Shown one piece after another: positions 1 to 64,000 of a DNA stretch of 64,000 nt. The DNA is from Lachnospiraceae bacterium (GTDB taxonomy: Bacteria; Bacillota; Clostridia; Lachnospirales; Lachnospiraceae). The stretch lies in NCBI GenBank assembly GCA_017460885.1, contig JAFUAB010000008.1:124001-188000 (forward strand). The letters run 5' to 3'. The notes beneath the pieces were generated by a model, which saw only the letters and a program-made list of their open reading frames with translations, was not told the origin of the DNA and made no database searches. The position numbers were made by a program, and so were the translations under genes. Each line of letters begins with the position of its first letter. Position 1 is the first letter of the stretch.

Positions 1-1680
1 TTCCTCTTAAACTACGGAATAAAGCCGTCTTTTTACGAATCCGAATATGCCCAATACTATCAGGATGCCATGTTCGATCCCGAGGAGCTGGTATCGTTTG
101 CTCCGGAGCTGATTTATATACACACCGGATACCGCAACATCCTAAATCTTCCTTCGCCGGGCATGTCGGGCGAACAGACGGATGCATTACTTAATGCCGA
201 ATTTGACCGCTTCGTATCCATGTGGGAGCATCTGGCCGATAAATACAGGTGTCCGATCATTCAGAATAACTTTGAATATCCCTATTACCGTGTTATGGGC
301 AACTACGAGGCAGTAGATGCATCCGGCACGGTCCGGTTTGTCAACAGACTCAATGAGAGATTTGCCGGTTATGCAGCAGGACATCGCAGCTTCTATATCC
401 ATGATATCAACTATCTCTCCGCTTCATACGGCCTGGATAAATGGACAGATCCGGCTTTTTGGAATATGTACAAGTACATGTGCTCCATGCAGGCGATCCC
501 CGGATTCGCATTCAGTCTTTCGCATATCTGCAAGGCCATATGGGGATATAATAAAAAGGCATTTGCCCTGGATCTGGATAATACCCTGTGGGGCGGTATA
601 GTCGGTGACGACGGTCCCGAAGGACTTGAGATCGGTCAGGAAACGGCCATTGCCGAAACCTATACGGAATTTCAGGAATACCTCAGGAAGCATAAGGATA
701 TCGGGGTTCTTCTGAACGTCGACTCCAAGAATGAAGAGGAAAACGCCATCGCAGGTCTGAATCATCCCTCGGGAGTACTTCGTCCCGATGACTTCATCGA
801 GATCAGGGCCAACTGGGATCCCAAGGACAGGAATCTGACCGACATAGCCGCATCTATCAATATCACGCCCGATTCATTCGTATTTGTGGATGACAATCCC
901 GCTGAGCGTATGATAGTCGCAGACCGGATACCCGGAGCGGCGGTTCCGGATATCGGTAAACCCGAAGAATACATCCGAAACCTGGATAAAAACGGGTATT
1001 TTGAGGTGATCGGACTGTCCGAGGATGACCGCAAACGCAATTCCATGTATAAGGCAAATGCCGAACGCGCACACGCGCAAAATGCTTATGCTGATTATCA
1101 TGAATACCTGCTCAGTCTGGACATGAGTGCCGTGATCGCACCTTTTGATCCGATGTATTTCGGACGTATTTCACAGCTGACGGGCAAGTCCAACCAGTTT
1201 AACCTGACGACTCTCAGATGCAGCGAATCCGATGTCAAAAGATTCTCCGAATCCGATGAATATATCACTTTGTACGGGCAGCTTTCAGACAGATTCGGCG
1301 ACAACGGTATCGTCTCGCTGCTGATCGGACGCAAGGATACGGATCAGGGCATACTGCATATGGATTTATGGCTTATGAGCTGCAGGGTTCTGAAACGTGA
1401 TACGGAATTTGCCATGCTTGATGCTATAATAGAGAAAGCTGCCGATGCAGGCCTAAACCGGATCAGGGGTTACTACTATCCCACCGCCAAGAACGGTATG
1501 GTAAGGGAATTCTATAAGACAATGGGGTTTGCGCTGCTTGACGGCTGCACCGAATGGCCGCCGGAGCGTAATGACATCCCCGAAGGATCCACAATATGGG
1601 AGCTGGACATATCTAAGCCCCGGGAACGCCGCAATACCGTGATAAAAGTACAAAATACGGCATCGCCGAAAGATAATTGA
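1..1680 (+). CDS. FkbH-like HAD-IIIC family protein, 5' end cut off by the window edge
   Basis: The reading frame is open from base 1; the first ATG, at 70, is internal because the 23 codons before it already match the family. A HAD phosphatase motif (LDLDNTLWGG) sits near residue 191 counted from the window edge, and VFVDDNPAER near residue 297. The C-terminal third resembles a GNAT-type acyltransferase (NGIVSLLIG, REFYKTMGF). FkbH proteins take a glyceryl unit from 1,3-bisphosphoglycerate and load it on an acyl carrier protein, and a carrier protein gene follows 22 bp downstream. One oddity: the family's usual CSKN motif reads DSKN here (Asp near residue 241), so the Cys often considered to hold the glyceryl intermediate is absent. 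The product may be a glyceryl or related acyl thioester for glycan decoration; this is inference. Confidence 0.88.
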   Translation, partial: FLLNYGIKPSFYESEYAQYYQDAMFDPEELVSFAPELIYIHTGYRNILNLPSPGMSGEQTDALLNAEFDRFVSMWEHLADKYRCPIIQNNFEYPYYRVMGNYEAVDASGTVRFVNRLNERFAGYAAGHRSFYIHDINYLSASYGLDKWTDPAFWNMYKYMCSMQAIPGFAFSLSHICKAIWGYNKKAFALDLDNTLWGGIVGDDGPEGLEIGQETAIAETYTEFQEYLRKHKDIGVLLNVDSKNEEENAIAGLNHPSGVLRPDDFIEIRANWDPKDRNLTDIAASINITPDSFVFVDDNPAERMIVADRIPGAAVPDIGKPEEYIRNLDKNGYFEVIGLSEDDRKRNSMYKANAERAHAQNAYADYHEYLLSLDMSAVIAPFDPMYFGRISQLTGKSNQFNLTTLRCSESDVKRFSESDEYITLYGQLSDRFGDNGIVSLLIGRKDTDQGILHMDLWLMSCRVLKRDTEFAMLDAIIEKAADAGLNRIRGYYYPTAKNGMVREFYKTMGFALLDGCTEWPPERNDIPEGSTIWELDISKPRERRNTVIKVQNTASPKDN

Positions 1681-1702
1681 ACGTTAACGAGAGGAGCTAT
1701 CA

Positions 1703-1948
1703 ATGACAAGAGAAGAGATTTACGCCGACTTGAACGAGGTATTCAGGGATGTATTCGATGACGAATCCATTACCGTTAATGACGAGACCACATCGGATGA
1801 TATCGAAGACTGGGATTCTCTGGAGCATATCAATCTGATCGCTGCCGTTGAACAGCAGTTTGGCATCAAATTCAATATGGGACAGATCGTGACCATGAAG
1901 AATGTCGGTGAGATGGTGAATATCATAGAAGAATTAATTCTCCAATAA
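1703..1948 (+). CDS. Acyl carrier protein
   Basis: This 81-residue acidic protein has the 4'-phosphopantetheine attachment motif DWDSLEH with Ser39, and the usual carrier-protein length. The start has a clear GAGGAG ribosome site. It follows the FkbH-like gene by 22 bp on the same strand, so it is the likely acceptor of the acyl unit that protein makes. The last 15 bp overlap the 3' end of the convergent VOC gene. It is not the housekeeping fatty-acid AcpP by context; it looks like a dedicated carrier for glycan or secondary-metabolite acyl groups. Confidence 0.9.
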   Translation: MTREEIYADLNEVFRDVFDDESITVNDETTSDDIEDWDSLEHINLIAAVEQQFGIKFNMGQIVTMKNVGEMVNIIEELILQ

Positions 1949-2335
1949 CTCGATCATTCCCGAATAACGACCCATCAGAAACTGTACTCTGCGGCCCTTT
2001 ATCGCCGGAGCCGGTGTTGCTTCGTCTATCGCTGTAAAGCCATCGCTGCACAGTTCGGCCGCAGTGGTTTCCAAATCGTCCGTTTCATAGCATATATGAT
2101 ACGGACTGTTTTTATATCTGCTCATAAGCCCGTAAACAACGGAATCCTCCGAATACGGACTGACCAGTTCGATCCTGTAACCGTCCTTTTCCATAAACAG
2201 AATATCTACCTTACGATATTCATCACGGCAGATTTTGCTTACGACCTGATAGCCCAGCGTCAGGAACTGACTTTGAGCTTTTTCTATTTTCTTAACAAGA
2301 TATCCGATATGGTGGATTTTTAATGTTGAAATCAT
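1934..2335 (-). CDS. VOC (glyoxalase/methylmalonyl-CoA epimerase-like) superfamily protein
   Basis: This 133-residue protein begins with the typical VOC pattern LKIHHIGYLVKKIEKA and has a second betaalpha-repeat around residues 75-130 (SPYHICYETDDLE ... GMIELLE). His8 or His9, His78 and a terminal Glu are plausible metal ligands. It starts 2 bp after the polymerase-like gene on the same strand with a GAGG ribosome site, so it is probably the last gene of that minus-strand operon. It converges on and overlaps the carrier protein. Substrate unknown; epimerase, dioxygenase or lyase chemistry are all possible for this fold. Confidence 0.8.
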   Translation of the reverse strand: MISTLKIHHIGYLVKKIEKAQSQFLTLGYQVVSKICRDEYRKVDILFMEKDGYRIELVSPYSEDSVVYGLMSRYKNSPYHICYETDDLETTAAELCSDGFTAIDEATPAPAIKGRRVQFLMGRYSGMIELLEN

Positions 2336-2337
2336 AT

Positions 2338-4005
2338 TTACCTCTTCTTATCCGATCCCGCATTTGTTTTATATTTCTTCCTGATCCTCGGATATATAAA
2401 GACTCCCATTACGATCGCGGTCATGGTTCCCGTCCATACGCCAACACTCAAAGCTTTCTTGCGATATTCCATCTCGGCTATTCCCGAATCATATCGGTAC
2501 ATGGGTGTTCTGCTGTCATTATAGCCGATGATCATATCACCCTGATCCTTAAGCTGTCTTATATCTTCAGCAGTCAGATACAGTTCCTCCATGCCAAATC
2601 CCTGTCCGCTCTCATCCTGTGAAAGATTACCGTATAAAGCTGTCGGGGGCGGAGTAGCCGCGATCCAGACAGCAGAAACAGCTGTGCCGGTCATCACAGA
2701 TATCGCCATAAGCCATAGCAAGGCCCGCGGATTAAGAATTTCCACCATAGATCTCTTAAATGATACTGCGCCGTTATCTGTTTTCCATTTTATTACATAT
2801 TCCTGCCGTGATGTGATCTCGTAAAGCAAAGCACCCATAAATACATATGTTATATTTTTGAAGCCGAGATTATACAGGAACGGTTCCCATATTCCGGCAA
2901 AAAGTGTTCCCAGCAAAACAGCCATCTCACACATCATCTTTTTGGATAATGCGCGATATACGAAGACCATAGTCATAATACTGACTGTCGCAAATGCCAC
3001 CAGTCCGAGTTGGAGGAAAAGATACATATGTGACATATCAAGCCCGTATGTCCTGTACTCCGGCAAGGGATTATTAAGTCTGATCCCCCATACGGAAATA
3101 CTGTTATTACTCATATAATATCTGGCAATACTGAATCTTGTAGTAAATATCGTGCGGTCTATCTTATCAAATACGGAATCGGGCAGGATAAACGGCAATA
3201 CGATCGCAATAAAACAGACTGTCGGATACGCAGCATAGCAGACAAGCTTCTCAGGCAGTCCCGGCTCCGGCCTCAGGAAAAACCAGAGATTAACGATCAG
3301 GAAAGCTGCAGATGCAAGCAGGCCGGTCCTGCTTCCGGAATACATAAACACATAATAATTGAAACCCATTACAATGACAGAAACAGACAGCAACGTCAGA
3401 AGTCTGTCACGTGCATTCATAGCCGGATCGCCATACTTCAGCCATGAAGTCAGCAGATATATGATAAGCATGCTCAGCATAAGCACGTTCATATGCAGAG
3501 TATTAGGATGAGCGTATCCCAGGCTGTGTCTGAACATCAATCCGACTCCATCACGAACCTGTGGGTAATATTTCTCGGGAAGGATACCGAACACTCCCGT
3601 AATGATCCTGAATATGATGCATACTGCCGCACAGACGGTTCCGATCCTGATAACCTTATAATGATTGACATATTTCATCCCCAGGACTGTCATAAAACAT
3701 ACAATAAGCCCCTTCTCCCCGGTATGAAGATAAACAACTCCCGATATGCCCATCAATGCACCTATCACGACATATTCGGCCATGGTATGATCTGTCATAA
3801 GGATCTTGCATCCGAACAGAAAGATCGCAATCAAAAGTACAGCCGTATAAACAGTCGTACCCTCATACATTCCCAATGCCCGCGCACTGATCATGACAGC
3901 AAAATACACCAGATATATTACTTCACAATATGCGGTTCTTTGTTCTTTATTTAATCTAAACACTACTGTCCGTCCGATCACTCCAGTTTTTTGCAAGCGC
4001 GTCAA
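2338..4005 (-). CDS. O-antigen polymerase/ligase-like (Wzy/WaaL type) membrane protein
   Basis: A polytopic protein of about 555 residues with roughly 11-12 hydrophobic segments. A large extracytoplasmic part near the middle holds GYAHPNTLHMN, followed by SGSRTGLLASA; HPN and SRTG patterns are common in O-antigen ligase/polymerase proteins. A further hydrophilic stretch of about 70 residues near residues 455-525 is followed by a last membrane helix and a Lys/Arg-rich tail. It probably polymerises or ligates lipid-linked glycan units outside the membrane. The longest frame starts at TTG 4005; GTG codons at about 3987 and 3969 are alternatives, so the true N-terminus is uncertain. No other Wzy candidate of this kind is present in the window. 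Confidence 0.75.
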   Translation of the reverse strand: MTRLQKTGVIGRTVVFRLNKEQRTAYCEVIYLVYFAVMISARALGMYEGTTVYTAVLLIAIFLFGCKILMTDHTMAEYVVIGALMGISGVVYLHTGEKGLIVCFMTVLGMKYVNHYKVIRIGTVCAAVCIIFRIITGVFGILPEKYYPQVRDGVGLMFRHSLGYAHPNTLHMNVLMLSMLIIYLLTSWLKYGDPAMNARDRLLTLLSVSVIVMGFNYYVFMYSGSRTGLLASAAFLIVNLWFFLRPEPGLPEKLVCYAAYPTVCFIAIVLPFILPDSVFDKIDRTIFTTRFSIARYYMSNNSISVWGIRLNNPLPEYRTYGLDMSHMYLFLQLGLVAFATVSIMTMVFVYRALSKKMMCEMAVLLGTLFAGIWEPFLYNLGFKNITYVFMGALLYEITSRQEYVIKWKTDNGAVSFKRSMVEILNPRALLWLMAISVMTGTAVSAVWIAATPPPTALYGNLSQDESGQGFGMEELYLTAEDIRQLKDQGDMIIGYNDSRTPMYRYDSGIAEMEYRKKALSVGVWTGTMTAIVMGVFIYPRIRKKYKTNAGSDKKR

Positions 4006-4205
4006 CGTGACACATCCCGCCGGAGACTGCTACCGAAAGGCTGTTTTAATCAGTCTTTCCGTAGAGAAAGAGAAACACTGACTTAATCAGTCTTTTTTTA
4101 GTATAGCATATTTTCCATATAACAGTCCTACACGGCAATACTGTATCGGGATAATTCAAGTCCGATGTAGTAATCATTGCCTTTTTCATTTATAATAATA
4201 AAGAT
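4006..4205. promoter_or_regulatory. Divergent intergenic region with two hairpins sharing a direct repeat
   Basis: The region separates a minus-strand polymerase-like gene from a plus-strand MBOAT gene. Bases 4035-4043 pair with 4051-4059 (9 bp with one G.U) around a 7-nt loop. Bases 4077-4081 pair with 4087-4091, followed by a run of seven T. Both hairpins share the segment TTAATCAGTCTTT. The second looks like a weak plus-strand terminator, yet no plus-strand gene lies upstream, so it may be a relic or part of a leader. A TATAAT hexamer at 4191-4196 lies 9 bases before the MBOAT start, without a convincing -35 box. Confidence 0.35.
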
Positions 4206-5735
4206 ATGAATTTCACGGATTTTTATTTTCTATGCGCTTTTGCGGTCATATTGGTCGTTTACTATACTGTCCCCGGCAAATACCAGTGGGGCATAATTTT
4301 CGTAAGTAATATAATATATTATCTGCTGAGCGGTAATCCTGTGCTTATAATATATCCTTTGCTCAGTATTACAGTCGTATATATCTGTACACGTCTCATA
4401 ACAGCTACCGAAAAGGTTTCAAGGCGAAAAGCAGTCCTTGTTATAGGAATAATACTGCTCCTTTCGGTTTTGATCATACTTAAGTATCTCCGTTTTATAA
4501 ATATATCCGAATTACTGATCCCTTTGGGACTCTCTTATTACACCTTTACTCTGATCGGATATATGGTTGATGTATATAACGGGATATCAAAGCTCCAAAA
4601 GAATCCGTTAAAGCTTCTCGCTTTCGGTATGTATTTTCCGGCTCTCGTATCCGGTCCGATAATGCAGTACAGAGAAATTTCCGAAAGTTTTTTTGCTAAG
4701 CACGCATTTGATCCGAAGCGGGTTATTTACGGTCTGCAGCGTATGCTGTGGGGGTTTTTTAAGAAACTGGTAATATCCGAACGGCTCGGAGTCATTGTGT
4801 CTGTTATGTTTTCTGATCCCAACACTTTTGGCGGGTTTAATGTCTTTATTGCTATCCTCTTATTTACCATCCAGTTATATTCCGACTTTTCAGGTTTAAT
4901 GGATATAGTTCTCGGCATGTCACAAGCTTTGGGAATCTTTCTGCCTGAAAACTTCAACGCCCCGTTTCTGGCTCCTACAATATCCGAATACTGGAGGAGA
5001 TGGCATATAACGCTGGGATTATGGTTCAGGGAATATGTTTTTTATCCGATCCTCAGAACAAAAGCCTACACCTCTATGCAGACAAAGCTCAAAAGTAAGC
5101 TCGGAAAACGCGCAGGCAAACAGATATCCACGTTTATAGCCATGTTTATACTCTGGCTTTTGGTTGGGTTATGGCATGGCGGGAAAATGACATTCGTATT
5201 AGGCTCGGGGCTGCTTCACTGGTTCTTTATTGTTATGGAGGAAAGCCTGAAATCTCCTTTTTCAAAGCTTTGGCAGCGACTGAACATCAACTCCGACTGC
5301 AAAACCTTGCAATTCATCCGGATCATCCGTACATTTCTTCTGGTCAACATCGGAAATGCATTCTTTCGCTCAGCCTCTGTAACCGACGCATTACGTATGT
5401 TCAGGAAATCTGTTAATGGCTCCGAATCCATCATCCCCTATCTGGCAGGCACTCTTATGAAAGGCCTGTCCGAACGGGGCATACGTGCATTTTCCGACGT
5501 AACCATTATAGGCTGGAATTATGTGGAATTGGGAATACTTATATTTTCAATAATACTTATGCTTGTTGTCAGTCTGATAAGCATACTTACCAAAACCGAT
5601 ATGCGCGACAGGATAGCGCGGCACACTATTCCGGTCCGATACACAATATGGATGCTGTTCCTTTTCTTCGTTATACTTACCGCACAATATGGTCCGGAAT
5701 ACAGTTCAGCGGAATTTATATACCAGGGATTCTGA
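4206..5735 (+). CDS. MBOAT family membrane-bound O-acyltransferase (AlgI/DltB-like)
   Basis: A 509-residue protein with about 10-12 membrane segments and the MBOAT hallmarks: a WRRWHITLGLWFREYVFYP block near residues 260-280, and the catalytic-type His324 in LVGLWHG, with a second His338 in GLLHW. MBOAT proteins of this branch pass acyl (often acetyl) groups across the membrane to polysaccharides or teichoic acids. The gene directly after it encodes an SGNH/AlgJ-like protein, the usual extracytoplasmic partner. The upstream FkbH/carrier-protein pair, 2.3 kb away on the same strand, could supply a non-acetyl acyl group, but the link is only by neighbourhood. Confidence 0.9.
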   Translation: MNFTDFYFLCAFAVILVVYYTVPGKYQWGIIFVSNIIYYLLSGNPVLIIYPLLSITVVYICTRLITATEKVSRRKAVLVIGIILLLSVLIILKYLRFINISELLIPLGLSYYTFTLIGYMVDVYNGISKLQKNPLKLLAFGMYFPALVSGPIMQYREISESFFAKHAFDPKRVIYGLQRMLWGFFKKLVISERLGVIVSVMFSDPNTFGGFNVFIAILLFTIQLYSDFSGLMDIVLGMSQALGIFLPENFNAPFLAPTISEYWRRWHITLGLWFREYVFYPILRTKAYTSMQTKLKSKLGKRAGKQISTFIAMFILWLLVGLWHGGKMTFVLGSGLLHWFFIVMEESLKSPFSKLWQRLNINSDCKTLQFIRIIRTFLLVNIGNAFFRSASVTDALRMFRKSVNGSESIIPYLAGTLMKGLSERGIRAFSDVTIIGWNYVELGILIFSIILMLVVSLISILTKTDMRDRIARHTIPVRYTIWMLFLFFVILTAQYGPEYSSAEFIYQGF

Positions 5736-5738
5736 CAG

Positions 5739-6857
5739 ATGAGTGAAAACACAGTCATTAAAAAGCATATTATATTCAGTAAGCCTATGGGACCGATCAT
5801 CTTTGTCCTGATCTTTGTGATAGTACTGACAGCTCTTACATATATGATCAGACCGGCAGGAGATACCAAGACCCGTTTTATGGGTTTTTACGCAGAGCCG
5901 AAAAACAGTCTCGATGTAGTTATGATCGGATCAAGTCCTACCTACTCCAGTTGTGTGATGCCTCAGTTATATGGGGAATATGGGATCAGGTCCTATCCTC
6001 TTGCCAGCAATGTACAGCGGCCGGCAGCAGGAAGATTTCTTGTAAGGGAAGCTGAAAAAACTCAGTCTCCAAAGCTTTATATGTTCGAAATGCGCATGTA
6101 CACCGGCGCCGAAGACAGTCTGACCATCAATATGGGATATACCCGCGAGGTAACAGACAATATGAAATACTCCTTCAACCGTATCAGCGCGATAAACTGT
6201 TTGGTGCATCCGAATGTAAACAGCGACGACCGCAAACGCTATACCTATTATTTTGATATATTTAAATACCACTCCAACTGGATCAGTCTGATCAACAAAA
6301 GTCAGTTTATGAGCCTTACTTATACCAGCCCCGATCCCTGTAAAGGTTACAAGATCACCGATAAGGTCGGTCCGATAGAAACACCGGAGGAATGGGATAA
6401 TGCGTCTCCCGCAACACTCGATCCCTACCAGGAATCCGCGTTAAACGATCTTCTTGATCAAATGGATTCATTGGATACCGATGCCCTGTTTTATCTTGCT
6501 CCGTACAATATGCCAGCCGAAGACGCCGGAAAGTTTACTCATATAAAGGAGACTGTGGAATCACGCGGATACACATGGCTTGATATGAACCGATACTACG
6601 ACGAGATCGGAATCGATTTTGCCAGAGATTTCAGTGATTATGGCATACACACCAATGCGGCGGGAGCCGAGAAATGTACTGTTTTTCTTGGGAACTATCT
6701 GAAAGCGCACTATGATCTGCCTGATCACCGGACCGATCCGGTCAAAGATGCATCATGGGAGAATGCATATACCGAATGGCAAAAAGAATATGAAGAAGCT
6801 CTGATCACAATAGACCGCCGTATAGAGGAAAAGGATTATTTCGTTTTAGAAGAATGA
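5739..6857 (+). CDS. SGNH/AlgJ-DltD-like extracytoplasmic partner of the MBOAT acyltransferase
   Basis: A 372-residue protein with one N-terminal membrane anchor (about residues 17-38) and an extracytoplasmic domain. The nucleophile block MIGSSPTYSS places Ser65/66 in the GDS-like position, and DYGIHTN in the last quarter supplies the Asp/His pair of SGNH hydrolases. It starts 3 bp after the MBOAT stop codon, so the two are surely co-translated. By analogy with AlgJ/AlgX and DltD it should complete acyl transfer to the glycan outside the membrane. Its 3' end overlaps the convergent GT4 gene by 22 bp. Confidence 0.82.
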   Translation: MSENTVIKKHIIFSKPMGPIIFVLIFVIVLTALTYMIRPAGDTKTRFMGFYAEPKNSLDVVMIGSSPTYSSCVMPQLYGEYGIRSYPLASNVQRPAAGRFLVREAEKTQSPKLYMFEMRMYTGAEDSLTINMGYTREVTDNMKYSFNRISAINCLVHPNVNSDDRKRYTYYFDIFKYHSNWISLINKSQFMSLTYTSPDPCKGYKITDKVGPIETPEEWDNASPATLDPYQESALNDLLDQMDSLDTDALFYLAPYNMPAEDAGKFTHIKETVESRGYTWLDMNRYYDEIGIDFARDFSDYGIHTNAAGAEKCTVFLGNYLKAHYDLPDHRTDPVKDASWENAYTEWQKEYEEALITIDRRIEEKDYFVLEE

Positions 6858-7975
6858 TTCCCTATTATTTCTTCTATGTATTCGGCCCATTGTCTGTAAA
6901 CAACGTCCGGATGTGCTCTCTCAACTATCTTTCGGGCATTGTCTCCCAGCTTATCAGCCAATTCGCCATCTTCGATCAGCCTTAACATGCCTGCTGCCAA
7001 AGCATCCTTATCCTTTACAGGCACCAACAGACCATTTACTTCATCAGTGATAAGGGTTGCCGGTCCTCCGCAAGGGCAATCCGTGGATACAACCGGCAAA
7101 CCAAGCGCCATCGCTTCAAGAAGCGCATTCGGCAGGCCTTCCCATTCGGAGGAAAAAGCATACAGACCTGCGTCGTTCAGATCTCTTTCGAGGGAATCGG
7201 AATCTCCCATCAGTCTGATGTAATCACCGGCGTTATATTTTTGAATCTTTTCTTCCAGTATTTCCCACGTACCATCTCCGGAATCACCACCATATATCTC
7301 CAGCGACCAGTCCGGATGCTTATCGTGTACATCCATAAAAGCGTCCACAAGCATAGGCTGATACTTAAAATCAACTATTCGCCCGGATTGAACGACGCAC
7401 TTACGGCGAACTGATGGGGCTTCTGCTCCAATATATTTTTCACTAAGCGGGTTTAATATGATCCTGGAATTATCCTGCAGATAAGGCTTAAAAAAATCCT
7501 TTTGTCCGGTCGTCTGAAATACGCAGCCGGCAGCACGCGGAAACAGGATTGGGATCATAAGCTTATCCATACGGCCATCATAATGTCCTATCGGATTGGT
7601 TCTGATCGAAATCAGCACAGGCACCTTCGTTCCTATCGTTGCCATCAGAGCACGATAGATTGCCAGATGCGCAAATGCGATCACAATGTCGGGTTCCGCT
7701 TTTTTTATACAATGTTTAAGGTGCTTTATTCTGAGCAGATATTGAGAAATACGCCCTTTGGATTTTTCGGAATCCGATATACCGATCATCACATGATCGA
7801 TACGCGGATCCAGTTCATATTCATTCTTGCCGATCCATTCAACCGCGACGGTAACATCATATCCTTCTTTTGCAAACTTATTGGCAAGATTGGATACAAC
7901 ACGCTCCGCTCCTCCATGTTCGAGACAGTTGATATGAAAGAGTATCCTGCGTTTTTTACTGATTTCAGCGTTCAT
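6836..7975 (-). CDS. GT4 family glycosyltransferase
   Basis: A 379-residue GT-B enzyme. The N-terminal Rossmann half begins RRILFHINCLEHGGAERVVSNLA, with the GGAE loop of GT4 enzymes. The C-terminal half has the EX7E-type nucleotide-sugar motif SEWEGLPNALLEAMALGLPVVS. It closely resembles amylovoran-type and GalNAc-(1-4)-type transferases, but donor and acceptor cannot be read from sequence. An upstream GAGGAG lies about 14 bases from the ATG, which is rather far. It is the last gene of a minus-strand group with the next GT4 and the deacetylase. Confidence 0.9.
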   Translation of the reverse strand: MNAEISKKRRILFHINCLEHGGAERVVSNLANKFAKEGYDVTVAVEWIGKNEYELDPRIDHVMIGISDSEKSKGRISQYLLRIKHLKHCIKKAEPDIVIAFAHLAIYRALMATIGTKVPVLISIRTNPIGHYDGRMDKLMIPILFPRAAGCVFQTTGQKDFFKPYLQDNSRIILNPLSEKYIGAEAPSVRRKCVVQSGRIVDFKYQPMLVDAFMDVHDKHPDWSLEIYGGDSGDGTWEILEEKIQKYNAGDYIRLMGDSDSLERDLNDAGLYAFSSEWEGLPNALLEAMALGLPVVSTDCPCGGPATLITDEVNGLLVPVKDKDALAAGMLRLIEDGELADKLGDNARKIVERAHPDVVYRQWAEYIEEIIGNHSSKTK

Positions 7976-8004
7976 AGATGATAGTAGTACTCCTCAAAAC
8001 GATC

Positions 8005-9327
8005 TCAGCGGAATTTTCCCGTTGAAACACTGGCCAGATACATAAAACTCTTGCGATATTCCTCATAGCTGTATTTTAATGATCTCATCCCGGTCGCATT
8101 CCTGTAATCCGAGATCATTTTTTCGTTTCCGAGAAGATCTATCAACACTTCGGCAAGATTGTAATGTTCATCTTCAAAATGGGCAAAATCCATATCTCTT
8201 TCCCTGCTCATTGCGGGAGTAAGAATTCCGTATTCCCCATATATCGCCACAGGTCTGGATTCGACCTGCGAATCAGAAGCACTGATCACGTGTCTGGAAT
8301 GCTGTATTTCCCTTAGTTTTCCCGAGCAGCTGAATACGTCACCATATTCAATCAGGATCTCCGCGGGTCCTGTAAAACAGTTGGTCGATACCGGTACCAG
8401 TCCCATCGCCATAGCCTCCACTAACGCATTGGGGAAGCCCTCGTTTCTGGACGTCATCCAGAATATATCTCCATATTTGAGATACTTGTAAGGATTGGAC
8501 TGCTGTCCGGCGAATATTATCTGATCGTATATCCCAAGGTTCTTTGCCATCCGTTTAAAGGATTCAAAAGTTCCCGATCCCATAATGACAAGACGCGCCT
8601 CCGGGACTCTGGTTAAGACAAGTTTAAATACCTTGATCATATGCCAGTACATTTTCTGATCATCATCACGGCCCATTGTCATGATATACTTGATCTTTTT
8701 TCCGCTTTCGCCCATTGTCAGCGGGATCATCGGATCGGGTTCTTCCGCTATCGCCAGTCTCTTTATCTCATCATAGTCATAGAGATTATAGAGTACGCAG
8801 GTACGCGCTCTCTGTTTGCCTGACGGTGCACCGTAATCATTTTCATCATCAGCCCCGGCCAGACCAAACCTTCTTATCACCGCAGTCTCGATATCTCTGG
8901 AACAGCATACTATCAAATCCGATTTCCGGATAAACAACCTCATTTGGTTTTCTGCAGTCATATCCATATAATTTCTCAGACCGCACCATGTAGCTTCACC
9001 GGGAACCGCTGTAAGAGCATTGATAATATTCGCACTTGGACCGTAACTGTATGAAATATCCGGTTTCAGTTTTTTCTTCAAAGCGGCGAGTCTGACTCTA
9101 CGCTTTAATATATTTACAGCTTTGAAAACCAGCCCCGAAGAAGCAGGGACATTAAGATCCACTATATTCAGCCCCTCCGTATCATATCCCTTATCGGAGG
9201 AATCAAAAACCGTTATCGTCACATCAAAATCGTTTTGCAGCAAACGGGCACTTCTTATAACAACCCGTTCCTGCCCTCCCTGATGCAGCGTAGGAACTAT
9301 AAGCAGAAGCACCGGTTTATCGCTCAT
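8005..9327 (-). CDS. GT4 family glycosyltransferase
   Basis: A 440-residue GT-B enzyme with an N-terminal LLIVPTLHQGGQERVV loop and a C-terminal SRNEGFPNALVEAMAMG motif. It is longer than its neighbours because of inserts near residues 170-190 and 330-370. It overlaps the upstream deacetylase by the ATGA pattern and has a GAGG ribosome site, so the two are translationally coupled. The pair may build and then trim an N-acetylated residue; that role is inferred only from adjacency. Confidence 0.88.
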   Translation of the reverse strand: MSDKPVLLLIVPTLHQGGQERVVIRSARLLQNDFDVTITVFDSSDKGYDTEGLNIVDLNVPASSGLVFKAVNILKRRVRLAALKKKLKPDISYSYGPSANIINALTAVPGEATWCGLRNYMDMTAENQMRLFIRKSDLIVCCSRDIETAVIRRFGLAGADDENDYGAPSGKQRARTCVLYNLYDYDEIKRLAIAEEPDPMIPLTMGESGKKIKYIMTMGRDDDQKMYWHMIKVFKLVLTRVPEARLVIMGSGTFESFKRMAKNLGIYDQIIFAGQQSNPYKYLKYGDIFWMTSRNEGFPNALVEAMAMGLVPVSTNCFTGPAEILIEYGDVFSCSGKLREIQHSRHVISASDSQVESRPVAIYGEYGILTPAMSRERDMDFAHFEDEHYNLAEVLIDLLGNEKMISDYRNATGMRSLKYSYEEYRKSFMYLASVSTGKFR

Positions 9328-10343
9328 GATCTTACCTCGTCAGGATTATTGCCTGTTTTACTGTCACCGAATTGTTGTATCATTGCTGCCCGTATCGTTC
9401 TCACGGTCAGTGCTTCCATATGCCGATCCGAAGACATATAGAAGCTCTGAGCAGACTCCATCGGTATCTCTTCGGTAACCTCTGTTTCGAGCATCATCGC
9501 AGGATGAATGTTGATTTCAAGTCCAAATCCCTTTTTGCGGCATCTCTCCAATATGTCAGGCATTACTGTCATAAGCCTGACAGCATCCATATGTCCGCTC
9601 ATCATAACACCGCACAGATAGGATGGTGTAAGTCCGAGGGATCTTATATATCTTTCCATTCCCGAAGCAAACAAAGCCAAAATCCGGTTTTTCATAACGC
9701 CGATCATATTAACAGTGGACTTATGCTTCAGGAACGGAACAAGAAGTTCGTGAGAATTGCGAATATAATCTACTTCCATCCCGGTTTCTCTGATCGCTGC
9801 AGTCAATGCCCGGCGAACAACAGGGATCATGTGAGCATGCTGATGCGAATCGATACGGATATTCTGAGGGGTATAGGATATGCCGGACTCCATAGCGGTT
9901 TTCTGCAAAACTGCTATCGCGTCGGCACCTCTTAACAATTGTGCCTTTATCTCATCAACAAGCTGTCTGTATACTTCTCTGTATTTCATTCCGTTGCCAC
10001 AGGTGTCATAAGCAGGCAGATGAAAGGAAGTTCTGCACAGATTCATCCAGGTCCATCTTGTACAGGGAGCATCTACCAGACCGGTATCATCCGGTGCGGC
10101 AAGTGATAACCTCCTTCCTTCAACCAGGTTAATATGAATATTGATGAGAGGGAGAAAAGGCATCCCGGGTACAGCGGCAATAAGAAGGTTCAGATATCTT
10201 TCGTATTCGCGCATGTTTGTGAGCAGACTGATACCGTCAAGATGACCTCCCTTCATCAATTCGATCATCTCCACACATGTGTTGTATGTTTCACCGTAAT
10301 CGTCGGCATGTAAGATCACGGGTACATTGTCAAATATTCTCAT
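9324..10343 (-). CDS. YdjC/ChbG-like carbohydrate deacetylase
   Basis: A 339-residue protein with the family signature near the N-terminus, HADDYGE (Asp14, Asp15), and the metal-binding block RIDSHQHAHM near the middle. YdjC/ChbG enzymes remove acetyl groups from N-acetylated oligosaccharides with a divalent metal. It is the first gene of a three-gene minus-strand operon with two GT4 enzymes; the start has GGGG six bases upstream. The chain is longer than E. coli ChbG (about 250 residues), with extra sequence between the metal motifs. No signal peptide, so it acts in the cytoplasm. Confidence 0.85.
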   Translation of the reverse strand: MRIFDNVPVILHADDYGETYNTCVEMIELMKGGHLDGISLLTNMREYERYLNLLIAAVPGMPFLPLINIHINLVEGRRLSLAAPDDTGLVDAPCTRWTWMNLCRTSFHLPAYDTCGNGMKYREVYRQLVDEIKAQLLRGADAIAVLQKTAMESGISYTPQNIRIDSHQHAHMIPVVRRALTAAIRETGMEVDYIRNSHELLVPFLKHKSTVNMIGVMKNRILALFASGMERYIRSLGLTPSYLCGVMMSGHMDAVRLMTVMPDILERCRKKGFGLEINIHPAMMLETEVTEEIPMESAQSFYMSSDRHMEALTVRTIRAAMIQQFGDSKTGNNPDEVRS

Positions 10344-10359
10344 ATTATCCCCTTCTATC

Positions 10360-10446
10360 AGAAATACATGGATGTATTTCTACGCCCAAGCACCACGGAT
10401 GGAGCCGGGCGTGTCCAGAAATACACGGATGTATTTCTACGCCCAA
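10360..10446. repeat. Pair of palindromic intergenic repeats
   Basis: Two 30-bp units (10360-10389 and 10417-10446) differ at a single base. Each holds a perfect 9-bp inverted repeat (AGAAATACA/TGTATTTCT) around a 4-nt loop, followed by ACGCCC. In the second unit GGGCGT at 10407-10412 also pairs with ACGCCC at 10439-10444, making a stem of 15 base pairs with a 4-nt bulge. The first unit lacks this outer left arm. The structure resembles REP-like dispersed palindromes. It sits between divergent genes and could be a repeat element, an operator, or a hairpin at the 5' end of the deacetylase transcript. Confidence 0.7.
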
Positions 10447-10496
10447 TTATACCATACTTTTAGATTCTACAAATAAATTATGATATACTGTTGGGG

Positions 10497-12086
10497 ATGA
10501 ATAACCTTATTGTCAGGAAACAACGCCTTTGGGGCATCATATATTATGTTTTGCTCGTGGGAACTTTTGTGTTTTTATCACTGTTCCTGCGTACACGGAT
10601 CTGGTATCTTCTCGATTCGGATATGAGCAGCGAGATGATACTGGCAAAGCAGCTTAACGAAGAACATGCTGTCTTTGCCAAGGGCTGGTATTATGCAACC
10701 GAGCTTCGTCTGTTGTATATGCCGCAGGTTTTTCGTATACTTTTCTGTTTTACCGATTATTGGCACTTCGTCAGGGTATATTCCACTATAATAATATACG
10801 GTATCCTGTTAGTGTCGGCATGCTTTCTTGCCAAAAAGCTTAAACTCGGCCAAACCTGGACTGTATTGGGCATCGCCGTACTGACACCATTATCCATGGT
10901 CTACGGAGAATATGTGCTCATCTGTCCATACTACGTCCCCTGTATCGCCATTTCCTTTGCTGCACTTGCAATGGTACTGAAATACGAAGACTCAAAAGCA
11001 GATATGCGAATACGGGTGGCAATACCCTCTGCTTGTCTGGCATTTGCTTCAAGTCTGATCGGTCCCCGCCAAATAGTGATGTTTTACTTCCCGGCTATGA
11101 CAAGTGCAGCTCTGATTTTGTTATCCGATATCATATCCAAACGGAAAAATATCAAAGAATCCATTTTTTCTCCATTGTTTACGATCAGTTCTATAAATAT
11201 ATTGAGTGCAGGAATTGCCTATCTCATTAATCTCTTTATCCTTCCAGAGATGTACTATTACGTACACTGGACCCAGATAAAACTCATCGGTTTCAGTCTC
11301 CGCAGATCTCTGAATGCCCTTGGAGGACTGGTCAATATACTGGGATTCCGGAGAGAGTTTAGTGCCATCGGCGTGGTTACAGACATCTGCGTGATAGCGG
11401 TTGTCGCAGCCTATCTGTTTTTTATGGCATTTGCTCTGATCAACCGTTCAAAAATATCCCACGGTTACTATCTGATCTCCCTTTACTCCGTATGCGCGAT
11501 AATGGTCTTTGTCCTTTTATACGGACTCACAGACATGGTCTATTATGACCTGTACGGAGTTCCGATAGCGATATTTGCCTTTCCCGTGATCCTGACCGGT
11601 ATACATGAATTGATCGATAGTCCTATATGTGCATCGATCCTGCCCTTAATCCTGTCCGGGTTAATGATTCTGACGGGATCATTTAATTATTCAGAAATGA
11701 GCGCTATCGACAAAACCTCCGAGCAGCGGGAGGTGGCCGCATTTTTGTCCGAAAACGGATATTATAACGGATACGCCACGTTCTGGAATGCCAATGTACT
11801 TACGGAGCTTTCAAACGGTCAGATCGATGTTTATTCCTGGGATAATTCAATGATGATGCCATATGTCGAAAATGTTAACGATATACACAAATGGCTTCAG
11901 AAAACAAGCCATTCAACAGAAATCCCCCGGGGGAAGATATTTAATATATATTCCTATGATGATATTTACAACTGTCGGTGGAAAGACAAGCTCCGAGACG
12001 AGGATATCCTGATGAAAACGAAAAATCTCGTAGTATACGGATATGGATCATATGAGGAAATGAACATTATATTTTCCGATCAATAA
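10497..12086 (+). CDS. Polytopic membrane protein, GT-C glycosyltransferase-like
   Basis: About 529 residues with roughly 11-12 hydrophobic segments. The first extracytoplasmic loop contains LLDSDMSSEMILAKQL, an acidic DSD motif in the place where GT-C lipid-sugar-dependent transferases have their catalytic acids. A hydrophilic C-terminal domain of about 130 residues follows the last helix. No specific family assigned. TTG at 10491 is an alternative start. The ATG has no proper ribosome site but stands exactly 7 bases after a TATACT hexamer, which suggests a leaderless or very short-leader transcript. It is isolated on the plus strand between two minus-strand operons. Confidence 0.7.
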   Translation: MNNLIVRKQRLWGIIYYVLLVGTFVFLSLFLRTRIWYLLDSDMSSEMILAKQLNEEHAVFAKGWYYATELRLLYMPQVFRILFCFTDYWHFVRVYSTIIIYGILLVSACFLAKKLKLGQTWTVLGIAVLTPLSMVYGEYVLICPYYVPCIAISFAALAMVLKYEDSKADMRIRVAIPSACLAFASSLIGPRQIVMFYFPAMTSAALILLSDIISKRKNIKESIFSPLFTISSINILSAGIAYLINLFILPEMYYYVHWTQIKLIGFSLRRSLNALGGLVNILGFRREFSAIGVVTDICVIAVVAAYLFFMAFALINRSKISHGYYLISLYSVCAIMVFVLLYGLTDMVYYDLYGVPIAIFAFPVILTGIHELIDSPICASILPLILSGLMILTGSFNYSEMSAIDKTSEQREVAAFLSENGYYNGYATFWNANVLTELSNGQIDVYSWDNSMMMPYVENVNDIHKWLQKTSHSTEIPRGKIFNIYSYDDIYNCRWKDKLRDEDILMKTKNLVVYGYGSYEEMNIIFSDQ

Positions 12087-12098
12087 TCTCCATCTGTG

Positions 12099-13562
12099 TC
12101 ACTTATATTCATTCGCTGCATTCTCCATATACCATTCAGAATGCTTGTTCAGTTCGGCATCCAGTTTTTTCAGTCCGATCTCTTCGGCAAGGGTCGGTCT
12201 ATCCGAAAACAGATTGGTTCCGAGAGCCAGCCTGTTCTCCGGAATCTCAAAGCCGATAGCGGCAAGGGTGGTCGGAAACATATCCATACAGGTAAATACC
12301 CGGTTATGCAAATTTAGGGTACCCGGATCATATCCGGTATTTATGAAACAATCATAGGTAGTCCTGTCTGAATCTCTAAGATGATTTAGCAGCACTGATT
12401 TACGCATGTACGGATGATCGCCCTGAATGATTATAACCGTATCATCATACCAATCCTGCTCCATACACCAGCTGAGAAAATCCGAAATCTGATTGTCGGC
12501 ACAGCTGATGACATTAGCGTACCGATCATCATATTTCCAATCGCATAGATCACAAAGATATCCATCTGTATAGTGGGTATCAACCGTCAATATCGTGATA
12601 TCAAAAGGCGTATCTCTGTGATTTGCCGCCTCTGTGATCTCGCTTTCAGCTATCTCATACAGCTTCCGGTCTTCGTATCCCCACCATACGTAATAATCTT
12701 CATCTATATAACCCTTGTCGATAGCCGCCTGATAATCCATGATCGTATAATCGCCATGTTTTCCAAAGAATGTACGCCGTCCGCTGAAATCCGCATCCGA
12801 TCCGCATATGTATTCAAGATAGTATCCCTTCTCTGTCAGTATATTCCCTATAGCTGGAAGAGCCATCAGTCCCGAACTGATATCGGTGGTCGATGCCAGA
12901 TAAGGTACTCCGGTCATGGATGCAAACGTTGCAGCGGCAGTCCATCCCGTACCGTTTACCTGATAAAATCCTCCGAGTTTATCCGAATTCGAAAAGGAAA
13001 TGTTTTTGGCAGCCAGATCTGTGAGGTTGGGAATATAATTCACATCCTTCTGGTGTCCTCCCTCACTTTCGGACGCAAAAGCCGTTTCCATGCTCTCCAT
13101 ATATACGTATATGAGGTTTTTGGGAACAGAAGAGGTAATGGCGGATGCATCCGGAATTACGTAGTATTTTTCATACAGATCCGTCTCGGCATACCTGGAT
13201 TCATAGTATTCATATACCTTCAGGCTTTTTTCGGCAATGACCGCAAAAATCGCCAGCGCAATAACGGCAAATCCGGTAAGCGCAAGATACGCAGATTTTG
13301 AAACCTCTTTTTTGATAAACATGAGAATAGCAACCCAGCTTATCAGAAGCCATACGATCAAAGACGGAATGCAGGAAGTAATAACTTCCTTTACGATCTC
13401 CATATTTGCCCCTTCCGCATGCTTTAAGGTAAATATGAGCATCGTCAATCGTTCGCCAAAGTTATTCCTATACCAGATGATGACCGAAGAAACAACAAGA
13501 GAAATAAACACCACGGTCAGGAAGGTCGTCAGGTACAGAGCCTTCAAAACCCTTTTTAACAT
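12099..13562 (-). CDS. LTA synthase-like sulfatase-superfamily phosphotransferase
   Basis: A 487-residue protein with three N-terminal membrane segments (about 8-30, 66-86, 92-112) and an extracytoplasmic alkaline-phosphatase-fold domain. YMESMETAF supplies the first metal ligand, NGTGWTAAA the nucleophilic Thr, and QGDHPYM the distal metal-binding Asp-His. Family members (LtaS, MdoB) move phosphoglycerol or similar groups from phosphatidylglycerol to glycans. It sits directly after a GDPD-like gene with a 1-bp gap, and both follow a GtrB-like transferase, so a phosphoglycerol-type decoration of a glycan is plausible. LtaS usually has five membrane segments; here three are visible. Confidence 0.85.
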   Translation of the reverse strand: MLKRVLKALYLTTFLTVVFISLVVSSVIIWYRNNFGERLTMLIFTLKHAEGANMEIVKEVITSCIPSLIVWLLISWVAILMFIKKEVSKSAYLALTGFAVIALAIFAVIAEKSLKVYEYYESRYAETDLYEKYYVIPDASAITSSVPKNLIYVYMESMETAFASESEGGHQKDVNYIPNLTDLAAKNISFSNSDKLGGFYQVNGTGWTAAATFASMTGVPYLASTTDISSGLMALPAIGNILTEKGYYLEYICGSDADFSGRRTFFGKHGDYTIMDYQAAIDKGYIDEDYYVWWGYEDRKLYEIAESEITEAANHRDTPFDITILTVDTHYTDGYLCDLCDWKYDDRYANVISCADNQISDFLSWCMEQDWYDDTVIIIQGDHPYMRKSVLLNHLRDSDRTTYDCFINTGYDPGTLNLHNRVFTCMDMFPTTLAAIGFEIPENRLALGTNLFSDRPTLAEEIGLKKLDAELNKHSEWYMENAANEYK

Positions 13563-13563
13563 A

Positions 13564-14400
13564 TCATCTTACCCATTCATTATCAGTATTATCGGTGTAC
13601 ACTGCACTAATGCCTTGAGAAAGATCGTATTTAATACTGTCGTAATCATCCACAGTATGCACATACAACGGTACGTTTAAGCTTTTTACGCCACCAAAAA
13701 AAACGTGATCATACATCCAGTCCTCCCAGAATGTTATACCGACATAATCATGATTCTTAACATTTTGGGATAAAACATCTATATCTCTTTCCGCTTCTTC
13801 CGTGGCGTACAGCGTAAATATAATATATTTAAAACCAATCCCACGTATTTCCTCATACTCACTGTCATGATACACCTGTATTATAAAACGGTCCGCAAGA
13901 TCGGGATAGCGCTCGTAAATGCTTTTGCAGCCCCAGTAGTTTCCGTTTTTGACATCGGTTATCACATAGATATCGGGGTAGTTATACATAAATTCCGCAA
14001 GAGAATCGATATTCATGGGGGTAAACTCTCCATCAATCCCGGAATGCATAAACTCATCTTCACTTATTTCAAAGTTACGTTCATCACCGGAACAGATCAT
14101 CCCCTTATCAGGGGTCTTAATAAAATCAATCTCAAAAAAATGATTACCCTCATCAATCCCGTTCTGCATCGCCTCTACGGAATTGGTATATGTGTAAAAA
14201 TTTCCGTCAGAACCATACAATCCTCCGGCCGCATGAAGTATGGTCTTTTCATAATCCAGTTTTTCCCGGATCTCCTGAACATCCTGTTGGTAATTTTCTA
14301 CCACATTGACATAAACTATCGCCGATCCGGCAAGGATCAATCCGATAGCCACCGGAAGCATTCCGTATGGAATATGAAGCTTCTGACGATCGCCCGCCAT
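13564..14400 (-). CDS. Membrane-anchored GDPD-like TIM-barrel protein with a degraded active site
   Basis: About 278 residues with one N-terminal membrane anchor (about 13-33) and an extracytoplasmic domain matching glycerophosphodiester phosphodiesterases. The first half of the active site is recognisable: HAAGG, then TNSVEAM, then FEIDF. Where the family has the second catalytic His (HD), this protein reads CSGDE, so the general acid is missing. It may be a binding or transfer protein rather than a hydrolase, or have shifted chemistry. ATG 14400 has a GAGGAG ribosome site overlapping the previous stop region; a longer frame to 14436 lacks one. It is placed between a GtrB-like GT2 and an LTA-synthase-like enzyme. 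Confidence 0.8.
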   Translation of the reverse strand: MAGDRQKLHIPYGMLPVAIGLILAGSAIVYVNVVENYQQDVQEIREKLDYEKTILHAAGGLYGSDGNFYTYTNSVEAMQNGIDEGNHFFEIDFIKTPDKGMICSGDERNFEISEDEFMHSGIDGEFTPMNIDSLAEFMYNYPDIYVITDVKNGNYWGCKSIYERYPDLADRFIIQVYHDSEYEEIRGIGFKYIIFTLYATEEAERDIDVLSQNVKNHDYVGITFWEDWMYDHVFFGGVKSLNVPLYVHTVDDYDSIKYDLSQGISAVYTDNTDNEWVR

Positions 14401-14401
14401 G

Positions 14402-15397
14402 TCACTCCTCGATCGTATTATCCTCATAAGATACATCCCGCAGGATCACATTATCAATGATATACCTCGGCCGGTGCTTGGCTTCCATATAGGTTTTACC
14501 AACATATTCGCCTATCACTGACAGACTGACCAGGATAACACCGCCCAGGATCAGTGTCACTATCAGTGAAGTAGTGTAACCCTGTACAGCATTGCCTCTC
14601 GCCCAGTCCACTATGGAAAAGATTATCATCACGAGCGCGGCCAGGACGGTAATGAAGCCCAGTCCGCCTATCATGTGTATCGGTCTGATACTCGACGAAG
14701 TGATGCCATCCATAGCCAGGTTAAGCATTTTTTTGAACGTATACTTTGATTCACCCGCTTCACGAGCCTTTACATCAAAATATACTATATCAGATTCAAA
14801 CCCCATGGTGGGGATCAGGCCTCGAAGGAACAGACTGCTCTCACCGTATTCGGCAAGTGCATTTAATGCTTTTTTTGACATCAGCCTGTAATCTGCGGAA
14901 TTGGTCAATGCCCCGCTTCCCAGCAGATGCATAAGCTTATAGTACGTTGTAGCAGTCAGCTTTTTAAAGAAGCCATCCGTATCACGATCATTACGTACAC
15001 CGTACACAACATCGCATCCGTCCATATAACACTCCAGAAACCGATCAAGGGCTTCAATATCCTGCTGCAGATCCGCATCTATGGTGACTGCCGCATCCGC
15101 GTGCAGTCTGGCCTCCAGCATTCCGGCCAATATTGCACTCTGGTGTCCGTAATTACCGGCAAAAGAAAGCACCCCGTAGAAGCTGTCCTTTTGGGCAATA
15201 TCATAAAGCATCCTGAGTGTGGCATCCCGACTGCCATCATTCACAAAAAGAGCTTTGCTGACGTTTGTGATCTTCCCCTCCTTCATCAGTCTGGTCATCT
15301 TATCTTTAACAACCAGCGATGTCTTCTCCAATACCGCCTCTTCGTTATAGCAAGGCAAGATCAGGTACAATGTTGGAATTTGATTTCGCTTCTCCAT
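14402..15397 (-). CDS. GT2 family glycosyltransferase, GtrB/DPM1-like, membrane bound
   Basis: A 331-residue protein. The GT-A domain begins LYLILPCYNEEAVL and includes FVNDGSRDAT and the DXD-like TIDADLQQD. Two hydrophobic segments lie near residues 235-300, as in GtrB/ArnC-type polyprenyl-phosphate glycosyltransferases. Such enzymes make undecaprenyl-phosphate sugars that GT-C enzymes use outside the membrane. The ATG overlaps the radical SAM stop codon (TAATG). A paralogue with the same layout lies at 47160-48098. Confidence 0.9.
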   Translation of the reverse strand: MEKRNQIPTLYLILPCYNEEAVLEKTSLVVKDKMTRLMKEGKITNVSKALFVNDGSRDATLRMLYDIAQKDSFYGVLSFAGNYGHQSAILAGMLEARLHADAAVTIDADLQQDIEALDRFLECYMDGCDVVYGVRNDRDTDGFFKKLTATTYYKLMHLLGSGALTNSADYRLMSKKALNALAEYGESSLFLRGLIPTMGFESDIVYFDVKAREAGESKYTFKKMLNLAMDGITSSSIRPIHMIGGLGFITVLAALVMIIFSIVDWARGNAVQGYTTSLIVTLILGGVILVSLSVIGEYVGKTYMEAKHRPRYIIDNVILRDVSYEDNTIEE

Positions 15398-16407
15398 TAT
15401 TTCCGCGCCTCCGGAATGAATTTGTTCTCTGACAGGCTATAACCCCGTTTGAAAAATTTATGTTTGATCACCCACCAGCCCGGTATCCATATATATCTGT
15501 GCATGGCAGGAGATGCACTGCCTATCATCCAGCAGTTACGATCACAGTTACGTGTACATTCCCTGACCTTTTCAGCCTGTTCGGAATGCCACAGTGTGTC
15601 CCAGTCAGTTTCACGCAGGTTGCCCATAACAGCCTTCTGCGCCATTCCATTACATGGAATAACATCACAAAAAGGATCTATAAAAAAGGCATCCTTGCTC
15701 ATGTCGCATGGAAGCAGTCTTTTATTGCCATAAATATAGTTGATCAGGCCATGATTGAAATATGCCCTGAACCATTTCTTCGGAGACTTGCTCTTTAGCA
15801 GTTCGTTGATCAGCTTCTCAAAGTTTTGTGCAACCTTATATTTTTCGTTGATCTTATTATCAGTCTTGCGAAAATAAAAGGAATTGTGAAGAGTTGCCGT
15901 AGCGAATTCCATGCCAAGGTCATTCGATATCTCATACAGTGGAACAAGATCCTCGCAGTTCATATCCTGCACCGTCATACCAAAACCCACATCAGGATGT
16001 CCCATCTCAACAAGTGTCTTAAGAGTAGTATATCCCCTTTCAAATCCGTTGGGAATGCCTCGTATCGCATCATTGGTAGCCTGAAGGCCCTCGATACTGA
16101 TCCTTATTCCAACCTTGGGAAATTCCTTGCACAAATTAATAATCCTGTCCGTAAAATATCCGTTGGTAGATATGACGATCCTGTCGGATTTTTTGTACAA
16201 TTCCCTGACTATATCCGGTATATCCTGACGCACAAAGGGTTCTCCGCCGGTAATATTGGTAAAGGCCATCTCAGGAAGCTTTTTGATATCCTCAAGAGTG
16301 ATCTCTTCCTCCGGTTTGGTAGGATCCTTAAAGCAATCGCACATATTACATCTTGCGTTACATCTGTATGTTACTATTACTGTTCCGTATAGTTTTCTGC
16401 GTGACAT
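15397..16407 (-). CDS. Radical SAM/SPASM domain protein
   Basis: A 336-residue enzyme. The radical SAM cluster motif CNARCNMC gives Cys16, Cys20 and Cys23; GGEP follows near residue 56. The SPASM-type C-terminal Cys set is visible around residues 233-290 (LPCDM, DPFCDVIPCNG, CTRNCDRNC). Such proteins ligate one [4Fe-4S] cluster for SAM cleavage plus auxiliary clusters. The reaction is unknown; sugar or lipid-carrier modification fits the neighbours (GtrB-like GT2, GDPD, LtaS-like). A GAAAGG ribosome site precedes the ATG. The 54 bp upstream separate it from the CotH-like gene and contain TATGAT-like hexamers, so an internal promoter is possible. Confidence 0.88.
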   Translation of the reverse strand: MSRRKLYGTVIVTYRCNARCNMCDCFKDPTKPEEEITLEDIKKLPEMAFTNITGGEPFVRQDIPDIVRELYKKSDRIVISTNGYFTDRIINLCKEFPKVGIRISIEGLQATNDAIRGIPNGFERGYTTLKTLVEMGHPDVGFGMTVQDMNCEDLVPLYEISNDLGMEFATATLHNSFYFRKTDNKINEKYKVAQNFEKLINELLKSKSPKKWFRAYFNHGLINYIYGNKRLLPCDMSKDAFFIDPFCDVIPCNGMAQKAVMGNLRETDWDTLWHSEQAEKVRECTRNCDRNCWMIGSASPAMHRYIWIPGWWVIKHKFFKRGYSLSENKFIPEARK

Positions 16408-16461
16408 ATATAATCAACCTTTCATATGTTCCGTTTCGTACCTTTGGACCCTAATATCATA

Positions 16462-18405
16462 TCATAAATCACGCCTAAATACAGCTTTGACCGATATTCC
16501 GCCCTCCGGGACGGTGACTTCTATGGTGTCTGCATCCGAAGCCACACCGCCCTCCCATCTGGCAAATCTGTACCCCTCTTTAGGTACCGCCTTTAGTGTA
16601 ACAGGATAATCCGTGAAATACTTTCCCTCCCACTTTCCGTTTTTCAATTCGGGAGCACATGTATTAACGATTATTATTCCCTTATGACTGCCGTTAACGG
16701 AAATCTTCAAGCTCTCCGGAGTACCTGTAAGTCCGAACTCATCAGCCATATATCCCGTTATGAGTTCCGGTCTGTCCAAAAAGAATCCATTGTCATATGT
16801 AATATCCCGATCCCAGTCTTTAAGGAGTTTCTCCACACGCTCCGGATCAAAATCCGTATTCACCATATCCATAAAAGACAGCACAAACTGACGGCAAAAA
16901 TTCTCATTCTTCTTAAGGGCCGTAAACATCGGCCACTCACTCACCGGCTGTGACCAATCGGCCATATTATGAAAGGAATCGTATTCCGCATCACTTATGT
17001 CCTCCATCCCGGATTCACTCCTTATCAGAGCCGTTTCAAGATCAAGATCATACAGGCAGTATCTCCACCTTCCATCCGCATATTTATTTCTGTTATTTAT
17101 ATTCAGGGATCGCCACATAGCTATATTATCCATATCACTGTAGTCTGCATTGGCAAGATAGATATTTATGCACAGATAATCAATATAGCTCTGAATATCA
17201 ACTATTCTGTCAAATTCTCTGTAAGCCGAATCGTCGGAAAGATCGTTCTTTGACAGAAACTCCGTTATCTCGTCGGTCATCCCCTGTTTAATGAATTCCG
17301 CGGACTTTACTCCGTATGTTTCCCTAAAGAAAGTTTCATTGTATCTCTCCTGAAGGTATGTATCATACCAGAACTCGCCATTCAAATAAACCCTGACGGG
17401 AAAACTCGCCTGGTATGCAACATCCCTGTCCTGAGAAAGGTACATGGAAAAAGCATTTTCAAAACCGGATCTGAGTCCAAAAGCATGCGTCTTCTTGTCA
17501 GGAAAGATCTCCTTATAGAAAACCTTGCTGCCGCTGTACTGCTTACGCGAGATCACGGACATACGTTTAAACCTCTGTGCCCTCTGCGACGCTCCCAGGA
17601 TCCGAAGTCCAACCGGCTGAGACATATATAGTGTTTCATCCAAAAACAACTCCGCATCCGCAGGAACCTCCAAGCCATGAATATTAAAATTTGCCTCCGG
17701 TTCCTCTCCGGTACGATCACCCTGATACCATTCGTCATATAGCCGGCCGGTCGAATAAATCCCATTATCTCCGAACAGATCATCAGGATCTCCCACCAGC
17801 GACAAAACAGCCAAACCATCAGATGACTGGTTCACAAAATAAGTACCGGTTACCACATCGCTGCATTCTCCCTGAGGTCCGAATGCAACCGCTCTGACTA
17901 CAACGCCTTTTGACACGGGAGTGGTATCGATCTCATCATAATACCAGTCAAGCGTAAAATTCGGAATCGATCTGTAGACATTGGGCTCATTACTCCGGTC
18001 ATAAATATGGATCGGCTCCAAATACTGCACAGAGCTTTCGTTCGGAATGCTGCCATCTGTCGTATAATATATAGTCCACCCGGGCAGATATGATAAACTA
18101 AGATCAAACTCCCGATCATAGAAACCCGGGAGCCTTGAGAACTTCGGTCCGTCCGTAAAGATCATAAAGGAATCCGAATAATCGGTTTGAGTAACGGCTA
18201 TACTCTTGCTGCCGTTATGCATCAGATACACGCTCAGAACAAGGACAACAATCAGAAGGCTTAACAAATAATGTGTCCCCCGGTCTTCCAGAACCGTAAA
18301 CCGGCTGATCGCACAGTTAACCAGCAACAGGCAAAAAATAATGATAACTATAAGAACCAATACGTGCATATATATACCGTTTATACTGACCAGAAATTTG
18401 TTCAT
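16462..18405 (-). CDS. CotH-family kinase-like protein, membrane anchored
   Basis: A 647-residue protein. Two hydrophobic segments (about 10-30 and 42-60) anchor it. A chitobiase C-terminal-like beta domain (YYTTDGSIPNE, near residue 110) comes next. The CotH kinase-like domain spans about 240-560, with FKRMSVISRK, FFRETYGV and the metal-site-like YDLDLETAL. A final InlB-repeat-like beta domain (GYRFARWEGG) lies at 610-645. CotH of Bacillus is an atypical protein kinase for spore coat proteins; here it is probably an extracytoplasmic enzyme or structural protein of the envelope. It overlaps the upstream polytopic protein by ATGA. Confidence 0.87.
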   Translation of the reverse strand: MNKFLVSINGIYMHVLVLIVIIIFCLLLVNCAISRFTVLEDRGTHYLLSLLIVVLVLSVYLMHNGSKSIAVTQTDYSDSFMIFTDGPKFSRLPGFYDREFDLSLSYLPGWTIYYTTDGSIPNESSVQYLEPIHIYDRSNEPNVYRSIPNFTLDWYYDEIDTTPVSKGVVVRAVAFGPQGECSDVVTGTYFVNQSSDGLAVLSLVGDPDDLFGDNGIYSTGRLYDEWYQGDRTGEEPEANFNIHGLEVPADAELFLDETLYMSQPVGLRILGASQRAQRFKRMSVISRKQYSGSKVFYKEIFPDKKTHAFGLRSGFENAFSMYLSQDRDVAYQASFPVRVYLNGEFWYDTYLQERYNETFFRETYGVKSAEFIKQGMTDEITEFLSKNDLSDDSAYREFDRIVDIQSYIDYLCINIYLANADYSDMDNIAMWRSLNINNRNKYADGRWRYCLYDLDLETALIRSESGMEDISDAEYDSFHNMADWSQPVSEWPMFTALKKNENFCRQFVLSFMDMVNTDFDPERVEKLLKDWDRDITYDNGFFLDRPELITGYMADEFGLTGTPESLKISVNGSHKGIIIVNTCAPELKNGKWEGKYFTDYPVTLKAVPKEGYRFARWEGGVASDADTIEVTVPEGGISVKAVFRRDL

Positions 18406-19826
18406 TCGATAACACAGCTTATTTCACCGGAAATAATGCCGTACTTATACAGAGTAGATGGGATATATACTGAATACAGATCATAATCCTCCAGTTCATA
18501 AGCATACCAGTCAGGGATCTTTATCCTGATCTCATTTGAACCCGCAAGATCTGCTTGCATAAACTCTTCCACAAAATAGTTGTCCAGCTTCTCTTTCATA
18601 CGAACCGTGCCGGGAGATTCCGCAAACACCGGTTTTGTGGTATTGATCAACGATACTATGATCAAAACCACAAGTGGCATCAGGGTTATAAGATCCTCCC
18701 TGAGCTCCAGTGCCGATACTGCGGACAGAGAAATTATCAGCAGCACAGGAATAAGATAACATGCACTGACCATGGCACGAGAAATATACTCTGATCCGAC
18801 AACCCCGCATAAAAGGATAAGATAGCTATAATCCATCACTCCCCATAAAATGATCCCGATACAGGTTCCAAGGCTTTTCTTCTTCGTGATCATTATACAG
18901 ATCAATATGATCACCATCAAAACCACAAACATAGCGAAATACTTGTTGATCTGTTTACAAAGTGCTATCGAACCGGCTACAGCATCTTTTATGGCAGCCG
19001 CAAAATGAACACTATTCTCCTCCGAAATATGTCCGGCATTTCCACCCGTAGCCTCGGCTGCAAGCGAATACAGCCAGAGAACTATAACCGCCAGCTCGTA
19101 TCTAAGTGAAACTGCTGTGGATCTGAGGTTCTGTTTTCCTCGGTTTTTCAGAACGATACTCAGGCATCGAATAGCCGTAAAAACAGCCAGAATAATGCTG
19201 ACAAACATATTGGAGAAAACCGCCAGATATATGATCAGCCACCAAAGCCCTTTTTTAATTCCGGTAATCTCCCTGAATCCATCGGTTTCTCCCATCGCGT
19301 ACCAGATAAAACATACTGAGAAATTCAACATATATGGGATTACATAGTAAAAATAGAGGTTTGGATCATATCCGTCAAACAGATACGTATTACCTGACTG
19401 AGCACTTCTGAATATCCAAAAGTGCATGAGAAAAAATAAAAGGGTAACAGACAGCTCGGAATATAACCCCAATCCGGTCTTTCTCCTGATCAGGAAATCA
19501 AATGACAGCATATACAGCAGGATAGCAAGTGTTACAATGACCGCAAGACCGATCGCGGTCGCACGGACAAAACCGGTACCGAGCGGCATCAGAAAATATA
19601 CTCCGATCCAGGCTCCGACCGGCATAAGTATTTCGGGCAGAACCCGTCCGGGATTCCATCCCCTGCCGATAACCGTAAATGCAAAATCTCTCCAGTAATT
19701 TAAATATCTCCAATCATCCGGAGTGTGCAGAATGAGTGGGTGCATCCTGATGAAAAACAATGCTGTAAACCCGGTCAATACTGCAAAAAAACAAAACCTT
19801 ATGATTCCCGTTCTTCTATTCTTCAT
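18402..19826 (-). CDS. Polytopic membrane protein (DUF6056-like)
   Basis: About 474 residues with roughly 11-12 membrane segments. The first outer loop carries HTPDDWRYLNYWRDF ... GWNPGRVLPE, similar to the TDD...GGR pattern of the related protein at 37485-38792. That pattern suggests a GT-C-like fold using a lipid-phosphate sugar. The start is set at ATG 19826, which overlaps the GT4 stop by 11 bp and has AGGATCAGG upstream; a longer frame reaches 19907. A small soluble C-terminal part (about 60 residues) is unassigned. It is coupled by ATGA to the CotH-like gene. Confidence 0.7.
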   Translation of the reverse strand: MKNRRTGIIRFCFFAVLTGFTALFFIRMHPLILHTPDDWRYLNYWRDFAFTVIGRGWNPGRVLPEILMPVGAWIGVYFLMPLGTGFVRATAIGLAVIVTLAILLYMLSFDFLIRRKTGLGLYSELSVTLLFFLMHFWIFRSAQSGNTYLFDGYDPNLYFYYVIPYMLNFSVCFIWYAMGETDGFREITGIKKGLWWLIIYLAVFSNMFVSIILAVFTAIRCLSIVLKNRGKQNLRSTAVSLRYELAVIVLWLYSLAAEATGGNAGHISEENSVHFAAAIKDAVAGSIALCKQINKYFAMFVVLMVIILICIMITKKKSLGTCIGIILWGVMDYSYLILLCGVVGSEYISRAMVSACYLIPVLLIISLSAVSALELREDLITLMPLVVLIIVSLINTTKPVFAESPGTVRMKEKLDNYFVEEFMQADLAGSNEIRIKIPDWYAYELEDYDLYSVYIPSTLYKYGIISGEISCVIE

Positions 19827-21099
19827 CACCTGATCCTTTTTCAGTGGATGCTTCATCCAAATCTCCGGTTTTATAAATCTCAAGCAGTCTGTCACAATAA
19901 TCTTCAACGGACGGATAATGTGTCAGCTCGCAGCCCTTTTTCAGACGATCTGTTTCTTCCCTGTCATCCCACAGCCTACGGATTGTTTTCGTCAGCGCAT
20001 TCTGATCTCCTGCTTCAAATATCAGACCATTTATACCGTTTTCCACCAATTCGGGTGTTCCTCCGGTATTTGAAGCTATGATCGGAGTACCGTATGAGAT
20101 CGATTCCATTACCGTGAAGGAACAGTTTTCATGACAGATCGATGGAAACACGGTAAATTCTGCATTTTTCACCAGATGCTCAAGTTCAGCTCCCTTTATA
20201 AATCCGACGTTATCAATGTTTTTCAGTCCGTTAACCTCTTCTTCCATCGGACCGGAGCCTGCAAAAACGAAATCTATATCCGGCAGCTCTGAAATGCTTT
20301 TAAGCAAAACAGTAACACCTTTTTCCTCGGAAAAACGTCCGAAATACAGAACGTATTTACGTTCACATGCGTCTCGAAGATTTTGTCGGATATTACCGTC
20401 AGCCCCATTATGTCCGGGTATAAAATTATGCATTACCGTGCACTTACCTTTTAACACCGGATCCGACTCGAGAGTCTCCTTCATAAACCTGCTGGGGGCA
20501 ATTATCACGTCGATCAGCCCGTATGTCTTTCTGTACCGATAATAAAATGCTTCATATGCTCCCAGAATACTGCGTAGCCTATTTCCGTGAATGCACCTGT
20601 TACGAATACAGCAGCCGTATTTACCGCCATTACATTCAAAGCACCTGTGTCCGTCAGGGCGCATCAGCAGATGGTTCGGACATACCCACTGCGAGTCATG
20701 TGCCGTATATATCATACGGGTCGTTGTTCTGTTTCTGATATCATGATCAGCCACTGCCTCGATCACGGACGGAGTGAGCTGAAAATTGATATTATTGAAA
20801 TGCACAACATCCGGGTGAAAGTCATCAAGAACCCGGCTTATCCGGCGAGCGGCGTCCCTTGAATGGATGATCTTAAACGGATATGTCAGTTTGGACAGTT
20901 TTCCCTTAAGCCCGCTACCATGAAAATCCATGTCGGAAGTATATATCCCTGCATGATTACCAACAACCCGTCCCGCATGCTCCATTCCAAAATACTGCAC
21001 TTCATGTCCCATCGACTGAAGGCATTTACCAATCTCAAATATGTATGTCTCCGATCCGCCATTGGGGTGGAGGAATTTATTTACTATCAGGATTTTCAT
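19816..21099 (-). CDS. GT4 family glycosyltransferase
   Basis: A 427-residue GT-B enzyme beginning MKILIVNKFLHPNGGSETYIF. A Cys-rich insert around residues 140-175 (CPNHLL ... CFECNGGKYGCCIRNRC ... ) could bind a metal; similar inserts occur in some GT4 enzymes of exopolysaccharide loci. The donor motif is FPSICHENCSFTVMESISYGTP, with the second Glu of EX7E present. It is followed with an 11-bp overlap by the polytopic protein gene. Substrate unknown. Confidence 0.88.
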   Translation of the reverse strand: MKILIVNKFLHPNGGSETYIFEIGKCLQSMGHEVQYFGMEHAGRVVGNHAGIYTSDMDFHGSGLKGKLSKLTYPFKIIHSRDAARRISRVLDDFHPDVVHFNNINFQLTPSVIEAVADHDIRNRTTTRMIYTAHDSQWVCPNHLLMRPDGHRCFECNGGKYGCCIRNRCIHGNRLRSILGAYEAFYYRYRKTYGLIDVIIAPSRFMKETLESDPVLKGKCTVMHNFIPGHNGADGNIRQNLRDACERKYVLYFGRFSEEKGVTVLLKSISELPDIDFVFAGSGPMEEEVNGLKNIDNVGFIKGAELEHLVKNAEFTVFPSICHENCSFTVMESISYGTPIIASNTGGTPELVENGINGLIFEAGDQNALTKTIRRLWDDREETDRLKKGCELTHYPSVEDYCDRLLEIYKTGDLDEASTEKGSGDEE

Positions 21100-21107
21100 G
21101 TCATGAC

Positions 21108-22559
21108 CTAACCATAATAGTACCTATTGGTAATAGTCAACAGGTTGTTGATCACCGATAACACAGCCAGACATATCATCCCAATTCTGCACAGCCTGGG
21201 AAACTGCCCCGGCAGCACGTCAAATAATTTCATCTGCCTGCCATACAATCGCTGAATAAGATAGATCAGTACGAACTCCGTTACCATAAAGGTACGCTGT
21301 GAGGACGCATATATCGTAGGAGAGAAACCCATGACTCCTCGGACCGCAAATCCCAAAATAATAACGTACAACAAAACCCAGGTCTCCCGGACATCGGCAA
21401 TGCGATCCAAAGACGGTACATCCGATGTGACATCTGAATCCGGGATGCAAATCCATACAATACTGCATAAAACCGCGGTAACAACCGTCATATACAGAAT
21501 AAAAGGGATATATCCTGATGGACTGTTATAATTGGTGGGATCCACACGGGCGGCATCCGAATACACATCCAAAATATACATGTAATCCGGGAAATACGCT
21601 TTGCCTGCAGTACTCAGAAAAGATCTGATTATCGTGATTGCAACCGGGAATGCCGCTACGGCGGATCTAAAAACGTCTCGGGGATACTTCACCAAAACGA
21701 TCATCAGTATAAGCACGACAAAAACAAACCAAATGATGCTTTTCTCCGTAAGAAAACTCATCGTGGTGTTAACAGCCATGACCATTTTGTCCACTATGGT
21801 GAGTGAATCGTAATCCGGAAACCAGTACCAGACACCATAACCTTCCTTTACGTGATTACCCGGACCGGTAAGCGCAAAGACTATGTTGCCGATGCATATG
21901 ACATACTGGATCACCGTGAATGCCACGCGTGAAGGCGTAAACCTTTGATCAGCGATCATCAACATGGTAAAAAGAACCAGAATCCCCAGATACAATCCGG
22001 CAAATTGTTCCAGTGAAGTGGCATAAAACTCACACATCACACAGATAATCATTTGAACGACAGACAATCTCCCGTCCTCATGCATGACCTTTAAGGACAA
22101 AAGCGAAATGGAAACCAGTGTCAGCGTCCACCAGTATATGATATAGCATGTTATCCAACCTGCCGTTCCCATCTCATAGACCGGATAGAGCAGAATTGTA
22201 AGTAACAGCAATCTGCTATGCTTATGATCGGTCAGACAATCGAGTGCCACGTAAAGGATTCCGTGCATGATCAGATTGATCACGCTCCACAGAAGCTGAT
22301 GCATCCCATGAGTCAGGACAAATAACGGAGCCTCAAGCACAATCCTGGACGTCCAGGACTCGTACCGATATTTAAGCAGTCTGTATAGAGCTCCGATCCC
22401 AAAACTGGGTTCTTCCCAGGACGCCCGGGAATAATAGCCAACCGTGTCGCTGTCATATTCTCTCATGAACACATGAAGAATCGCCATGATGGCAACATAG
22501 ACCAACATGTATTGAACATACTTATTCTTTTTTACATACTGAAAAAACCTGGATAGCAT
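21108..22559 (-). CDS. Polytopic membrane protein, probable GT-C-like
   Basis: A 483-residue protein with about 11-12 hydrophobic segments. Near the N-terminus, REYDSDTVGYYSRASWEEPS forms an acidic first outer loop, where GT-C transferases place catalytic Asp/Glu. The layout resembles the proteins at 18402 and 37485, although primary similarity is low. It lies between a GT4 gene (8 bp) and a membrane-anchored protein (4 bp) on the same strand. No further function can be read. Confidence 0.65.
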   Translation of the reverse strand: MLSRFFQYVKKNKYVQYMLVYVAIMAILHVFMREYDSDTVGYYSRASWEEPSFGIGALYRLLKYRYESWTSRIVLEAPLFVLTHGMHQLLWSVINLIMHGILYVALDCLTDHKHSRLLLLTILLYPVYEMGTAGWITCYIIYWWTLTLVSISLLSLKVMHEDGRLSVVQMIICVMCEFYATSLEQFAGLYLGILVLFTMLMIADQRFTPSRVAFTVIQYVICIGNIVFALTGPGNHVKEGYGVWYWFPDYDSLTIVDKMVMAVNTTMSFLTEKSIIWFVFVVLILMIVLVKYPRDVFRSAVAAFPVAITIIRSFLSTAGKAYFPDYMYILDVYSDAARVDPTNYNSPSGYIPFILYMTVVTAVLCSIVWICIPDSDVTSDVPSLDRIADVRETWVLLYVIILGFAVRGVMGFSPTIYASSQRTFMVTEFVLIYLIQRLYGRQMKLFDVLPGQFPRLCRIGMICLAVLSVINNLLTITNRYYYG

Positions 22560-22563
22560 ATTC

Positions 22564-23145
22564 TCACTCCTGAGTTTCCGGGTACTTATACATCCGGTCC
22601 GTCTTCACCAAGCCGGGACCATCATCCGTGTTGATCAAAAATGCTATCTTAAAATAATTGCGCAACACATTGTCCCTCGTGATCAGGCAGTAAAACCGGG
22701 AATCTTCTGCATCTTCACCTGCATTATAGATATATTCCACGTCATGATTGATAAAATCTCTAAGATCCTTATTCTCTATGTTCTCTCGTTCCCGCTCCGC
22801 CGGAACGTCCTTTGTCAGTTTAACGGGAAGGGCGAACGCCACGTCATCCTCATCATTGTAAAAGACGATGCGTGTCGGAAAAGTAGTCATCTCACTTCCG
22901 TCAATTGACAACCGTCCCGTTATATAATCATAATCCGGATCCTTCCAATGAATGTCATCAATCTGCCAGTCCACCGCTATTTCATTATACTCGTGTAGGT
23001 GTACTACAGAAAACCTCTGATAATAGAAATACTGATACGAGACAAAAACCACTGTGACCAGCAGCATGATCACGCAGATCGCCCTTGTGATGAATCTGGA
23101 ATCATTTAGTTTTTTTGAATTCATGATATGCACCAGCCATTTCAT
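22564..23145 (-). CDS. Membrane-anchored protein of unknown function
   Basis: About 193 residues: a short cytoplasmic N-terminus, one hydrophobic segment (about residues 22-42) and an extracytoplasmic domain with many acidic residues and a pattern of alternating beta strands (EIAVDWQIDDIHW, RLSIDGSEM, TRIVFYND). No known family recognised. The first ATG overlaps the previous stop as ATGA; ATG 23124 has GGTG six bases upstream and is a good alternative. It may be an accessory subunit of the polytopic protein that follows. Confidence 0.65.
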   Translation of the reverse strand: MKWLVHIMNSKKLNDSRFITRAICVIMLLVTVVFVSYQYFYYQRFSVVHLHEYNEIAVDWQIDDIHWKDPDYDYITGRLSIDGSEMTTFPTRIVFYNDEDDVAFALPVKLTKDVPAERERENIENKDLRDFINHDVEYIYNAGEDAEDSRFYCLITRDNVLRNYFKIAFLINTDDGPGLVKTDRMYKYPETQE

Positions 23146-24296
23146 TGCAAATCGTCGTACAATTCCTCTGTATCCGTGATCATCCTGTTCCAGTCATATT
23201 TGGAGCAGATGAAGTCCGCCGTGACCCCACGCAGGGAATCAACGCGCCCGGTGGACTTAATGAGTGCCTCCAGCCTGGATCTTAAGTCTTCCGTATTGCC
23301 ATGCAGAAACGTTACGGAATGGTCTTCCATGACTTCGACGTTCTCCGGTATGTCGCTGATCAGGCAGCAGTTGCCATAGGATGCAGCCTCCAGCAAACTC
23401 AGGGACATTCCCTCCACGTCCGAAGGGCAAACGTAAAGATAAGCATTTGAATATAGTTCTGCTAATGTTTTCCCTTCCACGAATCCGGTCAGTATGATGC
23501 GGTCATCACCTGACGTCATCTCCGTGATCCGGCGCATGTAATCATCCGCCTGACCGCTTCCGCCGGCAATCACAAGTTTCTTGTCCGTCTTAATCTTCTT
23601 AAATGCCTCAATAAGATAATGAAGCCCTTTTTCAGGCACGATACGTGCTACAAAAAGTATATAGTCATCACCATTAAGCCCGAACCGCTCCGTTATCAGC
23701 TCCGGAGAAACCCGTTCCGGCCGATCAACCCCATTGGGTACATATTCGGTTTTTCGTCCATAAGCATCAGCAAAATACTGCTGGATGTTACGAGACAGAA
23801 CTATGATCCTATCAGCATGCTTGACAGCCTGCTTTTCTCCCGTTCTGATCACAAGAGAGGCAAATCTGCCCCATTTGGCTCGCTGCCAGTCAAGACCATG
23901 TATCGTAACTATTATGCGGCTCCGTCTGCGCATCAGGGCCGGCATCCACAACATGACGCATGGACCTTCGGCATGAAAATGATATATGTCAAAACCCGCA
24001 ACAGTTGCACGAATAGTCGCCAGACAGGCATATACGAATGCATTCAAGCCGCTGCTTGCCGGTGTCGGGATATGGCGTATTTGCACACCGTTGTGGTAGT
24101 CTTCGGAATTATCCGACCTGCCACGATTATATGCCTCAACCTCATATCCATCAGCGGCAAGGCCGGTGGCAAGCCTGTCCACGACTATCTCCACACCTCC
24201 CTGTCTGGATGGGATGATCTTATGACCGATCATGACCACCTTGCATTTATTTTTCTTTTTTCTGTCATTATTACTTTGAAGACGCGTCATAAACAT
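23142..24296 (-). CDS. GT4 family glycosyltransferase
   Basis: A 384-residue GT-B enzyme with VVMIGHKIIPSRQGGVEIVV near the N-terminus, resembling rhamnosyl- or PssF-like transferases. EGPCVMLWMPALMRRR and VTIHGLDWQRAKWG are typical of this GT4 branch, as is the donor motif DVEGMSLSLLEAASYG. The frame overlaps the previous GT4 by 26 bp; ATG 24290 is an equally good start. It is the second of two successive GT4 genes, which suggests two consecutive sugar additions. Confidence 0.9.
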   Translation of the reverse strand: MFMTRLQSNNDRKKKNKCKVVMIGHKIIPSRQGGVEIVVDRLATGLAADGYEVEAYNRGRSDNSEDYHNGVQIRHIPTPASSGLNAFVYACLATIRATVAGFDIYHFHAEGPCVMLWMPALMRRRSRIIVTIHGLDWQRAKWGRFASLVIRTGEKQAVKHADRIIVLSRNIQQYFADAYGRKTEYVPNGVDRPERVSPELITERFGLNGDDYILFVARIVPEKGLHYLIEAFKKIKTDKKLVIAGGSGQADDYMRRITEMTSGDDRIILTGFVEGKTLAELYSNAYLYVCPSDVEGMSLSLLEAASYGNCCLISDIPENVEVMEDHSVTFLHGNTEDLRSRLEALIKSTGRVDSLRGVTADFICSKYDWNRMITDTEELYDDLQ

Positions 24297-25470
24297 TCAG
24301 GGCATCCGCCACTACCTGTTTGATTTGTGTCGCTATGACATCAGGACTAAATCGGCATCTGCACTTTTCCGAAATTTGGAGACGATCATATTTGTACGCA
24401 GAGTCAATCATCTTTTTCATGGCTAAGATGAGTCCGCCCACGTCACCTACGGGAACCAGGATGCCGCTGAATTCATCCACGAAATCCTCCGGTCCTCCAC
24501 ATTTGGTTGCTATCACCGGCACGCCTGCTGCCATTGCCTCAACATAAACTATTCCAAACGTTTCCGATTCGCTCGGCAGAACGAAACAATCAGCATCCTG
24601 AAGCCTTCCGGCAAATTCCGGACGTAGGTACGCTCCCGTGAAACTGACCCTATCCGTGATCCCTAATAATCCCGCCTCATGTTCCAGCTCAGCCTTGAGC
24701 GGTCCATCGCCCATAACGATCAGTCTCGTAGTATCGGGAAGTGTCGAAAATGCATTAAGCAATACTGACAATCCTTTACCCCCAACAAGTCTGGCTGCAG
24801 TGATAAAAACAAACTCGTCATGTTCTCTTTGCTTATCAGCATCTCCGGTGAAGGAAGCCATCTCACTATGATCATTTGCCGCGCGGCAGAAAATCTCCAG
24901 GTCAACTATGTTTGGTATCACGGCATCAGCATGTGCCCCATAAACAATCCTGACATCCTCAGCCAATCTATTGCTTACGGCAATTATCCTGCTTGCATGT
25001 GCATAAGCATCCACCATTCGGCTGTGCACTTTTTCACCTTCTTCCACCGGGGTAATATGCTCAGTTATGACATAAGGTATGCCACGCTCAACGCAATAAG
25101 CCATCCCGGATATTGCTTCCATAACTCCGTGAAAATGAACGCATCCGGGTTTACCATACCGGCGTTCAATCTTCGCCATGCTCCTGTCAAATCCCCTGTC
25201 CTGAATCCTGTATTTCTTTTCGGGGGAAAACGGGCCATATGGAAAACTGTATTCGCACACGGGGATTCCATACCTCGTCCGAAAGCTCACTCCCCATTTG
25301 CGCCATCTGCGGATCGATCTCATGTCAAGTGCAAGGAAAACTATTTTTTCTCCGACGTCTGTCAGAGCCTTAGCCTGATCAAACTGAAAAAGTCCATGCA
25401 ATGGGTACCTGTCGGAAGGACACCCCCACGAAACCTCGAGTATATAATTGCCTTTGTCTATCCTATTCAT
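24271..25470 (-). CDS. GT4 family glycosyltransferase
   Basis: A 399-residue GT-B enzyme. The N-terminal half includes EVSWGCPSDRYPLHGLFQFDQAKAL, and the C-terminal half SESETFGIVYVEAMAAGVPVIATKCGGPEDFV, a textbook EX7E donor-binding motif. It belongs to the PelF/teichuronic-type GT4 group by general look. A 23-bp gap separates it from the GINT1-like gene upstream. Donor and acceptor unknown. Confidence 0.9.
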   Translation of the reverse strand: MNRIDKGNYILEVSWGCPSDRYPLHGLFQFDQAKALTDVGEKIVFLALDMRSIRRWRKWGVSFRTRYGIPVCEYSFPYGPFSPEKKYRIQDRGFDRSMAKIERRYGKPGCVHFHGVMEAISGMAYCVERGIPYVITEHITPVEEGEKVHSRMVDAYAHASRIIAVSNRLAEDVRIVYGAHADAVIPNIVDLEIFCRAANDHSEMASFTGDADKQREHDEFVFITAARLVGGKGLSVLLNAFSTLPDTTRLIVMGDGPLKAELEHEAGLLGITDRVSFTGAYLRPEFAGRLQDADCFVLPSESETFGIVYVEAMAAGVPVIATKCGGPEDFVDEFSGILVPVGDVGGLILAMKKMIDSAYKYDRLQISEKCRCRFSPDVIATQIKQVVADALNVYDASSK

Positions 25471-25493
25471 ACAGAATCACTATGTTGCCCCGA

Positions 25494-26441
25494 TCAGGGT
25501 TTTATTTCTAATCCGCACCTCTCCTTATCTGCTGTTCTCTTATCTTTGGTCTTCGGACTCTTTTTGACCAGATATTGTATATCGATGACCTCATACCTGT
25601 CGGATCTGCTGTAGGTGTGAACGCCGATCAATCGGGGACTCCCGGCGGGAAGCTCACTCTGTACGTCCGACGGCAATATCTCACGCACAGTTTCTCTGCC
25701 AGTGGGATGATCCTTCTTAAACATCACTGAATAGCCGTATATACCTGACGTGCTGCGCTGCACAGGGTATATCCTCGCACCATTTTCATCAAGCGGATAC
25801 CCTGCCATGCGCGACTGAAGCGTGTAATCCTGTGTCATGATTCCGTCATCCGTCGCCGATATTATTCCTTCCCCATCCAATCGAAGACTGTAAGCATGGA
25901 ATCGCGTATAAAAGTCATCATCCTTCTTGAAATCCGATCCAAGGAGTCTGACATGATCATCCGTTACACATTCAACCACGGTATCTACGATTCTTGTGCC
26001 ATCCAGATATCTGCCGACATGCTCCCATGCATATGGAAATTTTGCGCATCTGTATAAATTTATCCCGCGGTTCATTTCGGTCTCAGGGATCATGTAGAGT
26101 TCATTACCCCATTCAAATATCATAGGAAAGGACATATGGAACTCTTCGTCAATAACAGGAATTTCAGGTTTCCACTCACCATCCGTTATATCTGAGGCCA
26201 CAATGGATCCTGTTCCGGTGTGTCGGTTTACACGCTCCATAAACACGATCTCCTGCCCACTCCCGGCGTATATCAAGGGATCGGCATACCAGTAATCGTC
26301 TGAATGAGATAGCACTATCCATTCCCGGTTTTCTCTCCCTCTGAAAGCACACGAAAATATAGCCTCATATCCCATAAACTTCTTGAATCCGAGTCTGAAT
26401 CCCAGTTTCTTTATTTTTTTTAAAAGCGTTTTTATTTTCAT
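25494..26441 (-). CDS. GINT1-like (glucosamine inositolphosphorylceramide transferase N-terminal domain-like) beta-propeller protein
   Basis: A 315-residue soluble protein with repeated beta-blade patterns (WYADPLIYAGSGQEIVFME, MSFPMIFEWGNELYMIPE, RLLGSDFKKDDDFYTRFHAYSL). In plants this domain is fused to a GT64 transferase; in bacteria it occurs alone in glycan loci and resembles the GH43-like five-bladed propeller. A stretch of basic residues opens the protein. Enzymatic activity is not established for the stand-alone form. It is flanked by GT4 and TagA-type transferases, so it is likely a glycan-modifying or glycan-binding partner. Confidence 0.75.
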   Translation of the reverse strand: MKIKTLLKKIKKLGFRLGFKKFMGYEAIFSCAFRGRENREWIVLSHSDDYWYADPLIYAGSGQEIVFMERVNRHTGTGSIVASDITDGEWKPEIPVIDEEFHMSFPMIFEWGNELYMIPETEMNRGINLYRCAKFPYAWEHVGRYLDGTRIVDTVVECVTDDHVRLLGSDFKKDDDFYTRFHAYSLRLDGEGIISATDDGIMTQDYTLQSRMAGYPLDENGARIYPVQRSTSGIYGYSVMFKKDHPTGRETVREILPSDVQSELPAGSPRLIGVHTYSRSDRYEVIDIQYLVKKSPKTKDKRTADKERCGLEIKP

Positions 26442-26514
26442 GCTACAACGTTTTCTGTAATCGTATGTTGTACCTTATTGCGTGATTAAATGCAAAGGAT
26501 CGCACCGCGTCATG

Positions 26515-27942
26515 TCATTTGCCTGATCTGCCAAACAAGTCGATGATCCTGTAAAAATAAAACTTACAATTAGTCACCACATATCTCTTGAACAGTCGTC
26601 CCGGATCCTGAAATAGTCTGTAAAGCCATTCCAATCCGATCTTCTGCATCCATGTCGGCGCCCTCCTGATCGTGCCCGCATGAAAATCAAAACCGGCTCC
26701 GACCCCCATCATGACGCCCTTTATCTTCCCTTTATGAGCTGCCATCCATTTTTCCTGCTTTGGAGCTCCAAGACCGATCCAGACAATATCCGCACCGGAT
26801 CCATTGATCCTGCTAATAACTTCCGCATCCTCTTCAGGCGTAAGCTCCCTGTATGGCGGAGAATACATACCTCGGATGTCTATTCCGGGATATTTTTCAC
26901 GTAAACTCTTATCCAGTTCCGAAAGCGTTTCCGGAGCAGCCCCGTAGAAATAATGACTCACCGACGCTTCAGTGGAATCCATGAACATGTGTTCCATGAA
27001 ATCAGGACCGGCCACCCTTTCAGCTCCAGGCAATCCGGATTTAAGCTGAAGCCTGGCTATCGGATTACCGTCAGCAAAGGTAAACGCCGCACCGTTCAGA
27101 ACCTCCCTGTATTCAGCATTTTCCCTGCCCATCACCAATGTGTGCGTATTGGAAAAGCAAATGTATTTGCCGGAGAGCTCCCGCAAGTGCCTGATCACAT
27201 GCAGCACCGCCTCTTCAGTACGTGCAATGGCATAACTCACTCCAAACAGTTCAAATCGTTCATCGCGCACGCTTACCGGGATCGAAGTACGCCCATCAAC
27301 ATCACAGGCTATACCACTCTTTATTGAATATCCGGGTATCGAAAGACCTGCATATGTCCTGAGCCCAAATGAAGATACCTCCTTAAGCGCCTGCTCATAT
27401 TCTTCATCCGATGCCCCTCCGCGATACACTATCAGCTCATCATAATTACCGCTCCGTATCTGATCACGCAGGCTATCCACGTCGGGATATGGATACGAGA
27501 TCGTAATAACATGCGACTCTCGTCCATGGCCGGCCTTTCTGAGCAGCGACTGCCTAAGCAGCATGCGAAGCACGAAGTCAAAAATGACGTTCATGACGTA
27601 CATCATGCCAATGATAAGCCTTGACGCCATCTCCCCACGCTGTGAGGCAAACAGATATATTACAGCGAAAACTATGATGATGGTTCCGTCCCTGAGAACA
27701 GAGGTAAGGTTCTCAACAGGATCCATTTCAAATATGGATGAATGCTTGAGATCGATCACCAGAAATATTATTACCCGGAAAAGACACATCGTAATGATCA
27801 GGGAAATATAGAGCTCCGAAAAGCGATCCGGCCAATTGTCATACCGAATCATGAGTGAAAAAAACCATGCCAGAACCAGCGAGGCCAGATCTGCCAAAAG
27901 CACTCTTCTTTTGGGATATCTTCCGTAATTTTTTTGATTCAT
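26515..27942 (-). CDS. Membrane-anchored WecG/TagA/CpsF (GT26) glycosyltransferase fused to a PGT-type N-terminal membrane module
   Basis: A 475-residue protein. Four hydrophobic segments (about 12-32, 43-63, 86-105, 110-130) and a following alpha/beta region (150-220) resemble the N-terminal half of WbaP-type phosphoglycosyl transferases. From about 230 onwards it is a GT26 domain: FADGNPIARLQ with the catalytic Asp, VAGPDFMEHMF, IVWIGLGAPKQEKWM, GVGAGFDFHAG and RAPTWMQKIGLEWLYRLFQDP. The PGT catalytic domain itself is absent. GT26 enzymes add the second sugar to undecaprenyl-linked intermediates and need membrane contact, which the fused module may supply. A GGAAGATGAG ribosome site precedes the ATG. 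Confidence 0.88.
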   Translation of the reverse strand: MNQKNYGRYPKRRVLLADLASLVLAWFFSLMIRYDNWPDRFSELYISLIITMCLFRVIIFLVIDLKHSSIFEMDPVENLTSVLRDGTIIIVFAVIYLFASQRGEMASRLIIGMMYVMNVIFDFVLRMLLRQSLLRKAGHGRESHVITISYPYPDVDSLRDQIRSGNYDELIVYRGGASDEEYEQALKEVSSFGLRTYAGLSIPGYSIKSGIACDVDGRTSIPVSVRDERFELFGVSYAIARTEEAVLHVIRHLRELSGKYICFSNTHTLVMGRENAEYREVLNGAAFTFADGNPIARLQLKSGLPGAERVAGPDFMEHMFMDSTEASVSHYFYGAAPETLSELDKSLREKYPGIDIRGMYSPPYRELTPEEDAEVISRINGSGADIVWIGLGAPKQEKWMAAHKGKIKGVMMGVGAGFDFHAGTIRRAPTWMQKIGLEWLYRLFQDPGRLFKRYVVTNCKFYFYRIIDLFGRSGK

Positions 27943-27943
27943 C

Positions 27944-28828
27944 TCATCTTCCGATCAGTTTATTTCTGAAATACGCTGCCGCAAGATACAGCATGTTCGT
28001 GGCCTCAGCCATCCATAACGTAACCAGTCCCCTGCCATCATAATATTCTCTGCAAACATATTTTGCTGATACATATGATGCATTAGTCGCATGTATTTTT
28101 TGATCAAACGTGAGAATACCATCACTATCATGATGGTTATGAAAGTACGCACAACTTAACGCCAGCACTACCTTCCAGCCTTTTAGCTGACATTTAATGC
28201 CTAGCACGTCCTCCTCGTTATAGAGGAACATGTCCTCATCATAATATCCCACGTCATGCAAGGTTTCAGTCCGTATCATAAAAAAGCATCCAGCCACGCA
28301 GCCGACGCGCACAATGTCAGCGGTAATGTGGATACACTCAAACGGAACCGCATACCGCCTGCTAAAAAGAGATTGTTTCCGGGCAAATTGCCTTGCAGTT
28401 ACAACCGGCCATGCAGAATGATTCAGATCTGCATTAGACTCACGATCTCCGATCACAGATCCCACGATGCCAATCCTTTCATCGCTCATCAGCGTCTCAT
28501 GCATGGTATTGATCACACCGAGATCAGGTATCTCAACGTCAGGATTCAACACTGCCATCACATCAGCTCCATATTTATCCTCGGCATAACGAAACCCGAC
28601 GTTATTCCCCGCCCCATATCCTCCGTTGACTCCGGCCATGACAACATCAACGATCCTCATGTCCTCGTATCGCGACATCAATCGCTTACCCGATCCGTCA
28701 GGAGAAGCATTGTCAACAATTATCACGTGATAGTCAGCACCAAATTCAATCAGCTGATCCACCAAATGCACGGTATCGTCATAGGAGTTATAGTTTAATA
28801 TAATAAGAGCAAGGCTGCTTAAGATCAT
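27944..28828 (-). CDS. GT2 family glycosyltransferase (rhamnosyltransferase-like)
   Basis: A 294-residue GT-A enzyme with ALIILNYNSYDDT, IIVDNASPDGSG, GYGAGNNVGF and the DXD-like LNPDVEIPD. Its pattern fits WbbL-type rhamnosyltransferases, but the donor cannot be fixed from sequence. There is no membrane segment. The ATG overlaps the upstream GT4 stop (ATGA), and its stop is 1 bp before the TagA-like gene, so all three are coupled. Confidence 0.9.
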   Translation of the reverse strand: MILSSLALIILNYNSYDDTVHLVDQLIEFGADYHVIIVDNASPDGSGKRLMSRYEDMRIVDVVMAGVNGGYGAGNNVGFRYAEDKYGADVMAVLNPDVEIPDLGVINTMHETLMSDERIGIVGSVIGDRESNADLNHSAWPVVTARQFARKQSLFSRRYAVPFECIHITADIVRVGCVAGCFFMIRTETLHDVGYYDEDMFLYNEEDVLGIKCQLKGWKVVLALSCAYFHNHHDSDGILTFDQKIHATNASYVSAKYVCREYYDGRGLVTLWMAEATNMLYLAAAYFRNKLIGR

Positions 28829-29925
28829 CTGTTCATACCGCGTAATGCCAGCTCATCCAGGTCTCGCACGAATCGTTCTATAGAAAACACACCGGCTTTA
28901 GCATGAGCCGCCATGGCAATCCGTTCTTTGTCCGCAGCGGACATCCGGTATATCTCTTCCAGTTTGTGAGCAAGGGCAATATGATCCTCCTTACCGACCA
29001 GGTATCCGTCTTCACCATCGGTTATCAACTCCGGCATAGCTCCGTTATCCGCACAGACACATATACATCCGGATGACATAGCCTCTGTTACAGATATGCC
29101 GAATCCCTCCGCCCAGATCGGCATATGGATGAAGACATCAGCAGTCTTTATCAGTTCCGGAACATCACTTCGGCTGCCAAGAAACTCCGTTATATCTCCG
29201 ACTCCGAGTTCTTCGGCAAGTTTTTCCAAATCCCTTCTGTACGGACCGTCTCCGACTATCCTGAAATGATAATGGGATATGTCATCGACCTCGCTGAGCG
29301 CCCTGATCGTCAGCTGAACTCCCTTCTCGGGGATCAGCCGGCCCGTAAACATCAATTCCATGATCTCAGCGGAATGATTTCTGGGAACATATGGAAAAAC
29401 TGCCAGATCCGTACCATTATAAATAACGGATATCTTATCCTCAGGAGTATTGAGTACGTCCAACAGGCTCTGTTTAACGGATTGGGAAATCGCAACCACA
29501 TCGTCCGCTCTTTTCAGTGAAGAACCGATCACTGCCCTGCGCAGCCAAAGTCCCTTTTTCTCATCAGCCCTTATCATATCTACTGCATTCAACTGCGCAT
29601 AGGCGATAGTATGAATATTCGGAAAAAGCATCTTTGCCCTCATCAGGCAAAGGTGTGACATGGATGCCTCATGCTGCGCTATCAGAACATCCGCTTTTTC
29701 ATCTCTTATGACCTGCATTACCCTGCCTACCGTGGCGGCCACATTGCGTTTAGAGGCATGCAGATTCAACACTCTGATCCCTTTAGCTCTCATAAGCTCA
29801 TCAACATGTCCGTCACCCCAGAGTATAAGCATCAGATTATCATGGCGCGAATGTACGGCATAGTCCATACAGAGTGTCTCTATGCCGCCTATATGACCTG
29901 CCGTCAGCAGAGTGATTACTTTCAT
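28825..29925 (-). CDS. GT4 family glycosyltransferase
   Basis: About 366 residues of GT-B type: VITLLTAGHIGGIETLCMDY at the N-terminus and MPIWAEGFGISVTEAMSSGCI as the donor motif. The start is set at ATG 29925 because GGGAG stands five bases upstream; the longer frame from 29937 has no such site. It is the first gene of a coupled GT4-GT2-GT26 run. A 76-bp gap separates it from the UDP-xylose synthase. Confidence 0.9.
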   Translation of the reverse strand: MKVITLLTAGHIGGIETLCMDYAVHSRHDNLMLILWGDGHVDELMRAKGIRVLNLHASKRNVAATVGRVMQVIRDEKADVLIAQHEASMSHLCLMRAKMLFPNIHTIAYAQLNAVDMIRADEKKGLWLRRAVIGSSLKRADDVVAISQSVKQSLLDVLNTPEDKISVIYNGTDLAVFPYVPRNHSAEIMELMFTGRLIPEKGVQLTIRALSEVDDISHYHFRIVGDGPYRRDLEKLAEELGVGDITEFLGSRSDVPELIKTADVFIHMPIWAEGFGISVTEAMSSGCICVCADNGAMPELITDGEDGYLVGKEDHIALAHKLEEIYRMSAADKERIAMAAHAKAGVFSIERFVRDLDELALRGMNR

Positions 29926-30001
29926 TATGTCTCCCATATCGCCTGATAGATCACAGCGGAAATAGTCTATCGGTTTCCGTCAAAGGTTCACATGAGGCTT
30001 A

Positions 30002-30940
30002 CTAAATAACCCTCTCAAAATATTTTATAGTAGACTCCAGGCCTTCTCTGAGCTGAATAGTCGGTTCCCAATTCAATTCCTTCTTTGCAAGAGTAATATC
30101 CGGTCTTCTCTGTGTAGGGTCATCCTGGGGGAGCTCTCTGTATACTATCTGAGACCTTGAATCAGTAAGTTCGATCACAATTTCGGCCAGCTGTTTGATC
30201 GTAAACTCTCCGGGATTACCGATATTAACCGGCCCCGTAAAGCCGTCACGGCTGTTCATAAGCCGCACCATACCCTCGATAAGATCATCGACATAACAAA
30301 AGCTTCTTGTCTGCGATCCATCACCGTAGATAGTAATATCTTCACCCTTAAGCGCCTGGACTATGAAGTTGGATACCACACGCCCGTCTCCGATATCCAT
30401 TCTCGGGCCATATGTATTGAATATCCTCATAACCTTGATGTCTACGCCGTGCTTTCTGTGGTAATCAAAAAACAGTGTCTCCGCCACGCGCTTGCCTTCG
30501 TCATAACAGGATCTGATACCAATCGTATTGACACATCCCCTGTACTCCTCCGGCTGAGGATTGCATTCCGGATCGCCATACACCTCCGACGTGGATGACT
30601 GGAGAATACGGGCACCGGTTCTTTTTGCCAGACCAAGAGTATTAAAGGCTCCATAAATGGAGGTTTTGGTCGTATATATTGGGTCTTTCTGATACCAAAG
30701 AGGACTGGCGGGGCATGCCAGGTTGTATATCTGATCACACTCCACAAATATCGGCTGGATCACGTCATGTCTGATGAATTCAAAATACGGATTACCTATC
30801 AGGTGCCTGATATTGTCTTTGCTGCCGGTAAACAGGTTGTCGACACAGATGACATCATATCCCTCCCTTACGAGCCTGTCGCACAGATGTGATCCGAGGA
30901 ATCCCGCACCTCCCGTTACCAATACTCTTGTTTTACGCAT
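30002..30940 (-). CDS. uxs: UDP-glucuronate decarboxylase (UDP-xylose synthase)
   Basis: A 312-residue extended SDR enzyme. The NAD-binding loop is GGAGFLG (about 10-16). Family-specific blocks are plain: [29 protein letters not shown], the catalytic SCYDEGKR (YxxxK), and [10 protein letters not shown]. It converts UDP-glucuronate to UDP-xylose with internal NAD recycling and CO2 release. An AGGAG ribosome site precedes the ATG. No UDP-glucose dehydrogenase is present in the window, so UDP-glucuronate must come from elsewhere. It implies that xylose, or a sugar made from it, is part of a polymer. Confidence 0.93.
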
Positions 30941-30991
30941 ATCTGTATCTCCTAAACCACTTCTATTCCGTATCCATTATCATAACATAAA

Positions 30992-32446
30992 TCAACGATG
31001 TTGTAATTTATTAAGCAGTTTTTCTTTACCCTCGAGGATTATCGGATTCTTAAGGATCAGAATGGCTCCAAAATATACCACTACCGACAGAAGCACACCT
31101 GCTATGATCACCGCCACATAATTATCCAACAGCCGAACGGGAAAATATACCGCGATCATAAACAGCACTCCCACAGCCGAATCTCTCAGGCATCTGCCGC
31201 TTATGATCCCGGGCAGGGAGACTCCGCTCCTTTTTAGCATCACTATACAATATACCAAAACCGTCATCTCAGCCATTATTGTAGAGGCTGCTGCTCCGTA
31301 TTCATCCCACAAAAAGATAAACGGGATATTCAGGACAATGTTCTCGACCGAAGCTATTACGGTCGCACGGCTGTTTACCTTCTCAAATCCCAGCGGAACA
31401 TCAATACAGTTGGTCACTATCCCTCCGAAAACGGCAAAAATAAGGGCTATCGCCAATAATCTCAGGGAACCGGCGGCCCTTACATAATCATCTCCTCCAA
31501 CAAGCAGGACTATAGGCTCGGCATACAGGATCATCCCTGTCATTGCAGGAATCCCCAGAATGATAAATACAGATATTACCCCCGACAGGATTGCTCTGAA
31601 CTGATCCTCTTCCCTGTGTGCGGCATGTTCCGATAAACGGCTTAAAGTGACCGAGAATATCGCAATGAACACGCTTTTTACTATCGTGTATATCTTGACG
31701 GCCACAGAATAAATGCCCACCAGATAATCGCCCCGTATGATGCCCAGGATAATAGAGTCAGCACCGACATAGATGGCAATACTGAACTCGTTAATGAAAA
31801 ACGGCCACAGTCTGCCCGTCAGTTCCTTTAACCGGGATGAAAAAAACGGCCTAAGAGTTACAAACCGCCTGATATAAAACATATTGCTGATCCCGATAAA
31901 CACAGGTGTTGCAATGTTCAGGAATGCATAAACCAGATAATCCTCCGGACTCCTGACAAATGTAAACAGAAGCACCATATTCAGAATATTTATAACAACT
32001 CCTCTGACTGTGACATATCCAAAGTTCTCATAAACAACATTGATCCAGTCGGCACCGAGTGTAGTAAATACAACGCTTGTGCACTGTATAGCAAAGATCG
32101 GAGCATACGAATGCAGCCTTCCGTATACCAGTATCAAAATTACCATCAGCACCAGAGATATCAGAGTGGTACACAGGCTGAACGTCCATATCTCGGAAGC
32201 CTGTTCATCCGCAGTCCGGCGGTCATCACGCACGGCAGCACACTCTCTTATGGCAAAGGTTGTGGTTCCAAACGTAGCCAAAAGTGTAAAATACTCCATA
32301 TAATGAGCAACGTAATCCACCCTGCCGATATGTTCCACACCGACTACGCGAGCGGCGTAAGGATATGTCACAAGCGGAAAAATGACTGCGATAATACTTC
32401 TGAGTGCATTCAATATGGCATTTTTTTTCAATGATCTACGCTTCAT
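30992..32446 (-). CDS. wzx: Wzx-type oligosaccharide flippase (MOP superfamily)
   Basis: A 484-residue protein with 12-14 hydrophobic segments, starting with the basic-rich KRRSLKKNAILNALRSIIAVIFPLVTYPYAARVVG typical of Wzx proteins (given here in part). SVAVKIYTIVKSVF and the Asp in YVGADSIILG are also family-like. It moves undecaprenyl-linked oligosaccharide across the membrane. The ATG overlaps the upstream GT-C-like gene (ATGA), so polymer unit assembly and flipping are co-translated. Confidence 0.92.
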   Translation of the reverse strand: MKRRSLKKNAILNALRSIIAVIFPLVTYPYAARVVGVEHIGRVDYVAHYMEYFTLLATFGTTTFAIRECAAVRDDRRTADEQASEIWTFSLCTTLISLVLMVILILVYGRLHSYAPIFAIQCTSVVFTTLGADWINVVYENFGYVTVRGVVINILNMVLLFTFVRSPEDYLVYAFLNIATPVFIGISNMFYIRRFVTLRPFFSSRLKELTGRLWPFFINEFSIAIYVGADSIILGIIRGDYLVGIYSVAVKIYTIVKSVFIAIFSVTLSRLSEHAAHREEDQFRAILSGVISVFIILGIPAMTGMILYAEPIVLLVGGDDYVRAAGSLRLLAIALIFAVFGGIVTNCIDVPLGFEKVNSRATVIASVENIVLNIPFIFLWDEYGAAASTIMAEMTVLVYCIVMLKRSGVSLPGIISGRCLRDSAVGVLFMIAVYFPVRLLDNYVAVIIAGVLLSVVVYFGAILILKNPIILEGKEKLLNKLQHR

Positions 32447-34371
32447 TCAGTTTTATTTGTATTGACTGAGCGGAGTACGACGTGATCCCCTTCGGTGATC
32501 ACATAATAGGCACTGCCCGGAGCTATATCCGACGGATCTTCAAAAAGTGTCGAATATCTGTCCGCAAAATCATCATCTATAGTCTGAAGATACAGATAGT
32601 CATAAGGTATCTCCATGTACTGATCACTTGCGATCATCTGTTCAAGTTCTTCCACGGTAAACTCCACCCTGCCGTTATTGCCCATAAAGATCTGATCTAT
32701 AAAGTTGGTTCTGGCAGGCCAGGAGCGATAATAGAATTCTCTGTCCGAATAAGTAAAATAGTTCTGCTCATCGATAAAATAAACCATATCACCGGTTTCA
32801 AGAGAAATACCCGCGTCCGACAGGGCGTTATAGCCCACACATTGGTGTTTGGCAAACATCTGTCTGTACAGTTCTCCGGTATCCGAAATACAAAAAAGAA
32901 CAAGTACACCGGTGATCAGTGGGAGTAGTCCTATCTCTTCAAATCCGCTCAGCAGGACATATATCACCAGAAATACCACAAGAATCTCCCACGGGATCAT
33001 ATACCTGGGAATCAGGCCTTCCATATTATCATTCATGGGACCGATCTGCCAGACATGGATAGTCAGCATAAGAAGGGCATATATTATCATGGCGATCCCG
33101 GTCCACGTAAACAGGTTTTCAAATTCAACCGGATCCGATCCGGAAAACCCGGCAGGCTTTTGGGTACGCAAGGATCTGAACCAAACTGCCATGCCAAAAG
33201 CCACTACGGTATATATACCATAGGACAGGCATATATAACCTTCATCAACAGTAATCTTAAAAAGATCCTCCATAAACCGGGCCATTACGGCATATCCATA
33301 GGAACTCCTTCCCGGAACGGAGATCATAAATATAAATACCAGTCCGACAAGGGCCAGTATGACCGCCACCCTGAATAGCTCCCTGTTTACGACTGACACT
33401 GCGGTAACCCTTCCGACCAGCCAATATACCGTAATCCCGCCAACCAAACCGGCGATAGGAATCAGATCATACACTGATATTCCAAACCACGAAACCGTAA
33501 TGATACTTACAGCTGCCATCAGTCCCGAGAGTTCCCGCAGTCTGCTCACAGAACCCCTGATACAGACGGGAACCGCAATAAAAATACAGATCGCAGCAAA
33601 CACGGATCCCAGTCTCTTGGTAAGGCACATGGACATCAGTGAAACGAGAGCAGCGGCATAATAATAATGATCATCGGTCTCCGAATACTTAATTATATTG
33701 AGAACAAAAAAACAAATACTGCCCGCTATAACCATATCTCCCAGCACATATCTGAAGGCTTCCAGACCGGAAAGCACAAACACCGAAGGGATTGCCAGTG
33801 TGATGAGCAAAAACGTCGGAGCCTTGATCCTGCTGCGAATATGGGCAAACATCGGAATCAGTAATGAAACCGTAAACAGATCCTGCCCAAAATAGCAAAT
33901 ACTGTCATTGAATCCGATCCATGTTTTTGCTGAGAAGTACCCCAGGATCGGCATCAGAGGTGTCTGATCCGCAGACATGGCAGTAGAAAGCGGACTGAAT
34001 AATCTGTCATAGTAATAAAAATTTTTGGCCATAAGCCCCCAGCAGTACAGTTCATCCGGATGAGAAAAATCCCTGTGGTATGCATAGTATGCAAAGAAGG
34101 CAATATATACCAGAAAAGCTGCCATCCCCCATGTGACCAGACTGTCAGCAAGCCTCTGCCTGTTTTTGAAAAAAACATAAGCGCAATAAACCGTTGATCC
34201 GGCGATAAGCAACAGTGCCGCTGCATATCCAACCGTCAGTACGGTCCATAATCCCGGCAGATAGATTGCAAGCAGAATGATCATCACAGCCGGTGCTATG
34301 GTTTCTTCTATTCTTTTTTTAAACCTGACCGAAATCGCGGCAGCCGGTAACAACGCAGCCAATATACCCAT
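32443..34371 (-). CDS. Polytopic membrane protein, GT-C glycosyltransferase-like
   Basis: About 642 residues with 13 or more hydrophobic segments and a C-terminal soluble domain of around 130 residues. The first large outer loop has HRDFSHPDELYCWGLMAKN, with acidic residues (HPDE) in the GT-C catalytic position. ATG 34371 has GAGG six bases upstream and is preferred to GTG 34383. It follows the acyltransferase-3 gene by 1 bp and is coupled to Wzx. It might act as Wzy-like polymerase or as a GT-C branch-adding enzyme; the two cannot be told apart here. Confidence 0.72.
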   Translation of the reverse strand: MGILAALLPAAAISVRFKKRIEETIAPAVMIILLAIYLPGLWTVLTVGYAAALLLIAGSTVYCAYVFFKNRQRLADSLVTWGMAAFLVYIAFFAYYAYHRDFSHPDELYCWGLMAKNFYYYDRLFSPLSTAMSADQTPLMPILGYFSAKTWIGFNDSICYFGQDLFTVSLLIPMFAHIRSRIKAPTFLLITLAIPSVFVLSGLEAFRYVLGDMVIAGSICFFVLNIIKYSETDDHYYYAAALVSLMSMCLTKRLGSVFAAICIFIAVPVCIRGSVSRLRELSGLMAAVSIITVSWFGISVYDLIPIAGLVGGITVYWLVGRVTAVSVVNRELFRVAVILALVGLVFIFMISVPGRSSYGYAVMARFMEDLFKITVDEGYICLSYGIYTVVAFGMAVWFRSLRTQKPAGFSGSDPVEFENLFTWTGIAMIIYALLMLTIHVWQIGPMNDNMEGLIPRYMIPWEILVVFLVIYVLLSGFEEIGLLPLITGVLVLFCISDTGELYRQMFAKHQCVGYNALSDAGISLETGDMVYFIDEQNYFTYSDREFYYRSWPARTNFIDQIFMGNNGRVEFTVEELEQMIASDQYMEIPYDYLYLQTIDDDFADRYSTLFEDPSDIAPGSAYYVITEGDHVVLRSVNTNKTE

Positions 34372-34372
34372 A

Positions 34373-35491
34373 TCAACCCTCACATATTTTTTTAAAAAGC
34401 ATATCCCACAAAACCGTCAAAACAAGCGTCAGAACAACAGATGCCATACTCCATAATGCGATATTGTCCGTTCCAAGACGCTTCAACACTCCATGTATTC
34501 CCGTGATCACCGGATAATGAATCAGAAAGATGTACGAAGAAAGATCTCCCAGCAAATATACCCCCCTCAAAGCCATGGGCTGTGGTTTTTCAGCTCTGCA
34601 GTGATCCTCACTTTCCATCCATACAGCCGCCATTATAAGCATGCAGACCGGAATTGTGAAATAGAATCCGCTCGATACCAGATATTTATATTTATAAAAT
34701 TGCGGTGTAAGTCCAATACAGATAAAAACAATGTTAAGAATAATTGCGGCAGCCGGGATTACGATATGCATTGCCGGCTTATACCCGTTTCCTGTCCCGG
34801 TCGCCCTTTTACTAAGACAAATATACCCCAGCTGAGCTCCGATCAGATAATCACCAATACGTGAAAGCGGCGATTCATAAATATACCAAAATGATCCCAC
34901 TTCACCCATCAGATATATAAAACACAGATTTATCGTAATGGTAAATGCGAGAATCGATAACACCACTATCACCGGTCTCGCGTGATTTTTATCGGAATAT
35001 ATCCGACGCATTATGTCGATAACGGGAGGCGTGATCATATAAAAAAGCAACGTGGCCGACAAGAACCATGTTACTATGTTATATTCTCCATTAATGCCTC
35101 TCAATAAGTCGGTATGCGGAATCCAGTCTGACAGCAAAAAGAGATTAAGCAAAAACTTAATGCACGTCTGAATACCGATATCAGGCGAACCCGGGATCAG
35201 ATTACCGGTTCGCCCCGCAATCTGCATCACGAAAGCCGCCAAGAGCATCACTACATGAAGAGGAAAGATGTGTCTGATCCTCATTAACCCGGATCTGATG
35301 CAATCAATGACGGATACGGGCTGTACTCTGTCATATCTGCTGTAAATACTCAAAAAACCACTGAGTACAAAGAATACGCATACTCCCCATCTGGAGAACA
35401 GTTCGTCTGCCAATCCCTGATGAAACAGATATATACCGGTCATTGCGAGTACGCGCAGGATCTGTAATGAATTGTAAAACTTTTTATTCAT
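34373..35491 (-). CDS. Acyltransferase family 3 (OafA/WecH-like) membrane protein
   Basis: About 372 residues with 10 hydrophobic segments. NSLQILRVLAMTGIYLFHQG at the N-terminus carries the conserved Arg and His of acyltransferase-3 proteins, and FFVLSGFL follows. These proteins O-acetylate glycans using cytoplasmic acetyl-CoA. The start is placed at ATG 35491 to fit family N-termini; the longer frame to 35560 adds an unrelated leader. No clear ribosome site is present for either. It is the first gene of its operon; the insertion sequence lies just upstream. Confidence 0.87.
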   Translation of the reverse strand: MNKKFYNSLQILRVLAMTGIYLFHQGLADELFSRWGVCVFFVLSGFLSIYSRYDRVQPVSVIDCIRSGLMRIRHIFPLHVVMLLAAFVMQIAGRTGNLIPGSPDIGIQTCIKFLLNLFLLSDWIPHTDLLRGINGEYNIVTWFLSATLLFYMITPPVIDIMRRIYSDKNHARPVIVVLSILAFTITINLCFIYLMGEVGSFWYIYESPLSRIGDYLIGAQLGYICLSKRATGTGNGYKPAMHIVIPAAAIILNIVFICIGLTPQFYKYKYLVSSGFYFTIPVCMLIMAAVWMESEDHCRAEKPQPMALRGVYLLGDLSSYIFLIHYPVITGIHGVLKRLGTDNIALWSMASVVLTLVLTVLWDMLFKKICEG

Positions 35492-35663
35492 GATTATAAT
35501 GCAAAATGAATAGTTAATATTTACCCCTTCGAGGGCAAATATGTTACTAACGACAATCATGGCAGCTGCATCTCATTTTAAGAGATGAGTGTTTTGTCTG
35601 CCTTTTATCGTTGGTTTGTTCCTTGTCAACTGAATACTTGATATTTCACCATGCATCTATGAC

Positions 35664-37293
35664 TTATGCAATTGCATGACTCCGATCAGCCAGGAATTTC
35701 TGGTGCTTTCTGCTGTTATAGGAAATGAGAATTCCAAAAAAGGCAGACTTCACCCTTGTTGTTATGGTTGTTCTTAACTGATCGATTTCATAGAACCTTC
35801 GAAGCACGGACGGGATTCCCTCAATGGCATTACGTTCTCGTGCAAACTGCTTGTGCTCTTCAGTTCCAAGAGACTCCTGCATTTCAGCACGGTTGACCAT
35901 TTGCTTTGATAAGCTTACCTTCACGGCCCGTTTTTGGTTTACGCCAGGACACTGATCCCGAAGGGGACAGCTGCCGCACTTGTCGTGGCTGAATTTAGCG
36001 TCAATTTTGCCGGTTCTTTCATTGTATTTTTGTTCATCCGGCTCTTCACCGTTGGGACAATGCCTTATCTTTGTTCCATCTTCGGTTAATTCGAATTCAG
36101 CAGTCAACGGCAGTGTTTCGGATCCGGTCAGGGAAGTGGGGATTATCAGAATGCCCTTTCTGCCGGCAGCTTCCGCATTATCGGAGGAGTAGTAGGCACC
36201 ATCCGTTATTACCTGTTCCTCGACAACGTCAACTTCCGGATCAGATTCGGGATCAGGTTTTGAATCGATGTATTCCTTCATGAAGTCTGAATCACTATGC
36301 AAGTTGTTCTGGATGTCGGCATCAGTAATGAGGCTTGCTCCTGACTCGTTGTATGTTTCAGTAACGTTGCCGACGCTACCGACAAACGTCTTCCCGGCTT
36401 TCGTCCTGGCTGTTGCGTCCGGATCGTTCGGAGACTGCAGGCTGGAACCTTTTATTTCATGGTTGCTTTTAGGAATTCGGTTGCCGGCTCCGTCCTCTTT
36501 GGTCTGCTCATCATAAACGCGCTCGAGGTTTCGGTACTCTTGGAAGAAATGCCATTCCTCATCTTCGAGAAGATCAAGAATCAGCCTGGATTCCACAAGC
36601 AATGCTGCGATTTTTTCTTCGGACGCATCCTTGTTATGATAAACAACGGCATTGCGATCGCTTTCATCAAAATAATGGTTAAAGGGAAGGAACAATGTTA
36701 TCCATCCCCTGCAGGCTGCTATAAAGGGCAAGCGCATCACGATTTACGGCATATATGATTCCCGGTCTGGTAAGACGGGCGACACTTGAATTGATCATCA
36801 AACTGTCCATACGCCTTGTAATCCGTCCGGATGAACCCGGTTGATCCAATCCCATTTGGGAAACAAGTTTTGCAGTGATTTTTTCAAACAGTCTTTCGAT
36901 CAGGTTGACCTCAGTTTCTTGCTCATAATCATCCAACCTCGACATAAACAGAAAGTAATTTCTACGTGAAAATGGCTGTTTATCGAAACTTGTCGTGTGT
37001 AATGCGTACTGAACGGAAACGTCGGTTTGTGCGCGCAGCATCAAGTCATCTGCAGTTTCATGCAGCATCAGGTGCAGGAGATAAAGGCCGACGTATCCCT
37101 GAAGATAGGACGGACCTCTTCCGTTATCTGAATACAGCACCATGAAATCATCGGGATCAATTAACGGAAATATTTCATCACCGAAATGCCCCAGTCGACT
37201 GTTGCGTATGGCATCCTGTGCACGCAATGGCAACATGAGAAATCTGTCATCAAGCTTCATTTGCATGTCAGGCGACTTTGCTTTGCGACCCAT
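35664..37293 (-). pseudogene. IS1182-family transposase, broken by a frameshift
   Basis: The N-terminal part (37293 to 36679, about 204 residues) and the C-terminal part (36740 to 35664) are in different frames and together form one transposase. Catalytic residues appear in both: Asp in RMDSLMINSS, Asp in TDGAYYS, Glu in ERNAIEG. A Cys-rich block CGSCPLRDQCPG is typical of this family. Removing one C from the CCC at 36684-36686 restores a continuous frame (IVPS-FNHYFDES). That points to a one-base insertion; family members normally have a single frame, so programmed shifting is less likely. The copy is probably inactive. Confidence 0.88.
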
Positions 37294-37300
37294 AGATCAA

Positions 37301-37350
37301 CCTCTCAAAATGTAGTATTCCTTACTTTTATATTTTACTACATGTTGAGG
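37301..37350 (-). promoter_or_regulatory. Leader hairpin masking the transposase ribosome site
   Basis: Bases 37310-37317 (ATGTAGTA) and 37336-37343 (TACTACAT) form a perfect 8-bp inverted repeat, with further pairing of CCTC at the outer ends. The transposase ribosome site GAGAGG (complement of 37301-37306, seven bases from the ATG) lies in the outer stem. A transcript reading in from outside would fold and hide the site, a known way for insertion sequences to avoid transposase synthesis from readthrough. The role here is inferred. Confidence 0.45.
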
Positions 37351-37484
37351 ATTTGGTGGCGATTGTATCAAGTATTTTGCACTATAATCATTCATTTGCA
37401 CATGTACTCCTATTATTGCCTCTGTCCGCACCTTGAAAACCGGTCAATCTTATTACTCCCGGGCATATGAAACCAGGCATACGA

Positions 37485-38792
37485 TCACCGGCTGATCCCG
37501 TTTCCCGGCATGAGTCCGTCAACCGCCAGGTCATCAATGCGATAAAGCAGCATTTTCCTGTCAAAAAAGGTACCTGACTGGCAGGCATACAACGTTCCCG
37601 CCGTAACTTCCGTAAGTACCATGATGAGCAAAAGCAAAACAGCGATCTCGACGGCCGTACGTACCGTTTTGTCCATTTTGCCATCCGTAGCTCCGGATAT
37701 CAGCCTTACCAGGGAAATGCCGGCAGCTATGGTGATCATTAAAAGCGGAAACTGAAAAATCCTGTCTGCAAATCCGGAGGCGAACGTCATTACGTATATG
37801 CTGACAAACGCAAGAGCCAGATACATAAACGTGCCGCCCGCAGATATGTCGGTGATCATGCTTGCCAGCCTGAGTTTCTTTTTTTCTGCCAGGACCCACA
37901 GGATCAGGCATATGGCTACCGGAATGGTCAGATACAGCAACGTGTAAAAGGTTTCCCTGCCTACGCGGTGCAACCCGACGGATATCAGGGAAGCGCCTGC
38001 CTCCGCAGCCCCGCTCGCCGCAGCCGATCTGACCCTGTTGCCCGGAGCCAGCATCAGCAAACCGAACCCGGCCGCGCACGAAAAAATGCCGATCCATTTT
38101 GCGGGTTCTATGGGTTTATGCCTCTTAAGAAGGATAAAGACGTACAGCGCAAGTCCCAGCATGAGAGCGCATGCTCCCGCCTCATCAGACATGCCGGCAC
38201 AGAGTCCCAAACACGCGTACCCTGCAAAACCGGCCGTCCTCTTCCATCCTGAAGCCATGTCGTCATGAGTAACGTCGGGATTCAGCCTGCCAATCTTATA
38301 CAGGTAATCCCTGTAATACCATAAACCAAAAACAAGTATTATCAGATTCATCCACAGATATGTAACCGTACCAGTGGTCCACGTAACGACACCCTCAAAA
38401 TCCGGCATAAAAAACCATAACAGAAAGCTTATAAAAGACGTTACGATGAGCCTCCCATCCTCTACGGAACTTTTTCCGGCCGAACGTGCATATTCATAAG
38501 TCACGTTGAGTATCGCAACGTAGATCAGCCCATTCAGAACCGCATATACCCACCTGGGCAGCATAAGCATAAGCTGGATGAGGAACATTGAGACAGCGCG
38601 GCCTCCCCATATCTGATAATACTTCATGACCGAAGGGAAGATCATCGCTACGTTAGTTATGTCCTCACCTGTCTCAAAAGAAGTGCGATGAAGATAATCA
38701 TCGGTATAAAAAGGCATGAGGTATGACAAAAAAGCAATGACTGCAAACCAGAAAATATTAAATAATAATAGTTTAACGTATTTACGACTCAT
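37485..38792 (-). CDS. Polytopic membrane protein (DUF6056-like)
   Basis: A 435-residue protein with about 11 hydrophobic segments. The first outer loop reads LMPFYTDDYLHRTSFE ... YYQIWGGRAVSMFL, matching the TDD and GGR pattern of DUF6056 proteins, which are common in Lachnospiraceae glycan loci. It is a probable GT-C-type transferase with unknown donor. The ATG has no Shine-Dalgarno sequence but stands exactly 7 bases after a TATACT hexamer, hinting at leaderless transcription. The insertion sequence lies 109 bp past its stop codon. Confidence 0.72.
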   Translation of the reverse strand: MSRKYVKLLLFNIFWFAVIAFLSYLMPFYTDDYLHRTSFETGEDITNVAMIFPSVMKYYQIWGGRAVSMFLIQLMLMLPRWVYAVLNGLIYVAILNVTYEYARSAGKSSVEDGRLIVTSFISFLLWFFMPDFEGVVTWTTGTVTYLWMNLIILVFGLWYYRDYLYKIGRLNPDVTHDDMASGWKRTAGFAGYACLGLCAGMSDEAGACALMLGLALYVFILLKRHKPIEPAKWIGIFSCAAGFGLLMLAPGNRVRSAAASGAAEAGASLISVGLHRVGRETFYTLLYLTIPVAICLILWVLAEKKKLRLASMITDISAGGTFMYLALAFVSIYVMTFASGFADRIFQFPLLMITIAAGISLVRLISGATDGKMDKTVRTAVEIAVLLLLIMVLTEVTAGTLYACQSGTFFDRKMLLYRIDDLAVDGLMPGNGISR

Positions 38793-38860
38793 ATTATTCA
38801 GTATAACAGTTCACGGGATTATTCGCTACGGCAACGGCAGCGTTTCCCTATGCAAAGCAT

Positions 38861-40405
38861 TCATGCTCCTTCATTATGCTTATTCAGCAGAGCAATAATG
38901 GTTAACGGCCAGATCAGGAAACTGACGTAAAAAAATCTCGCGTCATGTCCGCTAAGCAGCAGCATTGTTCCAAAATCATACGCAAGAAGCGGAAATGACC
39001 ACAGGATCCTTCTCCAGTCCTTTAGAGAATTGAGCCGGCATGACGCGGCAATAACAAGTATCGGCATAAACACCGTAAAGCCAAGCTTCCGTATAAAATT
39101 CCAGCCATGGAGCTTAAGAACCCGGTAATATACATTCAGCAGGCCGGCTATCCGTTCGTTTCCCTCATACGATATGCCCAGATCATTATCCGAAATGGAA
39201 AAGCAGATCACGTCTATGTCAGCCTTATCCTGGACGTCGAATCCGTAAACAAAATCCGTCAGCGCAAAAAAAGCTTCAAGTGCTGCCTGTGGAGAAGCTG
39301 TCGCACTTCTCAGTGCCATCTTAACGATATTTAGGGTTCCGGCTTCTTCTATCACGTCGGGATCATGTATTCCGCCGTATTTGATGAGATTAAAGTTTCC
39401 CCTTGAATACCGTTCCTGCCAGACTTCAGCCGGCGCGATCCCATACACGAATTCCTTCGTCTCTTCATCCAATAGTTCCGGCGTATCCTTAGCCACGTTA
39501 CCGATGATCGACAATGGCAGACCAGTCACCTGTATTACCGCAGTATCAATATGAGTCGCGTCCGTCAGCCTGTATGCCGACACTTGAATTATCACCATGG
39601 ATGCGGCAAATGCAATCACCACCACCAGCCATTTTCTCTTTTCACGGATAAAGAACAGTGCGATAAGCACAAACGCGCTGAACAAAATCCCGTTATGTCT
39701 GAAAATAGCCGCATTAGCCAGCATGAACCCCAGTATCACGCATTTGATCATGGGCGTTTTCCGGGAATTCCCGGAAAAATATATATCCACTCCGATCGAC
39801 ATGGAGATCAGGGATGCAGTGGCAAACCCGACGTCCTTTAGAGGAGCCACCACCAAAAACAGCGTAAATGGATTAAAGACCAGATACGTAAACGAAATCA
39901 GGCTCCAGGTCACGCCAGCATGCTTCAGGATGATCAGGGTCATATAAGCGATTGCCAGTGACAGGTACGTGATCTGAAGCACGACAACCGCTGAAGGCGT
40001 GCCGAAGGCTCTGTACGGAAGAGTAAAATATACCAGCGTATGCCATATCGGATGCCAGTCATCATATATTCCCGTAACGGCCTGTCTCATCTGAGCTATG
40101 CTGTCATTTTCAAATGAACCCGGGAACGCAGCAGAAAAAGCAATGATAAAGACAGCAAACACGATCAGAAAAGCCGCAGCAAAAATCAGCCATAAGCCGC
40201 GCTTGGAAACGTTTGATACGGGTTTAAGGGTCAGACGGTTCGTTATGTTACACAGAAAGGTCGATAAGACGTAAAAAACTACCAATAACCCCAAAACTAT
40301 CAGGAGCAGCCGTGTCTTATTCCTCGTTACGTACAAATAAATCGACGAAAACGACATAAAGGTAAGATATAAGGTTAACAGGGATTCATTTAACTTTAAT
40401 CGCAT
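38861..40405 (-). CDS. Polytopic membrane protein (DUF6020-like, GT-C type)
   Basis: About 514 residues and 11-12 hydrophobic segments. The first outer loop, PGSFENDSIAQMRQAVTGIYDDWHPIWHT, is characteristic: acidic residues followed by DWHPIWH. DUF6020 members have this pattern. ATG 40405 has GGA seven bases before it and overlaps the next gene by 20 bp; a GTG at 40426 is possible. A paralogue covers the right end of the window (63616-64000), with matching C-terminal ISYEGNxRxAGLL and LLLxxxDxRFFYV blocks. Confidence 0.75.
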   Translation of the reverse strand: MRLKLNESLLTLYLTFMSFSSIYLYVTRNKTRLLLIVLGLLVVFYVLSTFLCNITNRLTLKPVSNVSKRGLWLIFAAAFLIVFAVFIIAFSAAFPGSFENDSIAQMRQAVTGIYDDWHPIWHTLVYFTLPYRAFGTPSAVVVLQITYLSLAIAYMTLIILKHAGVTWSLISFTYLVFNPFTLFLVVAPLKDVGFATASLISMSIGVDIYFSGNSRKTPMIKCVILGFMLANAAIFRHNGILFSAFVLIALFFIREKRKWLVVVIAFAASMVIIQVSAYRLTDATHIDTAVIQVTGLPLSIIGNVAKDTPELLDEETKEFVYGIAPAEVWQERYSRGNFNLIKYGGIHDPDVIEEAGTLNIVKMALRSATASPQAALEAFFALTDFVYGFDVQDKADIDVICFSISDNDLGISYEGNERIAGLLNVYYRVLKLHGWNFIRKLGFTVFMPILVIAASCRLNSLKDWRRILWSFPLLAYDFGTMLLLSGHDARFFYVSFLIWPLTIIALLNKHNEGA

Positions 40406-42134
40406 GTTTAAATCCAAACGTTCCACAGTATATCAGGCACCCCAGGCCGGCGACAAGACTGATCACGTAAGATGCCCTTTGAAGGGTCGTACCCGTATAG
40501 CTCACGATGCATTCCCCCTTTGATCCGGCAGGAATGATTACGTTCGCCATCCCTTCTCCATTCATTTCCATGTCAAATCTTTCGCCCGAGCCGGTATTGA
40601 CCGCACTATATCCTTTATACATAATAAATGGACAAGTAACGGTAACGTCTTCGGTCAGGGCTTCTTCTCCAAAACCAAAAGTCACCGTTCCCCGGGTCTC
40701 ATCAATCTGATATTCCACCACGTCGGAGCAGTCGATACCATCCGCAGTGGTTGCGGTTACTTCTCGTTCATTCTCATAAACGTATTCCTTGTCAACGCAT
40801 GTTGGCAGATACAGATCATCCGCGGTATAAGATTCATACACGTACTCGTAGGTACTGACGTCCCTTCCGCCAATGCTTCCGATCAGGGCCGGGATCGTAT
40901 TCTTAATGGCATGGTATCCGAAAAAAAACACTATCACATATATTCCCACGGCCATCCCCGCGATCAGCCGAAATCTGTTAAAGGCCCTACTTCGAAGTCT
41001 GTGGATCAGAATGACGTTCAGCACCGATTCAGCCACCGAGGCAATGAGAAAAATCCTCCAGGCAAACTGTATGAACGCAATCCGGCTTTCCACGATCGTC
41101 CAATGAAACAGCAGTAGAAATACAATAAAAAAATATGTGCACCCAAGCAGCTTTTCTGTCTTTCCCGGTACGGCACCATCTGAATCAGGCGTAGCCTTTG
41201 CAAGTTCCCCGCGTCCTCGTATCGCCAGCCATATGACGGTTGCACACATGGTCAGCACGGTTCCGCCTATCATCGAAAGCGGCAGGTCAGCCTTCATGAT
41301 CGACGATAAGGCCAGGCTCAGATGCATGGGAATCAGAAGACCAAACAGGTTTTCGTTGGGTATCATCAGTTCGTGGACGGAAGATCCCACGAAGTTCCCT
41401 CCGATCATCTGTTCAAGCATCGGCATCAGATACCACGCAGTCAATGCAAAACACAGGATCGCCGCAAGAACGATCATCAGGGTCTTGCATAATCTGCGGC
41501 TCATGTTAGGAAGCTGAATCACAAACAGCACAAAAAGCGCTATCGTAACCAAGACAGTTGAAGTCACGTGACTGGTGATGACCCCGGACATTCCGACCGC
41601 CAGCAGCATGATGCCCCGTCGATAATCCGGATCATCAGCCGTGATCTTAAGATATCCGGTAATAACCAAGGGAATGAACACAAAAACAAGGCCGCCGCTG
41701 TTGGCTGACCTGACAAATATCTCCGTAAGAAAAAACGGCTGGATCATGTAGAGAAAAGCGCCGAGGAACACCGTGGTCCGTTCCCTGATGAAAGAGCCAA
41801 GGCACAGATATGCACTGCAAAAACTCATCCAGAATACCGTAAGTATCATAAACTTATATGCAGTCAGCACGCCCATGCCCATTCTGACGAACAGCGCAAA
41901 CGGGAGCAGCGATATGCTTCCGTAGAATAACGGAATCGGATACCCGTAATGATTATACAGGTTTCTATAAATATATACAGGGAAACCGCCATTCGGTCGA
42001 GCCAGCTCGACTGCCAGCTCTCCTATCCTCAAGGCATTGGTTTCAAAATCAATTCCGATCGGCGTGATGATCCAAAAGGCCGCTGAAATGATCAGCACAT
42101 ATATAAAGCAAACTATCACAAGCTTTTTATTCAT
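40386..42134 (-). CDS. Polytopic membrane protein, 6-PTPS-related/YfhO-like domain
   Basis: A 582-residue protein with about 11 membrane segments and a C-terminal beta-rich outer domain (about 440-560) before a last helix. The N-terminal loop has DFETNALRIGELAVELARP and NHYGYPIPLFYGSIS, which recalls the membrane family named after 6-pyruvoyl-tetrahydropterin synthase (the name is historical, the enzyme activity is not implied). YfhO in Bacillus glycosylates lipoteichoic acid with a similar layout. It is likely a GT-C transferase. It starts 3 bp after the previous gene ends. Confidence 0.72.
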   Translation of the reverse strand: MNKKLVIVCFIYVLIISAAFWIITPIGIDFETNALRIGELAVELARPNGGFPVYIYRNLYNHYGYPIPLFYGSISLLPFALFVRMGMGVLTAYKFMILTVFWMSFCSAYLCLGSFIRERTTVFLGAFLYMIQPFFLTEIFVRSANSGGLVFVFIPLVITGYLKITADDPDYRRGIMLLAVGMSGVITSHVTSTVLVTIALFVLFVIQLPNMSRRLCKTLMIVLAAILCFALTAWYLMPMLEQMIGGNFVGSSVHELMIPNENLFGLLIPMHLSLALSSIMKADLPLSMIGGTVLTMCATVIWLAIRGRGELAKATPDSDGAVPGKTEKLLGCTYFFIVFLLLFHWTIVESRIAFIQFAWRIFLIASVAESVLNVILIHRLRSRAFNRFRLIAGMAVGIYVIVFFFGYHAIKNTIPALIGSIGGRDVSTYEYVYESYTADDLYLPTCVDKEYVYENEREVTATTADGIDCSDVVEYQIDETRGTVTFGFGEEALTEDVTVTCPFIMYKGYSAVNTGSGERFDMEMNGEGMANVIIPAGSKGECIVSYTGTTLQRASYVISLVAGLGCLIYCGTFGFKHAIKVK

Positions 42135-42137
42135 AAA

Positions 42138-43361
42138 TCAGATACCTAGGAACGACCTCCACCATGGCCACCACGTCACGAGAAAAACAAGCAGGCCGAA
42201 GGCCGCATGGACGGCAAGCAGCAAACATCCCGTCCGGCTTAAGATGGCCATGGTCCTATTTCTTACGTTCATGCATAATTGCCTGAACCCCCCGGCGGTG
42301 ACGGCAAACAGCACGTACTGACCTATATAATACCCCCAGCTCATGCTGAGTGTCAAAATGTCATCAGGTTCTATCAGAAGCAGGAATTCCGCGGTTCCAA
42401 ACGCATATACCAGCCAGCCCAGAAGCAGTCTGTCGTCAGCCTTATGATAAGCGAGAAGGCAAGCAGTCACAAAGATGCAGAATACGATCGCCCTGGCCAG
42501 AACGATCCAAAGCGGAGTATCGTTTCCAAAGAGCCGAATCCCTTCCAAGGGGGATATGGCAAAAGTGTTGAGTTTCTTCGTCATCCCATATAAAACCCAA
42601 AACGTAGCCGGTAGATAAGCTGCCGCCATGCTGATGCATCTGCCAAAAGACCTGCGTCCCTTTTTGACGAAATACGTCACTGTCGCAACTGCGCCCGCGG
42701 GAGCAAATGCCTGATAGAAATTTGGTTTTGCGATAACGGAAAGAAAAAGTGCTCCGGAGAACGCGACAAGCAGGAGCATCAGCTCCCTTTGCCCTTGTGC
42801 TTCTTCATGATCCAAAATACGGAGAAACAAATAAATGCTCAAAAGCGCAAATGGTTTGACACAGAGAAACGTAAGACTGTGATTGGGACTGGTGGCCCCC
42901 GACGTAAGGAAGACCTGTTCCATCGGCATCTCCCAAAAAGCAACTCCGCCAAAGAAGGAATACTGAAGGGAGACCGGCCAGGCAAAGCTCAATGCGGTAC
43001 CCGTAAGCACGGGATACAGTCCGGAATTGTCGCCGCAAAGATGCCTGACAAAATCAATCTGCACAAGATTGGTCACAAATGACCATACCCCGGCGAAAAC
43101 CAGAATGACGGGAGTCCAATAATGCAGGACGTGAAACATCGCGTTAATGATATAATAGTATAGAGGATATACTTGACACATCGGCGGCAGGGATCCGTTC
43201 TCCCACCAGCTCTCAATATATCCGATCTGCGTCTTGACGTCACTTCCGCTAACTCCATGCTCTCCAACCATGAAAAAAAAGTCGTACATATAAACTGCGG
43301 CAACGGCGCACGACAAAGCTAACGCAAGTAATCTGTATTTGGACTGCTTAGTCATATTCAT
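42138..43361 (-). CDS. Polytopic membrane protein of unknown function
   Basis: A 407-residue protein with about 10-11 hydrophobic segments. The first outer loop is FMVGEHGVSGSDVKTQIGYIESWWENGSLPP, with an acidic pair and aromatic residues as in GT-C-like proteins of the same operon. No family recognised beyond that. The ATG overlaps the stop of the heptose nucleotidyltransferase fusion (ATGA), so it is coupled to the GDP-heptose genes. It may transfer or help transfer heptose-containing units. Confidence 0.65.
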   Translation of the reverse strand: MNMTKQSKYRLLALALSCAVAAVYMYDFFFMVGEHGVSGSDVKTQIGYIESWWENGSLPPMCQVYPLYYYIINAMFHVLHYWTPVILVFAGVWSFVTNLVQIDFVRHLCGDNSGLYPVLTGTALSFAWPVSLQYSFFGGVAFWEMPMEQVFLTSGATSPNHSLTFLCVKPFALLSIYLFLRILDHEEAQGQRELMLLLVAFSGALFLSVIAKPNFYQAFAPAGAVATVTYFVKKGRRSFGRCISMAAAYLPATFWVLYGMTKKLNTFAISPLEGIRLFGNDTPLWIVLARAIVFCIFVTACLLAYHKADDRLLLGWLVYAFGTAEFLLLIEPDDILTLSMSWGYYIGQYVLFAVTAGGFRQLCMNVRNRTMAILSRTGCLLLAVHAAFGLLVFLVTWWPWWRSFLGI

Positions 43362-44548
43362 TTCAGCAACTCTTCCACGGCATCTGCGAGCGAATTATCT
43401 TCGTTCACCAGGATGCATTTTTTGCAGCCTGCTGCCTCACCTGCCTCAATATCGCGTTCATCATCACCTATGAGCACGGATTCCCTCAGATTAACAGAAA
43501 GATCTTTTTGCGCCTGATAAAGCATCCCCGGCTTCGGCTTACGGCAATCACATCCCTCATCCCAGTTATGCGGACAGTAATAGACATGATCTATGCGTGC
43601 CCCAATCTCTGCCAGGTCCTTCTGCATTTTATCATGTATTGCCCGGAGAGTCCGCTCCGTAAGCCTGCCCCTGGCAATGCCGGGCTGATTGGACACCATA
43701 ACGGTTATCCATCCGGCTTCATTCAGTTTCCTGATCGCTTCCCGGGCGCCGTCAATCCATATGAATTCATCGGGAGTCTCCACGTAATGCGCCTTTGGCG
43801 GTCTGACGTTGAGCGTTCCGTCGCGATCCAGAAATACGACTTTTTTGTCCCTAAAAAACTCCTCGGTCAGATTAATCCGTTCAAAAGATCCTATGGAGTA
43901 GTATCTGTGTTCCGTAACGGCAGCGTACATTCTGCCTTTGTCAACTACCTGCGGATACACAACGGCCTCAAAATTGGCATTTTCATCGTTGGTCAGTTTC
44001 AGAACGTCCCTGTCCATTATCGCATATCCGATGTCTACCCCGGCAAGTCCTTCGGTCTGCCTTTTTTTGTCATAGACGATCACGCAGCCATCATCACGAA
44101 TTTTTAAGTTGCTTCTGGTATATCCATCCTTATTGGCATATGCGCTTATCTGGATCAGTGCATCATTATCAAAAAATGAATTGACCAAAAGATCATAATC
44201 AACGGGACAGTAATTATCACAGTACATCATCAAAAAATGCTTCTCAAGCAACGGAGCAGCTTCAAGAAGCCTCTTTTGGGTATCATATTCGACGGGAGTC
44301 ACCACGTACCTGATCGACAGGTCAAAGCCGCTGCCGTCACCAAGGTAATCCATGATCTTCTCCGGCAGGTAACCCAAAAGCATGATCACGTCGCGTATTC
44401 CAAAATCCCGTATCTGCCTGATCAGGTATTCTATGTATGGTTTGCCTGCTATTTCATACATGGGCTTGGGGTTATAATCAGTAAACGGCGCCAGTCGCTT
44501 GCCCAGCCCTCCTGCAAAAACGACGGCTTGGGTTATGTCCCTATCCAT
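43358..44548 (-). CDS. Bifunctional heptose-1-phosphate nucleotidyltransferase / heptose-1,7-bisphosphate phosphatase fusion (HddC-GmhB)
   Basis: About 396 residues. Residues 1-225 form a nucleotidyltransferase: VVFAGGLGKRLAPFTDYNPKPM is the nucleotide loop with the catalytic Lys, and VDIGYAIMD the second metal motif. Residues 230-396 form a GmhB-type HAD phosphatase: FLDRDGTLN, MVSNQPGIARG, the zinc-binding CPHNWDEGCDCRKPKPGM, and IGDDERDIEAG. Together they carry out the last two steps to GDP-D-glycero-alpha-D-manno-heptose. The nucleotide (GDP) is inferred from the neighbouring heptokinase. ATG 44548 overlaps the upstream stop by 8 bp and has GGTG six bases upstream. Confidence 0.9.
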   Translation of the reverse strand: MDRDITQAVVFAGGLGKRLAPFTDYNPKPMYEIAGKPYIEYLIRQIRDFGIRDVIMLLGYLPEKIMDYLGDGSGFDLSIRYVVTPVEYDTQKRLLEAAPLLEKHFLMMYCDNYCPVDYDLLVNSFFDNDALIQISAYANKDGYTRSNLKIRDDGCVIVYDKKRQTEGLAGVDIGYAIMDRDVLKLTNDENANFEAVVYPQVVDKGRMYAAVTEHRYYSIGSFERINLTEEFFRDKKVVFLDRDGTLNVRPPKAHYVETPDEFIWIDGAREAIRKLNEAGWITVMVSNQPGIARGRLTERTLRAIHDKMQKDLAEIGARIDHVYYCPHNWDEGCDCRKPKPGMLYQAQKDLSVNLRESVLIGDDERDIEAGEAAGCKKCILVNEDNSLADAVEELLK

Positions 44549-45578
44549 CGTTTTCACCGCCTCTTCTCCTGATGGCTTCAACGCCGAATGTCACGGTGCG
44601 GTATATTCCCGTTTCAAAATCCACCTTGGGCGTCCATCCATACCGATCACGCGCATGTGAATTGTCCAGACAGGTGTATTTCTCCACTTCCCCGTTCAAA
44701 GCCTTCTCCGATATTACGTATGCTCCCTCATACAGCTCAGGATACTTCTTCCAGTAATTGTCAGAGGACACGTATGTCGGCCGTATGTGTTCCTTGCCCA
44801 TGGCCCTGGCAGTGATCCCGGTCATCTCATTGATGCTGTGTACGGCATTGGTCGAAACGTTCACGACGTCAAATCCCGTACCGTCCTGTACCCTCACGGC
44901 CAGATCGACCAGATCATCCACGTATACAAAATCCCGCTTCTGTTCACCGGTAGAATGAAGAACCGGACTGCGATCATAATAAAACTCACGGATCAAATAT
45001 CCCAAAACCGGCGGCTGCTTGCGAAGACAGTCAATATGCGGACCGAAAACATTGGCAAACCGCAGGCAGGTAACATTCATTCCATATGTCTCCGCATAAG
45101 ACCTGCAGAAACTCTCTGCAGAGTATTTGGTATTCGGATATATGAGTCCCGGTGGAACGACGTGTCCTTCAACCGACGGAAAGTCATCATTGTTCTCGTA
45201 TACTGCCGAGGTACTGGCAAAGATCACCTTGCCGGCGCCAAACCGTCTGGCTGCCTCCAATATCACCACCGTTCCCATCACGTTAACTTCCACCGCTTTC
45301 GCCGGATCCATCTGACAGTCCGGCAATGGCGTGATCCCGGCGATATGGTATACCACGTCAAATTCATTGTCGCGGAAAAGATCCAAAACCGACTTACGGT
45401 CCCTGACGTCCATGCGCAGAATCTCGTTTCTGAAATCAACGTCATCGAATATCAGATTATCCTCAAGACCATAAGAAAAATTATCCAGGAGAACGACGTA
45501 CTCCCCATCCTTCCATAACCTGTGTGCCAGCTGAGAACCAATGAAACCTGCCGCTCCGGTAACCAATATCTTTTTCAT
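44541..45578 (-). CDS. NAD-dependent epimerase/dehydratase (extended SDR)
   Basis: About 345 residues beginning KKILVTGAAGFIGSQLAHRLW, with the GxxGxxG NAD motif, ASTSAVYENN and the catalytic YPNTK (YxxxK). It looks like UDP-glucose 4-epimerase/GDP-sugar epimerase relatives. Placed between gmhA and the HddC/GmhB fusion, it could modify a nucleotide-activated heptose (epimerisation or the first step to 6-deoxyheptose). ATG 45578 overlaps the gmhA stop (ATGA) and has AAGGA upstream, so the longer frame to 45614 is not the true start. Confidence 0.88.
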   Translation of the reverse strand: MKKILVTGAAGFIGSQLAHRLWKDGEYVVLLDNFSYGLEDNLIFDDVDFRNEILRMDVRDRKSVLDLFRDNEFDVVYHIAGITPLPDCQMDPAKAVEVNVMGTVVILEAARRFGAGKVIFASTSAVYENNDDFPSVEGHVVPPGLIYPNTKYSAESFCRSYAETYGMNVTCLRFANVFGPHIDCLRKQPPVLGYLIREFYYDRSPVLHSTGEQKRDFVYVDDLVDLAVRVQDGTGFDVVNVSTNAVHSINEMTGITARAMGKEHIRPTYVSSDNYWKKYPELYEGAYVISEKALNGEVEKYTCLDNSHARDRYGWTPKVDFETGIYRTVTFGVEAIRRRGGENDG

Positions 45579-46174
45579 GTCTGTCCTTCCTGTCTGATAT
45601 GACTGATGCCGCATAATGATTTATAGAGAACCGACATCATCAGATGATCCATTATCATATGCACGTCCTCCGTAACCTGCATGCTCATGACGGGCACGTG
45701 AACGGATACGTCTGCCAGTCTTTTAAGCCTGCCTCCGTCATATCCGGACAATCCTATGACCTTAACGCCCAGTTCCCTGGCATATTCCACGGCATTAATG
45801 ATATTTGTGGAATTACCGCTGCCGGAGATCGCGATGCATATGTCCCTGCTTTTGAGTCTGCCCCTGAGCTGTTCGCGATAGACCTCCTCATAGCCTATGT
45901 CATTGGCTATTGCAGTGACAGTAGCTATGTTATCGCTCAGACAGCAAAATTTGAATTTGCGTTCCATTCCCTCTGACAGGCCCTTATTGAAGTCATTCTG
46001 AAAATGAGAAGCCGTCACGGCGCTCCCCCCGTTTCCGAAAATGTAAATCATGCTCTCGTCATCCAGGGTTTGCACTATCATCTCCAGGACCTGATCTATG
46101 GCGTCAACATCCAGCTTATCCAACACGCTTTTTTCAAGCTCAATATACTCTCTTATCTGCTCCTGATATCCCAT
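45575..46174 (-). CDS. gmhA: Sedoheptulose-7-phosphate isomerase
   Basis: A 199-residue SIS-domain protein. IYIFGNGGSAVTASHFQNDFNKG and IAISGSGNSTNIINAVEYA are the GmhA substrate-binding loops, and VTEDVHMIMDHLMM carries the catalytic Glu/His pair near residue 170. It isomerises sedoheptulose 7-phosphate to D-glycero-D-manno-heptose 7-phosphate, the first step of the pathway finished by the adjacent hddA and fusion genes. GGAGAG precedes the ATG. The next gene overlaps by ATGA. Confidence 0.93.
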   Translation of the reverse strand: MGYQEQIREYIELEKSVLDKLDVDAIDQVLEMIVQTLDDESMIYIFGNGGSAVTASHFQNDFNKGLSEGMERKFKFCCLSDNIATVTAIANDIGYEEVYREQLRGRLKSRDICIAISGSGNSTNIINAVEYARELGVKVIGLSGYDGGRLKRLADVSVHVPVMSMQVTEDVHMIMDHLMMSVLYKSLCGISHIRQEGQT

Positions 46175-46186
46175 AAGCTCTCCTGA

Positions 46187-47173
46187 TCAGTCCACGAATA
46201 TGATTCGGCTGCCCTGCATGTCAAAATCAAACGGCATTTCCCGGTAATCGCTCATGGCAGCTCTCACCGATCCTCCTGCCTCCTCCGGAACGTACAAAAG
46301 CATAAAGCCGCCACCGCCTGCCCCGAGAATCTTGCCTCCGAGCGCGCCGGCAGCCCTGGCCCTGGCATACATGCTGTCTATGTCCGGATTGCTGACACCC
46401 GAAGCAAATTGCTTTTTGATCATCCACGTACGATCCAGTTCCCGGCCCCAGGAATCAAGGTCAGAATCCGTAAGCCGCTCATACATGCGGTCCACGGTAG
46501 CAACCAGATCATCCAGCATGGCAGTTTTATCATGTCTGGTTGCATTCTGTTCCCTGAATATCTCACGCGAATCTCTGGCATTCCCGGTATAATACAGCAG
46601 AAATCGTTCCCGTAACAGCCGCAGCGTCTCAGAAGAACACACTACCGGCGTGACACAAACAGAGCCGTCATTGTTGAAATAATACCTGTTGATCCCGCCA
46701 TGAGCCACGGCATACTGATCCTGAATGCCGATGGCCTGTCCTATAAGGTCGATCTCAATATGACACGCTTCTTCAGCCAGCTGTTTGGGGGCTGCATACT
46801 CACCATTATATGCGTGCAGCGCATTGAGAACGCCAACCGCCAGGGCACTGGAAGAAGCCAGCCCAACCCCGGCTCCGCTAAGAGGTATGTCCGCCATGTA
46901 TATTACTTCTATTCCCTTGGTAATGCCGGTAAGCTTAAGTGCCTCTCTGATTATATTGTGCTTAACCTCGTCTATGCTGTCTACAAGTTCGTTGCCCGAA
47001 TAGACAACCCTTATCTTATCATCAAACTTTTTATTTACCGTGATATACACGTGCATGTCCAAACCGGCGCTCAATACTGCTCCGTGCCCCATTGCACTGT
47101 TTAGGTAGTAATCGGAAAAATCACTGCCTCCACCGAAAAAAGAGGCTCTGAGAGGTGTCTTAGATATGATCAA
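46187..47173 (-). CDS. hddA: D-glycero-alpha-D-manno-heptose-7-phosphate kinase (GHMP family)
   Basis: A 328-residue GHMP kinase: SKTPLRASFFGGGSDFSDYY at the N-terminus, the ATP loop PLSGAGVGLASSSALAVG near residue 95, and GGKILGAGGGGFMLLYV near the C-terminus. These are HddA features. It phosphorylates the 1-position of heptose 7-phosphate, giving the 1,7-bisphosphate used by the GmhB domain. The start is TTG 47173 with GGGAG seven bases upstream; it overlaps the preceding GT2 by 14 bp. Confidence 0.92.
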   Translation of the reverse strand: MIISKTPLRASFFGGGSDFSDYYLNSAMGHGAVLSAGLDMHVYITVNKKFDDKIRVVYSGNELVDSIDEVKHNIIREALKLTGITKGIEVIYMADIPLSGAGVGLASSSALAVGVLNALHAYNGEYAAPKQLAEEACHIEIDLIGQAIGIQDQYAVAHGGINRYYFNNDGSVCVTPVVCSSETLRLLRERFLLYYTGNARDSREIFREQNATRHDKTAMLDDLVATVDRMYERLTDSDLDSWGRELDRTWMIKKQFASGVSNPDIDSMYARARAAGALGGKILGAGGGGFMLLYVPEEAGGSVRAAMSDYREMPFDFDMQGSRIIFVD

Positions 47174-48098
47174 CGCTGGTCTCCCTTACGATATACTTAG
47201 GTCTCCGCTTAATCTCAAGATACATTTGGGCAAGATACTGTCCAATAATGCCCAATACCAAAAAAATCATGCCAAATCCGAAAAGCAATATGCACATGAT
47301 TGAAGGATACCCTGCAACAGCCTCATGCAAAACCAGTTGCTTCACGACAATCACGATCGTATACACAAGTGCGATTATGCAAAAAATAAAGCCCAGAACC
47401 GATATGGCCACCAAGGGAGCCGTGGAAAACGCCACTATGCCTTTTATGGCATATGAAAAAGCATTTTTCATCGGAAGCTTGGTCTTGCCGGCAACACGCT
47501 CACGATTCTCAAACGGTATCCACTTGATCCTGAATCCAACCCATGAAAAAATGCCTTTGGTAAATCGTTCGCTTTCTTCAAGTTCAAGAACGGCATCCAC
47601 CATGTGACGTGTCATGAGCCTGAAATCACGGGCTCCATTGACCATGTCAGAATCGGATATTCGGCTCATCATGCGATAAAAGGCCCCGGCAAGAACCGAT
47701 CTAAGCCAGGGTTCTCCTTTGCGGTCCTTACGAAAGGCCGCTGCGCAGTCGTACTCGCCGGTTTTGAGCGTCTCATACATCTCCGCCAGCAGCTCCGGTG
47801 GATCCTGGAGATCGGCATCCATAACCGTCACGTAATCACCCGTGCTGGCCTTGAGGCCGGCGTACATGGATGAGTCCTTGCCAAAATTCCTGGAGAAGGA
47901 AATATACTCAAACCTCGGATCTCCATCATGGAGCTGTTTCATAAGGTTCAAAGTACCATCCTTGGAGCAATTATCCACAAGAACGATCTCAAACGCCACC
48001 TGTGGCATGGATTCCATCAGTTTATATAACTCTTCTTTAAGATATGGTATCGTGTCCTGTTCATTATAACAGGGGATCACGATGGAAATCTTGTCCAT
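47160..48098 (-). CDS. GT2 family glycosyltransferase, GtrB/DPM1-like, membrane bound
   Basis: About 312 residues. GT-A motifs: ISIVIPCYNEQDT, LVDNCSKDGT, TVMDADLQDPP. Two hydrophobic segments near residues 230-255 and 265-295, followed by GQYLAQMYLEIKRRPKYIV, place it in the polyprenyl-phosphate glycosyltransferase group. It resembles the protein at 14402-15397. It probably makes a lipid-phosphate sugar used by one of the polytopic proteins. ATG 48098 is preferred over TTG 48104. It is the first enzyme gene of the minus-strand run that continues into the GDP-heptose set. Confidence 0.9.
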   Translation of the reverse strand: MDKISIVIPCYNEQDTIPYLKEELYKLMESMPQVAFEIVLVDNCSKDGTLNLMKQLHDGDPRFEYISFSRNFGKDSSMYAGLKASTGDYVTVMDADLQDPPELLAEMYETLKTGEYDCAAAFRKDRKGEPWLRSVLAGAFYRMMSRISDSDMVNGARDFRLMTRHMVDAVLELEESERFTKGIFSWVGFRIKWIPFENRERVAGKTKLPMKNAFSYAIKGIVAFSTAPLVAISVLGFIFCIIALVYTIVIVVKQLVLHEAVAGYPSIMCILLFGFGMIFLVLGIIGQYLAQMYLEIKRRPKYIVRETSVDHI

Positions 48099-48177
48099 TA
48101 TCAATGTTCCGTATTATCAATCCTTATGTTAATTGTAAGCCAAGCTGCGATGCCAATTCTTTCATTGATGGCTGCAA

Positions 48178-48390
48178 TCACACGCGATCATAATGTCTTT
48201 CAGTCCTATACTTATCCGCAATGGCTTGTATCTCCCTGTTAATTTCGCTACTGCGAATTTCATTCTCCAAACGTCTTCCTCTTTCCTGTGCTTCCAAATG
48301 ATAACGGATAAGAGTAACCTCCCTCTCAATGTCAATCAATCTGTCGACCAAAAAATCAAGTTTTTCGCTATCATTAAGCTTTATTCCCAT
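48178..48390 (-). CDS. Small charged coiled-coil protein
   Basis: A 70-residue protein with heptad-like spacing (EKLDFLVDRLIDIEREV) and many charged residues; the ATG has a strong GGGAGG ribosome site seven bases upstream. Its first 20 residues align with those of the 47-residue protein encoded just upstream at 48548-48691 (SEKLDFLVDRL against NEKFDLILNKL), so the two are paralogues. Function unknown; such mini coiled-coil proteins may scaffold membrane complexes. Confidence 0.7.
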   Translation of the reverse strand: MGIKLNDSEKLDFLVDRLIDIEREVTLIRYHLEAQERGRRLENEIRSSEINREIQAIADKYRTERHYDRV

Positions 48391-48489
48391 TATAAACCTC
48401 CCACATGCCTGTTATCCAAATTTAAGGATTCGGATGTCAACAGATCTGCATATTACAAATTCATCTACGCACGATTCTTTAATAGAGAT

Positions 48490-48511
48490 CGGAGATCAGA
48501 TCTGACCTCCG
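48490..48511. repeat. Imperfect palindrome between the two small coiled-coil genes
   Basis: TCAGATCTGA (48496-48505) is a perfect palindrome; the flanks CGGAG and CTCCG extend it to 22 bp with one A/C mismatch pair. There is no T-run on either side, so it is not an intrinsic terminator. It could be an operator or an mRNA hairpin in the leader of the 70-residue protein. Confidence 0.4.
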
Positions 48512-48547
48512 GTCATGCATTTCATTTACGATATTTTCTGTTCAAGA

Positions 48548-48691
48548 TTAGTAACCTATTTTCTCAAATCTCTCGTCAATTTTCTTGAATCTCTCATCAA
48601 TTTTCTTAAAATTTTCATCAATTCTCTCAAAACGCTCATCGAAATCGTTTAATTTGTTCAAAATCAAGTCAAATTTTTCATTTTCAGACAT
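48548..48691 (-). CDS. Mini heptad-repeat protein, 47 residues
   Basis: Reading the minus strand from ATG 48691 gives a 47-residue protein ending GY. After an opening MSENEKFDLILNKLNDF it repeats a seven-residue unit about four times (DERFERI, DENFKKI, DERFKKI, DERFEKI), which predicts one amphipathic coiled coil. The repeat is mirrored in DNA as 21-bp direct repeats. A promoter-like TTCTCA-N17-TATAAT lies upstream (48717-48745). The opening aligns with that of the 70-residue protein at 48178-48390. Function unknown; copy number of the repeat could vary by slippage. Confidence 0.65.
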   Translation of the reverse strand: MSENEKFDLILNKLNDFDERFERIDENFKKIDERFKKIDERFEKIGY

Positions 48692-48716
48692 TTCAATCTT
48701 TCACGATTATTCGCAC

Positions 48717-48745
48717 ATTATAATTCAGCCACCTGCGCGTGAGAA
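48717..48745 (-). promoter_or_regulatory. SigA-type promoter for the small coiled-coil genes
   Basis: On the minus strand, TTCTCA (48740-48745) is followed after exactly 17 bases by TATAAT (48717-48722). The -10 is a perfect match and the -35 matches at four of six positions. It points at the 47-residue gene starting at 48691 and probably the downstream operon. Confidence 0.5.
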
Positions 48746-48850
48746 CATTCTATCATACGCATGTTCAAAAAACAATATGACCTTGAAATGACTAATATTC
48801 GTTGATTTCATCGCACAGTCGATTAGGCAATCAATACACAAAGTCGACGA

Positions 48851-48880
48851 TTGATTTTGTTATGTAAATCATAATAAAAT
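48851..48880 (+). promoter_or_regulatory. Possible promoter of the polytopic protein gene at 48941
   Basis: TTGATT (48851-48856), an 18-base spacer, and TAAAAT (48875-48880) point to the plus-strand gene 60 bp downstream. The match is moderate. A short inverted repeat (ATCAAT/ATTGAT) overlaps the -35 side. Confidence 0.4.
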
Positions 48881-48940
48881 GATGGGGACATCTGATGATC
48901 ATGCACAATGGTACATTTCCATCTAAGGAGCAATGTTTAT

Positions 48941-50881
48941 ATGCTGTCAAATTTTATTGCAATCATCCTGTTCATCATCAGTTCATATTTATTCGGATAT
49001 GCCCTGCTGACCTGGTCCGGTGTCATTGATTCGGAATACAGGCTCATACATTATGTATCGGCGCCTCTGGGCATGTCGGTCTACGGCGTGATCGCCGCAT
49101 TCTTTTATTTCAGACTGGAATGGTCAGCCGGCAGTATCAAAATCGTCTGGGGCGTGATCTCTCTGCTGTCCCTGCTTTACATTTTGATCTGTAATCGAAA
49201 GAAATTACACTCTTTTTTCAGGGATCTAAACGCACTCTGGCTCTTACTGGCATTATTCATCATAATGATTATGCCGGGGTTATACAAGGGAGCCAATTAC
49301 TATGCGTATAAGGGAAACCCCTACGACAAGCTGGCCTACGTATCCGAAATCTCTTACATGGTCAACCATGACGTTCATTACGGCGATTTTGACATGACAA
49401 ACGAGGAGTACTATCCTGATGTGCTTTATCAGGGATACTATTACATAGTCAATGACCGTCCTCTCGTAAGCCTGATCTGTGCCGTAATGGCAACCGGAGG
49501 CGAACTGTTTGTTCTTACTCACCTCTACGTGAGCATGATCTGGGCATTTATCTCCGCCCCCATGACCGCAATGCTGGAAATCCTGTTCCCGGGCATGAAA
49601 AAATGGAAATACCTTGTCTTTTCTCTGATCTACACATTCTGCGTATACTGTCAGATTCAAAATGATATGGATACCTGGTCGCAGCAATGTGCCTCATCAA
49701 TCCTCATTTCATTCACAGTATTGTGGCTGATAAAATTGAATAACATATTGATCCTGGATGGAAAAATCAACGTTAAAGATATTATTCTGTTGGGCTTAAC
49801 CGGAACGGGAGCATTTATGATATATGCGGAAAATACATGGTTGCATGGATTAGTACTGATCTCAGTCACGATTATCATGTTTTTGGGATACAGATCACTG
49901 CAAAAATGCAAAGAACTGCTCAAAGCCGTGATCATACCGTTTTTTATGCTTACATTATGTTATATTTCTCATCCGGGTACCTTCAAATGTGCCTTTGGAC
50001 ATATATTATTTGCCACAATGAGTTCAAATCAGAACTGGAGCGGCTTCTATAACTATTGGCTTGGGTATCACGAATTCATTGCATCCAGTGAACCGGGAGC
50101 ACTGATCAAAAAGATTCTTACGATCATCCCCGGATGGAGTGGTATGTATATGCTCACCCCAATTTACTCCGGTATCCATCGCGTGATCATCTGCCTGTGG
50201 TTACTGGCCATGGCTTTCTTGTCAATCGGAGTCATAGGTCTGGTCGCCTGTTCCGCATATCATGCCATACACCGGAAAGATGATAATAATTCTTTCTTCA
50301 GATCAGCCATATTATTCTGCTCATTATTATCTATATGCTTTTTTGCCGTCTGCATTGCCGGAAGGAAATTTTTTACCGGTGCAAAAACCCTGATGTTCAC
50401 ATCACATTTCCTTTACATCATGTTTGCCATGCCGGTAATGCTATTAATTATGCAGACTCCTCAAAATGCCTTCGGACTAAACAGCACTTCCTATAAATAC
50501 AGTCTGAGACATCTTCCCCTGATGCTCGTGTCCGGCATATTCCTGATCTGTCAGATCAGTGCTCTTGGACTCAGAATAGGAAATATAATAACTGATGACT
50601 ACGGAATCATGCAGATGGGATATTACTATCCCCAGATGGAGTCAGATACAAAAATCGACTACATATTGAATTTTGACGAGCGGGATTACGCAGATCAAAA
50701 CGTTGTAGCGCTTGTAGGCGGAAGCGAAACATTCCAAAAATATGTCAAACTCTGCCTGACTTATGAAAATGTAGACTATTACACCGTATATAACTGGCAT
50801 AATGGCAAGCTGTCCGATGATACCGAACTTCGCTCCGGGGATACCGCCATATATGCAAGCAATTACTTAAGATTAAAATAA
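48941..50881 (+). CDS. Polytopic membrane protein, probable GT-C-like
   Basis: About 646 residues with 12-13 hydrophobic segments and a small C-terminal soluble part. An outer loop after the third or fourth helix has YKGNPYDKLAYVSEISYMVNHDVHYGDFDMTNEEYYPDVLYQGYY (given only as a landmark by its ends YKGNPYD and YYPDVLY). No family is assigned with confidence. AAGGAG lies ten bases before ATG 48941, which fixes the start there rather than at the longer in-frame ATG 48908. It is alone on the plus strand and ends 10 bp from the convergent asparagine-synthetase-like gene. Confidence 0.68.
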   Translation: MLSNFIAIILFIISSYLFGYALLTWSGVIDSEYRLIHYVSAPLGMSVYGVIAAFFYFRLEWSAGSIKIVWGVISLLSLLYILICNRKKLHSFFRDLNALWLLLALFIIMIMPGLYKGANYYAYKGNPYDKLAYVSEISYMVNHDVHYGDFDMTNEEYYPDVLYQGYYYIVNDRPLVSLICAVMATGGELFVLTHLYVSMIWAFISAPMTAMLEILFPGMKKWKYLVFSLIYTFCVYCQIQNDMDTWSQQCASSILISFTVLWLIKLNNILILDGKINVKDIILLGLTGTGAFMIYAENTWLHGLVLISVTIIMFLGYRSLQKCKELLKAVIIPFFMLTLCYISHPGTFKCAFGHILFATMSSNQNWSGFYNYWLGYHEFIASSEPGALIKKILTIIPGWSGMYMLTPIYSGIHRVIICLWLLAMAFLSIGVIGLVACSAYHAIHRKDDNNSFFRSAILFCSLLSICFFAVCIAGRKFFTGAKTLMFTSHFLYIMFAMPVMLLIMQTPQNAFGLNSTSYKYSLRHLPLMLVSGIFLICQISALGLRIGNIITDDYGIMQMGYYYPQMESDTKIDYILNFDERDYADQNVVALVGGSETFQKYVKLCLTYENVDYYTVYNWHNGKLSDDTELRSGDTAIYASNYLRLK

Positions 50882-50890
50882 AACCCTACC

Positions 50891-52609
50891 TTATATTCCC
50901 CATTCATTGATCAATACTCCCAGCCACATATGCCCATGCATCATCTCGTTCCGCATATATTCATACGGAACGCCAAACCCCATCTTGGGACGATACAGGA
51001 TTTCGCCGGGGATTTCGTTTATATATGCCTGTTTCAGACATTCCTTCAGTCTGCTTCCGGGGCAGCACTCTTCTGAGGAAAGCGAGAATGCATATTCTAT
51101 GATTTCTTTTGACAAAAGCGGGACTCTGGACTCCAGAGAGACCTGCATACTGACCCTGTCAACCTTGGTAAGTACTGCATCATGCATATAGGTCTTAAAA
51201 TCCAGGTACCGCACCCTGGTCATAGGCGGCAGATCTTCATCCCAATATTGACGATAATACCATGCACGGTCATAGTCATCCGGGACATCGTATTGCTTCA
51301 GATAGTTTGACACGGCAGGATTGGGATAGAGCAGATTCATTCCCTGTTCCCGCTTATATATATTAAATGCGGTTTCAGTTACTTCTGCCAGTCTGTTTGT
51401 AATCCCCCCATAACGCAGTATATACTTTACGAGCTGCTTAACTGTTCTCCATTCGCGACCGGGGCTTTTGAGATAATTCAGGTAGCGTTCATATCTGTCA
51501 TATCCGCCGAAGAGCTCATCTCCGCCGTCTCCGGTAAGTACAACCGTCACATGTTTTTTTGCCAACGCGGATACTCTGTATGTAGGATAAGCGGAGGTAT
51601 CGGCAAATGGCTCGTCATACCATTCCTTAAGCTTGCCCTTGGTATCCTTCAGATCTTTATCTCCGAGGATCTCACCTATGGCATTGAGCTGATATCTGTC
51701 AGTCATAAGCCGGGCATAGTCAGTCTCATCAAAAGCCTTATCCTCAAATCCCATGGTAAAGGCACAGATATCGGGTTTCAATCTGCTGGATTCGTATGTA
51801 ACAATGCTTGAGTCAACTCCACCGCTCAAAAAGGTACCGACTGGCACATCTGCCACCATCTGATCCTTAACCGATCTGCGGATCAGCATGCGCAGGGTAT
51901 CCGAAACTTCTGCTTCTGTTCTTTTACGAGCCGCGTTACCGTTTACCTTAAGCTCCCAATATGGTTCCGCTTCGAACAGTCTTTTTTGTTCAGTGTCAAA
52001 TACCAGCCTATGGGCGGGCGGCAGCTTATATACGTTTTTAAACAGGCTTTTGGGGCACGGGATGTACTGATAATGCAGATAATCACAGATGGCGGTATCA
52101 TCTATGTCAAGCCTCTCCTCTCCAATAAGGCTTACTATGCCTTTCAGTTCGGAAGAAAAAGCAAATTCTCCGTCCTGGAAATAGTAATACAAAGGCTTGA
52201 TCCCGGGACGGTCACGGTACAGTCTGATACGTCTATCCCGCTCGTCATATAAAGCTATCGCGAACATGCCGTCAATATGATCAATAAAGCTGTCCCCATA
52301 CTTCAGATATGCATTCAGGATCACCTCAGTATCGGAGGTAGTATTAAACTTATACTCTTTGGCGAGTTCATTTCGAATTCCGCCAAAGCCGTATATCTCA
52401 CCGTTAAATACTATATGCACAAGTCCGTCGGCTGAATCCATCGGCTGCATGGCCCGCTCATTCAAGTCCATGATGGCAAGCCTGGCAAACGCAAACGTTA
52501 CGTCGCCAAAAGACCTGACTCGCTGTCCGTCAGGCCCCCTGTAGCGCATAGTATCTATTCCAGATTTATAATCCCATTTAGGGTTGTTGCCGCCTATAAT
52601 GCCGCACAT
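50891..52609 (-). CDS. asnB: Asparagine synthetase B-like glutamine amidotransferase
   Basis: A 572-residue protein. Cys2 of MCGIIGG is the glutaminase nucleophile; RYRGPDG and FNGEIYGF follow in the Ntn domain. The synthetase domain has the PP-loop FLSGGVDSSIV near residue 250 and LTGDGGDELFGGYDRY. It releases ammonia from glutamine and transfers it to an adenylated carboxylate. In glycan loci such proteins often amidate uronic acids or related sugars instead of making asparagine; which applies here cannot be told. GGAG precedes the ATG. It lies 5 bp after the AAA ATPase stop codon. Confidence 0.9.
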   Translation of the reverse strand: MCGIIGGNNPKWDYKSGIDTMRYRGPDGQRVRSFGDVTFAFARLAIMDLNERAMQPMDSADGLVHIVFNGEIYGFGGIRNELAKEYKFNTTSDTEVILNAYLKYGDSFIDHIDGMFAIALYDERDRRIRLYRDRPGIKPLYYYFQDGEFAFSSELKGIVSLIGEERLDIDDTAICDYLHYQYIPCPKSLFKNVYKLPPAHRLVFDTEQKRLFEAEPYWELKVNGNAARKRTEAEVSDTLRMLIRRSVKDQMVADVPVGTFLSGGVDSSIVTYESSRLKPDICAFTMGFEDKAFDETDYARLMTDRYQLNAIGEILGDKDLKDTKGKLKEWYDEPFADTSAYPTYRVSALAKKHVTVVLTGDGGDELFGGYDRYERYLNYLKSPGREWRTVKQLVKYILRYGGITNRLAEVTETAFNIYKREQGMNLLYPNPAVSNYLKQYDVPDDYDRAWYYRQYWDEDLPPMTRVRYLDFKTYMHDAVLTKVDRVSMQVSLESRVPLLSKEIIEYAFSLSSEECCPGSRLKECLKQAYINEIPGEILYRPKMGFGVPYEYMRNEMMHGHMWLGVLINEWGI

Positions 52610-52614
52610 AAGCT

Positions 52615-53664
52615 CTACTCCGTGTATTGTTGAATTACAAACTCCCTGAAAAAGGGCAGGCTAAAGGAAACATATCCCCGGGAACTCCTGTCTGAAAGTA
52701 TGCCGCTCTTGATCAATGTGTCTTTATATGTTGAAAAGCTGTTTGAATCCATCTCAAGCTTGTTCCGTATCTCATTGACAGCAGTCACTGGTTCAGAATC
52801 AGCTACAGCCATTACAACCCTTCTTTCCTCGCCTGATAATTCCTCCCATATTTTATCATAAGAGCACTCGGAAAGATTTACCATATACTCGGTCAGAACA
52901 TCCTCATCTGCCTCCTTTTTGCCCTTATCGCACAGAATATATCCCAGCGTCTGGAATGCATAAGAATAGCCATCCGTTAATCGAGCCAAAACGGACGCCT
53001 TGTCATAGTCAATATCAAAAACTTCCTGATAATATCTGGATATTCTCATCAGATTCAATGCTCCGATCATGATCTTTGGAGCCCTTTTAAGGAATGTCAT
53101 GGTCTTGTTATTCTGCAAAGCTCTGACATTTTTATATAGTCCGGTTCCTATCACAAATATATCCATTTCCTCACGGATGCAATGCTGAAAATACGACATG
53201 AACGCTCTGACGGATGGGGAGTTGGAAACCTCATCTACGGTGACCAGAATCTTTATGCCCTTTTTTTTGAATCCATTGATAATCTCATCCAGATCCGCGT
53301 GTATGTCACTGTATTTTGATCCTTTTTCAACAGATATGCCTATACCCTTCAGGCTTACGTCCAATTTAATCTTGGGATCGAGCATCTGATACTTTTTATA
53401 TAAATAACCGGCAAGAGCATTGAGCATATCTCCGTCCGTGCCCAGATCCACATGGTGCCACCCTTTATGATCCCTGATATCGTGGGCCACTTCAGTCATA
53501 AGCACTGTCTTACCGGTGCCTCTCGCCCCCATCAGGATAAAAATATGGGTCGATGGCATCTCTGCCAAAAAAGTGTTCAATATCTTGTTTCTCTCTTCAT
53601 TTCTGGAAACATATAAGTTCGGTTTAGCACCGAAATCCAGGGTGAATGGATTGTTGTATGCCAT
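52615..53664 (-). CDS. AAA ATPase with C-terminal winged helix
   Basis: About 349 residues. Walker A GARGTGKT at 46-53; Walker B KILVTVDEV near 145; a Sensor-like GTGLYKN near 180. The last 75 residues (RRVVMAVADSEPVTAVNEIRNKL ... GYVSFSLPFFREFVIQ) look like a winged helix. This is the layout of archaeal-type/STAND-related ATPases with DNA-binding ends. The start is ATG 53664, with GAGG nine bases upstream. A phased 10-bp repeat array lies directly upstream and may be its own operator. It does not resemble glycan enzymes; it may be a regulator or defence-type protein. Confidence 0.82.
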   Translation of the reverse strand: MAYNNPFTLDFGAKPNLYVSRNEERNKILNTFLAEMPSTHIFILMGARGTGKTVLMTEVAHDIRDHKGWHHVDLGTDGDMLNALAGYLYKKYQMLDPKIKLDVSLKGIGISVEKGSKYSDIHADLDEIINGFKKKGIKILVTVDEVSNSPSVRAFMSYFQHCIREEMDIFVIGTGLYKNVRALQNNKTMTFLKRAPKIMIGALNLMRISRYYQEVFDIDYDKASVLARLTDGYSYAFQTLGYILCDKGKKEADEDVLTEYMVNLSECSYDKIWEELSGEERRVVMAVADSEPVTAVNEIRNKLEMDSNSFSTYKDTLIKSGILSDRSSRGYVSFSLPFFREFVIQQYTE

Positions 53665-53702
53665 TTCGTTTCGCCTCTTCAAATAATAAAACTCTTATCT
53701 GT

Positions 53703-53790
53703 ATTACGCTTTATTACACTTTATTACACTTTTGTTGTTGTACTACACTTTATTACACTTTTACTGCCATATTACACTTTATTACCGTAC
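53703..53790. repeat. Phased 10-bp repeat array (ATTACACTTT) upstream of the AAA ATPase gene
   Basis: Units begin at 53703, 53713, 53723, 53742, 53752, 53771 and 53781. The central form is ATTACACTTT; the first, fourth and last vary by one or more bases. Starts are 10, 10, 19, 10, 19 and 10 bases apart, so all units lie close to one face of the helix. The array ends 39 bases from the ATPase start codon. It looks like an iteron or operator series for a DNA-binding protein, plausibly the ATPase with its winged helix. Confidence 0.75.
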
Positions 53791-53847
53791 AGCGCAACTA
53801 TTGTCACAATAATAAAGTCATCAGTCCGACAACCTAATACAAGAATC

Positions 53848-53878
53848 ACCCTGCAGCTTGCTTCAGGGTTTTTTATTT
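53848..53878 (+). terminator. Rho-independent terminator, plus strand
   Basis: ACCCTG (53848-53853) pairs with CAGGGT (53864-53869); the loop contains a further AGC/GCT pairing. A run of six T follows, then ATTT. No plus-strand gene is visible upstream. The reverse orientation lacks a T-run after the stem, so it would not serve the TupA-like gene well. Confidence 0.65.
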
Positions 53879-53920
53879 GCAATATATGAGTTATTGTGGA
53901 GGATTAGACCGTATATGCTA

Positions 53921-54874
53921 CTACAAAATAATAAGATCTCCCAGGAATCTGTTGATTTCAGGTGTAAAATACCTATTATGCCGATACATTCCAGCATGAG
54001 GATAGAAAGTCATTTCTCCAAAAAATATCCTGTTGTTAATTATATAAAAATCCACACGAACATATCTCAATCCATCAGAAAGACTTTCCGCTGCCTCCAG
54101 AAGTTCAGCAAGGCAGGATGGTTGAGATATGACCTCATCGGTTTTATGGAATGTTCCAAAAGTCCATGTCTGCTCATTCCAATCTGTGTCATAAACAACT
54201 TGCCAGGCATTATGTGTCTTATAATCTCTGCCGCCAATGACTTGAATAAATCGGGGTTTTCCCGAGAAACAGTGCACCTTATAATCAACCAGGCTTTCTG
54301 TTCCACCCGGACCCATATATTTCTCCGCGATCACGCGTGGTACGATATCTTTATAAACCCATTCTCTATACAGAAGATAATAATCCTGTTCCAGATACCG
54401 GTTTAACTCGTTTCGAACAAGTGAATAATCCAGTTTAGTTTTATCCGTACATACGCAATTGCCCAATCCGGAATTATGAGAACATTTAATTACAAATCTT
54501 TCAGGTAATGCTTCAAAATCAACCTCATCCGCATTATCCCATATTCCGATAGTAGGAATGACGTATTCTTCTCCGAGCCTCTCCGCCACCCATTTTTTAA
54601 CTTCTACCTTATCCGCCAATATATGATACACGGGATCACGGTCATTCAATTTCAACCATTGAATCTTTTCATTAAAGCTTTGGGGATCCTCCAAATTCAA
54701 GGACTGTTCCTTCCCCAATTCATATTTCCATTGTCTCCTGATGAATCTGCCATCACTCATATGATCATACTTTCCCTGATCATACAGTGTTCTGAATCGA
54801 TAGTCTTCGTCAAGAATCATCTTGCCCATATGTTTTATTTTTATTATAGTGTTTTTCATTCCTTCACCAATCAC
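53921..54874 (-). CDS. TupA-like ATP-grasp protein
   Basis: A 317-residue protein matching the TupA-like ATP-grasp family of teichuronopeptide and polysaccharide loci: FNEKIQWLKLNDRDPVYHILADKVEVKKWV in its first third (landmark ends FNEKIQWLK and ADKVEVKKW), VIKCSHNSGLGN near the middle, and VRVDFYIINNRIFFGEMTFYPHAGM near the end. Members are thought to ligate amino acids or similar groups to glycans or act in their synthesis. GTG 54874 overlaps the previous stop; ATG 54859 with GGTG upstream is an alternative. It is coupled to the GT4 gene and so would follow the state of the proposed invertible switch. Confidence 0.85.
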   Translation of the reverse strand: MIGEGMKNTIIKIKHMGKMILDEDYRFRTLYDQGKYDHMSDGRFIRRQWKYELGKEQSLNLEDPQSFNEKIQWLKLNDRDPVYHILADKVEVKKWVAERLGEEYVIPTIGIWDNADEVDFEALPERFVIKCSHNSGLGNCVCTDKTKLDYSLVRNELNRYLEQDYYLLYREWVYKDIVPRVIAEKYMGPGGTESLVDYKVHCFSGKPRFIQVIGGRDYKTHNAWQVVYDTDWNEQTWTFGTFHKTDEVISQPSCLAELLEAAESLSDGLRYVRVDFYIINNRIFFGEMTFYPHAGMYRHNRYFTPEINRFLGDLIIL

Positions 54875-56064
54875 TTCGATAGAACTTCACTGTATATCCC
54901 AAGAGTTTTATCCAACGTATCCTTCGGCTTCATTTGCCGGATCCTTTCGAAGGCTTTTTCCCCGATAATATTCAGCTCTTCATCGGACATATTAATAATC
55001 CGGTCTGCCGTCTTAACCAGATCATCCGCACTGTCACGACCTATCAGAAAGCCGTTTACGCCGTCTGTAATCAATTGTTCAAACCCGGCTCCATTCGTCC
55101 CTATGACGGGCTTTTTCAAATACATTGCTTCAAGACAGGTATTTGGCATATTGTCAATCCTTGATGTGAGGATGACCATTTTAGCAGCCCTTATCACCGG
55201 ATACAGATCCTGTCTCGGCAAACTCCCAAGATAGATTATCCTGTCAGCATACTCCTTGGCATTTTCAGATATATATTCCATACATGTAATATACTGTCCG
55301 TCGGAAACTATACTTCGGTCCGGCCCGGAAAAAATATAGTAATATTCCTGATGGGTATCTAAAAGACGATAAATTGATTCACCAATAACCTGGATTCCTT
55401 TCATCCTGCTCAACTGTCCGAAAGTAAGAAAATATTTTTTATCTTTGATCAAGTTAAGATAATCGGATACGAAATCAGGATCATCGTCAAACTGGATATA
55501 TGGGGATTCAACGATATCTATCTTACGTCCGGTACGTGTCGAAATTATACCGGCAATTCGGGAAGACGGACCAAAAACCCGATCTGCCTTCTTTAGTGCT
55601 ATATCCTCCAGTTTATCCTGTACTGTTTCACATTTATATGCTTTATCAACGTCAAAGCCCTCTATATTACTGTTTCTCCACAATAGCGAGTCATTAGAGA
55701 TCCGAACGACCGAGGGAATTCCGGTTCTAAACAGACCTACGGCATTTGTATTGGGATATTGAACAATGTCAAAATGCTGTCCCGATCTGATCAGTTTCCG
55801 TAAGCGCCTGTTTAAATATCTGCTTTGATTTATAAGACTAAGCCATACTCGTCCCTTACCGATCAGCAACGGAGGAACACATACTCTTTCAACACGAATG
55901 CGATTTTTCCATTCAAAAGAATCATTAACATGTGACAATGTTATAATGGTGACGGAATGACCCGCATCTGCCAGAATGGAGGAAATATTAGCAAGATATG
56001 ATGCCAGGCCACCGCCTTTTACTTTTTCGGTTACAAACTCAAACGTAACGAAAACAATTTTCAC
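54871..56064 (-). CDS. GT4 family glycosyltransferase
   Basis: A 397-residue GT-B enzyme: KIVFVTFEFVTEKVKGGGLASYLANI at the N-terminus (landmark KIVFVTFEF ... GGGLASYL), FLTFGQLSRMKGIQVI and TSRIDNMPNTCLEAMYLKKPVIG in the C-terminal half. The start is GTG 56064 with GGAGAG six bases upstream. The first recombination site (56079-56103) lies 15 bases before the start codon, between it and two TATAAT hexamers, so its transcription may depend on the orientation of the adjacent segment. Confidence 0.9.
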   Translation of the reverse strand: MKIVFVTFEFVTEKVKGGGLASYLANISSILADAGHSVTIITLSHVNDSFEWKNRIRVERVCVPPLLIGKGRVWLSLINQSRYLNRRLRKLIRSGQHFDIVQYPNTNAVGLFRTGIPSVVRISNDSLLWRNSNIEGFDVDKAYKCETVQDKLEDIALKKADRVFGPSSRIAGIISTRTGRKIDIVESPYIQFDDDPDFVSDYLNLIKDKKYFLTFGQLSRMKGIQVIGESIYRLLDTHQEYYYIFSGPDRSIVSDGQYITCMEYISENAKEYADRIIYLGSLPRQDLYPVIRAAKMVILTSRIDNMPNTCLEAMYLKKPVIGTNGAGFEQLITDGVNGFLIGRDSADDLVKTADRIINMSDEELNIIGEKAFERIRQMKPKDTLDKTLGIYSEVLSK

Positions 56065-56078
56065 AGATCACTCTCCAA

Positions 56079-56103
56079 TTAACATTTTGCATAAAATGGT
56101 AAC
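56079..56103. other. Candidate recombination site, left (inverted partner of 56750-56774)
   Basis: The 25-bp sequence TTAACATTTT-GCAT-AAAATGGTAAC is nearly palindromic around an asymmetric GCAT core. Its reverse complement matches 56750-56774 at 24 of 25 positions, in opposite orientation. Two half-sites around a short core are the usual substrate of a tyrosine recombinase, and such a gene lies between the two copies. Confidence 0.72.
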
Positions 56104-56142
56104 TGTTCAGGACACATAAAACGCATCAACAAAAACACGACT

Positions 56143-56171
56143 ATTATACACGAAATATGATTATAATGCCA
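56143..56171 (-). promoter_or_regulatory. Promoter candidate inside the invertible segment, facing the GT4 gene
   Basis: On the minus strand a perfect TATAAT lies at 56143-56148 and another at 56160-56165. The first has only a weak -35 candidate (TGGCAT, 17 bases upstream), inside the 3' end of the recombinase gene. It would transcribe through the left recombination site into the GT4 and TupA-like genes. If the segment inverts, the same promoter would face the GT2 gene at 56788. Confidence 0.45.
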
Positions 56172-56730
56172 TCAATTCAAATACCCGGTCCTTTTCGTCC
56201 TGATCGATTCCTAAGTACCTGCGGGTGATCTCGTAGGATGAATGATTATAGATTTCCATGATCACAGCTATATTTGCACCTTTGCTCATTGCCTGATATC
56301 CAAAAGTTTTTCTGAGTGAGTGACAACTCACGTTTTCCAGTCCAATTTTCGTGGCAGCCTTTTTTATAATCTTATAAGCAGATACACGTGATAATGGGAC
56401 GTCATGGTTATCCTTTGGAGAAAAAACAAACTGGTTGGGCATGGGATTAATGATTTCCCTATATGTCATTAATGCCATGGCTGCCTGATGATTTATTCGC
56501 ATCTGGTTTTGTTTTTGCGTTTTTTTCTCGAAAATCCGCAAATGCGTTTTTGGAAGGTTGTGTGGATAATCATATACGTCGTTCCACTTAAGCCTCAATA
56601 AGTCGCTTATACGTAATGGGATATTTATTCCAACCACAAACAAGCAGTAATCCCTATAGTTCTGATTGATCAAAAGTTCCTTAAGCAGATAAATGTCATG
56701 TTCTTTTCTAATGGGTTCCGTAGTGCTCAT
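56161..56730 (-). CDS. Small tyrosine recombinase (FimB-sized), candidate invertase
   Basis: A 189-residue protein with the full catalytic set: Arg40 (PLRISDLLRL), a Lys near 69-73, His137 and Arg140 (HSLRKTFGY), His163 (NHSS) and Tyr172 (RRYLGI). It has no N-terminal SAM-like core-binding domain, so it is about as short as FimB/FimE, which invert promoter segments. GGAGG stands directly before ATG 56730; a longer frame to 56784 would run through the right recombination site. Two inverted, near-palindromic sites flank it. A consensus-like promoter for it lies outside the segment at 56806-56834. It probably inverts the segment that carries its own gene. Confidence 0.88.
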   Translation of the reverse strand: MSTTEPIRKEHDIYLLKELLINQNYRDYCLFVVGINIPLRISDLLRLKWNDVYDYPHNLPKTHLRIFEKKTQKQNQMRINHQAAMALMTYREIINPMPNQFVFSPKDNHDVPLSRVSAYKIIKKAATKIGLENVSCHSLRKTFGYQAMSKGANIAVIMEIYNHSSYEITRRYLGIDQDEKDRVFELMAL

Positions 56731-56746
56731 TTTAATCCTCCGTGCG

Positions 56747-56778
56747 ATGGTTAACATTTTATGCAAAATGTTAACCAT
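56747..56778. other. Candidate recombination site, right
   Basis: Two perfect 14-bp arms (ATGGTTAACATTTT and AAAATGTTAACCAT) surround an ATGC core. The inner 25 bp (56750-56774) match the left site in inverted orientation. The site lies 16 bases upstream of the recombinase start and reaches into the 5' region of the GT2 frame; the ATGC core holds the first in-frame ATG of that frame (56761). No T-run follows on either strand, so a terminator is unlikely. Confidence 0.75.
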
Positions 56779-56787
56779 TATCAATAC

Positions 56788-57720
56788 ATGCGAGAAGTAT
56801 CGGTCATTATAACAACATATAATCGCCCTGCCAAAACCCTTTGCCGTGCGGTTGCAAGCGTGGCTGCACAGACATATCCCGATATTAATCTGGCAATTGT
56901 CGATGATAATCCTGACAATGACAAATTATCGGATGACACGATACGGCTACTCAATGATACGTACGGTAAAAAAATACTATACTTATCGTATAAAGGCAGC
57001 AAAGGCGCTTGCTTCGCCAGAAACTACGGAGTGAAAAATACCATTGGAGATTATATATCCTTTTTAGATGATGATGACGAATGGCTGCCTGACAAAATAG
57101 CCGAACAGGTTGCCGTGATCGAAAGCAAAAACTGTGCTATGGTTACCTGTGATTCAAACCTCGTACAGTTTGATAATGACGGAAATCCATTTGAGGAAGA
57201 CTCATCATATACGGAGAGTGTCACAATAACCCGCGAGGATCTTTTCACTCAGGGCAATGTCATTGGCGGAGCCTCATTCCCTCTGATGCGAAGGGATTGC
57301 TTTATCAACGCCGGAGGATTTACCGAGGGTCTGAAAGCCTGTCAGGATTGGGACTTATGGATAAGGATGCTGGCCACGGGAACTGCAGTACGAATACCTA
57401 AAGCCCTGACAAAATATTACTGGACTCCAGGAGCAAACATCTCTATGAATTGGGATAGCAAGTTTGAGGGGATCTCATATATGATCAGGACTCATGCAGA
57501 TCTTGCTCCGAATAAAAAAGGATGGATTGCACAACAATATCTGTTTCTGGCTGATTTGGCTTTAACTCTCAAACGATATAATGACACTATACGATATTCA
57601 TCAAAAGCCATGTTAACATGGCCATCAGTAAAAGTCATAAAAAAATCATTCACCCAGGTTATTACTCTTTTGAAGTTATGTGTTTGGTACCAGATCAGAT
57701 ATCACCAAGCAGGTAAATGA
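56788..57720 (+). CDS. GT2 family glycosyltransferase, orphan on the plus strand
   Basis: A soluble GT-A enzyme of about 310 residues: EVSVIITTYNRPAKTLCRAV, ISFLDDDDEWLPDKI (the DXD region), ACQDWDLWIRMLATG. It is a normal, intact glycosyltransferase. ATG 56788 is chosen because it starts the conserved domain; ATG 56761 in the recombination-site core gives nine more residues. Neither has a Shine-Dalgarno sequence. No plus-strand promoter is evident in the present orientation, so the gene may be silent until the adjacent segment inverts. Its 5' part hides a strong minus-strand promoter. It ends exactly where the convergent nitroreductase gene ends. Confidence 0.85.
   Translation: MREVSVIITTYNRPAKTLCRAVASVAAQTYPDINLAIVDDNPDNDKLSDDTIRLLNDTYGKKILYLSYKGSKGACFARNYGVKNTIGDYISFLDDDDEWLPDKIAEQVAVIESKNCAMVTCDSNLVQFDNDGNPFEEDSSYTESVTITREDLFTQGNVIGGASFPLMRRDCFINAGGFTEGLKACQDWDLWIRMLATGTAVRIPKALTKYYWTPGANISMNWDSKFEGISYMIRTHADLAPNKKGWIAQQYLFLADLALTLKRYNDTIRYSSKAMLTWPSVKVIKKSFTQVITLLKLCVWYQIRYHQAGK
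56806..56834 (-). promoter_or_regulatory. Strong SigA-type promoter of the recombinase, inside the GT2 coding sequence
   Basis: On the minus strand TTGGCA (56829-56834), 17 bases, TATAAT (56806-56811): eleven of twelve consensus positions at optimal spacing. Transcription would begin near 56799, pass through the right recombination site and reach the recombinase GGAGG and ATG. It lies outside the invertible segment, so inversion would disconnect the recombinase from it. Confidence 0.75.
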
Positions 57721-58698
57721 TCAGACGTATCTGGTCAGCGGATTATGTCTTTCAGATTTCGTGGTCTGACAGGTTTCAGGATAATTGCCGATTCCTATAA
57801 AAAGGATCGGTATTTCAGACTCATTTATTTCTGCAATGCGTCTCACATTCTCTTCCTGTTCCGGAGTCAATGCGGCCGACAATGGACATGTCGCTATTCC
57901 ATGATAGCACAGGCTATCCAACAGGCGCATGGCGTACATTCCCCCATCCACATATGGCTGGAACACCTCCCTATCACAATTAAACGCCTGAAGTTCTGCC
58001 ACAACAAGGAGCAAAACGTCAATCTCACCGCCAAAACCGGCATTACCATTTTGGTAGTTCAGCATATCACTGATCTTGTTTTTATCCTGTATGACTATGG
58101 TTCCCCACCCCTGTCTATTACATGCCGAGGGCGTTTGCTGTGCCAAAGATAGCGCTCTGTTCAAGATATCCATGTCTACAGGTATGTCAGAAAAATGTCT
58201 GATGCTATGTCTGCCCATTACCAGACTTTCATAATTACATTCCTGTCCATCACTTATCGGAGCAAACTCAAGAACCCCGCCCTGCTGATTCGCTGTTCCG
58301 GGCAACGAATTAATTCGTTTTTCCAACTCGGTATCTTCAAGCCCATATTTTCTATTTTTTTCAACATACGTATATAGCGTACATAATGAGGTCTTATAGC
58401 AGAACGAATTCACGTCATACTTTTGAGAATATTCCTCCATGAGTCTGATAAGCGTATTTATGTTATCTCGACCAAATCCGGCTCTGTAATCGGTAAAAGC
58501 GAGGCCTTTCTCAATCGCATGATAATACTTGGTTATGATGGTTTCATACTGCATTTTAGAGTTGCATTTATCTACATGAAAAGCGTATTGAAAGAACCTT
58601 TTCTGATAAGCATGAAACATGTGTTTTTCCCTATCAATAAACCGGTCATAATATATGCGCTTAGCTTTGCCTTTAATCTTCCCGAAAATATTGCTCAT
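57721..58698 (-). CDS. Nitroreductase family flavoprotein
   Basis: A 325-residue protein; the last 190 residues form a nitroreductase domain (GRHSIRHFSDIPVD, TPSACNRQGWGTIVI, DGGMYAMRLLDSL, IGIGNYPE). The first 130 residues, alpha-helical and rich in Tyr/Lys (ITKYYHAIEKGL), are not part of the core domain but occur in members found in glycan loci. FMN-dependent reduction or oxidation of an unknown substrate is expected. It starts 3 bp after the pyruvyltransferase gene ends and probably forms one operon with it and the ABC transporter. Confidence 0.85.
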   Translation of the reverse strand: MSNIFGKIKGKAKRIYYDRFIDREKHMFHAYQKRFFQYAFHVDKCNSKMQYETIITKYYHAIEKGLAFTDYRAGFGRDNINTLIRLMEEYSQKYDVNSFCYKTSLCTLYTYVEKNRKYGLEDTELEKRINSLPGTANQQGGVLEFAPISDGQECNYESLVMGRHSIRHFSDIPVDMDILNRALSLAQQTPSACNRQGWGTIVIQDKNKISDMLNYQNGNAGFGGEIDVLLLVVAELQAFNCDREVFQPYVDGGMYAMRLLDSLCYHGIATCPLSAALTPEQEENVRRIAEINESEIPILFIGIGNYPETCQTTKSERHNPLTRYV

Positions 58699-58701
58699 TT
58701 G

Positions 58702-59898
58702 TCATTCCTTCAAAAAATCATAGCACGACTGTTCCTGGATTATCTTTATTCTTTCGCGGATAACCACTCTTTCACTCTCATAGTTTTTTCCCATTCTTTC
58801 CACAATACTCAACGCTCTGTCATTTTCTCTTATATCCGCGAGATAATCCTGCTGGCATACATCTTCAGCTACTCCCGAATATTTGTCAGACCACCCTAAT
58901 ATGATCGCGGGAGTATGTTCTTTATAGGCGTGAATAATGGAATGGTACCTTGATGCAATGATAAAATCCATTTTCCTGACAAACATCTCATAGTTAAAGG
59001 AAAACATCACGTGATCGATAAGCCTTACAGCATCATTATGTGCATACTTCTCCTTGATTTCATGACATATTGCCAAGTCTTCGCCTGCATGGGCAACAAG
59101 ATAGATGTCATATTGAACGCATAATCTGTCTATAACCTCTGAATAAAATCTCATAAGTCCGTCACGATCAACCCCACCCACATCAATTAGTCGGCCATTT
59201 GGAATTATAGCAACATTCCTGTCCCTGCCAAGCTCCACTGTTTCCTCATACTGCTTATAATTCTTAATGAGCAAGGGAGCTACAAAATCTTTTTCAAGCA
59301 AAACGGAGTCCGGCGTCCTAATGCATTCCACTCCCAATTTATGCAAGCACTCCATCCCGGACTTTTCCCTTGCATATATTCGTTTACACTTGCCAAATAC
59401 CTGTCTGGCTCGATTCGGAATATCATCTCCTTCAAATTCCATAGGGCCAAAAGACTGTGGCATCATGTAAGTACTTTTACTGAATTTTACCGCAATGGAG
59501 AGCCAGTCAAGCCAATTTCTGTTATGCTCATCGGACCATTTGGATCCAAAGGCATATCCGCTCACGTCAATACAGTAGTCAATGGACTTAAGAATAGTCA
59601 GCGTTCTTTTTATGCTATCCGGTCTGTTGGAATACCCGGGTAAAAAAGCCTTGATAACATCCTTTATGCAAACCCATCCGTATCCCTTCAGGCTTTTCCC
59701 TAAGAGCTTAAGAAACATCCAGTGCGGCACATGAACGTACGACAGCGGCACATTAAGTTCAAATGGTGGCTCCACAATACCCTTAAACATATATATATGA
59801 GCTTTCTCATCATTTGCATATATGTTTTTCATGGCCGTCAAAGTCATTGCTTCGGCACCCTTATTGTTAAATTCTCCACCTGTTATAAGGTAATTCAT
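58702..59898 (-). CDS. Polysaccharide pyruvyl transferase family protein
   Basis: A 398-residue protein: NYLITGGEFNNKGAEAM at the N-terminus, MMPQSFGPMEF, IYAREKSGMECL, VAHAGEDLAI, and the family-typical ASRYHSIIHAYKEHTPAIILGWSDKY near residue 330 (landmark SRYHSIIHAY). Members add pyruvate ketals from phosphoenolpyruvate to sugars, as CsaB does for S-layer anchoring polymers; some have other roles. The ATG overlaps the ABC transporter stop codon (TAATG). Confidence 0.87.
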   Translation of the reverse strand: MNYLITGGEFNNKGAEAMTLTAMKNIYANDEKAHIYMFKGIVEPPFELNVPLSYVHVPHWMFLKLLGKSLKGYGWVCIKDVIKAFLPGYSNRPDSIKRTLTILKSIDYCIDVSGYAFGSKWSDEHNRNWLDWLSIAVKFSKSTYMMPQSFGPMEFEGDDIPNRARQVFGKCKRIYAREKSGMECLHKLGVECIRTPDSVLLEKDFVAPLLIKNYKQYEETVELGRDRNVAIIPNGRLIDVGGVDRDGLMRFYSEVIDRLCVQYDIYLVAHAGEDLAICHEIKEKYAHNDAVRLIDHVMFSFNYEMFVRKMDFIIASRYHSIIHAYKEHTPAIILGWSDKYSGVAEDVCQQDYLADIRENDRALSIVERMGKNYESERVVIRERIKIIQEQSCYDFLKE

Positions 59899-61661
59899 TA
59901 TCTATCCCTTACAATCTGTTTGTTTTCCACCCTGAACACATGATCACAATTCTCTATAGTCGTAAGCCTGTGTGCAATTATTATCATGGTCTTCTGACCG
60001 TACAGATTGTTGATCGATTCCATGATCGAGGCTTCCGTATCATTGTCCAGTGCGGAAGTAGCCTCATCAAATATCAGAATCTCGGGATTGCGATATAATG
60101 CCCTGGCTATTCCTATCCTCTGTCTCTGTCCTCCCGAAAGCCTGACCCCTCGTTCACCTATGCGGGTATCAAGTCCCTTGGGAAGGGAATGCACAAATTC
60201 GTCCAATGATGCCTCCCGTAGCGCATCCCACACTTTATCGTCCGAATCCTGAGTTTCTTCTTCTCCAAATAATATGTTCTCCCGAATGCTGCCGTCCATC
60301 ATAAAGATCATCTGTGGAATGTAACCAACCTGACTAAGCCATCCATGCATATCTGACCTGATGTCAACTCCGTCGATCAAAATATCGCCGGACTGCGGTA
60401 CCAGCAATCCGAGGATAATATCAACCGCAGTAGTTTTGCCCGCTCCCGATTCGCCGATAATGCCGACTGACTCACCTTTACGGATCGTCATGTTAGCTTT
60501 CTTTAATACTGCATCAGAATCTGCCGAATACGCGAATTCTATATTCTTAAACTCTATTTGCTCCTTCATATGCGGCATAACAACATGCTCGCCTGCTATT
60601 TTTGTTTCACCCTCCGTTGTCAATCGGCCGCCCTTGCCGTCAATATCGTTGATGTTATCCATAAAGGTATTGAAATACGTCATCTGGAAGGAAATATTGG
60701 ACATAGTATATGAGATTCTGTTGGTAGAGGGAAGAATGCGTATTGCCGCCATCGCAACAACGGTCAGCGTAGGAACTATGACCTCAAAATCCGCACCGAA
60801 ATACAAAAAAACAGCTACTGCAATAAACATGCTGGCCATACTTACGGCCTCTATAAAATATCTTGGCATCATAGTCAGGATCTGACTTTTTCTCCGTGAT
60901 ACGTTTGCAAGCAGGCCGAAATGAGCATATTGCTTTTCGAAGAATTTCTCCTTTGAATTAACTTTAATCTCCTTTATGCCCTGAACTGACTGCAACAGCC
61001 ATTTATTCTTACCGGTTTCCGCTCTTTGAGCCGTCTTTCCGGCCTCGGTTTGTCTGGGTCTGACAAACAAATATATAGCTGCCACCAGGATAAACAGTAC
61101 ACCTGCTATGCATAACGTGATAACCGGTGAAACGATCAGAATAGTGGTTATCAGCATAAATGATACTATCAGTTCGGTAAACAGGTTAAGAAGATTGACG
61201 AGTACATCAAATGCTGCTTCAACGTCACCATGAACCAGTCTCATTATTTCTCCTGAAGTCGCTTTCAGGAAATACTGATACGGGCGGTTTATGATAGTGT
61301 GAAGAAGCCTTTGCTGCAACGCGAACTTATTATTATATACAAATCTGTATTGCACATTATATTCCAAAATCAAAAACAGATTTTTAAAAATATACATTGC
61401 AGCGATCAGCAGTGCCAGAAAAACCAAAAAAGTCCTGTCCGATTCTATTCCCAAAAACCTACAGGCCACTTTTACAAAAGGCTTTTCCATAACCTGCGAC
61501 GGATTTAACACCACCTGCATAAAAGGCAGGATGACAGTTACCGAAACAGTCTCCAGAAGACCTCCCACCAGCATAATGATTATCAGCTCTGCGATCCTTA
61601 TCTTCTGATGCTTTGACAGTATTTTATTGAATTTCTTGCAAACATCTATTATTAGTCGCAC
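59898..61661 (-). CDS. ABC exporter half-transporter (MsbA/PglK-like)
   Basis: A 587-residue protein. Residues 1-320 hold six membrane segments; the nucleotide-binding domain has Walker A GESGAGKTT, signature LSGGQRQRIGIARAL, Walker B ILIFDEATSALD and the switch His in IIAHRLTT. As a homodimer it could flip lipid-linked glycans as PglK does, or export another product. With Wzx at 30992 the window has two export routes. It begins the operon with the pyruvyltransferase and nitroreductase. Confidence 0.92.
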   Translation of the reverse strand: MRLIIDVCKKFNKILSKHQKIRIAELIIIMLVGGLLETVSVTVILPFMQVVLNPSQVMEKPFVKVACRFLGIESDRTFLVFLALLIAAMYIFKNLFLILEYNVQYRFVYNNKFALQQRLLHTIINRPYQYFLKATSGEIMRLVHGDVEAAFDVLVNLLNLFTELIVSFMLITTILIVSPVITLCIAGVLFILVAAIYLFVRPRQTEAGKTAQRAETGKNKWLLQSVQGIKEIKVNSKEKFFEKQYAHFGLLANVSRRKSQILTMMPRYFIEAVSMASMFIAVAVFLYFGADFEVIVPTLTVVAMAAIRILPSTNRISYTMSNISFQMTYFNTFMDNINDIDGKGGRLTTEGETKIAGEHVVMPHMKEQIEFKNIEFAYSADSDAVLKKANMTIRKGESVGIIGESGAGKTTAVDIILGLLVPQSGDILIDGVDIRSDMHGWLSQVGYIPQMIFMMDGSIRENILFGEEETQDSDDKVWDALREASLDEFVHSLPKGLDTRIGERGVRLSGGQRQRIGIARALYRNPEILIFDEATSALDNDTEASIMESINNLYGQKTMIIIAHRLTTIENCDHVFRVENKQIVRDR

Positions 61662-61706
61662 TATGTCATCCTATCCTACGAACTACTGTTATGCCCCGCT
61701 TTATCA

Positions 61707-62114
61707 TCAATCCTGATCCATATATCTGCCGGCAGCATCCCGGAGCCTTTCAAAAATCAGATAATATTCATTGATTATCAAACCGAAAGATTTCCCAGCG
61801 ATCGCTCCATCATAATCATGAGTCAGGGTATTTCTGAGTTCAAGCATATCCATCCATCTGTCATCATCTATGAGACCCACACTTGCCGCTGTTCTAAGTG
61901 TCTCTCTCGGAGAACCCGTGGCGAAATCATTGATTTTATGATACTTCACGATTATGTCTTTCATGACCTTCCACGATATATCAAAGGTCAGATTAAATTT
62001 CTGCACCGTACCGCTGACCACAAATTCGTCTGATCCATCTCTGTATTTTGCTTTTTCAAGACTGCGTAAGCTGTCGCAAAAGCTCGAATATCGATTAATA
62101 GATTTGGAGTCCAT
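61707..62114 (-). CDS. hepT: HEPN toxin of a HepT/MntA (type VII) toxin-antitoxin pair
   Basis: A 135-residue all-alpha protein of the HI0074 group. The RX4HXY motif of HepT is present in full: Arg94, His99, Tyr101 in ELRNTLTHDYDG. HepT acts as an RNase unless its Tyr is AMPylated by MntA. It overlaps the antitoxin gene by 20 bp with the antitoxin first, as usual for such pairs. It sits between a glycan ABC operon and a GT4 gene and has no metabolic link to them. Confidence 0.88.
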   Translation of the reverse strand: MDSKSINRYSSFCDSLRSLEKAKYRDGSDEFVVSGTVQKFNLTFDISWKVMKDIIVKYHKINDFATGSPRETLRTAASVGLIDDDRWMDMLELRNTLTHDYDGAIAGKSFGLIINEYYLIFERLRDAAGRYMDQD

Positions 62115-62367
62115 CCCTATCTATTGCCTCCTTCAGATGCTTATTAGTAATGGCATCGTAATCAAAAACGTCTATTTTTTTTAAGGTTCTGATACTACTC
62201 AGTCTCTCTCTCAATGCGCCCATATCCGTGCAGCCTTTAACGATTATATCTATATCGCTGGTATCGGTATAGGTTCCCGTCGCATACGATCCGAAAAGAT
62301 ATAACCCGGCCACTCCCTGATCACGACATATATGACTTATTTCCGTCATTATCTGATCAAATGTCAT
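62095..62367 (-). CDS. mntA: MNT nucleotidyltransferase antitoxin (MntA)
   Basis: About 90 residues from ATG 62367, or 110 from ATG 62427; neither has an ideal ribosome site (AGGTG lies 12 bases before the shorter start). The GSX10DXD motif is exact: Gly26-Ser27 and Asp38-Ile-Asp40, with a third acidic residue in KKIDVFDYD. MntA transfers AMP groups to the Tyr of HepT. The 20-bp overlap with hepT ties their translation together. Confidence 0.86.
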   Translation of the reverse strand: MTFDQIMTEISHICRDQGVAGLYLFGSYATGTYTDTSDIDIIVKGCTDMGALRERLSSIRTLKKIDVFDYDAITNKHLKEAIDRDGLQIY

Positions 62368-62451
62368 ATGAAATAATTGCACCTTTCCTATAATACTCGC
62401 GAATGTTCTTTCGACATTTGCGCTCATTTATCTGATAGAGAAAACTATTAT

Positions 62452-63612
62452 TTATCTTCTCTGTAACAGCGATTCCGCATATTCCATGATCCTGTCCAGA
62501 TTGCGCTCCGGATCATAGGTGTTATGTGCAAAATCAGAATTAGCGCGTCCAAGCTTTTCCGCCAGTTCCCGGTCATCGGCAAACAGCCGGAGCAATTCGA
62601 TCGCACGGTCAACGTCATCATATTCATGAAGATATGCGATATTTGCATCAGATACGGCCTCACAGATCTCCGGAAGATCAGGTCCGACAACCGGAAGCCC
62701 GCACATACCGGCCTCGATCACTGCGTTAGGAGTTCCTTCACAGTGCGGCCTGGCACTGTGCACGCAGATATCAGTCGCATTCCATAGTCCATATACGTCA
62801 TCAACGGGTCCCAGAAACCTGACTTTATCATTTAGACCATTTTCGTCGGCATATTTTTTGAGATTCTCATATTCCGCAGCATATTTACCGGCAAACACAA
62901 GAACAAACCTGTCATCTATCGCCCTAAGCTTTTTCCATGTCTTAAGCAAAAACATATGATCCTTGAAGGGAGTCAGATTGGCCACCATTGTACATACCAC
63001 ATCTGTATCTGAAGCTCCAAGCTTCCGGCGCCACCCCTCGCGATCATGGATGGGCGCAGAGATATTCACACCATTATAAATGAGCTTGGGATCATGCCCA
63101 TATGTCTTCTTTACCCATTCACTTCCAGAAGTGCTGTTGGAAAAAATCCCATCAACTGAATCGGCTGCTTTCTGCTGAAGTCCTCTTTTGTGATCATGAA
63201 ATCCCGCATCTCTCTGTGACCATATGCAAATGGCATCCGCACCTTCCGCCCGAGCATTTCCCAAGACGGTATTGGCATATGCACAATATGATATGCAAAT
63301 GTCATATCCATTTTTTTTAATATGATCCCTAAGATCCCTAATCAGGCCCTTCAGCGCCACCTCCTCCGCAGACAGCCGGCGTATTCCGAGCTTATTAAGG
63401 AGCTTATACGAGATTACGTACGGTGTATTCCTGGGCTGAAGCGAAACATAATCTATCCCCTTTTCAGCACAGATCGCACTAACCTTGCCCGGTTCGGTCA
63501 GACACATTATCGTGGCCTCATCGCCCCGCTTTTTTATATGCTCGGCCAGATTGATGGCCTGTCTTTCGGCCCCTCCCAGATCCTTCCAGGACTGTATCAG
63601 CAGGTATCTCAA
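62452..63612 (-). CDS. GT4 family glycosyltransferase
   Basis: A 386-residue GT-B enzyme with LLIQSWKDLGGAERQAINLA near the N-terminus, the linker ICIWSQRDAGFHDH, and HSARPHCEGTPNAVIEAGMCG as donor motif. The start is TTG 63612 with GGAG nine bases upstream, just after the stop of the polytopic protein. It is followed by the toxin-antitoxin pair after 25 bp. It is the eighth GT4 enzyme of the window. Confidence 0.9.
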   Translation of the reverse strand: MRYLLIQSWKDLGGAERQAINLAEHIKKRGDEATIMCLTEPGKVSAICAEKGIDYVSLQPRNTPYVISYKLLNKLGIRRLSAEEVALKGLIRDLRDHIKKNGYDICISYCAYANTVLGNARAEGADAICIWSQRDAGFHDHKRGLQQKAADSVDGIFSNSTSGSEWVKKTYGHDPKLIYNGVNISAPIHDREGWRRKLGASDTDVVCTMVANLTPFKDHMFLLKTWKKLRAIDDRFVLVFAGKYAAEYENLKKYADENGLNDKVRFLGPVDDVYGLWNATDICVHSARPHCEGTPNAVIEAGMCGLPVVGPDLPEICEAVSDANIAYLHEYDDVDRAIELLRLFADDRELAEKLGRANSDFAHNTYDPERNLDRIMEYAESLLQRR

Positions 63613-63615
63613 CGA

Positions 63616-64000
63616 TCATTTCTCCTGTATTATTACGTTGTCGCCTCTTTTTGACATCATCATAATTACAGCCAATGGGCATATCAGATAATCAACATAA
63701 AAGAACCTCGAATCCGCACTGGTCAGTAAAAGCATGGTTCCGAAGGAATATGCATATATGCTCAAAACAACTATAAGCATTTTCCGTTCATCAGCACTGT
63801 GAAGATCAGCACGGCCAAGTATCACTGTCGTAAGAATCAGCAGGCAAAAAGCAAACTGTCTGGTATAATTCAAGCCATGCAGCCGCACAAGCTTATAATA
63901 CAATTCCAAAAATCCTGCAAGCCTGCCATTGCCCTGGTACATTATACCATAATTATTGTCAATAATCTGCGTACCTATGTACCCCTCATCCTTAATGTCA
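63616..64000 (-). CDS. Polytopic membrane protein, DUF6020-like, 5' part outside the window
   Basis: The frame is open to the right edge; the 128 visible codons are the C-terminal part. Blocks NNYGIMYQGNGRLAGFLELYYKL and FGTMLLLTSADSRFFYVDYL correspond to the C-terminus of the protein at 38861-40405, so the two are paralogues. At least two complete membrane segments are visible. It is directly followed by the GT4 gene. Only the family and position can be stated. Confidence 0.78.
   Translation of the reverse strand, partial: DIKDEGYIGTQIIDNNYGIMYQGNGRLAGFLELYYKLVRLHGLNYTRQFAFCLLILTTVILGRADLHSADERKMLIVVLSIYAYSFGTMLLLTSADSRFFYVDYLICPLAVIMMMSKRGDNVIIQEK

Follow-up and report, generated by a model that had tools for sequence, protein, structure and literature searches.

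A probable self-inverting promoter cassette between two glycosyltransferase units of a Lachnospiraceae genome, and its relatives among Clostridia

The 64,000-nt stretch of Lachnospiraceae DNA analysed here (referred to below as the window) contains a small tyrosine recombinase gene placed between two divergent glycosyltransferase units (Table 1). The left unit begins with a GT4 glycosyltransferase gene and a TupA-like ATP-grasp gene and is continued by more minus-strand ORFs; the GT4 Shine-Dalgarno sequence (GGAGAG, 56071-56076) is located just outside the left site and the segment. On the right lies a GT2 glycosyltransferase gene, an intact ORF of 310–319 aa with a full GT2 domain, the 3' end of which abuts a minus-strand gene with a nitroreductase domain. 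An alternative in-frame ATG of GT2 is found at 56761, inside the right site, and no Shine-Dalgarno sequence is visible ahead of this gene in either orientation of the segment.

Table 1 Features of the recombinase locus and its neighbours (window positions)
Feature	Position	Strand	Description and basis
TupA-like ATP-grasp protein	53921..54874	-	second gene of left unit; Pfam
GT4 glycosyltransferase	54871..56064	-	first gene of left unit; ORF and Pfam
Left recombination site	56079..56103		outer half TTAACATTTT, core GCAT, inner half AAAATGGTAAC
Segment predicted to invert	56104..56749		646 bp; basis: inverted repeat, with the inversion itself inferred
Candidate outward promoter ATGGCA-18-TATAAT	56143..56172	-	10/12; inside segment, at recombinase 3' end, directed toward GT4
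Tyrosine recombinase	56161..56730	-	189 aa; ATG at 56730, stop at 56161-56163
Recombinase Shine-Dalgarno GGAGGA	56736..56741	-	within segment; basis: sequence
Right recombination site	56750..56774		inner half GTTAACATTTT, core ATGC, outer half AAAATGTTAA
Candidate recombinase promoter TTGATA-17-TAAAAT	56756..56784	-	straddles right site: -10 in site, -35 outside
GT2 glycosyltransferase	56788..57720	+	lone gene; ORF and Pfam
Candidate recombinase promoter TTGGCA-17-TATAAT, preceded by TG	56806..56834	-	outside segment, antisense in GT2 5' end

The two sites form an inverted repeat of 25 nt (24/25 complementary) with 646 nt between the arms. Both are near-palindromic, each with an asymmetric 4-nt core, and the right one is set within a 32-bp palindrome (56747-56778) that is interrupted by the core alone and extends to perfect 14-nt arms (56747-56760 and 56765-56778). 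According to the repeat search, the genome search and the shuffles, this inverted pair exceeds chance: the pattern TTAACATTTTNNNNAAAATGTTAA, with at most three mismatches, matched only the two sites in the window (shuffle mean, 0.01), and, the redundant contig aside, no further copy of the 25-mer was found at the same tolerance in the whole 3.6-Mb source genome. The locus is present on two contigs of this genome, C32 and C38, which are redundant copies of one ~104-kb stretch (99.977–99.995% identical in two alignments, with nine mismatches in total and, judging from the coordinates, a length gap of ~117 bp of tandem repeat), so the source genome has a single locus in a single orientation. Two possibilities were rejected on these grounds, namely, two natural genomic copies of the cassette, because the contigs are redundant, and a master recombinase serving several switches, because the genome has no other site with three or fewer mismatches. 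This assembly redundancy may also account for part of the 6.64% contamination of the source genome (G000).

The recombinase matched PF00589 with 77.2 bits (cut-off, 27.1). Alignment with Xer-type chains placed the catalytic residues R40, K70/K73, H137, R140, H163, and Y172, and each of these positions is conserved in 170–172 of the 172 aligned rows of the family. At the same time, the protein fell below the cut-offs of all nine NCBIfam models matched at E ≤ 0.01, with 68.8 of 220, 52.4 of 329.6, and 45.5 of 335.15 bits for the XerA, XerD, and XerC equivalogs; among the tyrosine-type DNA invertase models, NF007371 (FimE) gave 38.1 of 222 bits and NF007370 (FimB) gave 25.1 of 221. The anatomy given by an earlier sequence-only reading of this DNA (a 189-residue recombinase with its catalytic residues, two inverted 25-bp near-palindromes with GCAT and ATGC cores, and GT4/TupA-like and GT2 neighbours on the minus and plus strands) was borne out by the Pfam matches, the ORFs, and the repeat search with its shuffles. 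That reading had also placed a leftward promoter candidate inside the segment. One candidate with an 18-bp spacer exists there, and homologous cassettes carry promoters in the matching interval; however, a promoter scan of 55900-57000 returned seven promoter-like sites against 4.0 ± 1.7 in shuffles, so any single site is weak evidence. In the same scanned stretch, no plus-strand promoter-like site was found ahead of GT2.

Relatives of the recombinase were sampled from four sources, the genome sets of which overlap: 195 genomes, 33 of them with a match at E ≤ 1e-20; 397 genomes of one family, 37 of them with a match at E ≤ 1e-25 (the family was taken as Lachnospiraceae, inferred from the fact that loci L090 and L122 belong there); 77 genomes of one genus, 40 of them with a match; and a named contig collection with 63 loci. 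The window's own genome is included in the first two counts of matches. The 175 loci counted each had at least about 110 aligned residues. The recombinase was enclosed by an inverted pair of sites in 74 of them and had such a pair just upstream in 44, and neither layout was recognised in the other 57, which take in loci truncated at contig ends and the greater part of one divergent clade. The intersite distance was 646–950 bp in 69 of the 74 enclosing cassettes, with a median of 749. Most family sites are of the recurring type GYAACA-N12/13-TGTTRC with locus-specific cores, and the window site is its TTAACA variant. A loss of the sites from relatives that retain the recombinase, which the sequence-only reading had named as evidence against itself, is thus not what the 74 enclosing and 44 upstream-pair loci show. 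Long segments were observed between the sites of L154 (2429 bp), L156 (1717 bp), L090 (1635 bp), L171 (1309 bp), and L122 (1211 bp), those of L154 and L156 containing sizeable additional ORFs beside the recombinase. The contigs of L052 and L152 stop within about 20 bp past the distal site, a pattern that mixed orientations in a population might produce.

In a FastTree tree of 172 rows, in which support was under 80 on 62 of the 169 inner branches, the enclosing and upstream layouts were separated by four changes, and flagellin and other targets among the enclosing loci by a single one. The window recombinase formed a long branch outside every well-supported set. Its nearest rows by path were L090 (glycan), L058 (no pair), L154 (flagellin), L057 (no pair), and L155 (glycan), the flagellin-type L154 being nearly as near as L090, the nearest glycan row, and its placement in the tree is unsure. 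No close relative of the window locus was found among the sampled genomes, the best having 50% protein identity, and the locus was absent from all six other genomes of its genus.

The majority of the enclosing cassettes (62 of 74) adjoin csrA and/or flagellin; L160, in which the csrA start is at the contig end, is a 63rd flagellin-type cassette that was left out of this number. In 53 of these 62 cassettes, the interval from the recombinase stop to the distal site contained an outward promoter of sigma28 consensus type (TAAA-N15-CCGATA type), whereas 200 dinucleotide shuffles gave 1.12 on average and at most 5. Note that the sigma28 and promoter patterns were written after a first look at 27 loci; the sigma28 promoter was present in all 42 loci of the genus set, the sequences of which were unseen beforehand, and in 11 of 20 loci of the first, more diverse set. 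The sigmaA-like score was not enriched in the same interval (3/62; shuffle mean, 4.4). A sigma28 match on one side or the other was present in 55 loci; in 54 of these, the promoter was directed away from csrA/flagellin, and in L184 alone it was aimed at csrA-fliC. The other 7 of the 62 had no match. Additionally, a T-run was located just past the distal site in 41/62 of the flagellin cassettes and past the proximal site in 3/62, which makes the distal site terminator-like, so that the promoter in the assembled state would run into a terminator-like hairpin. The nearly uniform direction of the promoter indicates either that switching is rare or that one state is strongly favoured.

A subgroup of four loci (L164, L167, L168, and L171) carries csrA-fliC at the 3' side of the recombinase gene. 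The sigma28-type promoter is found at the 5' side in L168 and L171, still directed away from the target, and no match was detected in L164 and L167; the recombinase of L167 is interrupted by one in-frame stop (TAA). In L163, located in a single-contig genome (G460:C1), the recombinase adjoins flagellin with one recognised site and no sigma28 match alongside, and this locus is possibly a decayed cassette. Only one site was recognised in L153.

Ten of the remaining 12 enclosing cassettes (the window, L090, L122, L155, L158, L174, L196, L203, L210, and L212) adjoin surface-polymer genes; the other two are the flagellin-type L160 and L064, which has other neighbours. Among the 18 proteins encoded by the two nearest neighbours of the nine glycan loci other than the window, 16 had Pfam matches (glycerophosphotransferase, epimerases, NeuB, GT2, GT4, pyruvyl transferase, IspD-like, SIS, TPP enzyme, and radical SAM) and two were unmatched. 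Eight of the ten glycan cassettes, the window included, are flanked by divergent units, and L155 and L210 are located in one-directional clusters. A sigmaA-like promoter scoring at least 10/12 was found before the distal site, directed toward the distal unit, in 5 of the 10 (shuffle mean, 1.11; maximum, 4), and one scoring at least 9/12 in 9 of the 10 (shuffle mean, 5.2; as high in 1 of 200 shuffles), although the interval of L090, at ~1 kb, is likely to contain a match by chance. These matches are suggestive of promoters suited to glycan operons, more weakly than the sigma28 result is for flagellin. The exception was L122, with no sigmaA-like promoter of at least 9/12 in its interval. L122 has its NeuB operon on the U side, and L196 and L210 have theirs on the D side; due to this absence of a promoter and the distant tree position of L122, the difference was not counted as a flip.

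A natural inversion was found in the family, in L184 (G546:C5:59850-63422), which is inverted relative to six relatives (L181, L183, L185, L189, L190, and L216). All seven belong to one genus and one well-supported clade, every genome being a different species. The L184 segment aligns in the same direction as the segments of the relatives (73–75% identity), and its D flank matches, in reverse orientation, the U flank of each of the six (75–86% over 187–926 nt), with an extra 40-nt piece at 92.5%. Where segment and flanks meet in L184, the csrA leader has traded places with the T-run side, and the outer half-sites have moved with the flanks; judged by sequence, recombination within the core of the sites would be expected to give this product. 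The far side of L184 shares no long-range homology with the D flanks of the relatives, the sole match at E ≤ 0.01 being 25 nt at the L185 junction, so on that side the comparison is carried by the junction sequence; the D flanks are alike solely among L181, L185, and L189. A search of the family from G546 yielded no additional cassette-bearing genome beyond those already sampled, and the genera of G242, G285, G022, and G429 offer three, one, one, and three genomes, respectively, for a flip search. The inverted orientation anticipated by the sequence-only reading is thus seen in one family cassette but not at the window locus, which appears in one orientation on its two redundant contigs and has no close relative.

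These results make it probable that positions 56079-56774 form a self-contained, invertible promoter cassette that phase-varies one or two surface-glycan units, and, by analogy with the family, the cassette is most likely self-inverting. The recombinase would act on both sites, with strand exchange in the central core, and would invert the 646-bp segment along with its own gene. In the assembled state (A), the internal promoter, read from 56172 to 56143, would drive transcription across the left site and on into the GT4/TupA operon, and the recombinase could be read from the right flank. In the inverted state (B), this promoter would face GT2 across the right site, leaving the GT4 operon without it, and the recombinase would be stripped of both right-flank candidate promoters, with none recognisable left. 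The locus anatomy suggests in this way that transcription would change with each inversion and that the cassette would couple recombinase expression to orientation. A promoter of at least 9/12 is available to the window recombinase in the present orientation only, so the flipped state might be locked. As a general rule, cassettes resting with a silent recombinase could not be accepted, since the counts were mixed: among the 62 flagellin cassettes, a promoter of at least 9/12 into the recombinase was found for 42 in the assembled form and for 28 in the inverted form, and among the 12 other enclosing cassettes the numbers were 5 and 9.

The role of GT2 as a switch target is uncertain. A cassette that inverts and switches the GT4/TupA operon on and off alone, with GT2 as a bystander or a poorly translated remnant, is a serious contender, to which we give somewhat less than an even chance; it is a narrower form of the main explanation, and the confidences in the two overlap. 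The missing Shine-Dalgarno sequence of GT2, its start in or just past the site, the absence of a plus-strand promoter-like site ahead of it in the scanned stretch, and the two glycan cassettes located in one-directional clusters are all consistent with this narrower role, whereas the divergent units around the other eight and the intact GT2 frame with its full domain speak for a second target. The choice between two glycan units, as proposed from the sequence alone, is thus plausible in view of the eight divergent cassettes.

It is unlikely that the arrangement was inherited as a locked or decayed cassette in which the switch no longer turns. The single orientation at the window would fit such a state, as would the relatives with a broken recombinase (L167) or one recognised site (L163 and L153), but the window recombinase ORF is intact, its catalytic positions are the conserved ones, and its sites agree at 24 of 25 positions. 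A very improbable origin is a tiny mobile element inserted between genes, with the two sites as its ends: occurrence is patchy (33/195 and 37/397 genomes, and 0/6 other members of the genus), and plasmids and phages carry homologues (<60% identity) with integrase annotations, but integrase products would carry direct sites, while these are inverted, 62 of the 74 enclosing cassettes adjoin csrA/fliC, and a transposon would not be expected to contain an internal promoter suited in type to the target gene. Finally, palindromes acting as operators or terminators, with a recombinase-like protein that regulates transcription with no strand exchange, would accommodate the -10 box inside the right site and the terminator-like distal sites of the flagellin cassettes, but the flanks exchanged at the sites of L184 and the catalytic residues conserved in 170–172 of 172 aligned proteins leave this with hardly any probability.

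Beyond the invertible promoter cassette proposed for the window, the family may represent a widespread, interchangeable phase-variation module of one clostridial family, consisting of self-flipping promoter cassettes; taken as a whole, the following description seems to us evenly balanced between right and wrong. Each module would combine a recombinase, an outward promoter, and two sites, mostly with 0.65–0.95 kb between them; the promoter would be matched to the target, sigma28 by csrA/flagellin and sigmaA by glycan operons; and each flip would reset recombinase transcription, with the window cassette toggling two divergent glycan units.

Two classical switches share parts of this design. In the Hin system with fljBA, a serine recombinase gene lies inside the inverted segment together with an outward promoter. 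FimB and FimE are small tyrosine recombinases with no N-terminal domain that act on inverted repeats around an invertible promoter of a surface structure, their genes being located outside the ~300-bp segment. The cassettes described here share with Hin the recombinase enclosed in its own segment (the inversion at the window being predicted), the outward promoter (a candidate at the window), and, for the flagellin class, a flagellin target; they differ in the small tyrosine recombinase (PF00589), the other sites, the glycan or sigma28-flagellin targets, and the occurrence in Clostridia. The fim switch has in common with them the small tyrosine recombinase, inverted repeats, (at the window, putative) invertible promoter, and surface target, while the window recombinase lies inside the segment and below the cut-offs of the invertase models. 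Hin is therefore a precedent for a recombinase gene placed within the segment that it inverts, and the novelty that the sequence-only reading had attached to this arrangement was overstated, but no description of the present cassette family, in its sigma28-flagellin or its two-sided glycan form, was found in the accessible literature (listed titles and starts of abstracts, with few subscription papers or preprints).

If the module reading is true, these Clostridia share a recognisable switch that serves both flagellin and surface glycans, structures targeted by host immunity and phages, and the cassette family would be a tyrosine-recombinase counterpart of the Hin flagellar switch. It raises the question of why the sigma28 promoter points away from flagellin in all loci with a match except L184. 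The layout (site type, enclosed recombinase, and promoter at its 3' end) is easily annotated, so existing long reads can be used to determine the orientation.

Other systems can be compared within the available text of the sources. The Hin-containing segment of Salmonella lies between hixL and hixR (PMC9368917). RecV of Clostridioides difficile acts on several switches, flagellar and cwpV, and the flagellar switch is 154 bp with 21-bp repeats, AAGTTRCTATWTTACAAAAAA (PMC5386303, PMC5903667). As described there, it resembles the present family as a clostridial tyrosine recombinase with short inverted repeats and a flagellar or surface target; however, a 154-bp flagellar switch is too short to contain the recombinase, and the repeat is unlike GYAACA-N12/13-TGTTRC. 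The window recombinase also differs from the RecV type by being enclosed and having no other site in its genome with three or fewer mismatches. In Streptococcus pneumoniae, the tyrosine recombinase PsrA/CreX is encoded in the hsdS locus that it inverts (PMC7096588), which is a shared feature, but, as far as that text describes, hsdS coding sequence is shuffled there and no promoter cassette is involved. Closest to the second layout of the family is hCom2 inverton group 139 with invertase group 35 (Clostridia), in which, according to the available text, a tyrosine recombinase lies by short invertons and two of these invertons change orientation in passages, the recombinases being near the invertons, unlike enclosed cassettes (PMC11892184). 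The word stem "flagell" does not occur in the main text of that paper. Likened by description, this group may correspond to the upstream-pair layout.

In sequence terms, the upstream-pair layout is a sister layout with a small, putatively invertible segment outside the gene. In these 44 loci (for example, L026, L028, L092, L108, and L133), the sites are 91–191 bp apart, with a distance of 100–130 bp in 35 of them. Named records with this layout include Oscillospiraceae, Family XIII, Defluviitaleaceae, and Synergistales bins, and one of the named bins, WQSG01, carries several copies of the recombinase.
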